The notes beneath the pieces were generated by a model. That model was not told the DNA's origin. It saw only the letters and a list, made by a program, of their open reading frames with translations, and made no database searches. A stretch of 64,000 nucleotides of DNA. Source: Geoalkalibacter sp. GTDB lineage: Bacteria; Desulfobacterota; Desulfuromonadia; Desulfuromonadales; Geoalkalibacteraceae. The stretch spans positions 1 to 64,000 of the forward strand of contig NZ_JAUWAV010000018.1 in NCBI RefSeq assembly GCF_030605225.1, read 5' to 3'. Position 1 is the stretch's first letter. The number at the start of each line of letters is the position of its first letter. The translations under genes were made by a program, and so were the position numbers. This document shows positions 1-64,000 of this stretch, piece by piece.

Positions 1-553
1 CGAAGCCATCGCCTCGCGCCTGTGCGTGCAGTCGGCTTACGGCCCGGGCCTCTGGGCGATCACCGAGATCTTCGGCAACCTGCGCCAGTCGGCCGCCAAC
101 CGCAACAACGACAAGGCCATCGAGCAGATGGTGTGGGCCGAAATGGCCGCCGCCTACAGCTTCAACAGCGCGGGTCTGGGCATCGTGCACAGCATGGCCC
201 ACGCCATGGGCGGCCTCTATGATTCGCCCCACGGCCTGTGCAACGCCATCGCCCTGGTCGATGTGTGCCGCCTCAACCTGCCCGCCTGCCCCGAGCGCTT
301 CGCCATGATGGCGCGCGCCGCCGGCATCGACACCCGCGGCCTCTCCGACATCAAGGCCGGTGAGCTGTTCATCGACATGATCCAGGAGCTCAAGGACGAT
401 CTGGGCATCACCACCAAGTTCGGCGATCTCGGCCTCAAGGAAAAAGACCTCGACGGCCTGGCCAAGTTCGCCGCCGCGGACATCTGCTCCGAGGGCAACC
501 CGGTCGACATCGGTTTCGACAATATGCGCGCCGTTTTCAAAGGCTGCATGTAA
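1..553 (+). CDS. Iron-containing alcohol dehydrogenase, C-terminal part (5' end outside window)
   Basis: The open frame enters from the left edge (codons in phase with base 2) and stops at 551-553, so about 183 C-terminal residues are present. The visible segment holds the group III iron-dependent alcohol dehydrogenase signature: HSMAH followed by GGLYDSPHG, which supplies the histidine ligands of the catalytic metal. Family members reduce aldehydes or oxidise primary alcohols with NAD(P). The N-terminal Rossmann half is not visible. A strong hairpin follows, so this gene probably ends its transcription unit. An alcohol dehydrogenase fits the alcohol/aldehyde theme of the mycofactocin-AOR locus 23 kb away, but that link is inference. 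Confidence 0.9.
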   Translation, partial: EAIASRLCVQSAYGPGLWAITEIFGNLRQSAANRNNDKAIEQMVWAEMAAAYSFNSAGLGIVHSMAHAMGGLYDSPHGLCNAIALVDVCRLNLPACPERFAMMARAAGIDTRGLSDIKAGELFIDMIQELKDDLGITTKFGDLGLKEKDLDGLAKFAAADICSEGNPVDIGFDNMRAVFKGCM

Positions 554-588
554 ATTGCAAGACCGACAAGTAGGCAGGTAACGCAAAA

Positions 589-629
589 GCCGCTGGGTCC
601 GGGGAGATCTCCTCGCCGGATCCAGCGGC
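589..629 (+). terminator. Strong hairpin after the alcohol dehydrogenase
   Basis: Fourteen paired positions (589-602 with 616-629, one G-T wobble) enclose a 13-base loop. The hairpin lies 36 bases after the alcohol dehydrogenase stop. There is no clean T-run behind it, so it may be a Rho-assisted terminator or a 3'-end stabiliser. Confidence 0.6.
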
Positions 630-749
630 GCTCTTGCTTCAATATCCGAGAGGGTCAGGGATATACCGCACCCAGGGGATACGCCGCCCAAGCAAGGCGC
701 CCCCGCTCGAAGGAAGGTTTATGTCTCTCCTACATTTCCGAGGTCACGC

Positions 750-1652
750 ATGATCAGCGAACGAGAGGTCAGCAACGCCCTGCGCACCGGCGGCTACATC
801 GCCGACGAAGCCATCGCCACCGCTGTTTTTCTTGCCCTGCGCATGGAAAAACCGATCCTCATCGAGGGGCCGCCCGGCGTCGGCAAGACCGGTCTGGCGA
901 AAACCCTGTCCCAGGTGATGGATTTCCCTCTGGTGCGCCTGCAATGCTATGAAGGCATCGACGAAGGCAAGGCCCTCTACGACTGGGAATACGGCAAGCA
1001 GCTGCTCTATACGCAGATGTTGCGCACCCAGCTCGACAACCGTTTGTCCGAGGCCACGGATCTGCGCGACGCCATCGAACAGCTCGCCGCCGAGGAAAGC
1101 CTGTTCTTCTCGCGCAACTTTCTCGTGCAGCGCCCGGTCCTGCGCAGCTTTCTCTCGGAAAAGCGCTCGGTGCTGCTGATCGATGAAATCGACCGCTCCG
1201 ATGATGAATTTGAAGCCCTTCTGCTCGAATGCCTGAGCGATTTCCAGGTGTCCATCCCGGAACTCGGGGTCATCGAAGCCCGGCAAAAGCCCCTGGCGAT
1301 TCTCACCAGCAACGGCACGCGCATGATTTCCGACGCCCTGCGGCGGCGCTGCCTGTACCTCTACATCGACTACCCCGAGTTGGAGCGCGAAGTGCAGATC
1401 GTGCGCGCGCGCTTTCCCGACATCTGCGAGGAACTGGCGCGCCAGATGGTGGGCTTTCTGCGCAAGGCGCGCGAGCTCAACCTGCGCAAGCCGCCCAGCG
1501 TCTCGGAAACCCTCGACTGGGCCGAGGTGCTCTCCATCCTGCATGTGAGCAAACTGACTCCCGAGGTGGTGGCCAATACGGTGGGCGTCATTTCCAAGCA
1601 CCAGGCCGACCTGCAACGGGTCGCCGAACTGGCCGTCGCCGAGTTGGGCTGA
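750..1652 (+). CDS. MoxR-family AAA+ ATPase
   Basis: A 300-residue AAA+ ATPase of the MoxR branch. The Walker A motif GPPGVGKT lies at residues 40-47 and the Walker B LLIDEID at 142-148, followed by a sensor-like LTSNGTR. MoxR proteins act with von Willebrand factor A partners as chaperones that insert metal cofactors or activate enzymes. The next gene, 2 bases downstream, is exactly such a partner, so the two form an operon. The client is unknown; the upstream alcohol dehydrogenase or other metalloenzymes are candidates by position only. The ATG at 750 is the first plausible start and gives normal family length. Confidence 0.92.
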   Translation: MISEREVSNALRTGGYIADEAIATAVFLALRMEKPILIEGPPGVGKTGLAKTLSQVMDFPLVRLQCYEGIDEGKALYDWEYGKQLLYTQMLRTQLDNRLSEATDLRDAIEQLAAEESLFFSRNFLVQRPVLRSFLSEKRSVLLIDEIDRSDDEFEALLLECLSDFQVSIPELGVIEARQKPLAILTSNGTRMISDALRRRCLYLYIDYPELEREVQIVRARFPDICEELARQMVGFLRKARELNLRKPPSVSETLDWAEVLSILHVSKLTPEVVANTVGVISKHQADLQRVAELAVAELG

Positions 1653-1654
1653 GC

Positions 1655-3043
1655 ATGGAAACCATCATCGCCCGCTTCGTCGCCGAACTGCGCAAGGAGG
1701 GACTGCGCGTCTCTCCCGGCGAGAGTCTCGACGCGGTGTGCGCCCTGGGTCACGGCGGCCTCGAGGGCCGCGCTTCGGTGCGCAGCCTGCTGCACCTGAC
1801 CCTGGTGAAGAACGTGCACGACTTACCGCTCTTCGAGCGGGTGTTCGAGCGTTTTTTCCGCAGCGGCCCGGACGGCACGGGCCTGGATCCCGCCGATCTG
1901 CTGCAGGAGGCCATTTACAGCATGGAGGCCGAGGAACTGCTCGGCACCAACCCGGAGATGATCAACGAGAACATGACCCTGGCCGGGGTCGATGCGGGCC
2001 TGAGCCCCGAGGATCTCAAGGATCTGCTCGGCCTCAAGGAAATCGACCTCGATCAGCTCGACGGTTCCGAAATGGAGATCCGCCTCAAGGATTACCAGGG
2101 CGCCATGCAGGCCCCGCGCCCCTCCATGCGCATGCCGCAGAATCCGGTCACCATGGCCTTCAAGCATCCCGAGGGTCAAAAGCGCTCCCTGACCTTCTCC
2201 CAGGATGAGCTCGACGCCATGCAGGATGCGGTGTCGCGCATGCTGCTGCGCCTGAAGAAGGACATCCGGCGCGTGCAGAACATGGAGAACCGCGGCAAGA
2301 TCCACGTCATCCGCACCATCCAGAAGAATTACCGCAACGGCATGGTTCCGTTCCATCTGGTGCTGCGCCGCCGGCGCAAGCAGAAGCCGCGTCTGGTGGT
2401 GCTGTGCGACGTGAGCTTCTCCGTGAGTCACGCCTCCCAGTTCATGCTGCTGCTGCTGCACACCCTGCACAACCGCCTGATGGACGTGCGCAGCTTCATC
2501 TTCAACGCCGAGTTGGCCGAAATCACCGAGATGCTGGTCAACGCCCCCATCAACGCCATGATGGAGGCCATCGACAGCGGCAAGATCGTCAACCTCGACG
2601 ACAACAGCGATTACGGCAAGGTGCTCGAAACTTTCAAGGACAAGTTTCTCGAGAACCTGCGCGGGCGCCCGGCGGTGATTTTTCTCGGTGATGCGCGCAA
2701 CAACTACAACAAGCCCAACGACTGGGTGCTCGAGCAGTTGCGCGAAAAAGCCGGCTACATGATGTGGCTCACGCCGGAGGATCGCGAGTTGTGGAAGCGC
2801 GGCGACTGCATCATCGAGACCTACGGCACCTGGTGCGACAAGGTCGAGGTGGTGAAAAACGTCGCGGAACTCAATCAGGTGGTGGAGGATCTGTTCCGCA
2901 ACATCTACCTGGAGGACGAGCACCGCGCCATGCGCTCCATCAAAAAAGCCGAGGAAGAAGAACCCTACGATTATCGCACCTACTACACCAGGGGCGGCGG
3001 CGGGACACCGAGCCTTGACGGCGCGGGCCGCAGTCACTGGTAG
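1655..3043 (+). CDS. VWA-domain (CoxE-like) protein, MoxR partner
   Basis: A 462-residue protein. The C-terminal half is a von Willebrand factor A domain with the metal-ion-dependent adhesion site DVSFS at residues 252-256. The N-terminal half is helical and charged, and the tail is rich in Glu and Gly. The ATG at 1655 lies 2 bases after the MoxR stop, which fixes the start; the frame is open further upstream but overlaps moxR. In characterised pairs such as CoxD/CoxE, the ATPase and VWA protein together mature a metalloenzyme. The same role is inferred here. The MIDAS has Phe where many homologues have Gly, which is tolerated in the CoxE group. Confidence 0.88.
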   Translation: METIIARFVAELRKEGLRVSPGESLDAVCALGHGGLEGRASVRSLLHLTLVKNVHDLPLFERVFERFFRSGPDGTGLDPADLLQEAIYSMEAEELLGTNPEMINENMTLAGVDAGLSPEDLKDLLGLKEIDLDQLDGSEMEIRLKDYQGAMQAPRPSMRMPQNPVTMAFKHPEGQKRSLTFSQDELDAMQDAVSRMLLRLKKDIRRVQNMENRGKIHVIRTIQKNYRNGMVPFHLVLRRRRKQKPRLVVLCDVSFSVSHASQFMLLLLHTLHNRLMDVRSFIFNAELAEITEMLVNAPINAMMEAIDSGKIVNLDDNSDYGKVLETFKDKFLENLRGRPAVIFLGDARNNYNKPNDWVLEQLREKAGYMMWLTPEDRELWKRGDCIIETYGTWCDKVEVVKNVAELNQVVEDLFRNIYLEDEHRAMRSIKKAEEEEPYDYRTYYTRGGGGTPSLDGAGRSHW

Positions 3044-3094
3044 GTTCGCGGCAACGCTTCGGACCGGGCGCCTTGGCGCGGGAGACGAAACCGG

Positions 3095-4216
3095 GTGATC
3101 GCCAGACTTTTCTACAACGGCCTGCACTTTCGCAGGCTGCGGCGCGACGGCAAGCCCCATCGGCTCCAGTCCCTGAGCCTGGAGGTCACCCACCGCTGCA
3201 TCTGCCGCTGCGACATGTGCAACATCTGGAAAATCCCCGCCCAGGTCGCGGATCTGGAATTGGCCCTCTGGCTTGAGGTGCTGCGCTCTCCAACCCTGCG
3301 CCATCTCAGGGAACTCGACATCACCGGCGGCGAACCCTTCCTGCGTGCCGATCTGGGCGAACTGCTCCAGCGGATCGCCCGGCTCAAGCCCATTCATTTC
3401 CCTGAGTTGCGCACCCTCTCCATCACCACCAACGCCCTGCTCACCGAGAAGGTGCTCGATACGGTCCGGGCGAGCATCGGATCTCTGGGCGAGCAGGGCG
3501 TGGAGATGGTTCTGGCTTGCGGCGTGGATGCCGTGGGCAGACTGCATGACCGCATCCGCAACACGCCCGGCGCCTGGGAGCGGTTTACGCAAACCCTCCC
3601 TGGGCTCAAAGACATCCGCGCGCAGCACGCCAACCTGATTCTTGGGCTGAAAACCACCATCGTGCCCCTGAATGTTCAAGAATTGCCGCGCCTAGCCGAC
3701 TTCGCCGAGGAGCATGGTCTCTTTACCATCATCTCACCGTGCATCCTCACGCCCAACCGCTTTGCCAACCTCGACAAGGTGAAAGACCTGCGCTTCAGCG
3801 CCGCCGATCGCCAGAAGATGCTGGATTTCTACGAAAGCCCGCGCTTTGCCTGGAGCGGTCACCGCGAAGCCATGCTCGGCTATTTGAGAACAGGAAAGAT
3901 CGCTAAACCCTGCACGGCAGGCTACAATACTCTTTTCGTGCGGCATAACGGCGAAGTTTTCCCCTGTCCGGTGCTCGCGCAGCCCCTGGGCAATGTTCAG
4001 ACCCAGTCCCTCGACAGCCTCTATCGCGGCGCGGCGGCGGATGATTTCCGCAAAAAGGTCGGGACCTTCGCCGAGTGCCGCCAGTGCACGGAACCGGGCA
4101 TGGAGCGCATCGCCTGGCCCCTGGAGGGGTTCACGCTGCTGGGGTTTCTGGCCGAAAGGGGCCTCAAGGATTTTCGGCGCCTGGTCTGTCACATGGGACT
4201 CGACAAATACCTTTAG
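3095..4216 (+). CDS. Radical SAM protein with C-terminal SPASM-like cysteines
   Basis: A 373-residue radical SAM enzyme. The [4Fe-4S] cysteines C35, C39 and C42 form CxxxCxxC, and the SAM-contact segment ITGGEPF follows. A second cysteine group near the C-terminus (CTAGYNTLF, FPCPV, CRQCTEPG) looks like a SPASM or twitch auxiliary cluster. The start is the GTG at 3095. The gene lies 51 bases after the VWA gene and 57 before glycerol dehydrogenase, so a shared transcript is possible. The substrate cannot be assigned: no precursor peptide gene is visible beside it, and SPASM proteins also include sulfatase-maturase and Fe-S-dependent modifiers. Confidence 0.85.
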   Translation: MIARLFYNGLHFRRLRRDGKPHRLQSLSLEVTHRCICRCDMCNIWKIPAQVADLELALWLEVLRSPTLRHLRELDITGGEPFLRADLGELLQRIARLKPIHFPELRTLSITTNALLTEKVLDTVRASIGSLGEQGVEMVLACGVDAVGRLHDRIRNTPGAWERFTQTLPGLKDIRAQHANLILGLKTTIVPLNVQELPRLADFAEEHGLFTIISPCILTPNRFANLDKVKDLRFSAADRQKMLDFYESPRFAWSGHREAMLGYLRTGKIAKPCTAGYNTLFVRHNGEVFPCPVLAQPLGNVQTQSLDSLYRGAAADDFRKKVGTFAECRQCTEPGMERIAWPLEGFTLLGFLAERGLKDFRRLVCHMGLDKYL

Positions 4217-4273
4217 GCCCGGCGTCTCGCCCGCCCGCCCCGACCGTCACTGCTCACCACAAGGAGCCACGCC

Positions 4274-5386
4274 ATGAGCCGCATTCTGCTATCGCCAAGT
4301 CGCTACATCCAGGGCGCCGGCGCCATCCGGGAAATCGGCCGGCACGCTGCCCTGCTCGGAGATCGTGCACTGGTCATCGGCGGCAAGACCGCCTTGAGTC
4401 TCTGCGGCGCCGACATCGAGGCGAGCCTTGGACAAAAGGGCATCGGCTGCCGGCACGAACTGTTCGGCGGGGTCTCCTCGCACCGGGAAATCAACCGCCT
4501 GGCCGAACTGTCCCGGGCTCAAGGGGCCAACATCATCATCGCCCTGGGCGGCGGCGCCTCCATCGACGCGGGCAAGGCCGTCTCCCACGAGTTGAACCTG
4601 CCGGTCATCGTCGTTCCCACCACCGCCGCCACCGATGCGCCCTGTTCGGCGCTGTCCGTGGTCTACACCGACCAAGGGGTGTTCGAGAGCTATCTTTATC
4701 TGCGCCGAAACCCGGATTGCGTCTTGGTGGATACGGCCATCATCGCCGCCTCGCCGGCCCGATTTCTGGTTGCGGGCATGGGCGATGCGGTCGCCGGTTT
4801 CTGGGAATCGGGCACCTGCGCGCGCAGCGGCAAGCCCAACGCCTTTTCCGGGGGACAAACCCCCACATTGGCCGTTCTCGCCCTGTCGCGTCTCTGTTAT
4901 GAAACGCTTCTGGAATCCGGTCTTCAGGCCAAGCTGGCGGTGGAGAGAAAAAGCGTCACCCCCGCCGTGGAGGCCATCGTCGAGGCCAATACCCTGCTCA
5001 GCGGCCTGAGTTCGGAAAATGGCGGCCATGCCGCGGCCCATTCCATCCACAACGGCCTGACCACGCTGCCCGCGACCAAGGAGATGCTGCATGGCGAAAA
5101 AGTCGCCTTCGGCTTGCTCGCCCAACTCGTGCTGGAGGGCCGCCCCCTCAGGGATATCCGGGAAGTGCAGACCTTCTGCGCCGGCGTCGGCTTGCCGATC
5201 TGCCTTGAAGATCTCAATCTGGCCCACGCCGGCCCCGATGACATCCGAAAAGTTGCCCAGGCAACGGTGGCCGAGGGGGAAACGATCCACGCCACCTGGT
5301 TTCCCGTGACGAGCGCCATGGTCGAGGCCGCCATCTGGGGCGCCGATGCCCTGGGGCCGGATTACAAAAAGAACTGCCCGCGTTGA
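4274..5386 (+). CDS. gldA: Glycerol dehydrogenase (GldA type)
   Basis: A 370-residue member of the metal-dependent polyol dehydrogenase fold, the usual length for GldA. It has the nucleotide-binding loop GGGASIDAGK, and the three expected zinc ligands fall at D171 (GMGDAVAGFWE), H256 (AAAHSIHNG) and H273 (MLHGEKVAFG). The expected reaction is NAD-dependent oxidation of glycerol to dihydroxyacetone. Glycerol-1-phosphate dehydrogenase is a related alternative, but the motif spacing favours GldA. A good ribosome site (aaggag) precedes the ATG at 4274. No dihydroxyacetone kinase is visible nearby, so the physiological substrate may be another small polyol or ketone. Confidence 0.85.
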   Translation: MSRILLSPSRYIQGAGAIREIGRHAALLGDRALVIGGKTALSLCGADIEASLGQKGIGCRHELFGGVSSHREINRLAELSRAQGANIIIALGGGASIDAGKAVSHELNLPVIVVPTTAATDAPCSALSVVYTDQGVFESYLYLRRNPDCVLVDTAIIAASPARFLVAGMGDAVAGFWESGTCARSGKPNAFSGGQTPTLAVLALSRLCYETLLESGLQAKLAVERKSVTPAVEAIVEANTLLSGLSSENGGHAAAHSIHNGLTTLPATKEMLHGEKVAFGLLAQLVLEGRPLRDIREVQTFCAGVGLPICLEDLNLAHAGPDDIRKVAQATVAEGETIHATWFPVTSAMVEAAIWGADALGPDYKKNCPR

Positions 5387-5411
5387 CCGCGGTTAATTTG
5401 AGGATGACCTT

Positions 5412-7328
5412 TTGAAAAATCAGGCGACAGTTTCCAGTGAAGCGGCCGAACTGGCGGAGGAAATCCAGAAATTGCGCGACCGCGTGGCGCAACTCGAGGC
5501 AGAGCGCGACCATTTCGCTCGGCTCTACGATGGCGCCCCGGTGGGCTATTTCACCATGGACCCTGACGGAGTGATCCGCTCGGCCAACTCCATGGGGGCC
5601 GCTTTTTTCAGCAACGACGGCAAGACGCTGGTCGGCCAGAACTTCGCGCGGTTTGTCGCCGACGACGCCTGCTTGACCCTCGCCGAATTTCTGCGCCGGG
5701 TCTTTGCCGGACCCGGCAAGCAGACCTGCCGCCTGCGTCTGGCCCAATCCACGCCCCGGCCCCTTTATGTGCGCATCGAGGCCCTGGCCAACCCAAACAA
5801 TGACGAATGTCTCGCCGTGCTCATCGACATCAGCGAGAAACAGCGGGCCGAGCAGGCTCTGGCCGAGAGCGAATACAACCTGGCCAAGGCCCAGGCCATG
5901 ACCCATGTGGGGTCGTGGAGCTTTGATCCTGCCAGCGGCGAAGTGCAGGCCTCGGCCGAACTGTTGCGCATCCTGCGCCTGCGACCCGAGGAAACCACCC
6001 AGGAAGCCTTTGCCCGCGTCGTGCATCCCGAGGATTACGCCAGCGTCATGGAACACTTGCGGCACGGCGTCGAATACGGCAAGACCTATGAAATCGAGCA
6101 TCGCCTGCTTTTCGAGGACGACATCGTGCGCTGGGTCTACTCCATCGTCGAGCCCGCCCTCAACAGCGCCGGAAAGGTGGTCAAGCTCTACGGCACCACC
6201 CAGGACATCACCCAGCGCAAGCAGGCCGAGGTCGATCTGCGCAACAAGACCAACGAACTGCAGACCATCTTCGATTCCATCGGCGACGGCATCACGGTGT
6301 ACGATCAGAACGCCCAGGTGCAGCACCACAACGCCATCAGCCCGCGCCTCTTTCCCGAGGAGACCCTGCAGGGACGATCCTGCCGCGAGCTCTTTCACCC
6401 CGGCGCGCTCCTTGCCCCCGAGGAATGCCCCGTCGAAAGAGCTCTCCGGGGCGAGCGGGTCGACACCTCCCTGGCCTGGGCCCGCGAAGGGCGGCCCACG
6501 CGCTACCTGGACATCACCGCCACCCCCATCCGCGACGCCCAAGGCGAAAAAAACCGCGCCCTGGTGTTCTTTCGCGACGTGTCGGAAAAGCGCCTGCAGG
6601 AGCTGCACCTGATCCAGACGGAAAAAATGTCGAGCATCGGCGTGCTGGCCACGGGCATCGCCCATGAGATCAACAATCCCCTCACCTCCGTGGCCGGCTG
6701 CGCCGAGGCGCTGCTGCGGCGCTTTCGCGACGAGCCCGAGCTCAAGCACGACGGACGACTCGATGTCTTCCCCCATTACCTGGAGGTCATCGTGCGCGAA
6801 TCCTATCGCTGCAAGGGCATCATCGACCACCTGCTGAGCTTCAGCCGCACCTCCGACGGCAACGCCGTGCGGGTCGACATCAACCTGGTGCTGCTGGAGA
6901 TTCTCGAACTGCTGCGCTACCAGTCGAGCTTTCGCAAGATCCGCATCCTCACCGATCTGCAAACCGATCTGCCGCGCGTCAGCGGCGACCCCTCGGGACT
7001 GCGCCAGGTGTTCATGAACCTGCTGGTCAACGCCTGCCAGGCCATCGAGGAACAGGGCGTGGTGGACGTCCGCACGGCCAGGGCCGATGCCGAGAACATC
7101 CGCGTGGTCATCCGCGATACGGGCTGCGGCGTGGCGCAGCCGATTCTCGATCGCATCTGGGAGCCCTTCTTCACCACCAAGGAGGTCGGCCAGGGCGTCG
7201 GCCTGGGGCTGGCGCTGACCTACAACATCGTCAAGCGGCACGGGGGCGAGATCCACCTGGAAAGTCGGGTCGGCGAGGGCTCGCAGTTCAGCGTGCTGCT
7301 GCCCGTGTGGCGGGAGGAACCGCGATGA
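5412..7328 (+). CDS. PAS-domain sensor histidine kinase
   Basis: A 638-residue, apparently cytoplasmic histidine kinase. It begins with a short coiled coil (residues 8-40), then three PAS-type domains at roughly 40-150, 160-280 and 285-400. The phospho-acceptor is H418 in the box AHEINNPL, followed by a catalytic ATPase domain with DTGCGV and GVGLGLALT. The start is a TTG at 5412 with a gagga ribosome site; there is no in-frame ATG until the first PAS domain. Its stop overlaps the next start (ATGA). No response regulator is adjacent, so it is an orphan kinase. The signal is probably soluble (redox, ligand or metabolite). Confidence 0.88.
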   Translation: MKNQATVSSEAAELAEEIQKLRDRVAQLEAERDHFARLYDGAPVGYFTMDPDGVIRSANSMGAAFFSNDGKTLVGQNFARFVADDACLTLAEFLRRVFAGPGKQTCRLRLAQSTPRPLYVRIEALANPNNDECLAVLIDISEKQRAEQALAESEYNLAKAQAMTHVGSWSFDPASGEVQASAELLRILRLRPEETTQEAFARVVHPEDYASVMEHLRHGVEYGKTYEIEHRLLFEDDIVRWVYSIVEPALNSAGKVVKLYGTTQDITQRKQAEVDLRNKTNELQTIFDSIGDGITVYDQNAQVQHHNAISPRLFPEETLQGRSCRELFHPGALLAPEECPVERALRGERVDTSLAWAREGRPTRYLDITATPIRDAQGEKNRALVFFRDVSEKRLQELHLIQTEKMSSIGVLATGIAHEINNPLTSVAGCAEALLRRFRDEPELKHDGRLDVFPHYLEVIVRESYRCKGIIDHLLSFSRTSDGNAVRVDINLVLLEILELLRYQSSFRKIRILTDLQTDLPRVSGDPSGLRQVFMNLLVNACQAIEEQGVVDVRTARADAENIRVVIRDTGCGVAQPILDRIWEPFFTTKEVGQGVGLGLALTYNIVKRHGGEIHLESRVGEGSQFSVLLPVWREEPR

Positions 7329-7693
7329 GCCTGGAGTATCTGGGCGAAAAGGTCTTTTTGGATGAGATCCGGGCCGCAGGCCGGATCTGGGTGCTGCGCG
7401 GCGCGCACAAGAACATCCATGCGGCGGAGATTGAGGACGGTTATTCCCTGCCGGTCTGGTCAAGCCAGGACAAGGCCGCGCAATTTCTGAAAATCGCGCG
7501 GCTCATCGGCCAGGCCTACGCGCCCGAAGCCGTGCCCCTCGAGGTTTTCATCCAGGCATGGCTGTCGGACCGGCGCATGGCGATCCGCGAATTGCAGCTC
7601 AACCCGGACGGCAAAACCTCGCGGGTGCTGATCGTCTCTCGCGAGGAGTTTTTGGCCGCGCAAGGCATGCAACCGCCCAGCAACTTGGTATGA
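7325..7693 (+). CDS. DUF2750-like small protein
   Basis: A 122-residue acidic-aromatic protein that resembles the DUF2750 family: an N-terminal VFLDEIRAAGRIWVL segment, a central LPVWSSQDKA block and a W-containing helix ending in a REEF motif. The ATG at 7325 overlaps the stop of the histidine kinase by four bases, indicating translational coupling. Function is unknown for the family. Coupling to a sensor kinase suggests co-expression, not necessarily a shared task. Recognition is moderate because the family is short and weakly conserved. Confidence 0.65.
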   Translation: MSLEYLGEKVFLDEIRAAGRIWVLRGAHKNIHAAEIEDGYSLPVWSSQDKAAQFLKIARLIGQAYAPEAVPLEVFIQAWLSDRRMAIRELQLNPDGKTSRVLIVSREEFLAAQGMQPPSNLV

Positions 7694-7764
7694 TTTGGAC
7701 AAGTACGCCCGCGCGACACCGACAGCGAGCGGCGTTGCGCGGTCCCCCGGCCAAGGAGGCACTC

Positions 7765-8013
7765 ATGGGCATGCTGTCGTGGATCATCATGGGGTTGATT
7801 GTCGGCGCGCTGGCGAAATTTCTCATGCCCGGCAGGGATCCGGGCGGTCTCATCATCACCATTCTGCTCGGCATCGCCGGCGCCTTCGTCGGCGGCTTTA
7901 TCGCCTCGGCCCTGGGGCTGGGCACGGTGACGGGCTTCAACCTGGGCAGCATCCTCATCGCCACCGGCGGCGCGATTCTGCTGCTGTTCTTTTATCGGCG
8001 CTTCAAGCGGTAA
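7765..8013 (+). CDS. GlsB/YeaQ/YmgE-family small membrane protein
   Basis: An 82-residue, very hydrophobic protein with three predicted membrane helices. It has the typical family pattern: an N-terminal MLSWIIMGLIVGALAK, a central PGRDPGG turn, glycine-rich helices and a basic FYRRFKR end. The family is induced by stress in many bacteria; its biochemical role is unclear despite the old name transglycosylase-associated protein. The start is the ATG at 7765, preceded by aaggagg. The longer upstream open frame lacks a ribosome site. Confidence 0.85.
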   Translation: MGMLSWIIMGLIVGALAKFLMPGRDPGGLIITILLGIAGAFVGGFIASALGLGTVTGFNLGSILIATGGAILLLFFYRRFKR

Positions 8014-8063
8014 GCACCGATCCTCCCCACCCAACGATGCGCAGGGACGACCCAGGAGGGCTC

Positions 8064-8708
8064 GTGATCATTCGACTGTTCATTTTGTTCGGCGTGCTCG
8101 CCGCGTTGGCGGGCTGTAGCTCGGCGTACTATGGCGCCATGGAAAAGATGGGCATCCACAAACGCGACATCCTGGTGGATCGCGTCAAGGCGGCGCGCGA
8201 CAGCCAGCAGGAAGCCAAGCAGCAGTTTTTGACGGCCATGGAGCAGTACAAGAGCGTCGTCCATTTCGAGGGCGGGGATCTGGAAAAAGCCTACAACCGT
8301 TTCAATGCCACGTTGCAGAAGAGCGAGGCCAAGGCGACCGAGGTACGCAATCGCATCAAGGCGGTGGAGGATGTTTCCGTCGCCCTGTTCAAGGAATGGC
8401 GCGAGGAAATCAAGCAGTATTCGAGCGACGAGTTGCGCCGGTCGAGCCAGCGCCAGTACGACACCACCCAGAAAAGATACACGGAACTCATCGCCGCCAT
8501 GAAACAGGCCGAGTCCAAGTTGGAGCCCGCGCTGGTGCCCCTGCGCGATCAGGTGCTGTTCATGAAGCACAACCTCAATGCCCGGGCCATCGCCGGCCTC
8601 AAAAACGAGGTGGTGGTGGTGCAAACCAACGTCGACGCCCTGGTGCGCACCATCGAGAGCTCCGTCGCCCAGGCCGACGCCTTCATCGCCACCTTACAGG
8701 CGGAGTAA
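8064..8708 (+). CDS. DUF2959-family coiled-coil lipoprotein
   Basis: A 214-residue lipoprotein. The N-terminus is a signal peptide with a lipobox (LAGC, Cys about residue 17), and the remainder is a long charged helical region typical of DUF2959, probably periplasmic and coiled-coil. The start is the GTG at 8064, seven bases after a ggaggg ribosome site. It follows the GlsB-like gene by 50 bases and probably shares its transcript. The family has no established function; envelope stress or structural roles are guesses. Confidence 0.8.
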   Translation: MIIRLFILFGVLAALAGCSSAYYGAMEKMGIHKRDILVDRVKAARDSQQEAKQQFLTAMEQYKSVVHFEGGDLEKAYNRFNATLQKSEAKATEVRNRIKAVEDVSVALFKEWREEIKQYSSDELRRSSQRQYDTTQKRYTELIAAMKQAESKLEPALVPLRDQVLFMKHNLNARAIAGLKNEVVVVQTNVDALVRTIESSVAQADAFIATLQAE

Positions 8709-8726
8709 GGATTCGCGAGGTCGCCT

Positions 8727-9110
8727 TCAGCGGCTCGGTTTTTTCGGGAAATAACGAACGTCGGGCAGGCGGGAGAAGTGTTCGTCCTGGGTCCAAACAA
8801 GAGCCTGATGTTGCCTGGCGGTGGCCAGGATGATACTGTCCGCCAAGGGCAACTGGAGTTCCATGCCCAGCCGGGCCGCTTCCAGGGCCGGCGCGGCGCC
8901 GAGTTCTACAACCCGCCCCTGCTGCATCAACGCCACGGCTTTCAAGGCCAGATCCTCGCCCCGTTGACGGCAGACCACCCTGAACACTTCATAAATGCTG
9001 ATCACCGGCACGATCAGCGAAGGCAGATCGCGCAGCGGCGCGGAAAAGTTTTCCGCATTGGGTCCGTCTGCGAGATATTCAAGCCACGCGGAAGAGTCGA
9101 CGACATTCAT
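8727..9110 (-). CDS. vapC: PIN-domain toxin VapC
   Basis: A 127-residue PIN-domain protein. The acidic catalytic residues are visible as VVDSSAWLEY at the N-terminus, an internal EVFR, LPLADSIILA near residue 95 and a final WTQDEHF. VapC toxins are ribonucleases that usually cleave tRNA or rRNA and are blocked by VapB. Its ATG overlaps the vapB stop by four bases (ATGA), the standard antitoxin-first arrangement. Length is normal for the family. The gene is convergent with the DUF2959 gene and ends 18 bases from it. Confidence 0.9.
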   Translation of the reverse strand: MNVVDSSAWLEYLADGPNAENFSAPLRDLPSLIVPVISIYEVFRVVCRQRGEDLALKAVALMQQGRVVELGAAPALEAARLGMELQLPLADSIILATARQHQALVWTQDEHFSRLPDVRYFPKKPSR

Positions 9111-9313
9111 AGCCGATCATCGTCCCGATCCACGGTGGTGTCGATTCCGCGCAACATGCCGCGCATGGCGCAAATATCCTGCTCGGGAATCAATTCAATG
9201 CGGTCGCCATAGACGACCACCTGCATTTTCTGCCCCGGAACCAGCCCCAGTTTATCCCGCACCGCCCTTGGGATGACGACCTGAAATTTTGGAGAAATCT
9301 TAACGGCATCCAT
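9107..9313 (-). CDS. vapB: AbrB/MazE-type antitoxin VapB
   Basis: A 68-residue protein with an N-terminal SpoVT/AbrB swapped-hairpin DNA-binding domain (KISPKFQVVIPRAVRD) and an acidic C-terminal tail that would occupy the VapC active site. The ATG at 9313 has an agggagg ribosome site; the frame is open eight codons further but without one. VapB with VapC normally represses its own promoter, and a 12-bp inverted repeat around that promoter is visible just upstream. Confidence 0.88.
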   Translation of the reverse strand: MDAVKISPKFQVVIPRAVRDKLGLVPGQKMQVVVYGDRIELIPEQDICAMRGMLRGIDTTVDRDDDRL

Positions 9314-9320
9314 AAAGCCT

Positions 9321-9374
9321 CCCTGATCGATAAGCATTACGGAATACCATAGGTCTATCGATCAGGGCTGTCAA
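9321..9374 (-). promoter_or_regulatory. vapBC promoter inside a 12-bp inverted repeat
   Basis: On the minus strand a TTGACA box (9369-9374) and TATGGT box (9346-9351) are separated by 17 bases. A perfect 12-bp inverted repeat, CCCTGATCGATA at 9321-9332 and its complement at 9356-9367, brackets the -10 box. The inner arm reaches the vapB ribosome site. This is the expected geometry for VapBC autorepression. Confidence 0.7.
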
Positions 9375-9439
9375 GCAAGGGCCGGGCCGTGAAACAGGCG
9401 AAGCCGCACGGCAGAACCGAGGCGCCGATCGAGGCCGAC

Positions 9440-11728
9440 CTATTTTTTGACCCGAAAACCGGATTTCTTCAGGGCCGCCGCGAGATCCGAATTGACGTTG
9501 ACCGGCGGCTCCTTCTTCCTTCTTCCCCCCGTTTCCAGCGGTTTGGAGCCCGGTGGGCCCTTGGTGTCCGTCTTGATCTCGCCCTTGCGCATGCTCAGGG
9601 CAATTCGCTTGCGCTGGGCATCGACCTCCAGCACCCTCACCTGCACCTGCTGTCCGACCTTGACCACCTCGTTGGGATCCTTGACGAAGCGATCGGCCAA
9701 CTGACTGATGTGCACCAGCCCGTCCTGATGGACGCCGATGTCGACGAAGGCGCCGAAAGCCGCCACATTGGTGACGATGCCGTTGAGGACCATGCCCACC
9801 TTGAGATCGCCGATCTCCATGACATCCTCGCGAAAGCCGACGGCGACAAAGCTCTCGCGAGGGTCGCGACCCGGCTTGCGCAATTCGGCGAGAATATCGC
9901 GCAAGGTCGGCAGGCCGACGTCGCCCGCCACATAGCGCTTGAGATCGATCTGATCGAGCAGCCCCGGCTGGGCGATGAGCGCCGCGACATTCACGCCGGC
10001 CTCCTTGGCCATGCGCTCCACCAGCGCGTAGCGCTCCGGATGCACGGCGGTGTTGTCGAGGGGCTCTCTGCCGTTGCGGATACGCAGAAAACCGGCGGCC
10101 TGCTCGAAGGCCTTCTTGCCGAAGCGCGGCACCTTGAGCAGTTGCTTGCGCTCGCCAAAGACGCCCTGCGCGTCGCGATACTGAACAATGGCCTTGGCCA
10201 GGGCGGGGCCGATGCCCGAGACAAAACCGAGCAGCGCCCCGCTGGCGGTATTGAGATCGACGCCGACATAGTTGACACAGGATTCCACCACCTGATCGAG
10301 GGCTTTTTTCAGGGCGCTCTGACTGACATCGTGCTGATACTGGCCGACGCCGATGCTCTTGGGATCGACCTTGACCAGTTCGGCCAGGGGATCCTGCAGC
10401 CGCCGGGCGATGGAGATGGCGCCGCGCACCGTCAGATCCAGGTCGGGAAATTCCTCGCGGGCGATGTCCGAGGCCGAATAGACGCTGGCACCCGCCTCAC
10501 TGACCATCACCACCGGCAGCTTGAGGCCGCGCTCCTTGAGGCACTGGCGAACGAACTGTTCCATCTCCCGGCCGGCGGTGCCGTTGCCGATGGCGACCAT
10601 TTCGATCCGCTGCTGCTCCACCAGGCGCAGCAACTCCTGCCGGGCCGCGTCCACCCGCCCGCCGCCGGTGTGGGGGTAGATGGTGACATGATCGAGAAAG
10701 CGTCCGGTTTCATCGACCGCCGCGAGCTTGGAGCCGGTGCGCAGGCCCGGATCGACGCCGAGCACCCGGCGGCTGCCCGCGGGCGCGGCGAGCAGCAGAT
10801 GGCGCAGATTTTCGGCAAAGACGCGAATCGCCTCCTCGTCGGCGGCGTCCTTGGCCTGCTGACGCAGCTCGACTTCGATGGAAGGTGCCATCAGGCGTTC
10901 GTAGGCATCGGCCAGCACCTCCTGAAGCCAGCCGCGGCAGGGGCTTGCCTTGGGCAGCAGCAGTTGAGCGAGACGGCCGAGAATCTCCGCCTCAGGCGCC
11001 GCGATGTGCAGGCGCAGAATTTCTTCCTTTTCGCCGCGACGCATGGCCAGCATGCGGTGCGAGGGGATCTGGCGCAGCGGTTCACTGAAATCGTAATACA
11101 TCTCGTATTTGCTGAGCGTGCCCTCCTTGCCGCGCTGCGGCTGCGAGCGCAGCACGCCCTGCTCCCAGGTCAGACGGCGCACCAGGGCACGCGCCTCGGC
11201 AGCCTCGGCAAAGCGCTCGGCGAGAATGAAGCCCGCACCCTGCAAGGCGCTCTCGGCATCGATCACACCCAGCTCCGGTCTGACATAGGCCGCCGCCAAC
11301 GCGGGCAGGTCGATGCCGGCCCCCGTCGCGCCGAAAAGCGCCTCGGCCAGAGGTTCCAGACCCTGCTCCCTGGCGATGGTCGCCTTGGTGCGCCGCTTGG
11401 GCTTGTAGGGCAGATAAAGATCCTCCAGCTCGGTCTTCTGCCGACAGGCAAGGATGCGCGCCCGCAGTTCCGGCGAGAGCTTGCCCTGTTCCTCGATGGA
11501 CTTGAGCACCGTACCGCGCCGCTCGTCGAGCTCCTTGAAATAGCCCAGGCGCTCCTCGATGAGGCGGATCTGCACCTCGTCCAATTCACCGGTGGCCTCC
11601 TTGCGATAGCGGGCAATGAAGGGCACCGTGGCGCCGCCTTCAAGCAGGGCGACGGTCTGTTCAAGTTGCGCGGGCTGCACGCCGGTGTCCTGGTGCAGCA
11701 AGGTGATGAGATCCAGGGATTGGGTCAT
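9440..11728 (-). CDS. tex: Transcription accessory / RNA-binding protein Tex
   Basis: A 762-residue Tex homologue with the normal domain order. The N-terminal helical domain includes PFIARYRKEATG. The YqgF/RuvC-like nuclease-fold domain carries GVDPGLRTGSK, and the helix-hairpin-helix region FVSGIGPALAKAIV follows. A C-terminal S1 RNA-binding domain begins near GMVLNGIVTNVAAFGAF, with a lysine-rich tail. Tex binds RNA and associates with elongating RNA polymerase or the ribosome; it influences transcription termination and stress survival. The ATG at 11728 has a gagga site. It appears monocistronic and divergent from hipBA. Confidence 0.95.
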   Translation of the reverse strand: MTQSLDLITLLHQDTGVQPAQLEQTVALLEGGATVPFIARYRKEATGELDEVQIRLIEERLGYFKELDERRGTVLKSIEEQGKLSPELRARILACRQKTELEDLYLPYKPKRRTKATIAREQGLEPLAEALFGATGAGIDLPALAAAYVRPELGVIDAESALQGAGFILAERFAEAAEARALVRRLTWEQGVLRSQPQRGKEGTLSKYEMYYDFSEPLRQIPSHRMLAMRRGEKEEILRLHIAAPEAEILGRLAQLLLPKASPCRGWLQEVLADAYERLMAPSIEVELRQQAKDAADEEAIRVFAENLRHLLLAAPAGSRRVLGVDPGLRTGSKLAAVDETGRFLDHVTIYPHTGGGRVDAARQELLRLVEQQRIEMVAIGNGTAGREMEQFVRQCLKERGLKLPVVMVSEAGASVYSASDIAREEFPDLDLTVRGAISIARRLQDPLAELVKVDPKSIGVGQYQHDVSQSALKKALDQVVESCVNYVGVDLNTASGALLGFVSGIGPALAKAIVQYRDAQGVFGERKQLLKVPRFGKKAFEQAAGFLRIRNGREPLDNTAVHPERYALVERMAKEAGVNVAALIAQPGLLDQIDLKRYVAGDVGLPTLRDILAELRKPGRDPRESFVAVGFREDVMEIGDLKVGMVLNGIVTNVAAFGAFVDIGVHQDGLVHISQLADRFVKDPNEVVKVGQQVQVRVLEVDAQRKRIALSMRKGEIKTDTKGPPGSKPLETGGRRKKEPPVNVNSDLAAALKKSGFRVKK

Positions 11729-11868
11729 GGGGATCCTCGGTCTGATGGGGATATTCGTGGAGGTAAGGGCCGTGCGCAGGAATCTATCACGGCGGGGTGC
11801 AAACGGGAACCCGCGATCACAGCTGACAGGTGTTGCCGCGGAGGAGAGGTAGCAACGCGGGGGGGAAA

Positions 11869-11984
11869 TTTCCCGAACGTGAAAATTAATGACTGTCTAC
11901 TGGCTCCATCGCCCTATTTTTCCCGATCAGGAAAAATCCTTGCAATCCAAGACTGAACACAGCTAAATTAACCCGAGCGGGAAA
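11869..11984 (+). promoter_or_regulatory. hipBA promoter with three evenly spaced operators
   Basis: Three related palindromes of the form TTTCCCGA-N4-GAAA occupy 11869-11884, 11919-11934 and 11969-11984; the first and third are less perfect. The middle one extends to a 22-bp palindrome (11916-11937) with a single mismatched pair. Their centres are exactly 50 bp apart. A candidate promoter lies between sites 2 and 3: TTGCAA at 11940-11945, an 18-base spacer and TAAATT at 11964-11969. This puts site 3 over the start point and next to the hipB ribosome site. HipB repression is the natural reading. Confidence 0.75.
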
Positions 11985-11995
11985 AAGGAGACGCC

Positions 11996-12220
11996 ATGGA
12001 ACCCCAACTGACCCAGGTGCACACTCCGGTTGAGCTCGGCCGAATCTTGCGGGTCAAACGCAAGGAACAGAAGCTCACCTTGCAGGACGTGTCTGAGCAT
12101 TGCGGCTTCAGCATGCGCTTTATTTCCGAGGTCGAGCGCGGCAAACCGACAGCGGAAATCGGCAAGGTGATGGCGTTGCTGGCGGTGGTGGGCGTCGATC
12201 TGTTCGCGAGGTCCCGATGA
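11996..12220 (+). CDS. hipB: HipB-like XRE-family antitoxin
   Basis: A 74-residue helix-turn-helix protein. The DNA-binding domain spans about residues 12-68 (LGRILRVKRKEQKLTLQDV, then FISEVERGK). It is co-oriented with hipA and overlaps it by four bases (ATGA), the arrangement of HipBA type II toxin-antitoxin systems. HipB dimers bind palindromic operators and neutralise the HipA kinase. The aaaaaggag ribosome site precedes the ATG and partly overlaps the third operator. Confidence 0.88.
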   Translation: MEPQLTQVHTPVELGRILRVKRKEQKLTLQDVSEHCGFSMRFISEVERGKPTAEIGKVMALLAVVGVDLFARSR

Positions 12221-13485
12221 CAAACCGCGAGCTCGATGTTTATCTGCTGCACAGTCTGGCCGGCAAGTTGCGCCTGTCGGATCAAGGAATGGTTTTCCAG
12301 TACGAAACCGCCTACCTTGCCACGGCGCAGGCTCTACCCTTGTCCCTTTCGCTGCCGTTGCAAACCGAACCTTGCGACGCGCAATCATCGCGCCATTTTT
12401 TCGCCAATCTGCTGCCTGAAGGTGCGGTGCGCGAGGTGGTCGCCCGCCGTCATCACCTCTCTCCAGAGAATGATTTCGACCTTCTTGCGGCACTTGGCGG
12501 CGACTGCGCCGGGGCGGTCAGCCTTTTTCCGCACGGTCGGCAACCCGACGCAATCCCGCCCACCTATCGTCCCCTGAGCGACAAAGACCTGGAGCGCCTG
12601 GCGCAAGAACCCTTCATCGCCGTACCGTCCTTTGAGGATGAAGGCCGCATGCGCCTGTCCCTCGCCGGCGCTCAGGATAAGTTGCCCGTCGCCCTGCTAA
12701 ATGGAAAAATCTGCCTTCCGCAGGATGGCGCCCCCAGCACCCACATCCTCAAGCCGCAGAACCCAAAATTTCCTCATCTGGTGGAGAACGAAACCTTTTG
12801 CCTGAAGCTTGCCGCACGTCTTTCGCTGCCGGTGCCGACGGTCGACATCCTACCCCACGGTGATGGTTTTTTCCTCATTGAACGCTATGATCGTCGCGTC
12901 AATCCGGATGGCGGCGTCAGACGTATTCATCAGGAGGATTTCTGCCAGGCCCTGGGGGTCCCCCATGGGCGCAAGTACGAGGCGCAAGGGGGTCCGGGCT
13001 TTGCCGATTGTTTCAACCTGGCGCTCCGCAGCACCAAGGAACCCCTCCCCGCCCGGAAAAACTTGCTGCGCTGGGCGGTTTTCAACTACTTGATCGGCAA
13101 TGCCGACGCCCACGCCAAAAATCTTTCTCTGCTCTACCTTGGCCGCTCACCAATCCTGGCCCCCTTTTACGACCTGGTCTGTACCGCCGCCTATGCGGCC
13201 CTTTCCCCGCATATGGCCATGGCAATTGGCGGAGCCGCCGACATTCGCCAAGTGGATCTTGACAACTGGAGAACGCTCTCCCTGCAATCCGGCGATCGCA
13301 AGGACACCTATCTCCTGCGGCTTCTGGCCCAAATGGCCCGCGAGGCACCACCTGCGGCGCAACGCCTCGCGCGGGAGATGGCCAAGGATCGTCCCTGTGC
13401 GATTTACCAAACCATCCTTGAGGTGATCAGCGCCCGGGCCGACATTTTGAAGCGTTCGCTGGCGAGCATCTCGGAGTCCGCTTAA
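12217..13485 (+). CDS. hipA: HipA-family Ser/Thr kinase toxin
   Basis: A 422-residue full-length HipA. The regulatory loop region LSLAGAQDKLPV holds the serine position equivalent to the autophosphorylated Ser150 of E. coli HipA. It is followed by THILKPQ (ATP lysine), the catalytic segment NYLIGNADAHAKNLSLL and the metal-binding FYDLV. HipA of E. coli phosphorylates glutamyl-tRNA synthetase and induces persistence; the target here is not deducible. The ATG at 12217 overlaps hipB. All motifs look intact, so the toxin should be functional. Confidence 0.92.
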   Translation: MTNRELDVYLLHSLAGKLRLSDQGMVFQYETAYLATAQALPLSLSLPLQTEPCDAQSSRHFFANLLPEGAVREVVARRHHLSPENDFDLLAALGGDCAGAVSLFPHGRQPDAIPPTYRPLSDKDLERLAQEPFIAVPSFEDEGRMRLSLAGAQDKLPVALLNGKICLPQDGAPSTHILKPQNPKFPHLVENETFCLKLAARLSLPVPTVDILPHGDGFFLIERYDRRVNPDGGVRRIHQEDFCQALGVPHGRKYEAQGGPGFADCFNLALRSTKEPLPARKNLLRWAVFNYLIGNADAHAKNLSLLYLGRSPILAPFYDLVCTAAYAALSPHMAMAIGGAADIRQVDLDNWRTLSLQSGDRKDTYLLRLLAQMAREAPPAAQRLAREMAKDRPCAIYQTILEVISARADILKRSLASISESA

Positions 13486-13509
13486 AAAATTGCGGCATTC
13501 GCGAAACCC

Positions 13510-14103
13510 TCAAACACCGCGCACGCTCAGAAAAATGCCGAGCAGGCCCGCCAGGATCAGAATCCAGGCGAGCAGCCCGCAGAGCCGGCCGCGAAAATAG
13601 GCCGGCGCCGTGAAGATCACGCAAAAAATCGGGATGATGAGGACATAAAGCGCCACGGATTTGAGTTCTTGCAGCAGGGGCAAACCCTGCGCGACCCCGT
13701 GAATCAGCGCGATCACGCCATAACCGGCGAGAAAGGCGGTCATGACGCCGGCGAACTGACGCACACGCAGCACCGCCTGATCGCAGGCCCCCAGGAGAAA
13801 GTCGCGCGGCAGCAAGGAAGACAATCCGATGAACATAAGGGCGGCAAAGAGAAAGACGCCAAGCACCGCCGAGGACACCAGGCCGGAAAACAATTGCTGG
13901 GGCAGCGAGGCTTCATACGCAAAACCGCTCGGCCAGACCCAGCGCATCAGCCCGACAATGATCCCGCAGATGCCGAAAAAAGCCCAATCCCGGCGCAGGC
14001 ACGCCCAGAAGGCCAAAACCGAGTCCTTGCCCGCCGGAACCACCTCCTGCCCGACCGGGGCACAATTCGCCAGTTGCTGCTTGATCCAATCGCCAAAGCT
14101 CAT
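13510..14103 (-). CDS. Multi-pass membrane protein, Yip1-like
   Basis: A 197-residue integral membrane protein with a short cytoplasmic N-terminus and five or so predicted membrane helices (about residues 38-55, 72-97, 115-137, 147-165 and 172-192). The pattern is reminiscent of the Yip1 superfamily, but no decisive motif is visible. The ATG at 14103 has an excellent aaggagg ribosome site. It is convergent with hipA, separated by only 24 bases, and sits downstream of the transporter gene on the same strand. Function unknown. Confidence 0.6.
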   Translation of the reverse strand: MSFGDWIKQQLANCAPVGQEVVPAGKDSVLAFWACLRRDWAFFGICGIIVGLMRWVWPSGFAYEASLPQQLFSGLVSSAVLGVFLFAALMFIGLSSLLPRDFLLGACDQAVLRVRQFAGVMTAFLAGYGVIALIHGVAQGLPLLQELKSVALYVLIIPIFCVIFTAPAYFRGRLCGLLAWILILAGLLGIFLSVRGV

Positions 14104-14226
14104 GAACGTTCATCCTCCTTGCCTGAGCGGGGCGACCCGGCCATTGGGCGGGCCGCGGAGAATAATTTTTCCACCCTTGCAAAGCATAGCGGGGATACGC
14201 GCGAGAACAACCCTGGGAAGAGGGAA

Positions 14227-15189
14227 TCAATCGCGCCCGGCAAACAGCCGCCAAGGAATCCACCACAGATAGAAGACCATGCCGAACAGCTCGACCAACG
14301 ACTGAAACACGATGACCACCACCGCCGTTTCCCAGCCCGTCGGCAGCGCGATGGCCAGGGGCAGAACCACGAAGGAATTGCGCGTGCCGAGACTGAAGGC
14401 CAGGGTTCGCCCGCTTGCCGTCGACAGCCTGAAGAGCCGCGCAAGGGCCTTGGCCAGCAGGGCCGCGCCGAGGAGAAAAGCAAGATACAGCCAGAGCACC
14501 TGGATGAGAGCCGGCAGCGCGCCCAGCACCGCGGACACCTGAGAGGCGGCGATCATGGCGACCACCAGCGCCAGCAAGGGCACGGGCCACCAGGCCAGGC
14601 GCCGTTGCACCGCGACCCGAGACGAATGGCCGTTGATCCAGCGCTGCAGAAGCGCCGCGAGCGCCAAGGGCAGCAAGATGAGGCCGAACAAGGCCGGCAG
14701 CAATTCGACGGGGTTCAATCCCAGGCTGAGTTCGGCGCCGAGGAACAGCCAGAGATAGAGGGGAAGCAGAAGCAGTTGCGCCAACAGATTGATGGGCGTC
14801 ACGCTGATCGCCCGCAGGGTGTCGCCCCCGCCCAGCTTGGTAAAGGTGATGAACCAATCGGTGCAAGGCACCAGAAGCACCAACAGCACGCCCAGGCGCA
14901 GCGCCGGATCATCGGGCAACCAGGGCAGCAAAGCGGCGACCAGCAGGGGCACCAGCACGAAATTGCCGATCAGCGTCGCGCTCATGAAGCGGTGATCTGC
15001 AAGGGCGGCGGGCAGGTGCCAAAGCGGCACCTGCACAAAGGTCGCAAACAGAAGCAGCGCCAGTACCGGCCAGAGCAAGGCATCGAGAAACGGCGCGGCG
15101 CCAGGCGCGCTCATTCCAACCCAAAGGCCCAGGGCGATGGCCGCCAGGTAAATCCACACCTGATGGCGTTCCAGAGTCAAATGCTGCAT
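14227..15189 (-). CDS. ArsB/ACR3-like transporter (bile acid:sodium symporter superfamily)
   Basis: A 320-residue membrane protein with about ten predicted helices. The hallmark PCTDWFITFTKLGGGD lies in the middle, as in proteins annotated arsenic resistance protein of the BASS/ACR3 superfamily. A second conserved segment is AFSLGTRNSFVVLPLA. True ACR3 arsenite pumps carry a cysteine in an equivalent PCT motif, and the PCT is present, so arsenite or another anion is plausible. No arsR or arsC is adjacent, so arsenic specificity is uncertain. The ATG at 15189 is chosen because upstream in-frame codons are not hydrophobic and lack a ribosome site. Confidence 0.75.
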   Translation of the reverse strand: MQHLTLERHQVWIYLAAIALGLWVGMSAPGAAPFLDALLWPVLALLLFATFVQVPLWHLPAALADHRFMSATLIGNFVLVPLLVAALLPWLPDDPALRLGVLLVLLVPCTDWFITFTKLGGGDTLRAISVTPINLLAQLLLLPLYLWLFLGAELSLGLNPVELLPALFGLILLPLALAALLQRWINGHSSRVAVQRRLAWWPVPLLALVVAMIAASQVSAVLGALPALIQVLWLYLAFLLGAALLAKALARLFRLSTASGRTLAFSLGTRNSFVVLPLAIALPTGWETAVVVIVFQSLVELFGMVFYLWWIPWRLFAGRD

Positions 15190-15217
15190 GCCGGATCTTT
15201 CAGGCGCCGCCTCGCGG

Positions 15218-16771
15218 CTAATCCGCCCAGCGTTCATTGAGTTTGACGAACTCATCGATGCTGCACAGAAAAATTTCGGTGAGCGCGGGATCGAACTGCG
15301 TGCCTCGGCCCTGCTCAAGGATGGAGATGACTTGCGGCAAGGGCAAGCTGTCGCGGTAAACCCGTTTGTTGATCAGGGCATCAAACACATCCGCCAAGGC
15401 GGTGATGCGCCCGTAAAGATGAATCGCCTCTCCAGCGAGCCCCTGCGGATAGCCCAGTCCGTCCCAGCGCTCGTGATGCTGCAGGGCGACGACGGCAGCC
15501 GTCTGCATGAGCTCGCGTTTGGAGTTTTTGAGGATCGCATGACCAAGGGTGGTGTGATACTTGATCAGATCATGCTCTTCCTCGGTGAGAACTCCCGGCT
15601 TATTGAGCAGCGAATCGGAGATGCCGATTTTGCCGACATCATGCATGTAGGAGGCTTGCTTGAGCAGGTTTGCCTGGCGTTCATCCAGGCCGGCCTTGAG
15701 CGCCAGCAGCTCGGTGAACGCGGCCACGCGGCTGACATGATTGGCGGTTTCGTTGGAGCGCGATTCAACGATATTGCCGAGGGTTTCGATCACCTCGCGC
15801 TGAGTGGCCTGAATTTCCTGGGTCAGGAAAAGCCGGTCATAAGCGATGGCAATGTTGGTCGAAAAGGTGCGAATCAGATCTCTTTCCAGCACGGCCAGAC
15901 CCTGACAGCCATGGAGATAGAGCAGATTGACGGCGCCGCTCTCACTGCGGAAATAGCCGACATAGGCGTCTTGGGTGAAAATGCTCTCCCGGCGACGCAT
16001 GGCTTCCTCGACACCCTGGCGGATTTCGGCGGAAACAACCTTCTCCAAAGGCTGATCGACATAGGCACTGAAATTCCCCGTGGCGGCCAGAATCCTGAGC
16101 TGCCCCTGCTCACAGAAGGAGGCGGCGAACCCCGAGGTCTGCATAAACATCGTATTTTCGTCGAGCTTGAGCACCGCCTGCAGTTGCGTCAGGATGCCCG
16201 CCGTAAAATCGCGCAGGCGCTGATCGGCAAACAGATGGCCGGTCGAGCCGATGATCAATTCAAGACCCTTGCGATTTTTCTCGATGCGCGTCAAATCGCG
16301 ATAGGCGCGCAGGGCCGTGGTCACGGTGGTGAACAGGCGCAGCTCGGTGAGTTCGGTTTTTTCCCGATAATCGTTGATCTCGTACTGAGCAATGACCTGT
16401 TTTTCCGGCGCGGAGCCCGGCTGGCCCGTTCGCAGCACGATCTGCGTCAACGGATTCTCAAGGGTTTCGCGCAGATAGCGCACCACCCGCAACCCGGCGT
16501 CATCGGACTCCATCACCACGTCGAGCAGCACGATGGCGATATCGCGGTGCCGCGCCAGCAACTCGCAGGCGTCACGACCGGAATAGGCGCTCAGAAACGT
16601 CAGCGGGCGGTCTTCAAAGCGGTAGGTGTCCAAGGCGATGCGGGTGGCATGATGCGTCATCTCCTCATCGTCGACGATCAGCAGTTTCCAGCCGGCGCAT
16701 CCGGCGTCAAGCGCCTCTTCGGCAATCTCCTCGGCAAAATGAATCTCATCGTCGTCAAAATCCATGGTCAT
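15218..16771 (-). CDS. Response regulator with HD-GYP phosphodiesterase domain (DUF3369 linker)
   Basis: A 517-residue response regulator. The receiver domain covers residues 28-150, with the phospho-acceptor at D84 (LLDVVME). A central DUF3369-like sensor region follows. The C-terminal HD-GYP domain is complete, with HDVGKIGI and the GLGYPQGLAG signature, so cyclic-di-GMP hydrolysis is expected. It lies 14 bases downstream of a membrane histidine kinase gene on the same strand, its probable partner. The start at 16771 follows the kinase stop; the second Met at 16765 is an alternative. Confidence 0.88.
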   Translation of the reverse strand: MTMDFDDDEIHFAEEIAEEALDAGCAGWKLLIVDDEEMTHHATRIALDTYRFEDRPLTFLSAYSGRDACELLARHRDIAIVLLDVVMESDDAGLRVVRYLRETLENPLTQIVLRTGQPGSAPEKQVIAQYEINDYREKTELTELRLFTTVTTALRAYRDLTRIEKNRKGLELIIGSTGHLFADQRLRDFTAGILTQLQAVLKLDENTMFMQTSGFAASFCEQGQLRILAATGNFSAYVDQPLEKVVSAEIRQGVEEAMRRRESIFTQDAYVGYFRSESGAVNLLYLHGCQGLAVLERDLIRTFSTNIAIAYDRLFLTQEIQATQREVIETLGNIVESRSNETANHVSRVAAFTELLALKAGLDERQANLLKQASYMHDVGKIGISDSLLNKPGVLTEEEHDLIKYHTTLGHAILKNSKRELMQTAAVVALQHHERWDGLGYPQGLAGEAIHLYGRITALADVFDALINKRVYRDSLPLPQVISILEQGRGTQFDPALTEIFLCSIDEFVKLNERWAD

Positions 16772-16785
16772 GGGAATCTGCCTGC

Positions 16786-18198
16786 TCAGCCAAGGGGAAT
16801 GCGGATGGTGAATATTGCGCCCTGCCCAGGGGAACTCTCGCAAGCGATGGTTCCGTTCAGGGTTTGGGAAACAAGGTTGTAGGCGATGTGCATGCCGAGG
16901 CCCGAACCGCCCTGGCCGCGCTTGGTGGTGAAAAAGGGCTCGAAGATGTTGCGCAGGGTCTCGGCATCCATGCCGGCGCCGTTGTCCGCGTAACGAATCT
17001 CCAACACCCCCTCGCCAGAGCGAACGTCGAAACTCAGGAGGCCCTGCTCGGCCTCGGCAAAGCCGTGGGTCAGGGAGTTGCTCACCAGGTTGGTGAAAAT
17101 CTGCGTCAACGCGCCCGGGTCGCTGTTGAGCTCCAGATCCTCGGGGCAGTTGACCTTCACCTGGTAGGCATTGTGCCGAAACTTCGGCTTGAGACTGAGC
17201 AGCACATCATCGATGCATTGCCGAACTCTGAACTGACGCTTTTCCTGACGCGACTGGTCGATGGCCACCTGCTTGAAGCTTTTGATCAGATCGGCGGCCT
17301 GGCGCAGGCTGGTGAGGATCACGGCCGCCGAGTTGCCGGCCGTCTCGAAGTATTTCTGCAGATCCGAGCGCTTGATCTGATGGCTCAGCAGCAGTTCGCG
17401 GCACTCGCGGGTGCGCGCGTCGAGGGATGAGGCCACCGTCACGGCGACGCCCACCGGGGTATTGATTTCGTGGGCCACGCCGGCGACCAATCCGCCAAGG
17501 GAGGCCATCTTCTCCGACTCGACCAATTGTTTCTGATAGACGATGAGTTTCTGCTCGGCGATTTTTCGCTCGAAAATGTTCCGGCCCATCCGTTCGAGAA
17601 AAAACACCAGGACGCCGAAAAACAGCAGAGCAATGACCGCCGAAACCAGGGTCGCACGGAGCAGGTTCTGGTCCTGGCGCGCCTTGCGTTCGGTGATGTC
17701 GTAATAGATTTCAAAGGCGCCGAGAAACTGCCCGGCGCTCAGCAGCGGGATATAGGTTTCCGTGATGTCGAGGGGCACCGGCTGCCCCTCGGAGGACATG
17801 CCGTCCTTGCGTACCACCTTGGAAAGCACCTGGCCGGCAGGCAGTTCGTTGCGAAAGATCGAGCTGGTATTCACCGTGCCGATATCCCCGGGATCCGTCG
17901 AATGCACCGTTTCGCCGTCCGCATTGAAAATCTTGAGCTTCCAGAGACGGAAATGGTCTCGGGCCTCCCTGATCATGGCGGCCGCATCGGCATCGATGCG
18001 CAGTTCGTTGCCGCCGTCGAGCACCTCGCCGGCCAGGTGACTGGCGACCCGCACGGCCTCTTCCTCGGTGTTCTGCGTAAGCATCCGGTTGAAGGAGGGA
18101 TAAACGACCAGGCTGTTGTAGGCAAGCATGGCCCCAAGGATCAAACAGGAGGCGAACAGGATAGCCTTGAGATAGCCCACTTTCAGGGTATATTTCAC
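16786..18198 (-). CDS. Membrane-bound sensor histidine kinase
   Basis: About 470 residues. Membrane helices at roughly 11-31 and 182-202 flank a periplasmic sensing domain. The phospho-acceptor is about H243 in GVAHEINTPVG, followed by an ATPase domain with DNGAGM and GGSGLGMHI. I chose the GTG at 18198 (aaggcgag upstream) because the earlier TTG at 18267 has no ribosome site. The downstream HD-GYP regulator gene suggests that an envelope signal is converted into altered cyclic-di-GMP. A good sigma70-type promoter is visible upstream. Confidence 0.85.
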   Translation of the reverse strand: MKYTLKVGYLKAILFASCLILGAMLAYNSLVVYPSFNRMLTQNTEEEAVRVASHLAGEVLDGGNELRIDADAAAMIREARDHFRLWKLKIFNADGETVHSTDPGDIGTVNTSSIFRNELPAGQVLSKVVRKDGMSSEGQPVPLDITETYIPLLSAGQFLGAFEIYYDITERKARQDQNLLRATLVSAVIALLFFGVLVFFLERMGRNIFERKIAEQKLIVYQKQLVESEKMASLGGLVAGVAHEINTPVGVAVTVASSLDARTRECRELLLSHQIKRSDLQKYFETAGNSAAVILTSLRQAADLIKSFKQVAIDQSRQEKRQFRVRQCIDDVLLSLKPKFRHNAYQVKVNCPEDLELNSDPGALTQIFTNLVSNSLTHGFAEAEQGLLSFDVRSGEGVLEIRYADNGAGMDAETLRNIFEPFFTTKRGQGGSGLGMHIAYNLVSQTLNGTIACESSPGQGAIFTIRIPLG

Positions 18199-18293
18199 GT
18201 CTCGCCTTGACCTTTCAAGCCCATCTTGGGGCGTTTTTTCAGGGTGAGCGATTTGTCGCCCCTGCAAAATCCGGCCAGCAAATCACCAGCACG

Positions 18294-18323
18294 TTTATAG
18301 CGTTTTTTTTGGGCATGTGTCAA
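18294..18323 (-). promoter_or_regulatory. Sigma70-type promoter of the kinase/HD-GYP operon
   Basis: On the minus strand a TTGACA box (18318-18323) and a TATAAA box (18294-18299) are separated by 18 bases. The predicted start is about 90 bases upstream of the chosen GTG start. Confidence 0.65.
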
Positions 18324-18457
18324 TGAGCCTTTCTTAACCATATCGCGACAGGCAGTCACTGCGTTCCGATCGCCGCGCGCCGAGGAATGCTCATGCCCTA
18401 GGCTGATTGTCTGCTACAGTTACGGCATCCATACCTCCACACCAAGGAAGCCATGCC

Positions 18458-18934
18458 ATGGCCACCGACGACCGAGACAAGGACAGACGCCGCCTGGAAC
18501 GCCTGGCGTGGCTGCTGGACAACTCCATCCCCATTCCCGGGATCAAGGCCCGCATCGGCCTTGATCCCCTGCTCGGCCTCTTTCCGGGGATCGGCGACAC
18601 CCTGGGCGCGCTGTTGTCGAGTTACATCCTGGCCGCCGCCTCGCGCCTGGGCGCCCCCAAATCGGTGCTGCTGAAGATGGCCTTCAACATCGCCGTCGAT
18701 GCTCTGGTCGGCACCTTTCCGGTGCTGGGAGATGTCTTTGACATGGCCTGGAAGGCCAACCATCGCAACGTGAAACTGCTCGGCGAATATTTTGAGCAAC
18801 CGCGCAAGACGGTGGTCGCCAGCCGCCTCTTCGTATGGACGCTCGGCGCCGCGCTGCTGGGGTTCGTGCTGCTCGTCGGCATGCTTGGATTTTTGCTGGT
18901 GCGGGCGCTGTGGCTTGCGGTGAGTGGCGGGTGA
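18458..18934 (+). CDS. DUF4112 membrane protein
   Basis: A 158-residue protein matching the DUF4112 pattern: LAWLLDNSIPIPGIKARIGLD, then FPGIGDTLGALLSSYIL, NIAVDALVGTFPVLGDVFDMAWKAN and a C-terminal membrane helix (about 128-152). The repeated GxxxD/P(G/V)xGD motifs are typical of the family. Function is unknown. The start is the ATG at 18458 with an aaggaag site; an upstream in-frame ATG at 18407 has none. It is transcribed alone, convergent with the HEPN gene. Confidence 0.82.
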   Translation: MATDDRDKDRRRLERLAWLLDNSIPIPGIKARIGLDPLLGLFPGIGDTLGALLSSYILAAASRLGAPKSVLLKMAFNIAVDALVGTFPVLGDVFDMAWKANHRNVKLLGEYFEQPRKTVVASRLFVWTLGAALLGFVLLVGMLGFLLVRALWLAVSGG

Positions 18935-18979
18935 AGGGGTGACAAGAGCGCGAAGGGATCGACTTCATTGATCGACGGG

Positions 18980-19375
18980 TCAAGACGTGGGCATGATTGC
19001 CTCCACGACGACATCCAGCATGCGCTGCGCGGTCTCGAAAAACCTGCGCGCCTCATCCAGGGATGGCTTGCCATGGGGGAGCAAACCCAGTTCGCCGGGG
19101 TATCGCGCCTCGATATAAAGCTCATCGAGGGCATGGATGATATCCGCCCCCGGCTCCTCGATCCGTCCCGAATTCAAGGCAAATAGCCGGTTGAGCGAAT
19201 GGGTCTTGGGAACCGGATCCTGGTTGGCCTCCAGCAGCGCCTTCAAGCATTTTTCAATGGCCTGCTGGGCGTGGAAGGCAACAAGGTGCGTGAGTTGCGC
19301 GTCATCGAGGATACGCAGGATCAGCGCGAGATCGTCGCGGGCGGCATTGAGCCATTCCTGGCTAATTCGATTCAT
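18980..19375 (-). CDS. HEPN-domain protein (toxin-like partner)
   Basis: A 131-residue HEPN protein. It starts with the usual WLNAARDDLALILRIL helix, followed by HLVAFHAQQAIEKCLKALLEA and a KTHSL(N)RL segment. The family RNase motif R-x4-H is not obvious. The upstream gene, overlapping by 14 bases, encodes a minimal nucleotidyltransferase, so the two form a HEPN/MNT pair. In characterised pairs HEPN is the toxin and MNT detoxifies it by AMPylation. Activity here is inferred from the pairing. Confidence 0.82.
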   Translation of the reverse strand: MNRISQEWLNAARDDLALILRILDDAQLTHLVAFHAQQAIEKCLKALLEANQDPVPKTHSLNRLFALNSGRIEEPGADIIHALDELYIEARYPGELGLLPHGKPSLDEARRFFETAQRMLDVVVEAIMPTS

Positions 19376-19700
19376 AAAGCTTTTGCCCTTTGGCGACGAT
19401 CTCCCGGGAAAAGGAACTGTTCAATTCGAGAAACTTCTGATGCATGGGACGCGTATGGACGATCAGGTCGGTCGGGTAGCGACGCATGATGTCCTGCATG
19501 GCCTTCGCCACCCGGAGGTAGACCCGGTGCTTCTCCCCCCAGCTTTGCGGCATGAAATCATCCTTCGTGACGACATAAAGATCGATGTCGCTGTCCTTGG
19601 TGGGATCACCCCAGGCGTGGCTTCCAAAAAGAATGATTTTCGCCGGGTCGATGGCCTTGAGACGCTCCACGATTTCTGTTTTGACCTCTTCGTTCATCAT
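19362..19700 (-). CDS. mntA: MNT-type nucleotidyltransferase (antitoxin-like)
   Basis: A roughly 112-residue minimal nucleotidyltransferase with the motif FGSHAWGDPTKDSDIDLYVV, which provides the GSxxxG loop and the two catalytic aspartates DxD. The start is at 19700 or 19697 (two consecutive Met), preceded by ggaga; an earlier in-frame ATG at 19736 lacks a ribosome site. It is translated ahead of the HEPN gene, which it overlaps. A promoter embedded in a 54-bp repeat lies upstream and is shared in sequence with the antiporter gene. Confidence 0.82.
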   Translation of the reverse strand: MMNEEVKTEIVERLKAIDPAKIILFGSHAWGDPTKDSDIDLYVVTKDDFMPQSWGEKHRVYLRVAKAMQDIMRRYPTDLIVHTRPMHQKFLELNSSFSREIVAKGQKLYESN

Positions 19701-19736
19701 CACGAGATGTCTCCGCAAAATTCCCTGAACGGGCAT

Positions 19737-19790
19737 GACGGCGGCAAACCGTCTGAAAACACTCTAATTTGCTGCACCATGCGTGTCAAG
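19737..19790 (-). promoter_or_regulatory. HEPN/MNT promoter, copy A of a 54-bp repeat
   Basis: On the minus strand TTGACA (19784-19789) and TAGAGT (19761-19766) are 17 bases apart. The whole 54-bp block matches copy B at 22441-22494 at about 44 of 54 positions without gaps, including a shared 16-base core across the -10 region and a shared region after the start. Confidence 0.7.
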
Positions 19791-19896
19791 TTATCGCCCT
19801 TCCCCGCGACAGTACAAAAAGCTGCGAAAAACATCGGCCGGCAGCTGACGCTCATCGACTCCGCCGCCCTGCGCCTGCCAAAATCGTGTTCACCCT

Positions 19897-22371
19897 CTAG
19901 GTCAGATTTCTGAGATCATCCGCCGAACGCGCCTTGCACAGACTCTCATAGCGCCCCGGTGCCGAAACAAAATGCGCGATCTCGGCAAGTTGCGTCAGAT
20001 GTTCGCTGGGCTGGTCGCTGGGGGAGAGCACCAGAAAGATCAGATGCGCCGGTGCGGCGGCATGGGGAAATACGACCCCTTCGGGGCTGATGCCGAGAAA
20101 AGTGATGGAGTGAAGCAGATCTGGAATCCGCACATGCGGCACGATGACGCCCGGTCTCACCTCGGCGGCAAAGGTCGAGATGCTTTCGATGAGGGCGTTT
20201 TCGATCCTGCGCAGACGCAGCGGCTGCGCGGCGAATTCCGTCGCCAGCAGTCGATAAAGCACCTTCTGGAAGGATTCGGCCGGGATGTCGAAGACCGTGC
20301 GAGTCGGCGAAAGGGAACGGGGCATGGCGATGCGGGCAGGCGGCTGAACGCTCGGCGCGGACTCCGCGGGATAGAGCATGATGAAGCTCTCCGGCACCAG
20401 ATTCGCCAGGTAGTTGGGCAACTGGTCGAAGGCCTGGTTCCATGCGACCGAGCCCCGGCGGGCGCCGAGAACGACCACCAGATCGTCGGGGCGCAGCTTC
20501 AACCGCAGGCGCCGCAGAACCTCGTTCCAATCGGGGGCATGCTCAAAGGTCGAGGGCGCATCCGGGGGGGTGCCGTCGAGATAGCTTTGATAAACCTGGG
20601 AGTCCTCACCGACGCTATAGCCGAGAATAATGGCGCTGAGGCGGTTGGCCATCTGCTTCACCGTGTGCACCGCCTCCAGAAAACCGGGGATGCGGTCGGC
20701 ACCCTCGGGCACCAGAAGGATGATGCGCTCGGTGGTGTTCAAGGGATGTCCCAAACGCGCCACCAAGAGCATCTGCCGCGTCTGTTCGAGCACCTGGTCG
20801 AGAACGCTGCCGAAAATCCCTCTTCGCGATGAACTCTTGCCGTCCCAGCCGATAATCACGGTGGAGGTGCGTGTCTCGATGATCCCCCGGGCGATGCCGT
20901 CGGCGAAGTTGTGGTCGACGCGGGTCAGGGGAACGACGGGAACGTTCACCCCCGAAGCGTAGGCGACGGCGTGGCTGAGCATCTTCTCGGCCATTTCCAC
21001 GAACTTGCTCTCTCCTTCCTCATCGGAGGGGACGACCGTGAGGGGATAGACGGGTTCCGTCGAGTCGGGCTCGCGCAGAACGAGGGCCAGATCCATGAGG
21101 GCGCCGGCAGTGGCGGGGTTGGCCATGGGGACGAGGATGCGCTGCGGCGCATGGCCCGGAGAGTAGGGTTTACGCTCCTCCTGAAGGGCGACTTCCCGCC
21201 CGTACTTCTCCACGACCCAGGGTCCGAGGATGCAGGTCACCAGGATCATCATGATGGCGCCGTTGAGTACCGCGTCGTCGAAGAGCCCCACCTCCATGCC
21301 GATGAGGGTGGCGGCCAGGGTCGCGGCGGCCTGCGGAACCGAGAGCCCGAAGACCGTCCAGCCCTCGGCGGCAGAGAAGCCGCAGAGTTTCTCCGCCGCC
21401 TTGGCGGCGATCCACTTGGTCAGGCTTACCGTGACCGTCATCGCCACCATGACCTTCCAGGCGCGCACATCCCCGGCCAGAATGCGCAAATCGACGAGCA
21501 TCCCGATGGAAAGAAGAAAAAACGGGATGAAGATGGCTTCCCCGACAAAATGGATGCGGTTGTTGAGAAGGCCGTGCTCGGGAATCAGGCGGTTGAGGGC
21601 GAGCCCCACCATGAAGGCGCCGACGATCGGCTCGATGCCGGCGACTTCGGCCAGATAGGCGCCGCCGAAGAGGGCCGTCAGAATGAAAAAATATTCCGAG
21701 AGCTGACCGACGTTGCGATTGCGAAAAAACCAGCGCCCCATGCGCGGCAATCCAACCCAGATCAGCACCACATAAATCGAAAGCAGGGCGACCAGGCGAA
21801 TCCAGAAAACGGCATCGAGGGCGCCGCGCGTCGATGCCGCCACTACGGCGAGCACCAGCAGCGCCGCGGTATCGGTGATGATCGTGCCCCCGACGGCCAT
21901 GGTCACCGCCTGGCTCTTGGCAATCCCGTAGCGCGAGGCGATGGGGAAGCTGACCAGCGTGTGCGAAGCGAACATGCTCGCCAGCAAAATGGCCGCGGCC
22001 GTACCGTAACCCAGAATCAACCCGACGCCGAACCCGATACTGATGGGAATGACGAACGTCAACACACCGAACAGCAGGCTGCGGTTGCGATGGCGCTTGA
22101 AGCCGTGCAGGTCGATTTCGACCCCGGCCATGAACATCAGATACAGCAACCCGACAGTGCCCAGCAGCACGATGGTCTGGTCGCGCTCCAGAAGATTGAG
22201 GGCGTTTGGACCGACGATCGCCCCGGCGATGATGATGCCGATGAGGCCGGGGATGCGCATGCGCTGCAGAAGCAGGGGCGCAAACAGAAAAATCCCCATG
22301 GCGATCGCGACGATCAAAACGGGATGACTGATGGGAAGGGAGGGAGATGTAAAAAGAAAATTCTCCGGCAT
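19897..22371 (-). CDS. CPA2 cation:proton antiporter with Usp-like and PTS EIIA-like domains
   Basis: An 824-residue protein in three parts. Residues 1-400 are a CPA2-type Na+/K+:H+ exchanger with a dozen or more membrane helices (AGVEIDLHGF, and GVLTFVIPISIGFGVGL). Residues about 410-680 contain one or two universal-stress-like alpha/beta segments. Residues about 690-824 resemble a PTS EIIA type 2 domain with VPHVR, where H746 aligns with the phosphorylated histidine. This suggests transport controlled by nucleotide binding and possibly by phosphorylation. The ATG at 22371 has an aggga site; the earlier codons have none. Confidence 0.85.
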   Translation of the reverse strand: MPENFLFTSPSLPISHPVLIVAIAMGIFLFAPLLLQRMRIPGLIGIIIAGAIVGPNALNLLERDQTIVLLGTVGLLYLMFMAGVEIDLHGFKRHRNRSLLFGVLTFVIPISIGFGVGLILGYGTAAAILLASMFASHTLVSFPIASRYGIAKSQAVTMAVGGTIITDTAALLVLAVVAASTRGALDAVFWIRLVALLSIYVVLIWVGLPRMGRWFFRNRNVGQLSEYFFILTALFGGAYLAEVAGIEPIVGAFMVGLALNRLIPEHGLLNNRIHFVGEAIFIPFFLLSIGMLVDLRILAGDVRAWKVMVAMTVTVSLTKWIAAKAAEKLCGFSAAEGWTVFGLSVPQAAATLAATLIGMEVGLFDDAVLNGAIMMILVTCILGPWVVEKYGREVALQEERKPYSPGHAPQRILVPMANPATAGALMDLALVLREPDSTEPVYPLTVVPSDEEGESKFVEMAEKMLSHAVAYASGVNVPVVPLTRVDHNFADGIARGIIETRTSTVIIGWDGKSSSRRGIFGSVLDQVLEQTRQMLLVARLGHPLNTTERIILLVPEGADRIPGFLEAVHTVKQMANRLSAIILGYSVGEDSQVYQSYLDGTPPDAPSTFEHAPDWNEVLRRLRLKLRPDDLVVVLGARRGSVAWNQAFDQLPNYLANLVPESFIMLYPAESAPSVQPPARIAMPRSLSPTRTVFDIPAESFQKVLYRLLATEFAAQPLRLRRIENALIESISTFAAEVRPGVIVPHVRIPDLLHSITFLGISPEGVVFPHAAAPAHLIFLVLSPSDQPSEHLTQLAEIAHFVSAPGRYESLCKARSADDLRNLT

Positions 22372-22440
22372 TGAGTCCCTGTGAGATGCGAACGAGCGAA
22401 CAAGGGGTGTGACAGGCGGCAAGAGGCCTATCTCTACGAA

Positions 22441-22494
22441 GACGGCGGCGAACCGACGAAAAACACTCTAATTTGGAGAGGCATGAGTGTCAAG
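22441..22494 (-). promoter_or_regulatory. Antiporter promoter, copy B of the 54-bp repeat
   Basis: On the minus strand TTGACA (22488-22493) and TAGAGT (22465-22470) are 17 bases apart. The predicted start lies about 87 bases before the antiporter ATG. See copy A for the comparison. Confidence 0.7.
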
Positions 22495-22554
22495 CTACGG
22501 GGGAGAAGCGACAACCAAAAGCACATTTTTAAAATTACCAGCGAATGGAAGCCC

Positions 22555-23052
22555 CTAGCCCCCTCTCCTCTTCTCCGCAAAAAACCGCGCCGCAATCTCG
22601 GTGTGCATGACAAACCCCAGTTCGATGGGTCGTTCAATGAGCACCACCTCCTGGGTTTCCTCCGAGGAAAAGGGCTTGAGGCAGTCGGCGGGGCGCGGCG
22701 CGGCCAGGCCGAAGACCACCAGGGTGCCGTCGAGGCCGTTCATGACGTCGTAGAGCCGCAGTTCCTCGCTCGATACCGCGATTCCCGTTTCTTCCCGCGC
22801 CTCGCGGCTGGCCGCCTGCTGCCAGGTTTCCCCGTAGTCGATGTAGCCGCCGGGCAGGGTCAGGGTGCCCTTGCGCGGTTCGATGTTGCGCCGGATGACC
22901 GCCAGACCGTCGCCGACAGGCAGCACCACCACCGCCACCGGCAAGGGGTTGAGATAACTGGAGTGGCCGCAGTTGCGACACTGGCGCGGCCAGGGTTGAG
23001 CGGCGGCGAATGGGGCGCCGCAATAGGAGCAGTGAGAATTTTTTTCGCGCAC
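22555..23052 (-). CDS. Nudix hydrolase with zinc ribbon
   Basis: A 165-residue protein. An N-terminal zinc ribbon (C8, C11, C25, C28) precedes a complete Nudix box: GGYIDYGE, then seven residues and REAREETG. This resembles ADP-ribose/NADH pyrophosphatase-type proteins. The substrate is probably a nucleoside diphosphate derivative; NAD(H) is possible because NudC proteins share the ribbon, but the N-terminal NudC domain is absent. The start is a GTG at 23052 with an aaagga site. It is divergent from the mycofactocin operon. Confidence 0.85.
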   Translation of the reverse strand: MREKNSHCSYCGAPFAAAQPWPRQCRNCGHSSYLNPLPVAVVVLPVGDGLAVIRRNIEPRKGTLTLPGGYIDYGETWQQAASREAREETGIAVSSEELRLYDVMNGLDGTLVVFGLAAPRPADCLKPFSSEETQEVVLIERPIELGFVMHTEIAARFFAEKRRGG

Positions 23053-23133
23053 GGAAGCATCCTTTCCTTTTTCAACAGTTTACCCCAGTTCACAACAAAA
23101 CAACGGTTTAGCTTCATGTAGACAATTGCCATG

Positions 23134-23152
23134 GTGTAGAAATACGCTACAC
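23134..23152 (+). promoter_or_regulatory. 19-bp palindrome upstream of the sigma54 promoter
   Basis: GTGTAGAAATACGCTACAC is a perfect 6-bp inverted repeat around 7 bases. It lies about 130 bases before the -24 element, the usual distance for an enhancer-binding protein of a sigma54 promoter. It could instead serve the divergent Nudix gene. Confidence 0.5.
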
Positions 23153-23279
23153 ATCAGAGCACGAAGCCACTCCCGTCACCTTCCCGTCCTGCCCCATTTC
23201 TCCACACTCTGTTCAAGCCAGCGGGAATCCGCGCCAGCCCTTCACGCTTAAGTCCAACATATACCGACGTTTTATTCAT

Positions 23280-23295
23280 TGGCATCTGCGTTGCA
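23280..23295 (+). promoter_or_regulatory. Sigma54 (RpoN) promoter of the mycofactocin operon
   Basis: The sequence TGGCATCTGCGTTGCA has GG at 23281-23282 and GC at 23293-23294, exactly ten bases apart, matching the -24/-12 consensus TGGCAC-N5-TTGCA with one mismatch in the first block. The predicted start is near 23306, about 53 bases before mftA. Confidence 0.72.
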
Positions 23296-23358
23296 ATACT
23301 TAGCGCAACAGGACGATGCGCAAGCATTGATCACCAATTCGCTGCAAAGGAGAGAATC

Positions 23359-23466
23359 ATGGAAGTTGAACAGCTCAACCCCGAGGCATGCACGGAAGAA
23401 CCGGAAATTCTGGAGGAAATCCAGGTCGAAGAGTTGGCCATCGACGGCATCTGCGGAGTGTACTGA
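23359..23466 (+). CDS. mftA: Mycofactocin precursor peptide MftA
   Basis: A 35-residue peptide with an aaggagag ribosome site. The leader is acidic (EEPEILEEIQVEELA), and the C-terminus ends in IDGICGVY, the conserved core of MftA. In the known pathway MftC, helped by MftB, oxidatively decarboxylates and cyclises the terminal Val-Tyr, which becomes the redox-active part of mycofactocin. The most common core has Met where this one has Ile (IDGMCGVY). mftB starts one base after the stop codon. Identification is secure because of the C-terminus and the following mftB and mftC. Confidence 0.95.
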   Translation: MEVEQLNPEACTEEPEILEEIQVEELAIDGICGVY

Positions 23467-23467
23467 G

Positions 23468-23725
23468 ATGGCGGCGGCAGGCATTAAGCTGCATCCCGCC
23501 TGCCGCGTGAGGCAAGAGGGGTTCGGTCTCCTGTTTTATGACAGCAGGGGGCCGCGCCTTCTCTTCGCCGCAACCGGCAATCTGCTTCCCGCCGATTTTT
23601 TCGATGAGGTCCGTACCCCGGACGAACTGGTCCAGGGCCTTTCCAGCGGCCGGCAACACGCGTTGCGCAAGCTCGTGGCGCAACTTCTCGATAAAGGATT
23701 CCTGCGTGAGCAACCGATTTGTTGA
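23468..23725 (+). CDS. mftB: Mycofactocin peptide chaperone MftB
   Basis: An 85-residue PqqD-like RiPP recognition protein. It shows the MftB pattern of a basic LHPACRVRQEGFGLLFYDSRG strand region followed by LLFAATGN and a helical C-terminus. MftB binds the MftA leader and presents the peptide to MftC. The ATG at 23468 lies one base after the mftA stop; longer readings upstream overlap mftA out of frame and are not credible. The stop overlaps the start of mftC by 20 bases. Confidence 0.92.
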   Translation: MAAAGIKLHPACRVRQEGFGLLFYDSRGPRLLFAATGNLLPADFFDEVRTPDELVQGLSSGRQHALRKLVAQLLDKGFLREQPIC

Positions 23726-24746
23726 TATGGGCCTGCGTGCCCCGGTCAATCTGACCTGGGAAGTGACCTACGCGTGCAATCTGCGCTGCACCCACTGCCT
23801 TTCAGCCTCGGGCGAGCCGGCGGCGGATGAATTGAGCACCGCCGAGGCCCTCGACCTGGTGGAGCAGATGCACCGGGAGCGCGTCTTCCAGATCAATTTC
23901 GGCGGCGGCGAACCCTTCATGCGCCCCGACTTCGAAGAGATTCTTGCCGCGTGCCATGCGCGCGGCATCATGACCTGCATTTCCACCAACGGCACCCTGC
24001 TCGATGCCGCGTTGGTGGAGCGCCTCTCGCGCACCCGTCTGGTGGCCATCCAGGTGAGCCTCGACGGCGCCGAGAAGAGCACCTGCGAGGCGATCCGCGG
24101 CCAGGGCACCTACGATGACGCCCTCAAGGCTCTGCGCCTGCTGGCGAAAAGCTCCATCCCGACCAGCATCAATACGGTGCTCACCCGGCAGAATGCCCAG
24201 GAAATCCCCGCCATGTACGATCTCGCCGAGCAACTGGGTGTGACCCTGCGCGTCAGCCGTTTTCGCCCCTCGGGGCGCGGCAGCGACAACTGGGAATCCC
24301 TGCGCCCCACCGCTCAGCAGCTTCTGGACTTTTCCGCCTGGCTGGAGAGCCGCGGCGATGTGCGCACCGGCGACAGTTTCTTCTCCCTGACCGCCCAGGA
24401 GCGCCAGGGGCTGGGCCTCAACCTGTGCGGCGCGGCCAAGCTGACCTGCTGCGTCGGCCCCACCGGCAAGGTTTATCCCTGCGCTTTCATGCAGCTCGAC
24501 GCCTTCGAGGCCGGTTCGCTGCGCACGCGGAGCTTTCAGCACATCTGGCAGAGCGCGGAGATTTTCGCGTCCCTGCGCGGGCTGCGCATTCACAGCTGCG
24601 AGGACTGCCAGCGCTTCGACCAGTGTCACGGCGGCTGTCCGGCGGTGGCCTATCACCTCAAGAACGACATCGAAGGCGGGGATCCCGAGTGCCTGGAGCG
24701 CTGCGTGACCTCCATCGCCGAGGAAAACAAGACGGCGGCGGCCTGA
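23706..24746 (+). CDS. mftC: Mycofactocin radical SAM maturase MftC
   Basis: A 346-residue radical SAM/SPASM enzyme. The SAM-cluster cysteines are C24, C28 and C31 (ACNLRCTHC), followed by FGGGEPF. The C-terminal SPASM region carries LCGAAKLTCCVG, VYPCAF, CEDCQRFDQCHGGCPA and a final C. MftC performs the two-step modification of the Val-Tyr terminus of MftA. I chose the GTG at 23706, which has an aaagga site seven bases upstream inside mftB; the ATG at 23727, directly after the mftB stop, is the alternative. The adjacent MftA and MftB make the assignment firm. Confidence 0.94.
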   Translation: MSNRFVDMGLRAPVNLTWEVTYACNLRCTHCLSASGEPAADELSTAEALDLVEQMHRERVFQINFGGGEPFMRPDFEEILAACHARGIMTCISTNGTLLDAALVERLSRTRLVAIQVSLDGAEKSTCEAIRGQGTYDDALKALRLLAKSSIPTSINTVLTRQNAQEIPAMYDLAEQLGVTLRVSRFRPSGRGSDNWESLRPTAQQLLDFSAWLESRGDVRTGDSFFSLTAQERQGLGLNLCGAAKLTCCVGPTGKVYPCAFMQLDAFEAGSLRTRSFQHIWQSAEIFASLRGLRIHSCEDCQRFDQCHGGCPAVAYHLKNDIEGGDPECLERCVTSIAEENKTAAA

Positions 24747-24750
24747 ATAA

Positions 24751-24789
24751 CCCCCTCTCCCCAGCCCTCTCCCACGAGGGGAGAGGGGG
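24751..24789 (+). repeat. Perfect 12-bp inverted repeat between mftC and the OYE gene
   Basis: CCCCCTCTCCCC at 24751-24762 pairs perfectly with its complement at 24778-24789 around a 15-base loop. Elements of this composition are widespread intergenic repeats in proteobacteria; a related but degenerate sequence lies at about 37037-37075. In the transcript it would form a very stable hairpin and could adjust downstream mRNA levels. Confidence 0.7.
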
Positions 24790-24820
24790 AGCGTGAAACA
24801 AATCAAGGAGATCCGACACC

Positions 24821-26782
24821 ATGATGTTCGATTACCTGTTCTCGCCCATCAAACTCGGCCAGGTGGAGCTGAAAAACCGCATCTCCTTTCAGCCGCACCT
24901 GACCAATTTCGCCGAGCACTGCATGCCCAGCGAGCGCCATATGTATTATTGGGGCGAGCGGGCCAAGGGCGGCGCGGGCCTGATCATCACCGAAGAGATG
25001 AGCGTGCACCCCACGGACACCGCCTACGAAAAACTGGTGGAGGCCTTTCACGCCGAAGTCATTCCGGGCTTTCGCAAGATCACCGACTACGTGCATCAGT
25101 ACGACGCAAAAATCTTCTGCCAGCTCAACCACAACGGCCAGCAGTGCGACGGCAGCATCTCGCGTCTGCCGGTGTGGGCGCCAAGCCCCATGCCCGACGT
25201 GCTGTTTCGCGAGACGCCCAAGGAGATGGAGCCCGAGGACATCGAGGAGGTGTGCCGCTACTTCGCCAAGAGCGCGGTGCATGTGCGCGAAGGTGGGTTC
25301 GACGGCGTCGAGTTGCAATTCGGCCATTCGAGTCTGGCGCGTCAGTTTCTTTCGCCGCTGACCAACTTCCGATCGGATGAATTCGGCGGCAGCCTGGAAA
25401 ACCGCATGCGCGCGCCCCTCATGTTCATCGAGGCGGTGCGCAAGGCGGTGGGCAAGGACTTCACCCTCGGCATCCGCCTGTGCGCCGACGAGATGATACC
25501 CGGCGGCCTGGACCTGGGCCAGATCCAGGAGATCGGCGCCCGCTTCGAGGCCTCGGGCCTCATCGACTTCATGGATCTCTCCATCGCCACCTTCTACAAC
25601 CTCTACCTGGTGGAAGGTTCCATGCACACGCCGCTGGGCTACACCATCCCCCTGGCGGCGGGCATGCGCGAAAAGCTCAAGCTGCCGGTGTTCTGCACCG
25701 GGCGCATCAACGATCCGGTCATGGCCGAGAAGGTGCTGGCCAACGGCCAGGCCGACATGATCGGCATGTGCCGCGCCCTGATCTGCGACCCCTTCCTGCC
25801 GAAAAAAGCTCAGGAGGGCCGGCTGGCGGACATCCGCTACTGCGTCGGCGACAACCAGGGCTGCATCGGCCGCATGGGCATCAACCGCACCCTGGGCTGC
25901 ATTCAGAACCCCGCGGTGGGCCTCGAAAAAGAATGGGGCGAGGGCACCCTCAAGCCCGCGCCGGTGAAGAAGAAAGTCATGGTGGTGGGCGGCGGTCCCG
26001 CCGGCCTGTGGGCGGCGAAAATGGCGGGTCGGCGCGGCCACCGGGTCGATCTCTACGATCGCAACGACAACCTCGGCGGTCAGGTGCTGACCGCCATGAA
26101 GGGTGCCGGACGCGACGAGTTCGGCGTGATCATCCGCAACGAGAAGGACCAGGTCGACAAGGCCGGGGTCAAAGTACACCTGCAGCAGGAACTGACCCCT
26201 GAGCAGATTCTCAAGGAAAACCCCGACGTCGTGGTGGTCGCCACCGGCAGCCAACCCAAAAGCCGGCCCGTGGGCGGCGCCGACGGCCCGGCGGTGTTCA
26301 ACGTCTGGCAGGTGCTCGACGGAAAGCCCGAGTTGGGCGAGAAGATCTGCCTCATCGACTACGACGGCCACCACCGCGCCACCTCCACCGCCGAGCGCCT
26401 TGCCGATCTAGGCAAGACGGTGCACATCATCACCTCGAGTCTGTTCGTCGGCGCCGAGCTTGGCCCCACCCAGGATCTCTACCTGACCCGTCAGCGCCTG
26501 CTGCAAAAGGGCGTGACCTTCACCCCCGACATCGCGGTGATGGAGGTCGGCGGCGAAGCGGGCGCCAAGGAAATCAAGGGGTTCAACGTCTATTCCAACC
26601 AGTGGCAGACCTGGGGTCCCTTTGACTCGGTGGTGCTGGCCATGGGCCAGCAGGTCGACGCCGATCTGTATTTCGCCCTCAAGGGCAAGGTCAAGGAACT
26701 CTACCGCATCGGCGACTGCGTGGCGCCGCGCAAGGTCGACATGGCCATCTGGGAAGGCCACAAGACCGGGAGGTCCATCTGA
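24821..26782 (+). CDS. Mycofactocin-system FadH/OYE-family flavin oxidoreductase
   Basis: A 653-residue two-module flavoenzyme like 2,4-dienoyl-CoA reductase or trimethylamine dehydrogenase. Residues 1-340 form an Old Yellow Enzyme barrel, which usually binds FMN. A cysteine cluster for [4Fe-4S] follows (CVGDNQGCIGRMG, then GCIQNP). Residues about 388-653 form a pyridine-nucleotide-disulfide-type domain with GGGPAGLWAAKMAG. It lies in the mycofactocin operon and starts 74 bases after mftC, with an aaggag site. Homologues in such clusters are thought to carry electrons between mycofactocin-dependent dehydrogenases and ETF. Its stop overlaps the ETF alpha start. Confidence 0.88.
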   Translation: MMFDYLFSPIKLGQVELKNRISFQPHLTNFAEHCMPSERHMYYWGERAKGGAGLIITEEMSVHPTDTAYEKLVEAFHAEVIPGFRKITDYVHQYDAKIFCQLNHNGQQCDGSISRLPVWAPSPMPDVLFRETPKEMEPEDIEEVCRYFAKSAVHVREGGFDGVELQFGHSSLARQFLSPLTNFRSDEFGGSLENRMRAPLMFIEAVRKAVGKDFTLGIRLCADEMIPGGLDLGQIQEIGARFEASGLIDFMDLSIATFYNLYLVEGSMHTPLGYTIPLAAGMREKLKLPVFCTGRINDPVMAEKVLANGQADMIGMCRALICDPFLPKKAQEGRLADIRYCVGDNQGCIGRMGINRTLGCIQNPAVGLEKEWGEGTLKPAPVKKKVMVVGGGPAGLWAAKMAGRRGHRVDLYDRNDNLGGQVLTAMKGAGRDEFGVIIRNEKDQVDKAGVKVHLQQELTPEQILKENPDVVVVATGSQPKSRPVGGADGPAVFNVWQVLDGKPELGEKICLIDYDGHHRATSTAERLADLGKTVHIITSSLFVGAELGPTQDLYLTRQRLLQKGVTFTPDIAVMEVGGEAGAKEIKGFNVYSNQWQTWGPFDSVVLAMGQQVDADLYFALKGKVKELYRIGDCVAPRKVDMAIWEGHKTGRSI

Positions 26783-27810
26783 TGGCCTTCGGCGGATCTC
26801 TCCAACCCTTCGCGCCGGGGCCGGTGCTGGCGGTGCTTGAGCTGCCCGGCGGCGAACTCGAGGAAACCGGCAAGGGCCTGCTCAGCGAGGCGTCGCGCCT
26901 GGCGAAAAAGCTTGACGTCTCCTGGTCGGCTCTGTGCTTTGCCGGCTTTGCCGCCGAGGTGCCGGAGCAGTGCGGCGCCTATGGCCTGGCGCGCCTGCTG
27001 GTGCTGCCGAGCAGCGCGGCGGTGGCCGATGCCCCCGATCTGCAAGCGGCGCTCATCGCCCAGGCGGCGCGCGCCCAGGGCGCCGGCGTGGTGCTGCTGC
27101 CGCACAACGATCTCGGTCATGCCCTGGCGCCCCTGCTGGCGGCGCAGCTGGGCGGCCCCCTCTTCACCGAGGCCGTCGCCACGGCGCGCGACGACCAGGG
27201 GCTCAAGCTCATGCGCCGCGCCCTGGGCAAGCGCGTGCAGGAAGCCTGGTTCTGGAACGGCCAGGGCACCCTGGTGTTGACGGTCCATCCGCAGATTCTC
27301 AGCGCGGCGCTGTTGCCCTCCATGAAGCGCGTGACGCCCGAGCAGATCGAACTCGCCGCCCAGGAAAACCAAACCCCGGCCAAAACCCGCATCATCGAGC
27401 GCATCCCGCCCGACCCGCAGACCGTCGACGTGTCCGAAGCCGAAGTGATCTTCAGCGCCGGGCTGGGCTGCAATCAGGCCTGCTTCGAGCAGTTGCGCGA
27501 GCTCTGCCGGCTGCTCAATGTTTCCCTGGGCGTCACCCGACCGGTGTACGACCTGGGCTGGACGGGCTTTGAGCGCATGGTCGGGCAGACCGGAAAAACC
27601 GTGGCGCCGCGCCTCTATGTGGCGTTGGGCATCTCGGGATCCATGCACCACATCGGCGGCATCAAGGACTCGCGCCGCATCATCAGCCTCAACATCGATC
27701 CCAAGGTGCCGATCTTCCCCAATTCGGATGAAGGCTTCGTCGCCGACCTCAACGCGGTCATGCCGCTGTTGCTGGAGAAGGTCAGAGCCGCTGCCGGAGG
27801 TGCCGCATGA
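26782..27810 (+). CDS. etfA: Electron transfer flavoprotein alpha subunit
   Basis: A 342-residue ETF alpha. The C-terminal FAD-binding domain is well conserved: FSAGLGCNQ, VYDLGWTGFERMVGQTGKTV, ALGISGSMHHIGGI and SLNIDPKVPIFP. The N-terminal domain is more diverged. ETF accepts electrons from flavin dehydrogenases and passes them to an ETF:quinone oxidoreductase. Unusually, alpha and beta subunit genes are not adjacent here: fixC- and fixX-like genes lie between them. It overlaps both neighbours by one to four bases, so the subunits are probably translated together. Confidence 0.92.
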   Translation: MAFGGSLQPFAPGPVLAVLELPGGELEETGKGLLSEASRLAKKLDVSWSALCFAGFAAEVPEQCGAYGLARLLVLPSSAAVADAPDLQAALIAQAARAQGAGVVLLPHNDLGHALAPLLAAQLGGPLFTEAVATARDDQGLKLMRRALGKRVQEAWFWNGQGTLVLTVHPQILSAALLPSMKRVTPEQIELAAQENQTPAKTRIIERIPPDPQTVDVSEAEVIFSAGLGCNQACFEQLRELCRLLNVSLGVTRPVYDLGWTGFERMVGQTGKTVAPRLYVALGISGSMHHIGGIKDSRRIISLNIDPKVPIFPNSDEGFVADLNAVMPLLLEKVRAAAGGAA

Positions 27811-29105
27811 AACGCTCTTTCGATGCCATCGTCATCGGCGCCGGACCGGCCGGGTCCTCGGCGGCCCTGACCCTGGCCAAGGCCGGCCTGGATGTCGCGC
27901 TGCTCGAGCGCGGCAGCTATCCCGGCGAAAAGAACATGTTCGGCGGCGTGCTGCACCGTCTCACCGCCCTCGAGGAGCATTTCCCCGAGTTCTGGAATCA
28001 GGCGCCCCTGGAACGGCACATCGTCAAGAAATCCCTGACGTTTCTAACCGAGGAATCGTCCTTCAACGTCAATTTCGACACTCAGGCTTCGGACCGCACC
28101 CCCTACAACGGCTACACCGTCTACCGCCCGCGCTTCGACCGCTGGCTCGCCGACGAGGCGGTCAAGGCCGGCGCCAAGCTCTATTGCGGCTGCACGGTGG
28201 AGGATCTGCTCAAGGACGGCGCGCGGATCACCGGCGTCAAGGTGATGCGCGACGGCGGCGAGATCAAGGCGCCGGTGGTGATCGCCGCCGACGGCGTACT
28301 CTCTTTCACCGCCAAAAAGGCCGGCCTGCGTCGCCCCGCCTTCGATCCGGCGCAGATGGCGGTGGGCGTCAAGGCCCTCATCGACCTGCCCAAGGAGGTC
28401 ATCGACGACCGCTTCGGCCTGGTGCGCGACCAGGGCGCTTCCAACGAACTGGTCGGCTGCACCCAGGGCGTGCGCGGCGGCGGCTTTCTCTACACCAACT
28501 ACGACAGCCTCTCCATCGGGCTGGTCATGCACCTGGGCAGCCTGAGCGAAAGCGGCAAGACCCCCTACGACCTGCTCAACGCCTTCATGGAGCAGCCGCA
28601 GATGGCCAAACTGCTCAAGGGCGGCAAGCTCCTCGAATACTCGGCGCACCTGGTGCCCGAGGGCGGTTACGACATGATTCCCGAAACCCACGGCGACGGC
28701 ATTCTCGTGGCGGGCGACGCCGCGGCCCTGTGCATCGTCACCGGCCTCAACCTCGAAGGCATCAACCTTGCCACCCACTCAGGCATGCTCGCCGGCAAGG
28801 CGGCCATCGAGGCGCACCAGCGCAAGGACTTCTCGAAGCAGAGCCTATCCTGCTACCGACGCATGCTGGAGAACAGCTACGTCATGCAGGATCTCAAGCT
28901 CTACCGGCGCACCCCGCACATGCTGCACAACGATCGCATCTACACCCAATACCCCGAGTTGCTGTGCGGCATCATGGATGAAATCTATCGCATCGACGGC
29001 ACCCCCAAGGACACCATGACCAAGCTGCTGATGCGCGCCGTCAAGGAAAAAATCGGTCTCAAGAATATGCTCGCCGATGTCTATTCGGGATGGAGAGCCC
29101 TATGA
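27807..29105 (+). CDS. fixC: FixC-like ETF:quinone oxidoreductase flavoprotein
   Basis: A 432-residue FAD enzyme. The N-terminal dinucleotide fold is IVIGAGPAGSSAALTLAKAG, and the C-terminal FAD motif is GILVAGDAAALCIVTGLNLEGIN. FixC with FixX forms the membrane-associated ETF:quinone oxidoreductase that delivers ETF electrons to the quinone pool. Some FixABCX complexes bifurcate electrons to ferredoxin instead. It overlaps ETF alpha and FixX by four bases each (ATGA), so production is strictly coupled. Confidence 0.92.
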   Translation: MKRSFDAIVIGAGPAGSSAALTLAKAGLDVALLERGSYPGEKNMFGGVLHRLTALEEHFPEFWNQAPLERHIVKKSLTFLTEESSFNVNFDTQASDRTPYNGYTVYRPRFDRWLADEAVKAGAKLYCGCTVEDLLKDGARITGVKVMRDGGEIKAPVVIAADGVLSFTAKKAGLRRPAFDPAQMAVGVKALIDLPKEVIDDRFGLVRDQGASNELVGCTQGVRGGGFLYTNYDSLSIGLVMHLGSLSESGKTPYDLLNAFMEQPQMAKLLKGGKLLEYSAHLVPEGGYDMIPETHGDGILVAGDAAALCIVTGLNLEGINLATHSGMLAGKAAIEAHQRKDFSKQSLSCYRRMLENSYVMQDLKLYRRTPHMLHNDRIYTQYPELLCGIMDEIYRIDGTPKDTMTKLLMRAVKEKIGLKNMLADVYSGWRAL

Positions 29106-29386
29106 AAATCAACGTCGACGAGATCTTCGACGTCACCAGCTTTAATATCGACCGCGAGCCGCACATCGTGCTCGACACCCAGGTGTGCGTGGGCTGCGAC
29201 CAGCGCGGCTGCACCAATTCCTGCCCGGCGCGCTGCTACACCTGGTCGGAGGAAGACCAGAAAATGACCTTCGTCTACGACGGCTGCCTGGAATGCGGCA
29301 CCTGTTACGTGGTCTGCCGGCAGAACGCCTTCACGCGCTGGAGCTACCCCCGGGGCGGCTTCGGCGTGTCCTTCCGCATGACCTGA
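29102..29386 (+). CDS. fixX: FixX-like ferredoxin
   Basis: A 94-residue ferredoxin-like protein. Cysteines occur as VCVGCDQRGCTNSCPARCY and CLECGTCYVVC, enough for one or two [4Fe-4S] clusters. The GxFGVxFRM end is typical of FixX proteins that dock on FixC. The ATG at 29102 overlaps fixC. It relays electrons between FixC flavin and quinone, or to another acceptor if the complex bifurcates. Confidence 0.9.
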   Translation: MKINVDEIFDVTSFNIDREPHIVLDTQVCVGCDQRGCTNSCPARCYTWSEEDQKMTFVYDGCLECGTCYVVCRQNAFTRWSYPRGGFGVSFRMT

Positions 29387-29398
29387 GGAGACAGGCCC

Positions 29399-30295
29399 AT
29401 GGCTGAGAACAAACTCAACATCCTGGTCATTCTGCGCGAATGCAGCGATCCCCGACCACCGGCGCGGCTCATGGCCAAGGGCGCGGGCATCCGCGAGCGC
29501 GGCCTGCGCCGCCTGACCAACCCCGCCGACCTGGAGGCCCTGGAGCATGCCCTGGAATTGCGCGACGCGGGGGTGGCGCGGGTGACGGCCGTGGCGGTCG
29601 GCCCCAAGCCTCTTGAAGACAGCCTGCGTCTGGCACTCGCCATGGGCGCCGAGCGCGCCGTCCGCATCTGGAACGGCGTGCTGGCCGGCGGCGACGCCGT
29701 CGCCGGGGCGCATCTCTGGCAGCGGGTGTTTGCCATTCTGCGCCCCGATCTGGTTCTCACCGGCAACCGCCTGCTCGACGGCGGCAGCGATCCGGCGCCG
29801 GCCCTGGCGGCAGCCCGGCTCAACATGGGCTGCGTCAGCGCGGCCCTGTCCCTGCTGGTCAAGGACAAGCAGGCAGAGATCCTGCGCAAGGGCGATCGCG
29901 GCGCACGGCAGAAAATCGCGGCTCTCCTGCCGTGCGCCATTCTCTGCGAGGCCGGTTTCAAGGCGCCGCGCTATCCCGCCCTGGAGGCGGTGGTGGCCGC
30001 CGCCACCCAGCCGGTGGAAGCCTGGGGGCTGGAGGATCTGAGCCTGCCCGAATGGGAAGTGGGCGCCCTCGGCGCGGCCCTCGATCAGGGCGAATTCGCC
30101 ACGCCGCGCCCCGATCCCCTGCGCTCCACCACGCCCGATCCCAGCCTGCCGGCCTTCGAGCGCATCCTGGCGCTGCTCTCCGGCGGCATCCAACCGCGCG
30201 AGGGGAAAATGCATTTCCTGCCGCCCGAGGAGGTGGTCGAGAGCCTCATGGCGATTTTCCGCAGCGAAGGATTGCTGCCCGAGGCGAAGGCATGA
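29399..30295 (+). CDS. etfB: Electron transfer flavoprotein beta subunit
   Basis: A 298-residue ETF beta-like protein. It keeps the LNILVILRECSDPR start, NPADLEALEHALELRD and VTAVAVGPKPLEDSLRLALAMGAERAV, where the family binds AMP or a second FAD. A typical DLVLTGNRLLDGG segment follows. It is about 40 residues longer than housekeeping beta subunits because of its C-terminal tail. The partner alpha subunit is encoded two genes upstream. It overlaps mftF by four bases. Confidence 0.88.
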   Translation: MAENKLNILVILRECSDPRPPARLMAKGAGIRERGLRRLTNPADLEALEHALELRDAGVARVTAVAVGPKPLEDSLRLALAMGAERAVRIWNGVLAGGDAVAGAHLWQRVFAILRPDLVLTGNRLLDGGSDPAPALAAARLNMGCVSAALSLLVKDKQAEILRKGDRGARQKIAALLPCAILCEAGFKAPRYPALEAVVAAATQPVEAWGLEDLSLPEWEVGALGAALDQGEFATPRPDPLRSTTPDPSLPAFERILALLSGGIQPREGKMHFLPPEEVVESLMAIFRSEGLLPEAKA

Positions 30296-31707
30296 GGTAT
30301 CGTCTGCTGCCCGGCGTGCGCATCGAGGAATCGCCCTCGGGGCTGTTTCTGACGGCCGAGCGCCCCTACCGGGTGCTGCGCATCAACCAGCGCCTCGCCG
30401 AACTGGCTCGCCGAGGGCGCGAGACGGCGGTCGAGGCGGTCGGTCCCGGAGAAGGCAAGATCTGGGAAACCCTCGTCACCCAGGGACTCGCGCGGCGCGA
30501 GGAGGAGGAAACGGCGGCCGAGATGACTTTGCGCCCGCGCGTCAGCGTGGTGATTCCCGTGCTGGATCGCGCCGAGGATCTGCGCAAGTGCCTGGAGTCG
30601 CTGCAGCAGCTCGATTACCCCCAGGAGTGCCTGGAAATCATCGTGGTCGATGACGGCAGCCGCGACGCCTCGCCCCAGGTCGCCCTGGAGTTCGGCGCGC
30701 GCCTGGTGCCCAGCGGCGGCAGCGGCCGCGGACCGGCCGCCGCGCGCAATCGCGGCGTGGCCGTCGCCACCGGCGAGATTCTCGCCTTCATCGACTCGGA
30801 CTGCACCGCCTCGCCCGAATGGCTCAACGAGCTGCTGCCGAGCTTTGCCGAACCGGATGTGGCGGCGGTGGGCGGCTGGGTGGACGGCATGAACAGCCGC
30901 CGCGCCCTGGATCGCTACGAACGGGTCATGTCGAGCCTCAATCTGGGTGGACGCGAGCGCAACGGCAAGGACGGCAACGACACCTTTTACCTGCCCAGTT
31001 GCAACCTGCTGGTGCGGCGCACGGCCTTCGCCATCGTCGAGGGCTTTCGCGAGGATCTGCACGTGGGCGAGGATGTGGATCTGACCTGGCGGCTGCGCGA
31101 CTGCGCCTATCGCATCATCTACCTGCCTCGGGGTCGCGTGTGCCACAACCACCGCAGCCGCCTGTGGCCCTTCATGAAGCGGCGCTTTGACTACGGCACC
31201 TCGGAAGGCATTTTGCAGTCCCTGCATCCCCAGCGGCGCAAGAAGATGCTGTTGCCGCCCGGCCTGTGCGTGGCCCTGTTGCTGCTGATGATCGGCCTGG
31301 CCACCCTCAAGCCCGCGGTGCTTGGTGCCTGCGGCGCGGTTCTGCTGCTCGACGGCCTGGCCACCCACGCCAAGCTCAGGCGCCGCGGTCTGCGTCAGGG
31401 ATGGATGGCCGTGTTCAAGGCGCGCCTGCGCGCATTTTCCAGTCTGGCCTATTATCTGGGGTATCATCTGCTACGCTATTACCTGTTGCCGATCATTCTG
31501 CTTGGGATTGCGCTGCCTCAGGCGGGACTGGTGTTTCTGCTGCTCGGCCTGTGGGTGCTCGGGGTCGATTACCGTCTGCGCCGGCCCGAGCTTTCGCCGC
31601 CAGGTTTCGCCCTGTTTTATCTGCTGGAACAGCTTTCCTATGGCTGCGGCGTGTTCGTCGGCTGCTGGCGGCAGAAAAATTTCGCCAGTTACGTCTTTGA
31701 ATTCTGA
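30292..31707 (+). CDS. mftF: Mycofactocin glycosyltransferase MftF
   Basis: A 471-residue family 2 glycosyltransferase. Residues 1-75 resemble a PqqD/MftB-like domain (RLLPGVRIEE, YRVLRINQRLAEL), a feature of MftF. The GT-A domain spans about 82-330: VSVVIPVLDR, the nucleotide site VVDDGSRD, the metal site DSDCTASPEW, and EDVDLTWRL. Three or so C-terminal membrane helices (about 320-440) anchor it. MftF adds beta-1,4-glucose units to premycofactocin. The ATG at 30292 overlaps etfB. Confidence 0.9.
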   Translation: MRYRLLPGVRIEESPSGLFLTAERPYRVLRINQRLAELARRGRETAVEAVGPGEGKIWETLVTQGLARREEEETAAEMTLRPRVSVVIPVLDRAEDLRKCLESLQQLDYPQECLEIIVVDDGSRDASPQVALEFGARLVPSGGSGRGPAAARNRGVAVATGEILAFIDSDCTASPEWLNELLPSFAEPDVAAVGGWVDGMNSRRALDRYERVMSSLNLGGRERNGKDGNDTFYLPSCNLLVRRTAFAIVEGFREDLHVGEDVDLTWRLRDCAYRIIYLPRGRVCHNHRSRLWPFMKRRFDYGTSEGILQSLHPQRRKKMLLPPGLCVALLLLMIGLATLKPAVLGACGAVLLLDGLATHAKLRRRGLRQGWMAVFKARLRAFSSLAYYLGYHLLRYYLLPIILLGIALPQAGLVFLLLGLWVLGVDYRLRRPELSPPGFALFYLLEQLSYGCGVFVGCWRQKNFASYVFEF

Positions 31708-31712
31708 AGTCC

Positions 31713-31810
31713 CCGTTCCTCCGAGCCGCTCGACCTAAAGGGGATGGCCCCCAGGGTTGTCGGCCGATGGGTTGCGCTGGAAACGGCGCAGCCTCCCTTT
31801 CGGAAAGGAG
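31713..31810 (+). ncRNA. Moco/Tuco-type riboswitch (Moco RNA motif)
   Basis: The leader before the aldehyde oxidoreductase carries the order of conserved blocks I associate with the Moco RNA motif: CCGAGCC at 31721-31727, CCTAAAGGGG from 31734, an 8-bp stem GGTTGCGC/GCGCAGCC at 31770-31777 and 31786-31793 with a TGGAAACG loop, then CTCCC and a terminal CTTTCGGAAAG hairpin running into GGAAAGGAG. The class senses molybdenum or tungsten cofactor. There is no T-run, so control is probably at translation. The position directly before a pterin-cofactor enzyme supports the call. Confidence 0.75.
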
Positions 31811-31820
31811 ATCGTCCCTC

Positions 31821-31886
31821 ATGGAAAACTTGCATCACCAAGAAAGGGAGAAGCACGCATGGACAAGATTTATCGCGTCAACATGA
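31821..31886 (+). CDS. Possible 21-codon leader ORF between riboswitch and AOR gene
   Basis: The strong GGAAAGGAG at the riboswitch end lies ten bases before an ATG at 31821 that opens a 21-codon frame ending at 31886, inside the start of the AOR gene in another frame. The AOR gene has its own agggag site. The small frame could couple AOR translation to the riboswitch or be accidental; nothing in its sequence looks like a functional peptide. Confidence 0.35.
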   Translation: MENLHHQEREKHAWTRFIAST

Positions 31887-33589
31887 CCACTCTGACCACC
31901 TCCGTGGACGCCTGCCCCGCCGCCTGGGCGGGTCTGGGCGGCCGCGGCCTGACCTCGGCCATCGTCGCCGCCGAAGTGCCCCCCGCCTGTCATCCCCTGG
32001 GGCCCAACAACAAGCTGGTGTTTGCTCCGGGTCTTTTGACCGGAACGCCCGCGGCCAACTCGGGACGGCTCTCGGCCGGCGCCAAGAGCCCCCTGACCGG
32101 CACCATCAAGGAGAGCAACGCCGGGGGCAGCGCGGCGCAGATGTTCGCGCGCCTGGGCATCAAGGCGCTCATCATCGAGGGCCAGCCCAAGGATGATGCC
32201 TGGTACAAGCTGGCGCTCTCCAAGGATGGGGTGAAGATCGAGAAGGAAACCGCGCTCATCGGCAAGGGCAACTTCGCCGTGGTCGAGGCGGTGCAGGCGC
32301 AAAAGGGCAAGAAGGTGGGCGTCATGACCATCGGCCCGGCGGGCGAGTGGCGCATGAAGGCGGCCAACATCTCGGTCATGGATCCCGACGGCAAGCTGCG
32401 CAGCCACGGCCGCGGGGGTCTTGGCGCGGTGATGGGTTCGAAAAAGATCAAGTACATCACGGTGGATCCCGAGGGCGCCCCGGGCGTGACCCTGGCCGAT
32501 CCCGAGAAGTTCAAAACCGCGGCGCGCACCTTCGCCAAGGCGCTGCTCGATCATCCGGTCTCGGGCGAGGGCCTGCCCACCTACGGCACCAACATCCTGA
32601 TCAACGTGCTCAACGAGGCGGGCGGGCTGCCGACCAAGAACTTTCGCTACGGCCAGTTCGAGGGCCACGACAAGATCTCGGGCGAGACCATGCACGACAT
32701 CATCACCGAGCGCGGCGGCAAGACCAAGCACGGCTGCCATGCGGGCTGCATCATCCAGTGCTCCCAGGAGTACGTGGACAAATCCGGCGTCTATGTCACC
32801 TCGGGCTTTGAGTACGAGACCATCTGGGGCTTTGGCGCCAACTGCTGCATCGACAATCTCGATCACATCGCCGAGGCCGATCATCTGATGGACGACATCG
32901 GCATCGACTCCATCGAGTCGGCGGTCATCATGGGCGTGGCCATGGAGGCGGGCATCGTGCCCTGGGGCGATGGCCCGGGGGTCAATCGCCTGCTGCGCGA
33001 GGAGATCGGCAAGGGCACGCCCCTGGGGCGCATCCTCGGCAACGGTGCGGCGGAGGTAGGCGTGGCCTACGGCCTGACGCGCGTGCCGGTGGTCAAGGGC
33101 CAGGGGATCCCGGCCTACGATCCGCGCTCGGTCAAGGGCATCGGCATCACCTATGCGACCTCCACCATGGGCGCCGATCACACCGCGGGCTATTCGGTGG
33201 CGACCAACATCCTGAAAGTCGGCGGCGATGTGGATCCGCTCAAGAAAGAGGGTCAGGTGGAGCTCTCGCGCAATCTGCAGATCGCCACCGCGGCGGTGGA
33301 TTCCACCGGTCTGTGCCTGTTTGTCGCCTTCCCGGTGCTCGATATTCCCGAGGCGCTCACCGCCATCGTCGAGATGATCAACGCGCGCTTTGGTCTCAAG
33401 CTCACCGGCGACGACGTGACGGCGCTGGGCGTCTCGATCCTCAAGACCGAGCACGCCTTCAACCAGGCCGCGGGCTTCACCAACGCCCATGATCGGCTGC
33501 CCGAGTTCTTCGTCAGCGAGCCGGTGCCCCCGCACAACGCCGTGTGGGACTTCACCGACGCTGAAATTGACGAATTCTGGAATTTCTAG
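31859..33589 (+). CDS. aor: Aldehyde:ferredoxin oxidoreductase (tungsten/pterin enzyme)
   Basis: A 576-residue AOR-family enzyme. The N-terminal domain holds GLGGRGLTS and GPAGEWRMKAANISV, and the pterin-binding region includes GRGGLGAVMGSKKIK. The [4Fe-4S] cysteines occur as CHAGCIIQC plus a late C in STGLCLF. A further conserved block is KGIGITYATSTMGADHTAGY. The reaction is aldehyde to carboxylic acid with ferredoxin, using a bis-pterin tungsten (or molybdenum) centre. Downstream MoaD-like, ThiF-like and tungstate transport genes fit a tungsten enzyme. The start at 31859 follows an agggag site; the longer upstream frame runs through the riboswitch. Confidence 0.93.
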   Translation: MDKIYRVNMTTLTTSVDACPAAWAGLGGRGLTSAIVAAEVPPACHPLGPNNKLVFAPGLLTGTPAANSGRLSAGAKSPLTGTIKESNAGGSAAQMFARLGIKALIIEGQPKDDAWYKLALSKDGVKIEKETALIGKGNFAVVEAVQAQKGKKVGVMTIGPAGEWRMKAANISVMDPDGKLRSHGRGGLGAVMGSKKIKYITVDPEGAPGVTLADPEKFKTAARTFAKALLDHPVSGEGLPTYGTNILINVLNEAGGLPTKNFRYGQFEGHDKISGETMHDIITERGGKTKHGCHAGCIIQCSQEYVDKSGVYVTSGFEYETIWGFGANCCIDNLDHIAEADHLMDDIGIDSIESAVIMGVAMEAGIVPWGDGPGVNRLLREEIGKGTPLGRILGNGAAEVGVAYGLTRVPVVKGQGIPAYDPRSVKGIGITYATSTMGADHTAGYSVATNILKVGGDVDPLKKEGQVELSRNLQIATAAVDSTGLCLFVAFPVLDIPEALTAIVEMINARFGLKLTGDDVTALGVSILKTEHAFNQAAGFTNAHDRLPEFFVSEPVPPHNAVWDFTDAEIDEFWNF

Positions 33590-33640
33590 GATGATGAAAG
33601 AAACGCCGGTGAGCTAAGCCCCGGCCCTGCTCGACCCCAT

Positions 33641-33673
33641 ACGCCCGCCGGTCGCTCTCTGGCCGGCGGGCGT
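33641..33673 (+). terminator. Hairpin after the AOR gene
   Basis: Eleven perfect base pairs (33641-33651 with 33663-33673) enclose an 11-base loop, 51 bases after the AOR stop. Only a short TTCC follows, so it may be a partial terminator or a processing signal ahead of the moaD-like gene. Confidence 0.5.
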
Positions 33674-33704
33674 TTCCTTCCCCTGGACTCCGAGGAGATC
33701 CCCT

Positions 33705-33929
33705 ATGAAGGTTCTCGTCAAACTCTTCGCCACCTTCCGCAACGACCGTTTCAAGCAAGCCGAAAAGGAGTTGCCCGCGGGCACCAGCATCCGCCAGGTG
33801 GTGGCGCAGTTGGAAATCGCCGAGGAAGCCCTCGGCATGGTCATGCTCAACGGCCGCCACGTGCCCCTCGACACCGAACTGCACGAGGGCGACACCCTGT
33901 CCCTGTTTCCCCTGGTGGGAGGTGGCTGA
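33705..33929 (+). CDS. MoaD/ThiS-family sulfur carrier
   Basis: A 74-residue beta-grasp protein (MKVLVKLFATFR, SIRQVVAQL, LNGRHVPLDTEL, HEGDTLSLFPLVGGG) that ends in the di-glycine needed for adenylation and thiocarboxylate formation. MoaD-type carriers deliver the dithiolene sulfur of molybdopterin or tungstopterin. It is followed one base later by its likely activating enzyme. Its place behind AOR suggests a pathway branch dedicated to that enzyme. Confidence 0.88.
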   Translation: MKVLVKLFATFRNDRFKQAEKELPAGTSIRQVVAQLEIAEEALGMVMLNGRHVPLDTELHEGDTLSLFPLVGGG

Positions 33930-33930
33930 G

Positions 33931-34749
33931 ATGAAGGAACTGCTCGAATTCGCACGCGCGCGGGCCCAAGGCGATCTGGTGTCCTGGGACACGCAGGAAG
34001 AGGCGGCCAGGCGCTTCGGACTGTCCCTGGCGCAGGTGGAAGCCCTGCTGCTTGAGGCGCAGTTGTTGCCCGCGCGCTATCAGCGCAACCGCCAGGGCAT
34101 CAGCACCGCCCAGCAGCTTCGGCTGCATCGCGCCCGCGTGGCGGTCATCGGCTGCGGCGGACTGGGCGGCTATGTGATCGAGGAACTGGCGCGGCTCGGC
34201 GTGGGCACCATCGTCGCCATCGATCCCGACGTGTTCGAGGAGCACAACCTCAACCGCCAGTTGCTCAGCGCCCCGGCGCGCCTCGGCCAGGACAAGACGG
34301 AAGCAGCGCTGGCGCGGGTCGCCGAGATCAACCCGGCGGTGACCCTGGTTGCGCTGAAGCAGGCCCTGGGCCGGGACAACGGCGCCGAATTGCTCCGGGG
34401 CTGCGCTCTCGCCATCGACGCCCTCGACAGCATCCGCGTGCGCCTGGAGCTGGCCGAAGTCTGCAATCGCCTGGATATCCCCATGGTGCACGGCGCCATC
34501 GCCGGCTGGTACGGCCAGGTCTTCACCCAGTTTCCCGGCGAGGACTACTTGCAGCGCATCTACGCCCACGGCGTCGACGGCAAGGGCGCGGAAAAGACCC
34601 TCGGCAATCCCTCCTTCACCCCGGCTCTGGTGGCGAGCCTCGAAGTCACCGAGGCGTGCAAGCTGCTCATCGGCGTGGGCGAGCCCCTGCGCGGCCGCAA
34701 GCTGCTCATCGACCTGCTCGACATGGATCTGCACGTCGTGCCGCTGTGA
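33931..34749 (+). CDS. ThiF/HesA/MoeB-family adenylyltransferase
   Basis: A 272-residue E1-like enzyme. A short helical N-terminal extension precedes the ThiF domain: VAVIGCGGLGGYVIEELA for ATP binding, DPDVFEEHNLNRQLL, and AIDALDSIRVR. It should adenylate the C-terminal glycine of the preceding carrier. It has no CxxC pairs for the structural zinc found in most MoeB and ThiF proteins and no obvious catalytic cysteine loop. I chose ATG 33931, one base after the moaD stop; a GTG at 33922 is the alternative. A large palindromic element follows. Confidence 0.85.
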   Translation: MKELLEFARARAQGDLVSWDTQEEAARRFGLSLAQVEALLLEAQLLPARYQRNRQGISTAQQLRLHRARVAVIGCGGLGGYVIEELARLGVGTIVAIDPDVFEEHNLNRQLLSAPARLGQDKTEAALARVAEINPAVTLVALKQALGRDNGAELLRGCALAIDALDSIRVRLELAEVCNRLDIPMVHGAIAGWYGQVFTQFPGEDYLQRIYAHGVDGKGAEKTLGNPSFTPALVASLEVTEACKLLIGVGEPLRGRKLLIDLLDMDLHVVPL

Positions 34750-34756
34750 AATCATA

Positions 34757-34850
34757 GGACGCGGATGAACGCGGAAAAGGCGGGATCAAGGCGGATCAAT
34801 CTAAATAGCTGATGGTTTTGAATCCGCCTTGATCCTGAAAATCCGCGTCC
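34757..34850. repeat. 94-bp palindromic intergenic element
   Basis: Two nested perfect inverted repeats: an outer 10-bp pair (34757-34766 with 34841-34850) and an inner 14-bp pair (34783-34796 with 34822-34835). The central loop is AT-rich. The layout is that of a REP/MITE-like dispersed palindrome. It sits between the ThiF gene and tupB and would form a long hairpin in the transcript. Confidence 0.7.
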
Positions 34851-34973
34851 CCCCGCCCTTGCATTTTCCTCTCGCACACTTCACCGGTTGCCGCAAGAGG
34901 GCCGCCCGTGGTATTCAAGACATGGATTTCTCATGGGTTTTTATCCGTCAACTCTCTTTCCCGATGCTCTGCC

Positions 34974-35656
34974 GTGGATTTTCTCCTTGAAGCCCTGCGC
35001 GCCGCCCTGGTGCTGATCATCCATCTGGACCGCGAGGTGATGGTCATCGCCTGGACCTCGCTGTGGACCTCGGCGACGGCCATCCTGCTCGCCACCCTGA
35101 TCGCGGCGCCCATCGGGCTGACGGTCGGTGCGGTGCCCTTTCCCGGCCGACGCGGCATCCGCCTGCTGCTCAACACCTTCATGGCCCTGCCCACGGTGGT
35201 CATCGGTCTGTTTCTCTTTGCGCTGCTCAGCCGTCAGGGGCCCCTGGGGCCCTTGGGCCTGCTGTTCACGCCCTGGGCCATGATCCTCGGCCAGACGGTG
35301 CTGGCCCTGCCCATCGTCGCCCACTACATGACCACCGCCGTGGCCGGCGCCGATGCGCGCATCATCCCCACCCTGCAAACCCTCGGCGCCCATCCCATGC
35401 AAGCGGCCTGGCATATCCTGCGCGAGGTGCGCTACGGCATGCTCGCCGCCGTGGTCGCCGGTTTCGGCCGGGTGGTCGCCGAAGTGGGCGCGGCCATGAT
35501 GCTCGGCGGCAACATCCGCAATTCGACCCGCACCCTGACCACCGCCATCGCCCTGGAAACCAGCAAGGGCGATTTCGCCTTCGCCATGGCCCTGGGAATC
35601 ATCCTCATGACGCTGGCACTGGGGGTCAATTTCCTGCTTCACACCTTGCAGCAGAG

Positions 35657-35660
<4 letters not shown>
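34974..35660 (+). CDS. tupB: Tungstate ABC transporter permease TupB
   Basis: A roughly 228-residue permease with five to six membrane helices and the binding-protein-dependent transport signature around TLGAHPMQAAWHILREVRYGMLA. The GGNIRNSTRTLTTAIALETSKG segment is characteristic of the TupB/WtpB-like group. I chose GTG 34974 because the protein then begins like other TupB proteins, but it lacks a clear ribosome site; the GTG at 34908 (aagaggg upstream) gives 22 more residues. It overlaps tupC by four bases. Tungstate fits the neighbouring AOR. The binding protein TupA is not beside it. Confidence 0.85.
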
Positions 35661-36358
<698 letters not shown>

Positions 36359-36382
36359 TCACAGATCCACCACCCATATCCC

Positions 36383-36411
36383 TTGACGACACTATCCCTT
36401 CGAGATAATAT
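36383..36411 (+). promoter_or_regulatory. higBA promoter placing the start at the higB ATG
   Basis: TTGACG (36383-36388) and TAATAT (36406-36411) are 17 bases apart. The predicted start falls at about 36418, next to the ATG at 36419, and no Shine-Dalgarno sequence is present, so the transcript is probably leaderless. Confidence 0.65.
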
Positions 36412-36418
36412 CATTTCC

Positions 36419-36700
36419 ATGATCAAGACCTTCAAATGCAAAGAGACCGAGAAGCTCTTTCATGGCCGGTTTTCGGCAAAATTGCCGCAGTCGATCCAAA
36501 AAACGGCCGTGATGAAACTCAAAATTCTCAACGCCGCCAGCCTTCTGGAAACCCTTCGTATCCCGCCCTCGAATCATCTTGAGGCGTTACGCGGCGCCAG
36601 AGAAGGACAATACAGCATACGCATCAACAAGCAATGGAGGATCTGTTTCGTCTGGCAGGGCAGCGATGCCTTTGACGTCGAGATCATCGACTATCATTGA
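36419..36700 (+). CDS. higB: HigB/RelE-family toxin
   Basis: A 93-residue plasmid-maintenance-killer type toxin. It has the family blocks MIKTFKCKETEKLFHG, PPSNHLEALRGAREGQYSIRINKQWRICF and the final VEIIDYH, where His and Arg serve in ribosome-dependent mRNA cleavage. The antitoxin gene follows nine bases later; the toxin-first order is typical of HigBA. It seems to be leaderless. Confidence 0.93.
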   Translation: MIKTFKCKETEKLFHGRFSAKLPQSIQKTAVMKLKILNAASLLETLRIPPSNHLEALRGAREGQYSIRINKQWRICFVWQGSDAFDVEIIDYH

Positions 36701-36709
36701 GAGGACCTT

Positions 36710-37015
36710 ATGGCAAAGCGTGATTTCCCCCCCATTCATCCCGGCGAGATTCTTCTTGCGGAATTCCTTGAACCCTTGGGCGTCAGCCAGTATCGACTGG
36801 CCAAGGATATCGGTGTAACGCCAAGACGCATCAACGAAATCGTTCACGGCCGCCGCGCCATCACGGCCGATACAGCACTGCGTCTCGGTCGGTTTTTCAA
36901 CATGGAAGCGCAGTTCTGGCTCAACCTGCAGTCGCATTACGATATGGAAGTGGCCTTGGAGGAGTTGGGCGATCGACTGGAAAAAGAAGTGCATCCGCTC
37001 TCGCGGGCGGCGTGA
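36710..37015 (+). CDS. higA: HigA antitoxin (XRE family)
   Basis: A 101-residue helix-turn-helix protein beginning PPIHPGEILLAEFLEPLGVSQ, the usual HigA/VapI opening, with the recognition helix around VTPRRINEIVHGRRAI. It neutralises HigB and represses the shared promoter. A gagga ribosome site precedes the ATG at 36710. The C-terminal region is slightly longer than minimal antitoxins and acidic. Confidence 0.93.
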   Translation: MAKRDFPPIHPGEILLAEFLEPLGVSQYRLAKDIGVTPRRINEIVHGRRAITADTALRLGRFFNMEAQFWLNLQSHYDMEVALEELGDRLEKEVHPLSRAA

Positions 37016-37123
37016 TCAAGGATCAGCAATTTTTCTCGCCCCCTCTCCCGGCGTGGGAGGGTCGGGGTGAGGGAGACAAGTTTTCCAGTGAGCGGAAATT
37101 CGCCCCCCTCCCGCTCAGGAACC

Positions 37124-37951
37124 CTAACGTTTCTTCAGCCGCACACCCTCCTCGCTCAGTTCCACCAACCCCGCCTTGTACAGCCCGCCGACGGCCTTCT
37201 TGAAGGCCTTCTTGCTCATCCCCAGCGTCCGCTGAATCGCCTCGGGCGCGCTGTTGTCATGCAGGGGCAGAAAGCCTTGCGCGCGCAGGGCATCGAGCAG
37301 CACCTCGCGATCCTCGCGGGCGCCCGCCGCGCCGAGGCGGCGCAGGCTGACATCGACCTTGCCGTCCTCGCGGATCTGGCGCACATAGGCCTTGAACCTT
37401 TGCCCGCGCTTCATGCCGGGGCGGATCTCATCCTGATAGAGCAGGGCGGCAAACAGATCGTCGACGATGACCTTGACGCCGAGATCGGTAAATTCCCAGA
37501 GCAGGATGTCGACCTCCGCGCCGACGCGCAACTCGGCGGGCGGCTCTTCCAGGCAGCGCTCGATGCGCGCGGTGGCCACCAGGCGGCTGCGGTCGTCGAG
37601 ACACACCTTGACCAGATACTTGCGTCCGGCGCGCATGCTCTCGGGCTGCTCGCTGAAGGGTACGAGCAAATCCTTCTCCAGGCCCCAGTCGAGAAAGGCG
37701 CCAAATTTAGTGATCTGGCTGACCTGCAAATAGGCGAACTCGCCGACCTGGGCCTTGGGGTGCTTGAGAGTCGCCACAGGCAGGCCCTCGCTGTTGAGAT
37801 AAACGAACACCGCCAGTTCGTCGCCCGGCGCGGTTTGGGGCGGGACTTCGCGCTTCGGCAGCAGAATGCGCAGTTGATCGCCGGCGAACCAGGCGCCGCC
37901 GGAATCGATGGCTTGGACTTTCAGGGTATTGATTCGGCCGAGTTCGAGCAT
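37124..37951 (-). CDS. cvfB: CvfB-like S1 RNA-binding protein
   Basis: A 275-residue protein of the CvfB/YitL family. Three S1-type beta barrels are followed by a C-terminal winged-helix (SKKAFKKAVGGLYKAGLVELSEEGVRLKKR). The central VGEFAYLQVSQITKFGAFLDWGLEKDLLVPFSEQ is the diagnostic S1 repeat. Homologues bind RNA and influence virulence or ribosome function. The ATG at 37951 has a tggaga site six bases upstream. It is divergent from the DUF2868 gene across 196 bases that hold no other gene. Confidence 0.88.
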   Translation of the reverse strand: MLELGRINTLKVQAIDSGGAWFAGDQLRILLPKREVPPQTAPGDELAVFVYLNSEGLPVATLKHPKAQVGEFAYLQVSQITKFGAFLDWGLEKDLLVPFSEQPESMRAGRKYLVKVCLDDRSRLVATARIERCLEEPPAELRVGAEVDILLWEFTDLGVKVIVDDLFAALLYQDEIRPGMKRGQRFKAYVRQIREDGKVDVSLRRLGAAGAREDREVLLDALRAQGFLPLHDNSAPEAIQRTLGMSKKAFKKAVGGLYKAGLVELSEEGVRLKKR

Positions 37952-38147
37952 GAGGGTCTCCAGCGCGGAAAAAAGGGGCATAAGGGTTCAGTAAACACCA
38001 GGGGATTTGGCCGTTTGTTAGCACAGCCCGACGGGCCATGCAAGGCCGGGTCGCGCAAGCGGCAATTCTTGCGTCAATTTCCATCTGGTATTAAATTGTC
38101 TTGCGCCCATGCGCCCCTATCCTTTTCAGCCGCTTCACGGGATCTCC

Positions 38148-39707
38148 ATGCCGAACGTCAAAACCAAGGACTGGGCCGTCGCCGACCTGGTCGATCTCGA
38201 ATACTTTCTCGCCGCGGATGAGGATGCCGATCCCTCCGCGCTGATCCAGCGCGACCGGGAACTCTTTCGCGCCCATCTGGCCGGGGAGCCTCCGTCGTCG
38301 CGGCGCCAGTTGCTGCGCCGCTGGCTCGATCTGCGCCGCGATGGCGCCCGCGCCGAGCAGGCCGCGCCGCTGCCCGGCGATGTGGTGGCGGCGCTGCTGC
38401 GCCCCTTCACCCTGCTGCTGCTGGTGCTCGGCGGGCTGGGCGGCGCCGCCCTGGCCTGGGGCGTGCTAAGCTACGCGGGCACTCGGCCCATCAATCTCTT
38501 TGCCGCCCTGGCGCTGCTGGTCGCGGTGCCGTTTTTTTTCGCCCTGCTGTCCGCCGCCCTTCCGGCCCTGCGCCTGGCCCTGCGCGGCCATCCCGCCGGC
38601 CTGTTCGGCGGCTGGCTGACGGGCGCGCTGCTGACCCGTTTCAGCCGCCGCGCCTACGCCCTGCTGGGCGAGCGCGACGCCGGGCTGATTCCCTCGGCCC
38701 TGGCACGGAGTTGGGGCGTGCTGCGCGGGCGTGGCGGGCTCTATGCCGGCATCATGGGCTGGCTGGCCGTCGCCCTGCTGCAAGTCGCCGCCCTCGGTTT
38801 TTCCCTGGGCGTGCTGCTCACGGTCCTGGTGCGCGGCTGGTTCGCCGATCTGGCCTTCAGCTGGCAGACCACCACCCAACTGTCCGCGGAAGGCCTGCAT
38901 GCCTTCGTCGCCGCCTTGGCCCGTCCCTGGGCGGCTTTTGCCGAGCCGCCCTTCTCCCATCCGACCCTGGAGCAGGTGGCGGGTTCGCGGGTATTTCTCA
39001 AGGAGGGCCTGCAACATCTGGCCAGCGGCGATCTGCAATCCTGGTGGTATTTTCTGCTGTGGGCCATCCTCGTCTACACAGTGCTGCCCCGCCTGCTGCT
39101 GCTCGGCGGCGCTTTCCTCGGCCTCCGCCGCGCCCTGGCGCGACTCTCCTTCCCCGACGCCCGCTGCGAGGCGCTGCTGCGCCGTATGCAGCATCCGCAA
39201 CTGCACATCGGGCGCGACGGGGAAGGCCGCGAGGAGGAGGACGCCGCATCCCTGGTGCTGCCCGCCGAGATGCAGCGCGGCATGAACCGTCTGCAGGCCC
39301 TGATCCCCCGGGAACTGCTCGCCCGTCCCGGCGCCGCGAAGGTACAGGAGGAAATCCGGCGCGAGTTCGGTGCCGCGCTTGAGAACCTCGCGCCGGTGAC
39401 GCTCGATGAAAACCTCGATGCCGAGGTGCTGCGCGCTCTGACCGCGCCCCCCGGCCAGAGTGCGGTGCTCCTGGTGCTGGAAGGCTGGCAGCCGTGCATC
39501 ACCGCGACCCTCGAATACCTCAAGACCCTGCGCCGCGCCCTGGGCAAGGAGCGTCTGCTGGTGGTGGGACTGGTCGGACGCGAAGCGCAAGAACGCTGGG
39601 GAACGCCCACCCCGGAGCATGAATTCGGCATCTGGCGGCGGCGCCTGGCGGCCTTGGGCGATCCCTGCCTGCTGGTGCACAACTGGGGGAGGTCGACGGA
39701 TGAGTGA
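38148..39707 (+). CDS. DUF2868 membrane protein
   Basis: A 519-residue protein with four or five membrane helices in the N-terminal half (about 85-150, 200-235 and 300-335) and a soluble C-terminal region. It matches the DUF2868 family, which is nearly always encoded ahead of a DUF3482 GTPase. The two genes overlap by eight bases here. Function is not established; a membrane-bound GTPase complex in envelope stress or transport is a reasonable guess. I chose the ATG at 38148; a more upstream in-frame ATG at 38109 lacks a ribosome site. Confidence 0.82.
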   Translation: MPNVKTKDWAVADLVDLEYFLAADEDADPSALIQRDRELFRAHLAGEPPSSRRQLLRRWLDLRRDGARAEQAAPLPGDVVAALLRPFTLLLLVLGGLGGAALAWGVLSYAGTRPINLFAALALLVAVPFFFALLSAALPALRLALRGHPAGLFGGWLTGALLTRFSRRAYALLGERDAGLIPSALARSWGVLRGRGGLYAGIMGWLAVALLQVAALGFSLGVLLTVLVRGWFADLAFSWQTTTQLSAEGLHAFVAALARPWAAFAEPPFSHPTLEQVAGSRVFLKEGLQHLASGDLQSWWYFLLWAILVYTVLPRLLLLGGAFLGLRRALARLSFPDARCEALLRRMQHPQLHIGRDGEGREEEDAASLVLPAEMQRGMNRLQALIPRELLARPGAAKVQEEIRREFGAALENLAPVTLDENLDAEVLRALTAPPGQSAVLLVLEGWQPCITATLEYLKTLRRALGKERLLVVGLVGREAQERWGTPTPEHEFGIWRRRLAALGDPCLLVHNWGRSTDE

Positions 39708-41112
39708 GGTGCCCGTGTTTGCCGTGGTCGGACATCCCAACGAAGGCAAGTCCTCGGTGGTCTCGACCCTCACCGAGGACGACCGGGTGCCCATCAGCGC
39801 GGTGCCCGGCGAGACCCGCCAGTGCACCCCCTACGCCATCAAGGTCGACGGCGAAACCCTGGTGCGCTTCGTCGACACCCCGGGCTTTCAGATGCCCCTG
39901 CAAACCCTGCGTTGGATGCAGCAGTACGGCGGGCCGCCCGAGACCCTGGTGGCCGAGTTCATCCGCACCCACCAGGGCGATCCGCGTTTCAGCGACGACT
40001 GCGAACTGCTGCGGCCGGTGGCGAAAAACGCCGGCATCATCTACGTCGTGGACGGCTCGCGTCCCCTGCGCCCCAACGACGAGGCGGAAATGGAAATCCT
40101 GCGCCTCACCGGGCGGCCGCGCATGGCGGTGATCAACTCCAAGGCAAACGAAACCGCCTACCTCAGCGAGTGGAAGGCGGCCTTCGCCAAGACCTTCAAC
40201 GTCAACTTGCAGTTCAACGCCCATCGCGCCACCTTCAAGGAGCGCATCGATCTCTTGCAGGCCCTGCAGCACATCGAGCAGGACTGGGGCGCGGCCCTCG
40301 CCAGGGTCGTTGCCGCCCTGCGGGACGACTGGCGCGGACGCCTGGAAGCCTGCGCCGACGCCATCCTGCAACTGCTGGAAAAGGCCCTGCGTCTCTCCCT
40401 GAGCGGCACCAGCGAGGGCGAGGACCCCGCCGCGCGCGACCAGCAGCGCGACAAACTCATCGCCGCCTTTCAGGAACGCCTCGCGCGCTATGAGCGCGAT
40501 TGCCGCCGCGACATCAGGCAGCGCTTTCTACACAATCTGTTCAACGCCGATCTGGCCGCCGAAACCGTGGCGGCGCAGGATCTGTTTTCCGAGGAAACCT
40601 GGGAGGTGCTGGGCCTCACGCGCAAGCAGCTGAGCCTGGCCCTCGCCGGCGCTGGCGCGACCCTCGGCGCCGCCCTCGACGGCGCCGCCGCCGGTCTCAC
40701 CTTCGGCGTCTTCACCCTCGGCGCGGGCATCGCCGGCGGTCTGGCCGGCTGGACCGGCACCCGCCCCCTGTCGCGTCTCAAGGTCGATCTCGGGCCCTTT
40801 TCCCGTGAACTCGGCGGCTGCCGCATCCAGGTCGGTCCGCTGCGCAATCCTCAGCTGATGTTCGTGCTCCTCGACCGTGCGCTGATCTATTTTCAGTGCG
40901 CGAGCAACTGGGCCCACGCACGCCGCGAGGAAGCCGCCATCAACCTGCCCGAAGGCAAGAAAGGCGTCACCGCCGGTTGGGACGGCGAACGGCGCCGACT
41001 CTTCGAAAAATATCAGCACTATCTGCAAAAGGGCTATCTGGACAAGGCCGGCGAGTTGCGCCCCCGGCTGCATCAGGCGTTGATGCAGGCCATGGAGGAG
41101 GACTTGGGATAA
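39700..41112 (+). CDS. DUF3482 GTPase
   Basis: A 470-residue GTPase. G1 is GHPNEGKSS (residues 11-19), with a Thr-rich switch I, G3 is VDTPG and the G4-like NSKANE is partial. The C-terminal part contains DUF3482 with glycine-rich GAGATLGAALDGAAAGLTFG and GAGIAGGLAG segments, probably membrane-interacting. It overlaps the DUF2868 gene by eight bases. The glycine-rich segments resemble those of LeoA or Era-like membrane-associated GTPases, but no role can be assigned. Confidence 0.85.
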   Translation: MSEVPVFAVVGHPNEGKSSVVSTLTEDDRVPISAVPGETRQCTPYAIKVDGETLVRFVDTPGFQMPLQTLRWMQQYGGPPETLVAEFIRTHQGDPRFSDDCELLRPVAKNAGIIYVVDGSRPLRPNDEAEMEILRLTGRPRMAVINSKANETAYLSEWKAAFAKTFNVNLQFNAHRATFKERIDLLQALQHIEQDWGAALARVVAALRDDWRGRLEACADAILQLLEKALRLSLSGTSEGEDPAARDQQRDKLIAAFQERLARYERDCRRDIRQRFLHNLFNADLAAETVAAQDLFSEETWEVLGLTRKQLSLALAGAGATLGAALDGAAAGLTFGVFTLGAGIAGGLAGWTGTRPLSRLKVDLGPFSRELGGCRIQVGPLRNPQLMFVLLDRALIYFQCASNWAHARREEAAINLPEGKKGVTAGWDGERRRLFEKYQHYLQKGYLDKAGELRPRLHQALMQAMEEDLG

Positions 41113-41374
41113 GGGCGCGACAACCACGATCTCTTGGCCGCCATGACTTACAAAATCCTCAGCTTGCAGGCGTTGCTGAACAGCCTGGAGGACGATGCCG
41201 AACGGCGGAAAAAACCGAGACGCTCAAGCGGCCGCGGATGATGAAACGACCCCTGAACCTCGAACAGGCCGCGCAATTCAAGGATGGAGGACGGGCAGGC
41301 GCGGTGGACCAAAAAAAACCACCCTACAGGTGGCGAACACAGAATGGCCATCGCAAAGAGGGGAAAAAAGCGAG

Positions 41375-41602
41375 TTATTCCGCCCAATCCCGTTCCGTGA
41401 GTTTTTTCGGACTATGCCCCTGAAGAATCTCTCTGATTTCTCCGGCGATGGCGCCGGAAGCAATCACTTTGATTTCTTTTTTCTCTTTGTCGACAAAGAT
41501 TTTTTCCCGAGGGAATCCCGCGACATCGAGGTTGATGATTTCGGTTTCGACACTTTTCAGGACATCTTCGCTTTCAAAAGCTGCCGTCAACGTCTTGTTC
41601 AT
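41375..41602 (-). CDS. Conserved hypothetical 75-residue protein
   Basis: A small soluble protein (MNKTLTAAFESEDVLKSVET, then two short beta-strand-like segments and GAIAGEIREILQGH). The pattern suggests a ferredoxin-like alpha/beta fold as in DUF1269 or general-stress-type fragments, but no family is certain. The ATG at 41602 has a gaggagg ribosome site 8 bases upstream; earlier codons have none. A promoter with an extended -10 lies upstream. The preceding 260 bases to the GTPase gene hold no credible gene. Confidence 0.7.
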   Translation of the reverse strand: MNKTLTAAFESEDVLKSVETEIINLDVAGFPREKIFVDKEKKEIKVIASGAIAGEIREILQGHSPKKLTERDWAE

Positions 41603-41665
41603 GCGATTTCCTCCTCGATAGGGTAGAAAAACCTTGAGCAAAACAAATACTTAACCTACTTTTTC

Positions 41666-41692
41666 ATTTTATCAGGTCTTCGGGTTTGTCAA
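41666..41692 (-). promoter_or_regulatory. Promoter of the 75-residue protein gene
   Basis: On the minus strand TTGACA (41687-41692) is followed after 15 bases by TAAAAT (41666-41671), preceded by TGA, which makes an extended -10. The spacer is short, so the strength is uncertain. Confidence 0.5.
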
Positions 41693-41756
41693 GGAGCAAA
41701 TCGTACCGGAATTCCGTCGGGGGTTATCAAATTCTGGCGACGTCGGCACGAATCAG

Positions 41757-41785
41757 AAAAAAGGGCCCTCCACGCTGAAGGGCCC
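41757..41785 (-). terminator. Intrinsic terminator of the beta-barrel protein gene
   Basis: On the minus strand a 10-bp stem (41763-41772 with 41776-41785, one G-T pair) with a 3-base loop is followed by six T residues (41757-41762). It lies 32 bases after the beta-barrel gene stop. Confidence 0.88.
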
Positions 41786-41817
41786 CGCGGCTGGTGCTGC
41801 AACAATGGGGGCGCGCT

Positions 41818-42456
41818 CTAAAACGCAATCCGCAATCCTACCGAAAGATTGTGGCTCTTGTATTCCGATTCGAACTTGTCGCCCTCCACATCGTTAAATT
41901 CGGGATCCGCGGTGGCAAAGTAACGGTAGCCAAGGTCGAGGGTCAAATTCGGCATGAATTCCCAGCCCACCCCGGCGGCCAACTGATAGGCAAACACCGT
42001 GTCGCTGTCGTCCGCAATTTTTTCTCCGAGCACGGTTACGTCATTGACCGACACCCGTGCCAGACCAATTCCCGCCCCTATGTAAGGAGTCACAGGGCTC
42101 TGGTTGTGAATGTCAAAATAACCGTTGGCCATGAAGCTCAGGGCCGACACGTCGCCGCCGGCATTCACGCTAATTCCCTCTAAGGTGAATTTATCCATAT
42201 CATTCTGGCGATAGGCGATTTCGAGTTCCGCCCGGCCCATGCCGAAATCATATCCCGCCGCTGCGCCGACATTGAATCCCGTATCGTGTTCTGATTTCAC
42301 TTTCTCGCCATCGAGCTTGGAGACATTGTCCGCATCATCCAGCCACGTGCCCCCCACATTGACACTCAAATAAGGACTCTGGGCATAAGCACCCGTCGCA
42401 GCGAAACCAAGGATCACAAAAAAAGTGAACCCCGCCAACCAATGCCAACTTTTCAT
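41818..42456 (-). CDS. Outer membrane beta-barrel protein
   Basis: A 212-residue exported protein. The signal peptide covers residues 1-25 (cleavage after GAYAQ or nearby). Alternating hydrophobic strands follow (SPYLSVNVGGTWL, FNVGAAAGYDFG, TPYIGAGIGLARV, LTLDLGYRYF), and the C-terminal VGLRIAF ends in Phe, the outer membrane insertion signal. This suits an OmpW/OmpA-like eight-stranded barrel or a porin-family P25-type protein. The ATG at 42456 has a ggaggag site. It is likely a single gene with its own promoter and terminator. Confidence 0.85.
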   Translation of the reverse strand: MKSWHWLAGFTFFVILGFAATGAYAQSPYLSVNVGGTWLDDADNVSKLDGEKVKSEHDTGFNVGAAAGYDFGMGRAELEIAYRQNDMDKFTLEGISVNAGGDVSALSFMANGYFDIHNQSPVTPYIGAGIGLARVSVNDVTVLGEKIADDSDTVFAYQLAAGVGWEFMPNLTLDLGYRYFATADPEFNDVEGDKFESEYKSHNLSVGLRIAF

Positions 42457-42572
42457 GATGCTCCTCCTCTCCCTGTTGAAAATTCGGTTCCAGCACCAGC
42501 AAAACCAAATCCTCAAACCTGCAGGACCCCAAGAAAATAACAGTTTTAAATTGCACACTTTCCGCACAAAGG

Positions 42573-42602
42573 ACAGTATTGCGCGCAAAATTAGCGTGTC
42601 AA
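42573..42602 (-). promoter_or_regulatory. Candidate promoter of the beta-barrel gene
   Basis: On the minus strand TTGACA (42597-42602) and TACTGT (42573-42578) are 18 bases apart, which gives a leader of about 110 bases. The -10 match is only moderate. Confidence 0.45.
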
Positions 42603-42637
42603 GCGGATCGCAAAAAAATACCATATCCTGCCTCTCC

Positions 42638-44350
42638 TCAATCCACTTTGAGCACCGCCACTTCGTGCGGCGCGAGGGGCACCTGCACGCAGGCGCGGCC
42701 GCCGGAGTCGGTCACCGCGAAGGTGCGGTCGGGGCGCAGCAGATCGCGCAGGTGGGTGCCAGGAGCGCTCAAATTGCGATCGACGGTGATGAAATCCCGG
42801 CGCTCCCGCGCGTCCAAATTGAGGCACACCAGCACCTCGTCGCTGTCGAGAATGCGCGAGTAGGCCAGGGTGCAGCGCCCGTCGAGGGGATGGCCGAAAT
42901 CCTGGCCGTTGCCGGAAATCTCACGAAAATACTGTCGTCCGTAGCGTAGCGCCGGCTGCTTGGCGCGCACCTTGGCGACGGCGCGGATGCCGCGATAGAT
43001 GGGATGAGCGGGGTTGAAGAAATGCGCGCCGCTGGTGTTGAAGGCTCCCCATTGCCCGCCGAACATGCACTCGCGCAGGTAGCGATCGTCCGGCCCCGCG
43101 CCGTCGAAGCCCTGCTCGGTGCCGTAGTAGAGACAGGGAACGCCCTGGGCGGTCAGCAGATAGGCGCAGGCCAGCACCGCCTGCTGGGGAAAGGGGCTGC
43201 CGGCGAGGAAGCGTTTGTGGTCCTTGCCCACCTGATCGTGATTGTCGACGAAAGTCACGAAATAGCGCCCCGCCTCGCCGTGATCGCTGTACACCTGACG
43301 GAAGGCCTCGTAGCGCAGGCGCAGGGCGGCCGGATCGGCCAGCCCCTTGATCACGTCCTCAAGCACGAAATACAAGGGGAAATCGAGCGCCGCGTGCAGG
43401 GCGGGGAAGCGCTCGCTGGTGCCCTCGATGCGGCTGTTGCGGCCGATGTATTCCTGAATGAGGGCATCCTCGCCGACGATCTCGCCGAACAGGAAGAAGT
43501 TGTGCTTGCCCACGCGCTTGGCGTACTCGCGGATGGCATTGCAGAAGATCGCCGTGGCCGAGCTCTCCATGTGCTTGACGGTGTCGATGCGGAAACCATC
43601 GACATCGCCGTTGACGATCCAGTATTTGTACGCCTTGATCAGCGTATCGAGGACGCGCGGATTGGGCAGATCAAGTTCCTTGAGGCTGAAGAAATCTCCA
43701 TCGCGGGCCTGCGCCGGATCCTGCCAGTCGACGATTTCGCCACGGCGCTTGAACAACTCGGGATCCTGCAACTCCACCGGCCAGATGGCATCCTCGCGCT
43801 GGAAACCCGCCGCCGGATCTTGCTGGCGCCAGAAGCCGAAGGGAAATCGCTGACCGCCGCTGTAAAAATAGGGATGGCCGCCCGGATAGCCCCAGACATC
43901 GCCGCTGTGGTTGAGCACGATGTCGAGGATCACGTACATGCCGCGCTGGTGGGCGGCGGCGGTCAAGGCGCGAAGATCGCCGAGGGTGCCGAAGCGCGGA
44001 TCGATCTGCAAAAAATCCTGGATGCCGTAGCCGTGGTAGGTGTCGTCGAGGTCGAGGCGGTTCTTGAAAATCGGGCTGAGCCAGAGCGTCGTGAAGCCCA
44101 ACTCGCGGATGTAGTCGAGGCGCCGCGTCACGCCGCGCAGGGTGCCGCCCTGGAAACGCCTGCCCTGGGCCGGGTCTCGGCCGATGGGGGTGGCGAGGGG
44201 ATCATAGGCCGGCACGCCGGGCCGGTTGTCGTCGAACCGATCGACGAGCAGAAAGTAGATGGGCTGGTCGCGCCAGTCCAGCGGCGAGGGGTGCAGGGGA
44301 TGATTGGGATGAAAATCGAGATGGGTCGCGGAAAAGGGAGCGGCACTCAT
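42638..44350 (-). CDS. GH13-family alpha-amylase-type glycoside hydrolase
   Basis: A 570-residue GH13 enzyme. Conserved regions are DIVLNHSGD (I), GFRIDTVKHM with the nucleophile Asp (II), FLFGEIVG with the acid/base Glu (III) and FVDNHDQ (IV). The C-terminal beta-sandwich ends in HEVAVLKVD. No signal peptide is visible, so it acts in the cytoplasm, probably on glycogen-derived maltodextrins or trehalose/sucrose-like alpha-glucans. Exact specificity cannot be read. The ATG at 44350 has a ggaggt site. It is monocistronic, divergent from the receiver gene. Confidence 0.9.
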   Translation of the reverse strand: MSAAPFSATHLDFHPNHPLHPSPLDWRDQPIYFLLVDRFDDNRPGVPAYDPLATPIGRDPAQGRRFQGGTLRGVTRRLDYIRELGFTTLWLSPIFKNRLDLDDTYHGYGIQDFLQIDPRFGTLGDLRALTAAAHQRGMYVILDIVLNHSGDVWGYPGGHPYFYSGGQRFPFGFWRQQDPAAGFQREDAIWPVELQDPELFKRRGEIVDWQDPAQARDGDFFSLKELDLPNPRVLDTLIKAYKYWIVNGDVDGFRIDTVKHMESSATAIFCNAIREYAKRVGKHNFFLFGEIVGEDALIQEYIGRNSRIEGTSERFPALHAALDFPLYFVLEDVIKGLADPAALRLRYEAFRQVYSDHGEAGRYFVTFVDNHDQVGKDHKRFLAGSPFPQQAVLACAYLLTAQGVPCLYYGTEQGFDGAGPDDRYLRECMFGGQWGAFNTSGAHFFNPAHPIYRGIRAVAKVRAKQPALRYGRQYFREISGNGQDFGHPLDGRCTLAYSRILDSDEVLVCLNLDARERRDFITVDRNLSAPGTHLRDLLRPDRTFAVTDSGGRACVQVPLAPHEVAVLKVD

Positions 44351-44549
44351 GGCAAACCTCCGGGGAAGACGCCAAAGGGCCTGCCGATGAAACGCAGGTC
44401 GCGGGTGTGTTCAAGGTTAATCCGCCCGGCCCCTCTGTCAAGCCGTCGCCCTTTCCCCTCTCCCGCAAACCTTGAGGGTTTATTCCGACCGCGCTTTCTG
44501 GTAGTGTCAGCCTGATCATTCGCCCCGCGGGGGGCCGCCGGAGACCCTC

Positions 44550-44975
44550 ATGCCAGAACCCTCAGCCACGCCGCAGCGCCGGATTCTCATCATCGACGAT
44601 GATCGCGGTTTTCTCGCCTACCTGGAGAGCTACGCGCGCCGGTGCTGTCCCGATCTCGACGTGCTGACCTGCGACAGCCCGGTGCAGGGGCTGGCCGCCA
44701 TCAGAGCTGATCTCGAACTGCTGCTGCTTGATCTGGAAATGCCGGGCATCGATGGGTTCAAGATGCTCGGCTACGCCGTGGCCAAGGGCCTGAGCAAGAA
44801 CCGCATCATCATCCTTTCGGGCCGCGACGCCGACTACCTGCACCAGCTCTTTCCCATGGGCAGCTGCCTGGCGGTGCTCAACAAGCACGAAGTGCGGCAA
44901 AAGGAAGTGCTGGATATGATTTTTCGCGCCTTGCAGCGCAAATACGGGGCGGAAAACAACGAAAATCCGGATTGA
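44550..44975 (+). CDS. Single-domain response regulator
   Basis: A 141-residue receiver domain. The acidic pocket is IIDDDRG and the phospho-acceptor Asp sits in LLLLDLEMPG; later conserved positions are ILSGRDADY and LNKHE, with Lys at the expected switch place. There is no output domain, so it acts as a phosphorelay intermediate or by protein contact. No kinase is adjacent. Its stop touches the end of the iron transporter ATPase gene on the other strand. Confidence 0.87.
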   Translation: MPEPSATPQRRILIIDDDRGFLAYLESYARRCCPDLDVLTCDSPVQGLAAIRADLELLLLDLEMPGIDGFKMLGYAVAKGLSKNRIIILSGRDADYLHQLFPMGSCLAVLNKHEVRQKEVLDMIFRALQRKYGAENNENPD

Positions 44976-46034
44976 TCAAACGCGGGGAAAAAGCACGATG
45001 TGCCGCACATCGGAGCGAATGCCGATCTTCTCGCCGATGGCGTGATTGCAGTGGCTGGGCACCAGGGCCTGTACCAGATCGCCGCTGGCCAGGCGCAGGG
45101 TGTAGAGGATGCTCGCCCCGCGAAAGTTGCGCCGCACCACCTCGGCCTTGACCGGCCAGTCATCGTCGTGCACCACGTCCTCGGGCCGCACCAGCACGCT
45201 CACCGCGCACTGCGCGACACAGGGCGCGCTGAAATCCCCCTGCAAATCACCCAACCCCGTTTCCACCCTCCCGCCTTCGCGCACCACACCGGGAAGCAAC
45301 ACCCCTTCGCCGACAAAACTTGCCACAAACGGATCCGCCGGACGGTGATAAAGATCATGGGCCCCGGCCCATTGCAGCATCTTGCCGCCGGACATGACGC
45401 CGATTTCGTCGGCCACGGCAAAGGCCTCGTGCTGATTGTGGGTGACGAACAGGGCGGTGGCGCCGTAGGCCTTGAGGATGTCGCGCACTTCCAGCGACAG
45501 GCGCTCGCGCAGGGTGACATCGAGATTGGAAAAGGGCTCGTCGAGCAGCAGCAGATCGGGACGCGGCGCCAGAGCGCGGGCCAGGGCGACGCGCTGCTGC
45601 TGACCGCCGGAAATCTCGTGGGGATACTTGTGCTGTTCCTTTTTGAGGCCCACCAGATCGAGCATCTCGTGCACGCGGATGATCTTCTCACCCTGTTCGA
45701 GCTTGCGCAGACCGAAGGCGACATTGTCGAAGATGCTCAGATGGGGAAACAGGGCGTAATCCTGAAACACCATGCCGATGCCGCGCTTGGCGGGCGGCAA
45801 GGTGCTGCCGGGCGCGCTCACGGTGCGGCCGTTGAGGCGGATTTCTCCGGCGAGCAGGCTTTCGAAACCGGCGATGGTGCGCAGCACCGTGGTCTTGCCG
45901 CAGCCGCTGGCGCCAAGCAGACAGCCGATGCGCCCCTTGTCCAGGCGCAGGGAGAGATTGTCCACCACCAGATGGCTGCCGTAGGCCTGGCTGACGGCGT
46001 CGAGTTCAAGAACGGTCTGGGTCATGGAATTCAT
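44976..46034 (-). CDS. fbpC: Iron(III) ABC transporter ATPase FbpC
   Basis: A 352-residue ABC ATPase: Walker A GASGCGKTT, signature ISGGQQQRVALARAL, Walker B LLLLDEPFSNLD, and a C-terminal TOBE-like region (VLVRPEDVV). It follows the permease gene by 13 bases. A gaaggaagg site precedes the ATG at 46034, which gives the natural start. Together with the upstream permease and binding protein it forms a ferric-ion importer of the FbpABC type. Confidence 0.9.
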   Translation of the reverse strand: MNSMTQTVLELDAVSQAYGSHLVVDNLSLRLDKGRIGCLLGASGCGKTTVLRTIAGFESLLAGEIRLNGRTVSAPGSTLPPAKRGIGMVFQDYALFPHLSIFDNVAFGLRKLEQGEKIIRVHEMLDLVGLKKEQHKYPHEISGGQQQRVALARALAPRPDLLLLDEPFSNLDVTLRERLSLEVRDILKAYGATALFVTHNQHEAFAVADEIGVMSGGKMLQWAGAHDLYHRPADPFVASFVGEGVLLPGVVREGGRVETGLGDLQGDFSAPCVAQCAVSVLVRPEDVVHDDDWPVKAEVVRRNFRGASILYTLRLASGDLVQALVPSHCNHAIGEKIGIRSDVRHIVLFPRV

Positions 46035-46047
46035 TTACTGCCTTCCT

Positions 46048-47733
46048 TCACTTTTCCGCATGGCGCATGAACAGAATGATGGGCACCAGTCCGGCCAGCA
46101 CCAGGGCCATGGCCGGCAGGGCGGCGCGCTGCCACTCGCCCTCGGCGGTGAGCTCGAAAATCTTGACCGCCAGGGTATCCCAGCCAAAGGGCCGGGTCAT
46201 GAGCGTGATGGGCATCTCCTTCATCACATCGACGAAGACGATGGTCGCCGCCGTGAGCAAACCGCCGCGCAGCATGGGCAGATGCACGCGGGCCAGCAGC
46301 GCCACGCCGCGCAAGCCCGAAAGGCGCGCCGCCTCGTCGATGCTCGGCGTGACACGGTGCATGGCGCCATCCACGGGCTTGAAACCGGGGGCGAGAAAGC
46401 GCACCAGATAGGCAAGCAGCATGATCACCACCGTGCCCTGCAGCAGCGGGCGCAGGCGCAAACCGAAAAAGCTCTCCGCCAGTTCGATCAGAGCGTTGTC
46501 GACGGCCGCCAGGGGAATAAAGATGCCGACCGCGAGCACCGCGCCGGGCAGGGCATAGCCGAGATTGGCGACCCGCACCAGAGCGCGCGTCAGGGGATCG
46601 GCGTGGCGGCGCCCCGCATAGGAGAGCACCAGCGCCGTCAGACCGACCAGCCCCGCCGCCGCGAGGCCCAGGGCCACCGAACGCCCCAGAAGGCCGAAAT
46701 AGCGGAGGTTGAATTCCTCGGTGTAGGCCCCCAGAGCCCAGAGGCTGAGTTGCACCGCCGGAATGCCGAAAGCCACCAGCAGCACCATTCCGGCAAAGAA
46801 ACTCGCGCCCCAGGCGCGCCAACCCTTGAGGTGCAGGCGCGTGGTGTGCGCCGATGAGCGCACCGTGGCAAAGCGGCGCCGGGCCCGCAGGCGCTGCTCC
46901 ACCACCACCAGGAGGAATACCAGCAGCACCAGCAGCGAAGCCAGTTGCGCGGCGGCGCTCAGGGAGAAAAAGCCGAACCAGGCTTTGTAGATGGCGGTGG
47001 TGAAGGTGTCGTAGTTGAAGATCGAAACCGCGCCGAAATCGGCCAGGGCCTCCATCAGCACCAGCAGCACGCCGCCGGCGATCCAGGGCCGCGCCATGGG
47101 CAGGGCCACGCGAAAAAATCCTTCGCGGGCGCCGCAACCCAGGGATTCGGCGGCCTCCAGGGCGCGACGTCCCTGGGTCTGAAAGGCATTCTTGGCGAGC
47201 AGATAGACATAGGGATAGAGCGCCAGGGACATGACCAGAATCACCCCGGGCGTGGAGCGCACCGCCGGAAACCAGGCGTCGCGCCCGAACCACTCGCGCC
47301 ACAGGGTCTGCACCGGCCCGGCGTAATCGAGCAGGCCGACGAAGACAAAAGCCAGCACGTAGGTGGGCATGGCCAGGGGCAACAGCAACGCCCAGGAGAA
47401 AAAGCGCCGCCCGGGAAACTCGCAGGTCGCGGTGAACCAGGCCAGGCTCACCCCCAGCAGCAGGGTCAGTCCGCCCACCCCGAGCACCAGCCACAGGGTG
47501 TTGAGCAGCAGCCGCGCGAGCAAAGTCTGGCGTAAATGCTGCCAGATGTCGGCGGCCGGGGTCAGCCAGGAGAAGCCGACCACCGCCAGGGGCACCACCA
47601 CCAGCAGGGCGACAAGCAGGGCGAACAAGCGCCAGCCGTCCCAGAAATTTAAGCGAAAAAACCCGGAGCGCGCGCCCGCGAGGGGCGCGCGTTCCGGGGA
47701 CAGGTTTGTCGTCGCGGAAGAAGGATCGGACAC
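46048..47733 (-). CDS. fbpB: Iron(III) ABC transporter permease FbpB (fused double permease)
   Basis: A 561-residue permease with about twelve membrane helices and two binding-protein-dependent transport domains, as expected for FbpB/SfuB proteins that fuse both half-permeases. EAAESLGCGAREGFFRVALPMARPWI and DEAARLSGLRGVALLARVHLPMLRGG are the two EAA loops. The start is a GTG at 47733, 24 bases after the binding-protein gene. The last helix is followed by a short cytoplasmic end. Confidence 0.9.
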   Translation of the reverse strand: MSDPSSATTNLSPERAPLAGARSGFFRLNFWDGWRLFALLVALLVVVPLAVVGFSWLTPAADIWQHLRQTLLARLLLNTLWLVLGVGGLTLLLGVSLAWFTATCEFPGRRFFSWALLLPLAMPTYVLAFVFVGLLDYAGPVQTLWREWFGRDAWFPAVRSTPGVILVMSLALYPYVYLLAKNAFQTQGRRALEAAESLGCGAREGFFRVALPMARPWIAGGVLLVLMEALADFGAVSIFNYDTFTTAIYKAWFGFFSLSAAAQLASLLVLLVFLLVVVEQRLRARRRFATVRSSAHTTRLHLKGWRAWGASFFAGMVLLVAFGIPAVQLSLWALGAYTEEFNLRYFGLLGRSVALGLAAAGLVGLTALVLSYAGRRHADPLTRALVRVANLGYALPGAVLAVGIFIPLAAVDNALIELAESFFGLRLRPLLQGTVVIMLLAYLVRFLAPGFKPVDGAMHRVTPSIDEAARLSGLRGVALLARVHLPMLRGGLLTAATIVFVDVMKEMPITLMTRPFGWDTLAVKIFELTAEGEWQRAALPAMALVLAGLVPIILFMRHAEK

Positions 47734-47757
47734 CTTGAGCCGTTTCTCGTCTCAGCC

Positions 47758-48765
47758 TCAGCGATAACCGGCGCGATCCATCAGCTTGATGGCTTCGCCC
47801 TGCAGTTCACCGGCGCGCGAGACGTTGATGGGATTCTGCTTGAACTCGCCCCAGGCGGCCACATCGGCATGGGGCGCCACCCTGGGGTTGACCGGGTATT
47901 CCATGTTGGCATCGGCGAAAAGATTCTGCGCCTGCTCGGAGGACAGCCATTCGAGCAGTTTGATCGCCCCCTGGGGGTTGCGCGCATGGCGGGTCACCCC
48001 GGCGCCCGAGACGTTGACATGCACGCCGTTGCCCTGCTGATCCGGCCAGAATAGGGCCAGGGGCAGTTCGGGCTTGTCCTTGAGAAGGCGCCCGAAATAG
48101 TAGGTGTTGACGATGCCCACATCGCCTTGACCCGCGGCGATCGCCTCCATCACCGCATTGTCGTTGGCGAAGGGCGGCGCGGCCAGATTGGCGATCCAGG
48201 CGCGCACGATCTGCTCGGTTTTCTCGACGCCGTGCTCGGCGATCAGCATCCCGACGAGGGACTGATTGTAAACCTTCTGCGAAGTGCGCAGCAAGAGCCG
48301 CCCTTTCCACTGGGGCTCGCCCAGGGCCTCGTAGGTGGAGAGTTCCTCCGGCTTGACGCGCTCGGTGCTGTAGACAAGGGTGCGTGCCCGCAGGGACAGG
48401 CCGAACCACTGGTTGCCCGGATCGCGCAGATGCTCGGGCACGTTGGCCGCCAGCGCCGCCGAGGTCACCGGCTGCAGCAAACCTTCCTCGGCGGCCTGCC
48501 AGAGGTTTCCGGCATCCACGGTCAGCAGCACATCGGCGCGGGTGTTGCGCCCTTCGGACTTGAGACGCTGCAGCAAGGGGCCTTCCTTGTCGGTGACGAA
48601 GGTCACCTTGACGCCGGTCTCGCGGGTATAGGCCTCGAACAGAGGACGAATCAGATGTTCGTTGCGCGCCGAGTAGACCACTACCTCCTCGGCCTGGGCG
48701 GCAACGGGAACCAAGGACAGCAAAACCAGCAGAAGACTGAGCAGCAGGGGAAAACGCACCGACAT
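47758..48765 (-). CDS. fbpA: Iron(III) ABC transporter binding protein FbpA
   Basis: A 335-residue periplasmic protein. The signal peptide (residues 1-25) ends in VAAQAEE. The mature sequence opens with [19 protein letters not shown] and includes the tyrosines of [11 protein letters not shown] that bind ferric ion in FbpA-type proteins. It is the first gene of a three-gene operon with fbpB and fbpC. A ggaggag site precedes the ATG. The upstream promoter carries an inverted repeat that could be a metal-dependent operator. Confidence 0.92.
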
Positions 48766-48807
48766 GTTGATACTCCTCCAAGTAAACGATCTGGATTTTG
48801 ACTTGCG

Positions 48808-48843
48808 TTTTCAACTTTTACTGAAAAGAGATTTCAAAGTCAA
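48808..48843 (-). promoter_or_regulatory. fbpABC promoter with operator-like inverted repeat
   Basis: On the minus strand TTGACT (48838-48843) and TAAAAG (48815-48820) are 17 bases apart. A perfect TTTTCA/TGAAAA inverted repeat (48808-48813 and 48822-48827) covers the -10 box; it could bind Fur or another repressor. Confidence 0.55.
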
Positions 48844-48858
48844 GTGCCAAATCGCGAA

Positions 48859-48889
48859 GAGGGCGAACCCCGCGACGGAGCTCGCCCTC
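48859..48889 (-). terminator. Hairpin after the pentaheme cytochrome gene
   Basis: Eight perfect base pairs (48859-48866 with 48882-48889) enclose a 15-base loop. It is 24 bases after the cytochrome stop and has a weak T-run, so its strength is doubtful. Confidence 0.5.
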
Positions 48890-48912
48890 TCCCAGCAAGA
48901 AACGATGCGCTC

Positions 48913-50286
48913 CTAAAACCGGACGGCCGTTTGCGCCTTGGCCATTTCCACGCTGACCACCGGCGGCACCGGCTCACCGGTGCGCTGATGAATCTCATCG
49001 AGGGTCGCCTGGCTGAAGGAGCGGTACATCAACCGGGTGTTGACCGTGTAGTCGCCCTTGGCGGGCAGCTTGATGCGATAGACCTCCGTGTCCTTGCCCT
49101 TGGCGGGAATCCGCCGGTCGTAGCCGATGCCCTGGGCGCGCCAGCTCTTGCCCGTCAGCTGGCCGTCTTTGTCGAGAAACAGCAGGCGGAAAAAAGTCGC
49201 GTTGGGATCGACATGATTCTTGCCATCCACCTGCCCGGAGGCATAGACGAGCTTGCCGGCGCTGTCCATCACCTCCACCTGCAGCCACATCTTGCGGATG
49301 TAGGTGGTGCCCGTGGGAATCTTGTGTCCGGCGCCGACATTATGCACATCGACGGTCAGCTCCAGGTTGCCCTCGGCATCAACTTTCTCCGCCACCTTGA
49401 GTTGGGCGGCAGCGCGCAGCATCTCCCGGGACCGCTCGGCCTGCTCCTTGTGGCCCAGTTCATCCTGAATATAGGAACTGCCGCCGACAAAACCGTGAAA
49501 GGCGATGCTGTCGCGCAGCTTGCCCATGCCGGCGGAGCGGCCGGGCGTCGGGGCCACGCCGGGCGTGGGCGTCATATGGCAATTCTGGCAGGTGATGCCC
49601 TGCTTGCCGTAATCGTTGTTCTTCCAATCCTCATAGGTATCGATGATGTGCACGCCGTTGGCGGGATGCACCACCATGTGGCAGGAACCGCAGAATTCAG
49701 CCTTGGTGTGGATGTCGGAGTAAGCCACCTCATGATAGAGGGATTGTCCATCGCCGCGCGGTCCGCGCTTGACCTTGCCCGGCTCGGAGATGTGACCCAT
49801 GTTGAACACCTGGGCGACTCCGGTCACGGTGTGACAGAAGTCGCAGGAAATGCCCCGGCGCGACACGGCGTCGAACTTGCTGCCGTCGGCGGGCGGCAGC
49901 AGGCCGGTGCGTGCGGCGATGGGCGCGTGGCAGGGTCCGCACAGCATGTCGGTGGCGCCTTGGGTCTCCTGATGGGCCAGCTGAAAATCGGCCTGATACC
50001 ACTTGTTTTCCCAGGCGTAGGCATGCATGGACTTGGACCAGGCGTCGTGGATGTCGCGATGGCAGCCCGCGCAGACCTGCGGATTTTCAAAAGAGCCGGG
50101 GGCGAACGCCTGGGGTTTCGCTGGAGCGGCTTCGTTCGCCGCGGCCGCCGGCTTTGCCGCTTCAGCCGGAGCCACCGCCGCCGCTTGCTCGGTGGTCGCG
50201 GTCACCTGGCTTGGGCCGCTGAACATACCGCACCCCGCCGTCAGAAGGGGTAGAGCCGCCATCAGAACCAACCCTCTTCGTTTCAT
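48913..50286 (-). CDS. Pentaheme c-type cytochrome lipoprotein
   Basis: A 457-residue exported cytochrome. The signal peptide ends in the lipobox LTAGC (Cys19). Five CxxCH heme sites occur at residues 72-76, 116-120, 148-152, 199-203 and 233-237 (CAGCH, CGPCH, CDFCH, CGSCH, CQNCH). The second half (about 310-457) lacks heme motifs and looks like a beta-rich domain (DVHNVGAGHKIPTGTTYIRK). This layout is common in Geobacter-type c554-like cytochromes. Anchoring in a membrane and a role in extracellular or periplasmic electron transfer are inferred. The ATG at 50286 follows a gggagg site. Confidence 0.9.
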   Translation of the reverse strand: MKRRGLVLMAALPLLTAGCGMFSGPSQVTATTEQAAAVAPAEAAKPAAAANEAAPAKPQAFAPGSFENPQVCAGCHRDIHDAWSKSMHAYAWENKWYQADFQLAHQETQGATDMLCGPCHAPIAARTGLLPPADGSKFDAVSRRGISCDFCHTVTGVAQVFNMGHISEPGKVKRGPRGDGQSLYHEVAYSDIHTKAEFCGSCHMVVHPANGVHIIDTYEDWKNNDYGKQGITCQNCHMTPTPGVAPTPGRSAGMGKLRDSIAFHGFVGGSSYIQDELGHKEQAERSREMLRAAAQLKVAEKVDAEGNLELTVDVHNVGAGHKIPTGTTYIRKMWLQVEVMDSAGKLVYASGQVDGKNHVDPNATFFRLLFLDKDGQLTGKSWRAQGIGYDRRIPAKGKDTEVYRIKLPAKGDYTVNTRLMYRSFSQATLDEIHQRTGEPVPPVVSVEMAKAQTAVRF

Positions 50287-50470
50287 AGAAAACCTCCCGT
50301 CAATGAACTTAATGAAGCAACCAAATGGGATAAATTTACCCGCGATGCCCAAGATGTCAAACGGCCGGACCCGCAAAAAAAATCGTCCCGGTCCGGCAAC
50401 ACGCAGGCGCGCCGGACAGGGACGAAGGAGTTGGAGTAAGCGGGATGGGCCGAAAGGTTTTCGCGTCGCC

Positions 50471-52150
50471 TCAGTCGGCGGCCGGCACTCCGCCGGTCAG
50501 GGGCAGGGATGCATTCACCGGAGCGCGGCGCGCCGGGCGCGCGATGCCGCGAAAACAGTGGGCCAGATGGCGCACGGGGATTTTTGCGCCGTAGAGGTTG
50601 CCGACCACCGTGGCGAGGATCGACAAAGGCAGGGCCACCACCAGGGGATCGACCACCGTCCAAAGAGTTTCGCCCGCCAAGGAATCCACGCCGAACAGCG
50701 CCTTGCACAGCATCAGCGACTTGGATTCCTTGATGTGCACGAAGAAGATCCAGAACAGGCTCGCCAGGGTGCCCGCGGCAAAACCAGCCCAGGCGCCTGC
50801 GCGGGTCATGCCGCGAAAATAGATGGCGCCGAAGTACATGGGCAAAAACGCCGCCGCGCAGATGCCGAAGAAAATCGCCGTGCCGTGGGCGATGATCGCC
50901 GTGCCGCCCTCGAAGAACACCGGCAGGGCCGAAGCCAGGGCATAGCTCAGGACGATGGCGGAGAACACCGCGACCTTGTTGATCAGCAAGGAATTGCCCT
51001 TTCGCCCCAGGGCGCCCTCGTAAAGGTCACGGCCCAGGGAGGTGCCCATGGTGTGAAACTGGGAACTCAGGGTACTCATGGCCGCCGAGAGCATGGTCAC
51101 CATGAAGATGGCGGCAAACCACTGGGGCATGGCCTGACCAATATACAGCGGGATGATGGCATCAACCTGCTTGCCCGCGGCAAGCAGCGCTATCTGGCCC
51201 TGGGTGGCCGGATTCTCGTAATAGAAAAACACGTTGGCCAGGGGCCCGACAATGAAGGCCACGCCCACCGCCACCAGGATGAACACCCCGCCGATGAGCA
51301 CCGCGCGGTTGAGTTCGCGGTCGCTCCTGACGGTCATGAAGCGCACGATGAGCTGCGGCTGGGCGAGCACGCCGATGCCCACGCCGAGAATGATGGTGGT
51401 CACCACCACCAGCCAGTATTCCGACATGAAGGCCGGAAAGGACGTCCAGCCCGTGTGGCCCTTGGCGCCGAACATGGAAACGGCCAGTTCCTTCATGCCG
51501 GTGAGCCGCTCGTGGGCCTGCGTCACCCCGCCCAGTCGATAGTAGGTAAAGACCAGCAGGGTCACCATGCCGGCGAACATGATGCTGCCCTGAAAGGCGT
51601 CGGTGTACATGACGCCCTTGAGTCCGCCCATCACCACGTACACCGCGACGATGAGCGTCAACACCAGCAGCGCCATCTGGTAATCCACCGCGAGAATCTG
51701 CGAGATGAACTTGCCGCCGCCCATGAGCACCACTGCGGCATAAAGCGGCATGGCGGCGAAAATCAGCAGCCCCGCCGCGCCTTGCAGGCCGCGCGACTGG
51801 AAGCGCAGGCCAATGAATTCGGGAAAGGTGTGGGCGTTGAGATTGGCGCCCATGACGCGCGTGCGCCGCCCGAAGAACACGAAGGCGACGAAGATGCCGA
51901 CGAAAATGGTGAGAAAGGTCAGCCACAGCAGGCCCATGCCGAACACCGCCGCCGCCCCGCCGAAACCGATGATGGCCGAGGTACTGACGAAGGTCGCGCC
52001 GTAGGACATGGCCATCACGAAGGGATGGCTCTGGCGGCCCGCCACCAGATAATCGGACCCCGTGTGGGTTTCGCGCCAGGCCTTGTAGGCCAGACCGGCC
52101 AGGATCAGCAGATAACCGGCGACGACCACGCCGAGCAGCAACGGACTCAT
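50471..52150 (-). CDS. Sodium:solute symporter, ActP-like
   Basis: A 559-residue symporter of the SSS family with about thirteen helices. Conserved segments include YLVAGRQSHPFVMAMSYGATFVS, GGLKGVMYTDAFQGSIMFAG and MTVRSDRELNRAVL. Family members include acetate (ActP) and other monocarboxylate carriers; acetate fits a Desulfuromonadia lifestyle. It is transcribed with the small gene ahead of it, overlapping by four bases. The 184 bases downstream to the cytochrome gene hold no other gene, but a GC-rich inverted repeat with an internal A-run lies near 50365-50397. Confidence 0.88.
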   Translation of the reverse strand: MSPLLLGVVVAGYLLILAGLAYKAWRETHTGSDYLVAGRQSHPFVMAMSYGATFVSTSAIIGFGGAAAVFGMGLLWLTFLTIFVGIFVAFVFFGRRTRVMGANLNAHTFPEFIGLRFQSRGLQGAAGLLIFAAMPLYAAVVLMGGGKFISQILAVDYQMALLVLTLIVAVYVVMGGLKGVMYTDAFQGSIMFAGMVTLLVFTYYRLGGVTQAHERLTGMKELAVSMFGAKGHTGWTSFPAFMSEYWLVVVTTIILGVGIGVLAQPQLIVRFMTVRSDRELNRAVLIGGVFILVAVGVAFIVGPLANVFFYYENPATQGQIALLAAGKQVDAIIPLYIGQAMPQWFAAIFMVTMLSAAMSTLSSQFHTMGTSLGRDLYEGALGRKGNSLLINKVAVFSAIVLSYALASALPVFFEGGTAIIAHGTAIFFGICAAAFLPMYFGAIYFRGMTRAGAWAGFAAGTLASLFWIFFVHIKESKSLMLCKALFGVDSLAGETLWTVVDPLVVALPLSILATVVGNLYGAKIPVRHLAHCFRGIARPARRAPVNASLPLTGGVPAAD

Positions 52151-52302
52151 GGCTTTTGTTCTCCCCGCGCCCGGCGCGAGCGGGTTTCCTCGGGGCAGTG
52201 GCCGCGATTCCAGTTGAGCACCCCGTAGACCACGCAGGCCAGGGTGCTCAGAATGCACAGGGCAAACCCCAGGGGGACGGCGATTCCTTCAAGTCCGAAC
52301 AT
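52147..52302 (-). CDS. Symporter small accessory protein
   Basis: A 51-residue single-helix membrane peptide (MFGLEGIAVPLGFALCILSTLACVVYGVLNWNRG) followed by a charged tail. Such peptides are regularly encoded before SSS-type symporters in Geobacter relatives and are presumed to be a small subunit. The ATG at 52302 has a tggagga site; the frame is open further upstream without one. It overlaps the symporter start by four bases. Function otherwise unproven. Confidence 0.8.
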   Translation of the reverse strand: MFGLEGIAVPLGFALCILSTLACVVYGVLNWNRGHCPEETRSRRARGEQKP

Positions 52303-52410
52303 GACAAAATCCTCCAGCCTGGCCAACCATCGAAAAGGTCGATGACACGCCCGTTTTCGCCGAGCCTTGATTTCCACAAGGTTTTACACGAGAATTCCCG
52401 ATTGATCCAA

Positions 52411-52423
52411 TTGAACTTTTCAA
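52411..52423. promoter_or_regulatory. Palindrome between symporter and lysR genes
   Basis: TTGAACTTTTCAA is a 5-bp perfect inverted repeat with a 3-base centre in the divergent promoter region. LysR-type regulators bind such sites; it is a candidate operator controlling symporter and lysR. Confidence 0.45.
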
Positions 52424-52460
52424 AGACTGTGTTCGATTTTTCAGAACGCCGGAGCGATCC

Positions 52461-53375
52461 ATGGAACTCAATCAGCTCAAATCCTTCCTCACCATCGCCC
52501 GCGAACGCAACCTGACCCGCGCCGCCGACCAGCTCAATCTCAGCCAGTCGGCCCTCTCGACTCAGCTCAAGCAGCTCGAAGGGGAACTGGGCGTGAGCCT
52601 GTTTCGCCGCACCGCGCGCGGCATGGAGCTGAGCGAGCATGGCGGCGAACTGCTCCCCCTCGCCGAAGAGGTGCTCGACAGCGCGCGCCGCTTGCGCCGT
52701 CGCGCCATGGAACTGCACCAGGGGGTGGGCGAATCCCTGAGCATCGGCCTCAACGCCGCGCCGGACTTTCTGCGGGTGAGCGCGATCAATCGCCGCCTAT
52801 CCCTGCTGCACGGCGACCTCAACGTCATCTATCACGGCAGCGAAACCCTGCGCACCGCCGAACTGCTGCGCCAGGGGCGTCTTGATCTTGCGTTTTTCTA
52901 CGGCAACTCCGCCGACGCCGACATCCGTCATTTGCTGCTGGCGTGGATCCGCATCTGCGTGGTCATCCCGCGCCGCCTGGCGCCGGATGAAACGACTCTC
53001 ACCTGGGAGGACGTGGCCGCCCTGCCCTGGATCTGGGTGGCCAACGACAGCCCCCTGTACGCCGCGCTCCTCGACAAGTTCGAACGCCTGCGCCTGCAAC
53101 CCAACCAGGCGGTGACCGCGGCCGACGAGTTCATCGTGCGCGCCCTGTTTCTCGACGGCCAGGGCGTCGCCGTGATGCGCGAGGACGAGGCCCGTCCCCT
53201 GGCGGCCGAGGGGCGGGCGCGCATCTGGGAACAGGGCTGGATGACCCTCCCCCTGAGTCTGGCCTGGCTGGAAACGAATGACGGCAAGAAGAAAATCCGC
53301 GCCGGTCGCGAGGTCATCCGCCACATCTGGCAGAGTGATCTGGAGGGCGCGGGAGAGACGCCCATTCATTTGTGA
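52461..53375 (+). CDS. LysR-family transcriptional regulator
   Basis: A 304-residue LysR protein. The N-terminal helix-turn-helix (MELNQLKSFLTIARERNLTRAADQLNLSQSALSTQLKQLE) is complete, and the C-terminal effector domain spans about 90-290. Divergence from the symporter genes suggests that it regulates uptake in response to the transported acid. The effector cannot be named. A ggag site precedes the ATG. Confidence 0.92.
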   Translation: MELNQLKSFLTIARERNLTRAADQLNLSQSALSTQLKQLEGELGVSLFRRTARGMELSEHGGELLPLAEEVLDSARRLRRRAMELHQGVGESLSIGLNAAPDFLRVSAINRRLSLLHGDLNVIYHGSETLRTAELLRQGRLDLAFFYGNSADADIRHLLLAWIRICVVIPRRLAPDETTLTWEDVAALPWIWVANDSPLYAALLDKFERLRLQPNQAVTAADEFIVRALFLDGQGVAVMREDEARPLAAEGRARIWEQGWMTLPLSLAWLETNDGKKKIRAGREVIRHIWQSDLEGAGETPIHL

Positions 53376-53380
53376 CCGAT

Positions 53381-53430
53381 GTAGGGGCGACCCGGTGGGT
53401 CGCCCGGGCGAGGCAGCGCCTCGCCCCTAC
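53381..53430. repeat. 50-bp cloverleaf palindrome
   Basis: Outer arms GTAGGGGCGA (53381-53390) and its complement (53421-53430) enclose two smaller hairpins (ggcgaccc/gggtcgcc and gggcgagg/cctcgccc). The element belongs to a commonly seen group of GTAGGGGCGA-type intergenic palindromes. It follows the lysR stop by five bases and may act as its transcript end. Confidence 0.7.
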
Positions 53431-53447
53431 GGACCCGATCCTGCGCA

Positions 53448-53477
53448 TTGTATTTCCCTCGTCGATTCCGCTATAAT
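53448..53477 (+). promoter_or_regulatory. Sigma70-type promoter of asd
   Basis: TTGTAT (53448-53453), an 18-base spacer and a perfect TATAAT (53472-53477). The predicted start is about 50 bases before the asd ATG. Confidence 0.7.
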
Positions 53478-53534
53478 GCGCACCTGATTTACGAACCAGG
53501 CAACACCCACCTTCATCCACACAGGGAGAACACC

Positions 53535-54635
53535 ATGAAAGTCGGATTGGTCGGATGGCGCGGCATGGTCGGCTCGGTTCTGCTCGACCGCATGCGCGAA
53601 GAAGATGATTTCCAGGGCGTCGAACCGGTCTTTTTCTCCACCTCCCAGGTCGGCGGGCCCGCGCCCATGGGCGGCGGCACCCTGCAGAACGCCTCGGATA
53701 TCAATAAATTGAAACAGCTCGACGTGATCATCACCTGCCAGGGCGGCGACTACACCAAGGAAGTGCATCCGGCCCTGCGTCAGGCAGGCTGGACGGGCTA
53801 CTGGATCGACGCCGCCTCCTCCCTGCGCATGGAGAAGGACGCCGTCATCATTCTCGACCCGGTCAACCGCCGCGTCATCGACGAGGCCCTGGCGCGCGGC
53901 GTCAAGGACTTCATCGGCGGCAACTGCACCGTGAGCCTCATGCTCATGGCCCTGGGCGGGCTGTTTCGCGCCGGACTGGTGGAGTGGATCAGCACCATGA
54001 CCTATCAGGCGGCCTCGGGCGCCGGCGCGCCCAACATGCGCGAACTGCTCAGCCAGATGGGCGTGCTGCACGGTGCGGTGAGCGATCTGCTCGCCAACCC
54101 CTCCTCGGCGATCCTCGACATCGACCAGAAAGTCACGGAAGTCCTGCGCGGCGACAGCCTGCCGAAAAAAGAATTTGGCTTCCCCCTGGCCGGCAACCTG
54201 CTGCCCTGGATCGACCGCGAGGTGGAAGACGGCCAGAGCCGCGAGGAATGGAAGGGTTTTGCCGAAACCAACAAGATTCTCGGCACCAGCGCGCCGATTC
54301 CCGTCGACGGCATCTGCGTGCGCGTCGGCGCCATGCGCTGCCACAGCCAGGCGCTGACCATCAAGCTCAACAAGGACGTGCCCATCGGCGACATCGAAAA
54401 GCTCATCGCCAACGACAACGAGTGGGTGGAGCTGGTGCCCAACACCAAGGCCGACTCCCTGGCCCGCCTCACGCCGGCCTACGCTTCGGGCACCCTGCGC
54501 GTGCCCATCGGCCGCGTGCGCAAGATGAAGATGGGCCCGCAGTACGTCTCGGCCTTCACCTGCGGCGACCAGCTGTTGTGGGGCGCCGCCGAGCCCCTGC
54601 GCCGCATGCTGCGCATCCTCAAGGTGCAGGGCTAG
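53535..54635 (+). CDS. asd: Aspartate-semialdehyde dehydrogenase
   Basis: A 366-residue Asd of the proteobacterial type. The catalytic Cys131 lies in [13 protein letters not shown]. Other conserved parts are the NADP-binding [22 protein letters not shown] and the substrate-binding [11 protein letters not shown]. It converts aspartyl phosphate to aspartate semialdehyde for lysine, threonine, methionine and diaminopimelate synthesis. The ATG at 53535 has a gggaga site. A perfect 19-bp terminator follows, so it is a single-gene unit. Confidence 0.96.
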
Positions 54636-54652
54636 ATTTAGAACTGACGTCT

Positions 54653-54696
54653 CAACGCAAAAAGGGCGACCTCTAGGGGTCGCCCTTTTTGCGTTG
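54653..54696. terminator. Bidirectional terminator between asd and abrB-like gene
   Basis: Nineteen perfect base pairs (54653-54671 with 54678-54696), a 6-base loop, and A- and T-runs in the stem that provide U-tracts on both strands. It serves asd (+) and the AbrB-like gene (-). Confidence 0.92.
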
Positions 54697-54713
54697 AACA
54701 TCAGGAGGAATGT

Positions 54714-54956
54714 CTATTTCTCCAACACACAAACCCTGCGCACGGTAGCGCTCATATCCTCGATGCTAATAGGATTTGCCGGTTTTCGCAGCAAACCCTT
54801 AAGCGAGCGGACATCTTCAACGGCAGGCTTGATGACATATTCACTGGATTCAACTTGAACGAACTCTATCCGGTCCCCGGCTTGCAAGCCTAGTCGCTGC
54901 CGAACATCGGCGGGGATGGTGACCTGGCCTTTCAACCTAAGGGTTGCGAGTGACAT
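54714..54956 (-). CDS. AbrB-family protein, orphan antitoxin-like
   Basis: An 80-residue protein with an AbrB/MazE-type DNA-binding domain (LRLKGQVTIPADVRQRLGLQAGDRIEFV) and a C-terminal tail as in PIN-partner antitoxins. No toxin gene follows: a terminator and the convergent asd gene lie directly behind it. It could be a remnant of a VapBC pair, a decoy antitoxin or an independent regulator. An aaaggagg site precedes the ATG at 54956. Confidence 0.8.
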   Translation of the reverse strand: MSLATLRLKGQVTIPADVRQRLGLQAGDRIEFVQVESSEYVIKPAVEDVRSLKGLLRKPANPISIEDMSATVRRVCVLEK

Positions 54957-55043
54957 GCGCGCCTCCTTTCCAATAGAGACTAATCCCTTTCTTACCGAAA
55001 GCCAGCAAAAACCCTACCCTTCTCATTTTACGTTTCTCGGACC

Positions 55044-56678
55044 TCACGCCGCGCGCACCTCGCGGCCGGTCTTGTGCAGATAATATTCGTAATCGCCTTC
55101 GTAGACGCGCATCTCGCCGTGGTCGATTTCGCACACGCGGTTGACCAGGGAGCGCAGGAAGTGGCGGTCGTGGCTGACCAGCACCACGGTGCCGGCGAAG
55201 TTTTTCAGGGCATCGAGCAGGATCTCGCGCGACTGAATGTCGAGGTGGTTGGTGGGTTCGTCGAGAATCAGGAAGTTGAGGGGACGCGCCAGCAGGGTGG
55301 CAAGCACCAGGCGGCTTTTCTCGCCGCCGGAGAGTTTGTCGATGCGCTTGTCCACGGCGTCGCCGGAAAACAAGAAGGCGGCGCACAGGTTGCGGATCAC
55401 GCCGATGTTGGATTGGGGCATGGCGTCCTGCACCGTCTCGAACACGGTCTTTTTCGGATCGAGGACATCCAGGGCGTGCTGGCTGAAATAGCCCAAGTGG
55501 ACGTTGGCGCCGATCACCGCACTTCCGGCGCTGGGTTCCGTGGCGCCGGCCAGCACTTTGAGGAAGGTGGATTTACCCGCGCCATTGACCCCGACCACGG
55601 CGATTTTCTCACCGCGCCGGATGAGTCCCGACACGCCGCTGAAGACCGGATGCTCTCCGCCCTCGGGCAGCGGCCAGACTTTGGCGAGGTTTTCGATTTT
55701 GACCACGTCGTCGCCGCTGCGCGGCGGCTCGCCGAAGGCAAAACGGATGGTGCGCTGCTCGGGCGGCAGTTCGATGCGTTCGATCTTTTCGAGCTTTTTC
55801 ACCCGCGACTGCACCTGGGCGGCATGGGAGGCGCGCGCGGCGAAACGCGCGATGAATTCCTCCTCCTTGGCGAGCATTTCCTGTTGGCGCTGATAGCTGG
55901 CGAGCAGTTGTTCGCGGCGGATCTCGCGCTCGCGCAGGTAGAAGTCGTAGTTGCCGCCGTAGGTGGTCACGGTGCGGTTGGCGACCTCGATGATGCGCGT
56001 GACGATGCGGTTCATGAACTCGCGATCATGGCTGGTCATGAGCAGCGCGCCCTTGAATTCGGTGGACAGCCAGTTCTCCAGCCAGATGATGGACTCCACA
56101 TCCAGGTGGTTGGTCGGTTCGTCGAGCAGCAGCACGTCGGGATTGAGGGTCAGGATGCGCGCTAGGGCGATGCGCATCTTCCAGCCCCCGCTGAAACTCT
56201 CCACCGGACGCAGGTAGGCGTCGGGACCGATGCCCAGACCGGTGAGCACCGCCTGGGCGCGGCTCTCCAGATCGTAACCGCCGCGCTGTTCGAATTCCTC
56301 CTGGGCATCGCCGTAGCGCGCCAACAGATCGGCCAGGGCATCATCGCTCATGGGCTCGCACATGGCGGCCTCCATGGCCTGAATCTCAGCGCCCAGGGCC
56401 ATGGTTTTCGCGGAGGCGGCCATCACCTCGGCAAGGGCCGAACGCCCGGCCATTTCGCCCACATCCTGGGAGAAATAGCCGATGACGGTTTTCTTCGCGC
56501 AGCTGATCTCACCGCTGTCGACCTGCTCCTCGCCGGTGATGAGACGAAAAATGGTGGTCTTGCCCGCGCCGTTGGCGCCGACCAGGCCGCTGCGGCTGCC
56601 GGGCAGAATCTGCAGGCTGGCGTTTTGAAAGAGCACCTGATTGCCGTGCTGCTTGCTGATGTTGGTGAGATGAATCAT
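55044..56678 (-). CDS. ABC-F family ATPase
   Basis: A 544-residue soluble protein with two ABC domains and no membrane part. The first has GANGAGKTT and FSGGWKMRIALARIL; the second has GVNGAGKST and LSGGEKSRLVLATLL. A charged linker (about 240-320) joins them. ABC-F proteins bind the ribosome E-site and adjust translation or resist drugs; the short linker suggests a YbiT/Uup-like housekeeping type, not a resistance factor. The ATG at 56678 (aggaa site) is preferred over the upstream in-frame Met. Confidence 0.9.
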   Translation of the reverse strand: MIHLTNISKQHGNQVLFQNASLQILPGSRSGLVGANGAGKTTIFRLITGEEQVDSGEISCAKKTVIGYFSQDVGEMAGRSALAEVMAASAKTMALGAEIQAMEAAMCEPMSDDALADLLARYGDAQEEFEQRGGYDLESRAQAVLTGLGIGPDAYLRPVESFSGGWKMRIALARILTLNPDVLLLDEPTNHLDVESIIWLENWLSTEFKGALLMTSHDREFMNRIVTRIIEVANRTVTTYGGNYDFYLREREIRREQLLASYQRQQEMLAKEEEFIARFAARASHAAQVQSRVKKLEKIERIELPPEQRTIRFAFGEPPRSGDDVVKIENLAKVWPLPEGGEHPVFSGVSGLIRRGEKIAVVGVNGAGKSTFLKVLAGATEPSAGSAVIGANVHLGYFSQHALDVLDPKKTVFETVQDAMPQSNIGVIRNLCAAFLFSGDAVDKRIDKLSGGEKSRLVLATLLARPLNFLILDEPTNHLDIQSREILLDALKNFAGTVVLVSHDRHFLRSLVNRVCEIDHGEMRVYEGDYEYYLHKTGREVRAA

Positions 56679-56746
56679 GTCGCGTTCCTGTACGAGGAAG
56701 GGGCGCGGCAAGCCGCGCCCCCAGGGGTTCATTTGTGCTGTGCGGG

Positions 56747-58105
56747 TCAATTCCCGCCGGTCTGTGCCTGCGCACGACCGTTGCGGCTGCGCCGCCGTCG
56801 CCGGCTGGTCGCCAGGGGCGCGGCCTCGCCGTGACCGGCACCATCGGATTTCTGCCGCTTCTGCTCGCTGCCGGAGAGTTTCGCGGCGTCACCCGAGCGA
56901 TTTCTGGCGGCGGGTTTGGCCGGGCGCCGGGGCATCGCCTGGCGCGGCGGCCGGGCAAACTCCTGATCCTTGGCGGGTGCGGCCACGGCGTAATCGAAGG
57001 CGGCCACCGTGCGCCGCTCCACCGCCTTGCCCAGGGTACGCTCGATGGCGCGAATCATCGCCACATCTTCGTCCGTCACCAGGGTAAAGGCGTCGCCGCT
57101 GCGCGCGGCGCGTCCGGTGCGGCCGATGCGGTGAATATAGGCCTCGGGCGTATCGGGGATATCGTAATTGACCACGTGGGAAACCTGACTGACGTCGATG
57201 CCGCGCGCGGCGATATCCGTCGCCACCAGGATCTGGAAACTGCCGTCGCGAAAGCCGTCCAGTGCCGCCTGCCGCTTGTTCTGCGAGAGGTTGCCCTGCA
57301 GGGAGGCGGCGCGGTAGCCGGCCTTGCCCAACTGCTCGCCGAGGCGCTTGGCGCGGTGCTTGGTGCGCGTGAACACCAGCACCGACTCGGTATCGGTGTG
57401 ACGCAGCAGTTCGAGCAGCAGCGGGGTCTTGAGGTGCTGGGCCACGGGGTAGAGGGCATGGCTGACGGTGGCCGCCGGTGCGACGCTGCCGACCTGTACC
57501 GTCACCGGGTCGCGCAGGATATCCTGGGCCAGATGGCGGATTTCCGCGGGCATGGTCGCCGAGAACAGCAGGGTCTGGCGCTTGGTCGGCAATTGCTTGA
57601 GAATGCGGCGGATCGCCGGGAAAAAGCCCATGTCGAACATCTGATCGGCTTCATCGAGCACCAGCACCTCAAGGTGCGACAGGTCGATGGTGCCTTGATC
57701 CAGGTGGTCGAGCAGGCGACCGGGACAGGCCACGACGATCTCGACGCCCTGCTTGAGCTTGCTGATTTGCGGATGGATGCCGACGCCGCCGTACACGGTC
57801 AGGCTGCGCAGACGCGTCTGGCGCCCCAGGGTGAGGAAATTGTCGTTGATCTGCTCGGCCAACTCACGGGTCGGGGCAATCACCAGGGCGCGAACCTGGC
57901 TGCGGTTGCCCTGGCTGAGACGATGCAGAATGGGCAGGGCAAACGCGGCGGTCTTGCCGGTGCCGGTCTGGGCCAGGCCCATGACATCGCGGCCCTGCAT
58001 GACCGGAGGAATGGCTTGTGTCTGAATCGGCGTGGGGGTGGTGTAGCCGGCCGCCTGAACTCCGGCGGCGACCTGGGGGTGAAACGAAAACGTGGTGAAA
58101 CTCAT
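56747..58105 (-). CDS. rhlE: DEAD-box RNA helicase, RhlE-like
   Basis: A 452-residue helicase. Motifs in order are the Q-motif (TTPTPIQTQAIP), AQTGTGKT, PTRELAEQI, VLDEADQM, FSATMP, ATDIAARGID and HRIGRTGRA. The C-terminal 80 residues are basic and low-complexity, as in RhlE. It unwinds RNA in ribosome assembly or mRNA decay. A hairpin with a T-run in the leader, about 40 bases before the ATG, suggests attenuation. Confidence 0.94.
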   Translation of the reverse strand: MSFTTFSFHPQVAAGVQAAGYTTPTPIQTQAIPPVMQGRDVMGLAQTGTGKTAAFALPILHRLSQGNRSQVRALVIAPTRELAEQINDNFLTLGRQTRLRSLTVYGGVGIHPQISKLKQGVEIVVACPGRLLDHLDQGTIDLSHLEVLVLDEADQMFDMGFFPAIRRILKQLPTKRQTLLFSATMPAEIRHLAQDILRDPVTVQVGSVAPAATVSHALYPVAQHLKTPLLLELLRHTDTESVLVFTRTKHRAKRLGEQLGKAGYRAASLQGNLSQNKRQAALDGFRDGSFQILVATDIAARGIDVSQVSHVVNYDIPDTPEAYIHRIGRTGRAARSGDAFTLVTDEDVAMIRAIERTLGKAVERRTVAAFDYAVAAPAKDQEFARPPRQAMPRRPAKPAARNRSGDAAKLSGSEQKRQKSDGAGHGEAAPLATSRRRRRSRNGRAQAQTGGN

Positions 58106-58140
58106 GTAATCTCTTTTCCTTTTTGTCCCGTGCTCCCGAT

Positions 58141-58169
58141 AAAAAAAGCCCCGGAGGATTCCAGGGCTT
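58141..58169 (-). promoter_or_regulatory. Attenuator-like terminator in the helicase leader
   Basis: On the minus strand a 10-bp stem (one G-T pair) with a 4-base loop (58146-58169) is followed by T-rich 58141-58145. No gene on that strand ends just upstream, so it lies in the 5' leader of the helicase gene. Read-through would be needed for helicase expression. Confidence 0.6.
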
Positions 58170-58383
58170 ACGAGGGATTCGTTTTTTCCGGGAACATCTG
58201 ATGAAACTCGACAGACCTTAACAGCATTGACCTTGCCAGGTCAAGCCCAATCCATACGGGGCAAATTGTGAAAAATTTCACACCAAACTGCATTTTCCCC
58301 CTTTTCCCCAGGCTGAAAACCCTTTAAAGTCGTATACGCTATGTCTGATTTTTCCACTTCGTTCTGCCACAAGGAGAGGAGAG

Positions 58384-58563
58384 ATGCGGGGAGAGGAACG
58401 TATCAACGTCTGTCAGGCCGTCATGCACGGAAGCAGTCGCATCGTGGAACACGTCCGCAGCCACCTCAAGGGGCGCGTCCTACGCTGCGACGACCAGGGG
58501 TTCGAAGTCGAGGTGGGCACCCGCCATGAGCGCTGGTCCTTCGACGAGGTCGAAGCGAGATAA
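58384..58563 (+). CDS. 59-residue conserved-looking small protein
   Basis: A short frame with a strong aaggagagg ribosome site. It starts MRGEERINVCQAVMHG, has a helical SSRIVEHVRSHLKG, and ends with a beta-rich GRVLRCDDQGFEVEVGTRHERW and FDEVEAR. Codon use matches neighbouring genes. It is divergent from the helicase and ends at a perfect terminator, so it is a real transcription unit. I do not recognise a family; the small barrel-like C-terminus suggests a nucleic-acid or protein-binding role. Confidence 0.65.
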   Translation: MRGEERINVCQAVMHGSSRIVEHVRSHLKGRVLRCDDQGFEVEVGTRHERWSFDEVEAR

Positions 58564-58590
58564 CCCCGGGGATTGACCTGAATTTCACCG

Positions 58591-58630
58591 CCAACGAAAA
58601 AGGCCTGCATCAGCAGGCCTTTTTCGTTGG
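58591..58630. terminator. Bidirectional terminator between the 59-residue gene and carB
   Basis: Eighteen perfect base pairs (58591-58608 with 58613-58630) around ATCA, with A/T runs in the stem that work on both strands. It serves the small gene (+) and carB (-). Confidence 0.92.
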
Positions 58631-58644
58631 CACGGGCCTCCAAT

Positions 58645-61845
<3,201 letters not shown>

Positions 61846-62053
61846 GGAAACCTCCTGAAAAACTCTTGCTTATTTTTGACGCAACAATATTGCAGAGAAC
61901 GCCCCGCAGCGCAACCGCAATAAGCAGGCGCGGAAAAGGTGGCGACCTTTTCATCACCCCGGCAAGGCGATGGATAATTTGTTCATCAAGGACCGGGAGT
62001 TGTGCTTATAATATGTGCTTTGTCCCTGAATGGATCAAACCCGCGAGGTGAGC

Positions 62054-62713
62054 ATGGAACGGCTTCTCAACGACCTGGAAATCCGGGTGCTCGGCTGTCT
62101 CATCGAAAAAGAGATGGCCACCCCCGAATACTATCCCCTGACCCTCAATGCCCTGACCAACGCCTGCAACCAGAAATCCAACCGCGATCCGGTCATGAGC
62201 CTGGACGACGCCGAGGTGATCCGCGCCCTCGATGCCCTGCGCACCCAGGGCCTCGCCATGCAGTCGGCCGAAGGGGTACGCGTGCCGCGCTATCGCCACA
62301 CCCTGGCGGAAAAGCTGCACCTGGAGCCGCCGCAGCTGGCGGTGCTGGCCGAACTGCTGCTGCGCGGCCCGCAGACCCTGGGTGAACTGCGCACCCGCGC
62401 CGAGCGCATGCATCCCCTGCCCGATCTTGGCGCGGTGGAGGACATCCTCGGCGAACTGGCCGAGCACACCCCCGCCCTGGCCACGCAACTGCCGCGTCAG
62501 CCGGGACAAAAGGAAAACCGCTACGCCCACCTGCTCGCCGGCGAACCGACCATCGAGGCGGCCGGGCGAGCCCTGCCCCCCGAAGCCGCGCGCGTGCAGG
62601 TTTCCGCCGTCGATGAGCGCATCGCCCGCCTGGAGGAAGAGGTCGTCGCCCTGCGCCTGGAACTGGCGGAACTACGCCAGAGCATGAGCGATTTTCGCGC
62701 TCAGTTCGAGTAG
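62054..62713 (+). CDS. YceH family (DUF480) protein
   Basis: A 219-residue protein with the DUF480 signature: two winged-helix-like units (EIRVLGCLIEKEMATPEYYPLTLNAL, CNQKSNRDPVMSL, and LAVLAELLLRGPQTLGELRTRAERMHP) and a C-terminal coiled coil. Homologues are conserved in many proteobacteria without a firm function; DNA binding is plausible. The ATG at 62054 is taken as the start because it aligns with the family; a GTG at 62048 is possible. Confidence 0.88.
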   Translation: MERLLNDLEIRVLGCLIEKEMATPEYYPLTLNALTNACNQKSNRDPVMSLDDAEVIRALDALRTQGLAMQSAEGVRVPRYRHTLAEKLHLEPPQLAVLAELLLRGPQTLGELRTRAERMHPLPDLGAVEDILGELAEHTPALATQLPRQPGQKENRYAHLLAGEPTIEAAGRALPPEAARVQVSAVDERIARLEEEVVALRLELAELRQSMSDFRAQFE

Positions 62714-62791
62714 AAACGGCGACCGGCCTTTGCTTTTGCCGCGGCCGATCTGCTATGGTTGGGGAAATTTTGCCCGACAAAGGAGAAGTAC

Positions 62792-63220
62792 ATGGCACAG
62801 CTGAAAAGCGGCGATACCGCCAAGGTTCATTACACCGGCACCCTGGATGACGGCACGGTGTTCGATTCGTCCCGCGAGCGCGAGCCGCTGGAATTTCAGG
62901 TCGGCGCGGGCCAACTCATCGCCGGCTTCGATGAAGGGGTGCTCGGCATGTCCCTCGGCGAGACCCGCAACATCCATATCCCGGCGGAAAAGGCCTACGG
63001 CCCGCACCGCGAGGAACTGGTCATCGACGTGGACCGACGGCAGTTCCCCCAGGACATCACCCCCGAAGTCGGCCGGCAGTTGCAGACCGAGGACAATCAC
63101 GGCCATCCCCTGATCGTCACCATCACCGCCATCGACGGCGACAAGGTGACCCTCGACGCCAATCATCCCCTGGCCGGCAAGAACCTCAATTTCGAGATCG
63201 AGTTGGTGGAAAGGAACTAA
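62792..63220 (+). CDS. FKBP-type peptidyl-prolyl isomerase, SlyD-like
   Basis: A 142-residue protein: KVHYTGTLDDGTVFDSSRER, then the GAGQLIAGFDEGVLGMSLGE loop of the isomerase pocket, and an inserted IF-like chaperone domain (about 70-120), as in SlyD. The C-terminal His-rich metal-binding tail of E. coli SlyD is missing. It should speed proline isomerisation and act as a folding helper. An aaaggag site precedes the ATG. A perfect terminator follows. Confidence 0.92.
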   Translation: MAQLKSGDTAKVHYTGTLDDGTVFDSSREREPLEFQVGAGQLIAGFDEGVLGMSLGETRNIHIPAEKAYGPHREELVIDVDRRQFPQDITPEVGRQLQTEDNHGHPLIVTITAIDGDKVTLDANHPLAGKNLNFEIELVERN

Positions 63221-63234
63221 GGTCCGGCGGATAG

Positions 63235-63272
63235 ACGCAAAAAGGGCGGCCCGCGGGCCGCCCTTTTTGCGT
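63235..63272. terminator. Bidirectional terminator between FKBP and ppnP
   Basis: Eighteen perfect base pairs (63235-63252 with 63255-63272) with a GC loop and A/T runs. The outer stem sequence is the same as in the asd terminator. Confidence 0.92.
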
Positions 63273-63278
63273 TTGGGA

Positions 63279-63608
63279 TTATAGGAAGGAACAGACGTAT
63301 TCGGCGATGCCCTGATCCACGGCAATCTCGAAAAAAGATTTGCCGGGCACGTCGAAGAAGCTGCCCGCCGCAAAGTTCCGCCAATCGCTTTCTCCGGCGC
63401 GGCGCACCCGGCAGGTGCCGGCGATGATCTCCATGCGCTCGGGTGCCTCGGTGTTGAACTTGAATTCGCCGGGATAGATGATCCCGAGGGTCTTGCGGCT
63501 GCCGTCGGCGAAGACCAGGCTGTGGCTGACGACTTGGCCGTCAAAATAGATGTTGGCCTTGCAGGCGACACTCACGTTGTCAAATTGTACGGGGGAGGCG
63601 TAGCTCAT
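63279..63608 (-). CDS. ppnP: Pyrimidine/purine nucleoside phosphorylase PpnP
   Basis: A 109-residue cupin-fold protein of the former DUF1255 family: QFDNVSVACKANIYFDGQVVSHSL, GIIYPGEFKFNTEAPERMEII and SFFDVPGKSFFEI. The family phosphorolyses several nucleosides. The ATG at 63608 is the family start; the five upstream codons lack a ribosome site. It is transcribed alone. Confidence 0.92.
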   Translation of the reverse strand: MSYASPVQFDNVSVACKANIYFDGQVVSHSLVFADGSRKTLGIIYPGEFKFNTEAPERMEIIAGTCRVRRAGESDWRNFAAGSFFDVPGKSFFEIAVDQGIAEYVCSFL

Positions 63609-63696
63609 GGGCGATCTCCTCAAGGGGGTGATGACTTCCTGACCGAGGCTGTGGTATCACAGAACCACGCGATTTCGCAAGCCAGGAGAAGGGGCC

Positions 63697-63873
63697 ATGC
63701 TCGGCGTCGGCATTTTGCTTTCCGAACTCGCCCAGGAGGCGGAACATCCCCTGTTCGAGCGCATCTGGCCGTTTTTTCTGCTCCTCGTCGCGGCGGCCGC
63801 CGTCGCCGCCCTCTATTTCGCCCTGCGCAAGGACAATTCCGACGACGCCGAGGATCACGCCCATGACGACTGA
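63697..63873 (+). CDS. 58-residue single-helix membrane protein
   Basis: A short frame with an aggagaagg site. The N-terminal half is amphipathic, one membrane helix (IWPFFLLLVAAAAVAALYFAL) follows, and the tail is acidic and His-rich (DDAEDHAHDD). It overlaps the aminotransferase gene by 11 bases, which implies coupling. No family is recognised; the acidic tail could bind metal. Confidence 0.6.
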   Translation: MLGVGILLSELAQEAEHPLFERIWPFFLLLVAAAAVAALYFALRKDNSDDAEDHAHDD

Positions 63874-64000
63874 TGCCTGGCGCGCCCTCTTTCCCCTTAC
63901 CCGCAGCCAAGTTTTTCTCAACAACGCCGCCATGGCGCCCCCGTCCCGGCGCGTGGTGGAGGCCATGCACGCCTTCATGAGCGAATGCGCCGAACAGGGC
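63863..64000 (+). CDS. Class V aminotransferase, N-terminal part (runs off the window)
   Basis: The first 46 codons of a protein that starts MTTDAWRALFPLTRSQVFLNNAAMAPPSRRV. The FLNNAAMAP segment is typical of the N-terminal substrate loop of cysteine-desulfurase-like class V enzymes. The lysine that binds pyridoxal phosphate lies beyond the edge, so the exact activity is open. Confidence 0.75.
   Translation, partial: MTTDAWRALFPLTRSQVFLNNAAMAPPSRRVVEAMHAFMSECAEQG

Follow-up and report, generated by a model that had tools for sequence, protein, structure and literature searches.

The window, a stretch of 64 kb, carries on its forward strand a mycofactocin series of mftA, mftB, mftC, an OYE-family gene, EtfA-like, FixC-like and EtfB-like genes and mftF (NCBIfam; 23359–31707), extending from the mftA start at 23359 to the end of the mftF stop codon at 31707. 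It is followed on the same strand by a gene for an AOR-family aldehyde oxidoreductase of 576 aa (Pfam AFOR_N and AFOR_C; 31859–33589), with its ATG at 31859, the ATG at 31821 belonging to another frame. The question raised by this locus is what the leader between mftF and the AOR gene does. The reading favoured here, with a probability of about 0.6, is that the leader forms a tungsten-cofactor (Tuco) riboswitch which lacks the P3 stem, lies inside an operon and gates AOR translation as an ON switch.

The AOR leader contains a Moco RNA

Scanning both strands of the 64 kb with RF01055 (Rfam, Moco RNA) gave a match at 31707–31826 on the forward strand with a score of 62.8 bits (E 1e-12) against a gathering score of 36 bits, and in the Rfam scan of the window RF01055 was the sole family above its gathering score. 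The AOR gene begins 32 nt past this match, and a covariance search found no further RF01055 match in the 3.7 Mb genome. A second covariance model, built from relatives on 59 rows with the window leader included among them, scored the leader at 104.3 bits, with the runner-up in the window at 14.2. The mftF–AOR leader is a genuine member of the Moco RNA family, the family itself being already known.

In a search of 58 genomes, the window's own and those of relatives no more distant than the same order, the family was found in 35, with 77 matches, 74 of which were retrieved (three omitted) and 59 aligned, the window included. In this 59-row alignment 88.7% of the cells of the drawn structure are paired, 19 of 31 pairs have changed on both sides, the covariation score is 0.287, and none of 500 shuffles scored as high on any of five covariation measures. 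The shuffle test can be inflated by kinship, which the slid-column controls retain, and with partners slid by 1–3 columns pairing drops to 36–52%. Compensatory change preserves the set of P1, P2, P4 and P5, although P5 itself is too invariant to show any, and the invariant core bases of the alignment are all intact in the window aptamer. The original prediction that the AOR gene is preceded by a Moco/Tuco-type riboswitch was to stand or fall with a covariance search of the leader and with compensatory stem changes in relatives; the search is significant and such changes are found, so that the prediction is borne out.

The landmarks named in that prediction are present at the positions claimed for them, with CCGAGCC at 31721–31727, CCTAAAGGGG at 31734–31743, GGTTGCGC (31770–31777) paired with GCGCAGCC (31786–31793) and GGAAAGGAG at 31802–31810, all on the forward strand. 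In the RF01055 alignment P1 consists of four good pairs (31719–31722 with 31807–31810), closed by CUCC and the last four bases of GGAAAGGAG, and the family's two outermost pairs fail to form in the window. P2 (31725–31764), supported by covariation, pairs 31725–31728 with 31761–31764 and 31731–31735 with 31755–31759 and ends in a GGGG/CCCC tip (31740–31743 with 31748–31751). What had been described as an 8-bp stem does pair but is really P4, a covarying helix of 11 pairs (31769–31779 with 31784–31794) capped by a GAAA tetraloop at 31780–31783. A terminal hairpin said to merge with the core is not a real hairpin, since P5, which belongs to the covarying set, comprises only 2 bp (31795–31796 with 31802–31803). 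The canonical tetraloop receptor has UAUGG as its 3′ half; in the P2 of the window the 5′ half of the receptor, CCUAAA, is present and the 3′ half reads CAGGG.

The cofactor that is sensed

In the sections of Regulski et al. (2008; PMC2408646) drawn on here, P3 divides the Moco RNA motif into molybdenum and tungsten versions, being missing from 58 of 176 Moco RNAs, with tungsten-cofactor genes in 17 of 19 organisms that carry P3-lacking RNAs. In the window P3 is absent, the RF01055 alignment with the P3 positions deleted leaving a P2–P4 junction of 4 nt (31765–31768) with no space for such a stem. The same 4-nt junction was found in 103 of the 112 matches measured, out of 117 that remained from 125 family matches after removal of duplicates. 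The GGGG/CCCC hairpin had been put forward as bearing on the molybdenum or tungsten subgroup, but it makes up the variable P2 tip, and nothing was found that ties it to either metal; assignment by this hairpin was rejected in favour of P3, the published discriminator (PMC2408646).

The gene content of the locus points in the same direction. The nearest solved chains to the AOR protein are 9mqx, 1aor, 9g7j and 8c0z, the last named tungsten-containing, and the AOR family has four matches in the genome. Downstream of the AOR gene on the same strand lie a strong hairpin and possible terminator (33641–33673; −31.3 kcal/mol over 33630–33690, z −4.95), a moaD-like gene of the ThiS family (33705–33929), a moeB-like gene of the ThiF family (33931–34749) and genes for a TupB-like permease and a TupC-like ATPase (34974–36358), both under the NCBIfam TupB/TupC cut-offs. 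A TupA relative with 64% identity to a TupA of the tup type is encoded elsewhere in the genome, and the stretch around it has no Rfam match. Because P3 is absent, the gene served encodes an AOR, moaD-, moeB- and tungstate-transporter-like genes follow and a TupA relative is present, the window RNA is most likely of the tungsten (Tuco) type, as judged from sequence and context. It is improbable that the RNA senses the molybdenum cofactor, or both cofactors alike. That reading can draw on the available text of two papers, in which the exact metabolite of the Moco riboswitch had not been identified as of 2024 (PMC10845959) and the P3 rule has exceptions (PMC2408646), and is countered by the lack of P3, the AOR-family enzyme and the Tup-like transporter genes.

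Two side observations concern the tup end of this region. Between moeB and tupB there is a short palindromic element (34758–34870) with perfect 14-bp arms (34783–34796 and 34822–34835), at a position where another genome of the genus (G001) has several genes and a second AOR cassette. Directly past tupC lies a HigB/HigA-like toxin–antitoxin pair (36383–37015).

Candidate control of AOR translation

The ribosome-binding site (RBS) of the AOR gene, GAAAGGGAG (31842–31850, + strand), is the exact 9-bp complement of an anti-RBS segment, CUCCCUUUC (31793–31801, + strand), which overlaps P4 at its last two pairs and contains the whole 5′ strand of P5. In the unconstrained minimum-energy fold the two segments are paired with each other while P1 and P5 do not form, and the anti-RBS helix and P4/P5 exclude each other. 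In the proposed mechanism the absence of cofactor would leave CUCCCUUUC free to pair with GAAAGGGAG, hiding the AOR RBS, and binding of the cofactor would hold P1, P4 and P5 together, locking CUCCCUUUC away and freeing the RBS, with the outcome that AOR would be made when its own cofactor is available.

The energetics of the window itself are less clear-cut. Forcing the aptamer costs 4.4 kcal/mol, which would need to be paid by ligand binding and the tetraloop contact. With the aptamer forced, the mean unpaired probability of the RBS core rises from 0.21 to 0.53, but the opening energy of a longer RBS stretch falls only from 6.0 to 5.4 kcal/mol, a gain of 0.6 kcal/mol that speaks against a strong switch in the window.

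For comparison, 72 RNA-bearing AOR leaders were gathered, the sources being relatives and 80 named AOR loci, 62 of these leaders belonging to the AOR class of the window (class 1) and seven and three to two others; 71 were folded, one (L134) being left out for want of a P1 anchor. With the aptamer forced, the unpaired probability of the RBS core rose by at least 0.2 in 38 of 61 class-1 leaders and fell as much in none, and the opening energy was lower by at least 1 kcal/mol in 44 of 61 and higher as much in none. The effect of the aptamer is part generic and part specific, because control RBSs grafted from moaD, moeB and tupC also rise, in 22, 21 and 19 of 61 leaders (the tupC pool being three sequences only), and native sites do so more often (37 of 61 on the same measure). 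CCUCCC is anti-SD-like by itself, and part of the pairing effect is therefore generic.

The RBS sequences themselves are distinctive, with GGGAG, the pairing partner of the aptamer's CUCCC, in 55 of 61 class-1 AOR sites as against 5 of 76 moaD, 6 of 38 moeB and none of 18 tupC sites. Among the named AOR loci GGGAG occurs in 32 of 37 with the RNA and 13 of 40 without it, or in 33 of 38 and 12 of 39 if one locus (L119) is moved to the RNA-bearing group, a comparison that kinship confounds in either form. Co-variation between the flanks of the core helix gives p 0.038 on 26 distinct combinations, with kinship still in this value and eight of the 61 leaders omitted for want of CUCCC or GGGAG. When RBSs were swapped among AOR loci the native site paired better in 35 of 61 cases, with a mean duplex energy of −11.9 against −11.4; exchange of sites among AOR loci thus alters pairing little, which counts against the ON reading. 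In the second AOR class the site was freed in one of seven leaders, with opening easier in two and harder in two, and the leaders of this class do not show the freed-RBS pattern. Taken over the 61 class-1 leaders, folding and comparison suggest that the folded aptamer frees the AOR RBS and would act as a translational ON switch.

The precedent for the opposite output is the moaA RNA of E. coli, with which the window RNA shares P1, P2, P4, P5, the GAAA loop and the conserved core, differing from it in the absence of P3 and in serving AOR rather than moaA. The E. coli RNA is an OFF switch whose RBS lies inside P1, as described in the available text of PMC2408646, whereas the window RNA is predicted to be an ON switch and its RBS stands 32 nt past the core and is complementary to P4/P5. 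An RBS within P1 as in E. coli was rejected for the AOR leaders, since the AOR start lies 35–56 nt beyond the aptamer core in the 68 in which this distance was measured. A cofactor-dependent OFF switch, in which the folded aptamer represses AOR, could take another form in the window, for example with translation entering via GGAAAGGAG and a short ORF (31821–31886) that is coupled to AOR. In keeping with this, GGAAAGGAG stands 10 nt before the ATG at 31821, and the mft-linked leaders of three genomes (G001, G002 and G003) have a comparable ORF start; that start is, however, seen in the mftF-following leaders of this genus, with a length that differs among them, and the site in the core is not that of AOR. 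The AOR site became clearly less open with the aptamer forced in none of 61 class-1 leaders, and the OFF reading is considered unlikely. The short ORF itself has 21 codons, begins 10 nt past the aptamer core and overlaps the AOR start out of frame.

The P3-lacking Tuco RNAs treated in the same part of PMC2408646 share with the window RNA the absence of P3 and a context of tungsten enzymes and transporters, but are described there as acting through terminators or repression, an anti-RBS ON platform not being among the mechanisms described. Among the papers listed on Moco/Tuco riboswitches, judged mostly by their titles and opening lines, no ON-type Tuco switch was found, and the visible part of one further paper (PMC7653027) deals with an engineered riboswitch and has no bearing on the window RNA. 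The aptamer is ordinary in its identity; what is new is the plausible anti-RBS ON platform, for which no description was found. An ON-type tungsten version in front of a measurable enzyme would, if the reading is true, offer an assay with a signal that rises with the cofactor.

Operon structure and genomic context

Upstream of the mycofactocin series a sigma54-like −24/−12 site, TGGCATCTGCGTTGCA (23280–23295, + strand), has one mismatch to TGGCACN5TTGCW and ends 63 nt before mftA. Its 16 bases are identical in two genomes of the same genus with more variable surroundings. With up to two mismatches the pattern occurs 21 times in the window against 35.7 expected, so that there is no enrichment, and the one-mismatch site before mftA was the only sigma54-like site counted. 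The suggestion that the RNA splits the locus into a sigma54-controlled part and a cofactor-sensing part holds for the sigma54-like site in front of mftA, but two transcription units are unlikely, a scan for sigma70-type sites having found none between mftF and the RNA. Because P1 starts 11 nt beyond the mftF stop and no such site lies there, the RNA probably puts AOR under additional translational control within the same transcript, which the AOR gene would share with the mycofactocin genes, rather than splitting the locus.

Of the 62 class-1 loci, 39 have an iron alcohol dehydrogenase upstream of the RNA and four have mftF there, all four in this genus, contig edges making the upstream gene unjudgeable in three; mftF also precedes three of the seven class-2 AORs. 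The ON copies would be situated in operons, followed by AOR and preceded by a gene whose product does without the tungsten cofactor (mftF or iron alcohol dehydrogenase), a placement that would fit a switch gating the tungsten enzyme alone and not the preceding gene. Since an aldehyde-oxidising enzyme lies on one side of the RNA and mftF, or in more cases an iron alcohol dehydrogenase, on the other, tungsten supply would, if the reading is true, be tied to alcohol metabolism. No paper came up in literature searches on mycofactocin together with either aldehyde oxidoreductase and tungsten or aldehyde ferredoxin oxidoreductase.

In G001, of the same genus, two AOR genes (L071, 4422–6152 and 14241–15971) share 97% DNA identity and have clearly different leader RNAs, one following mftF and the other an iron alcohol dehydrogenase; of this pair the window genome retains only the mftF-linked copy. 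The contigs of G002 and G003 end within AOR, as a repeat would cause. That a second RNA–AOR cassette was lost from the window genome merely by assembly is not supported, the dehydrogenase orthologue being absent from the genome sequence, in which the best three matches had 38, 45 and 42% identity, and the window's own leader being the sole match there for the second G001 leader. The presence in G001 of two such AOR copies, each with its own RNA, together with the shortness of P1 in mft-linked copies, would be in keeping with a dead duplicate, in which the mftF-linked RNA and AOR were copied from a dehydrogenase–RNA–AOR cassette and no longer work. This is very unlikely in view of the intact invariant core bases of the window aptamer, its exact 9-bp anti-RBS match and the finding that in G013, G014 and G016 the AOR behind an mftF-linked RNA is of a different class.

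Copies in front of other genes

The P3-lacking aptamer is common to the AOR leaders and to the tup-type Moco RNAs of the same order, a terminator being typical only of the tup-type and other non-AOR copies. The terminator scan, which covered 42 of 45 non-AOR matches, found one in 33 of the 42 as against one of 72 AOR leaders, with L119 counted as non-AOR although an AOR gene stands beyond its 213-nt linker with an inserted repeat. In 30 of the 33 the terminator was stronger than −14 kcal/mol, the three weak ones having −1.6, −2.2 and −10.2 kcal/mol. That the window RNA is a transcription attenuator like the tup-type copies might be supposed from these 33 of 42 non-AOR matches, but no hairpin with a T run was found on scanning the window leader and terminators are all but lacking from AOR leaders (1/72); transcription attenuation at AOR was rejected on both grounds and is scarcely credible. 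At L119 5669–6001 the Moco RNA is separated from AOR by a repeat of about 180 nt, and aptamer and RBS lie more than 200 nt apart.

Of the 33 non-AOR terminators, 26 have a 5′ arm able to pair with the aptamer's GGAAAGGAG over at least six bases, and an OFF output is therefore implied for these copies. With the aptamer forced, the terminator became likelier by at least 0.2 in only 7 of 33, and less likely in none, so that OFF for the non-AOR copies rests on complementarity and not on computed equilibrium. A TupB- or TupC-like gene begins at most 1 kb downstream in 17 of the 74 matches. Translational ON control of AOR by a folded aptamer, as favoured above, would combine with these copies to give two opposite outputs of the same aptamer in the same bacteria, with tungstate uptake, under transcriptional OFF control, halted when the cofactor is plentiful. 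The chances of this dual arrangement are put at about even; if it is true, AOR would be expected to go up and tup down with one aptamer. Both types of platform do occur in one organism, according to the sections of PMC2408646 cited here.

Downstream of moeB at L046 and L055 (G029:C8 and G040:C44) there are two Moco RNAs some 400 nt from each other; a third Moco RNA precedes the AOR of that region, and tup genes lie further along. L061 and L062 (G049:C468 and C365) are two near-identical Moco RNA copies with low scores of about 40 bits; they lack the GGAAAGG core and are perhaps relics.
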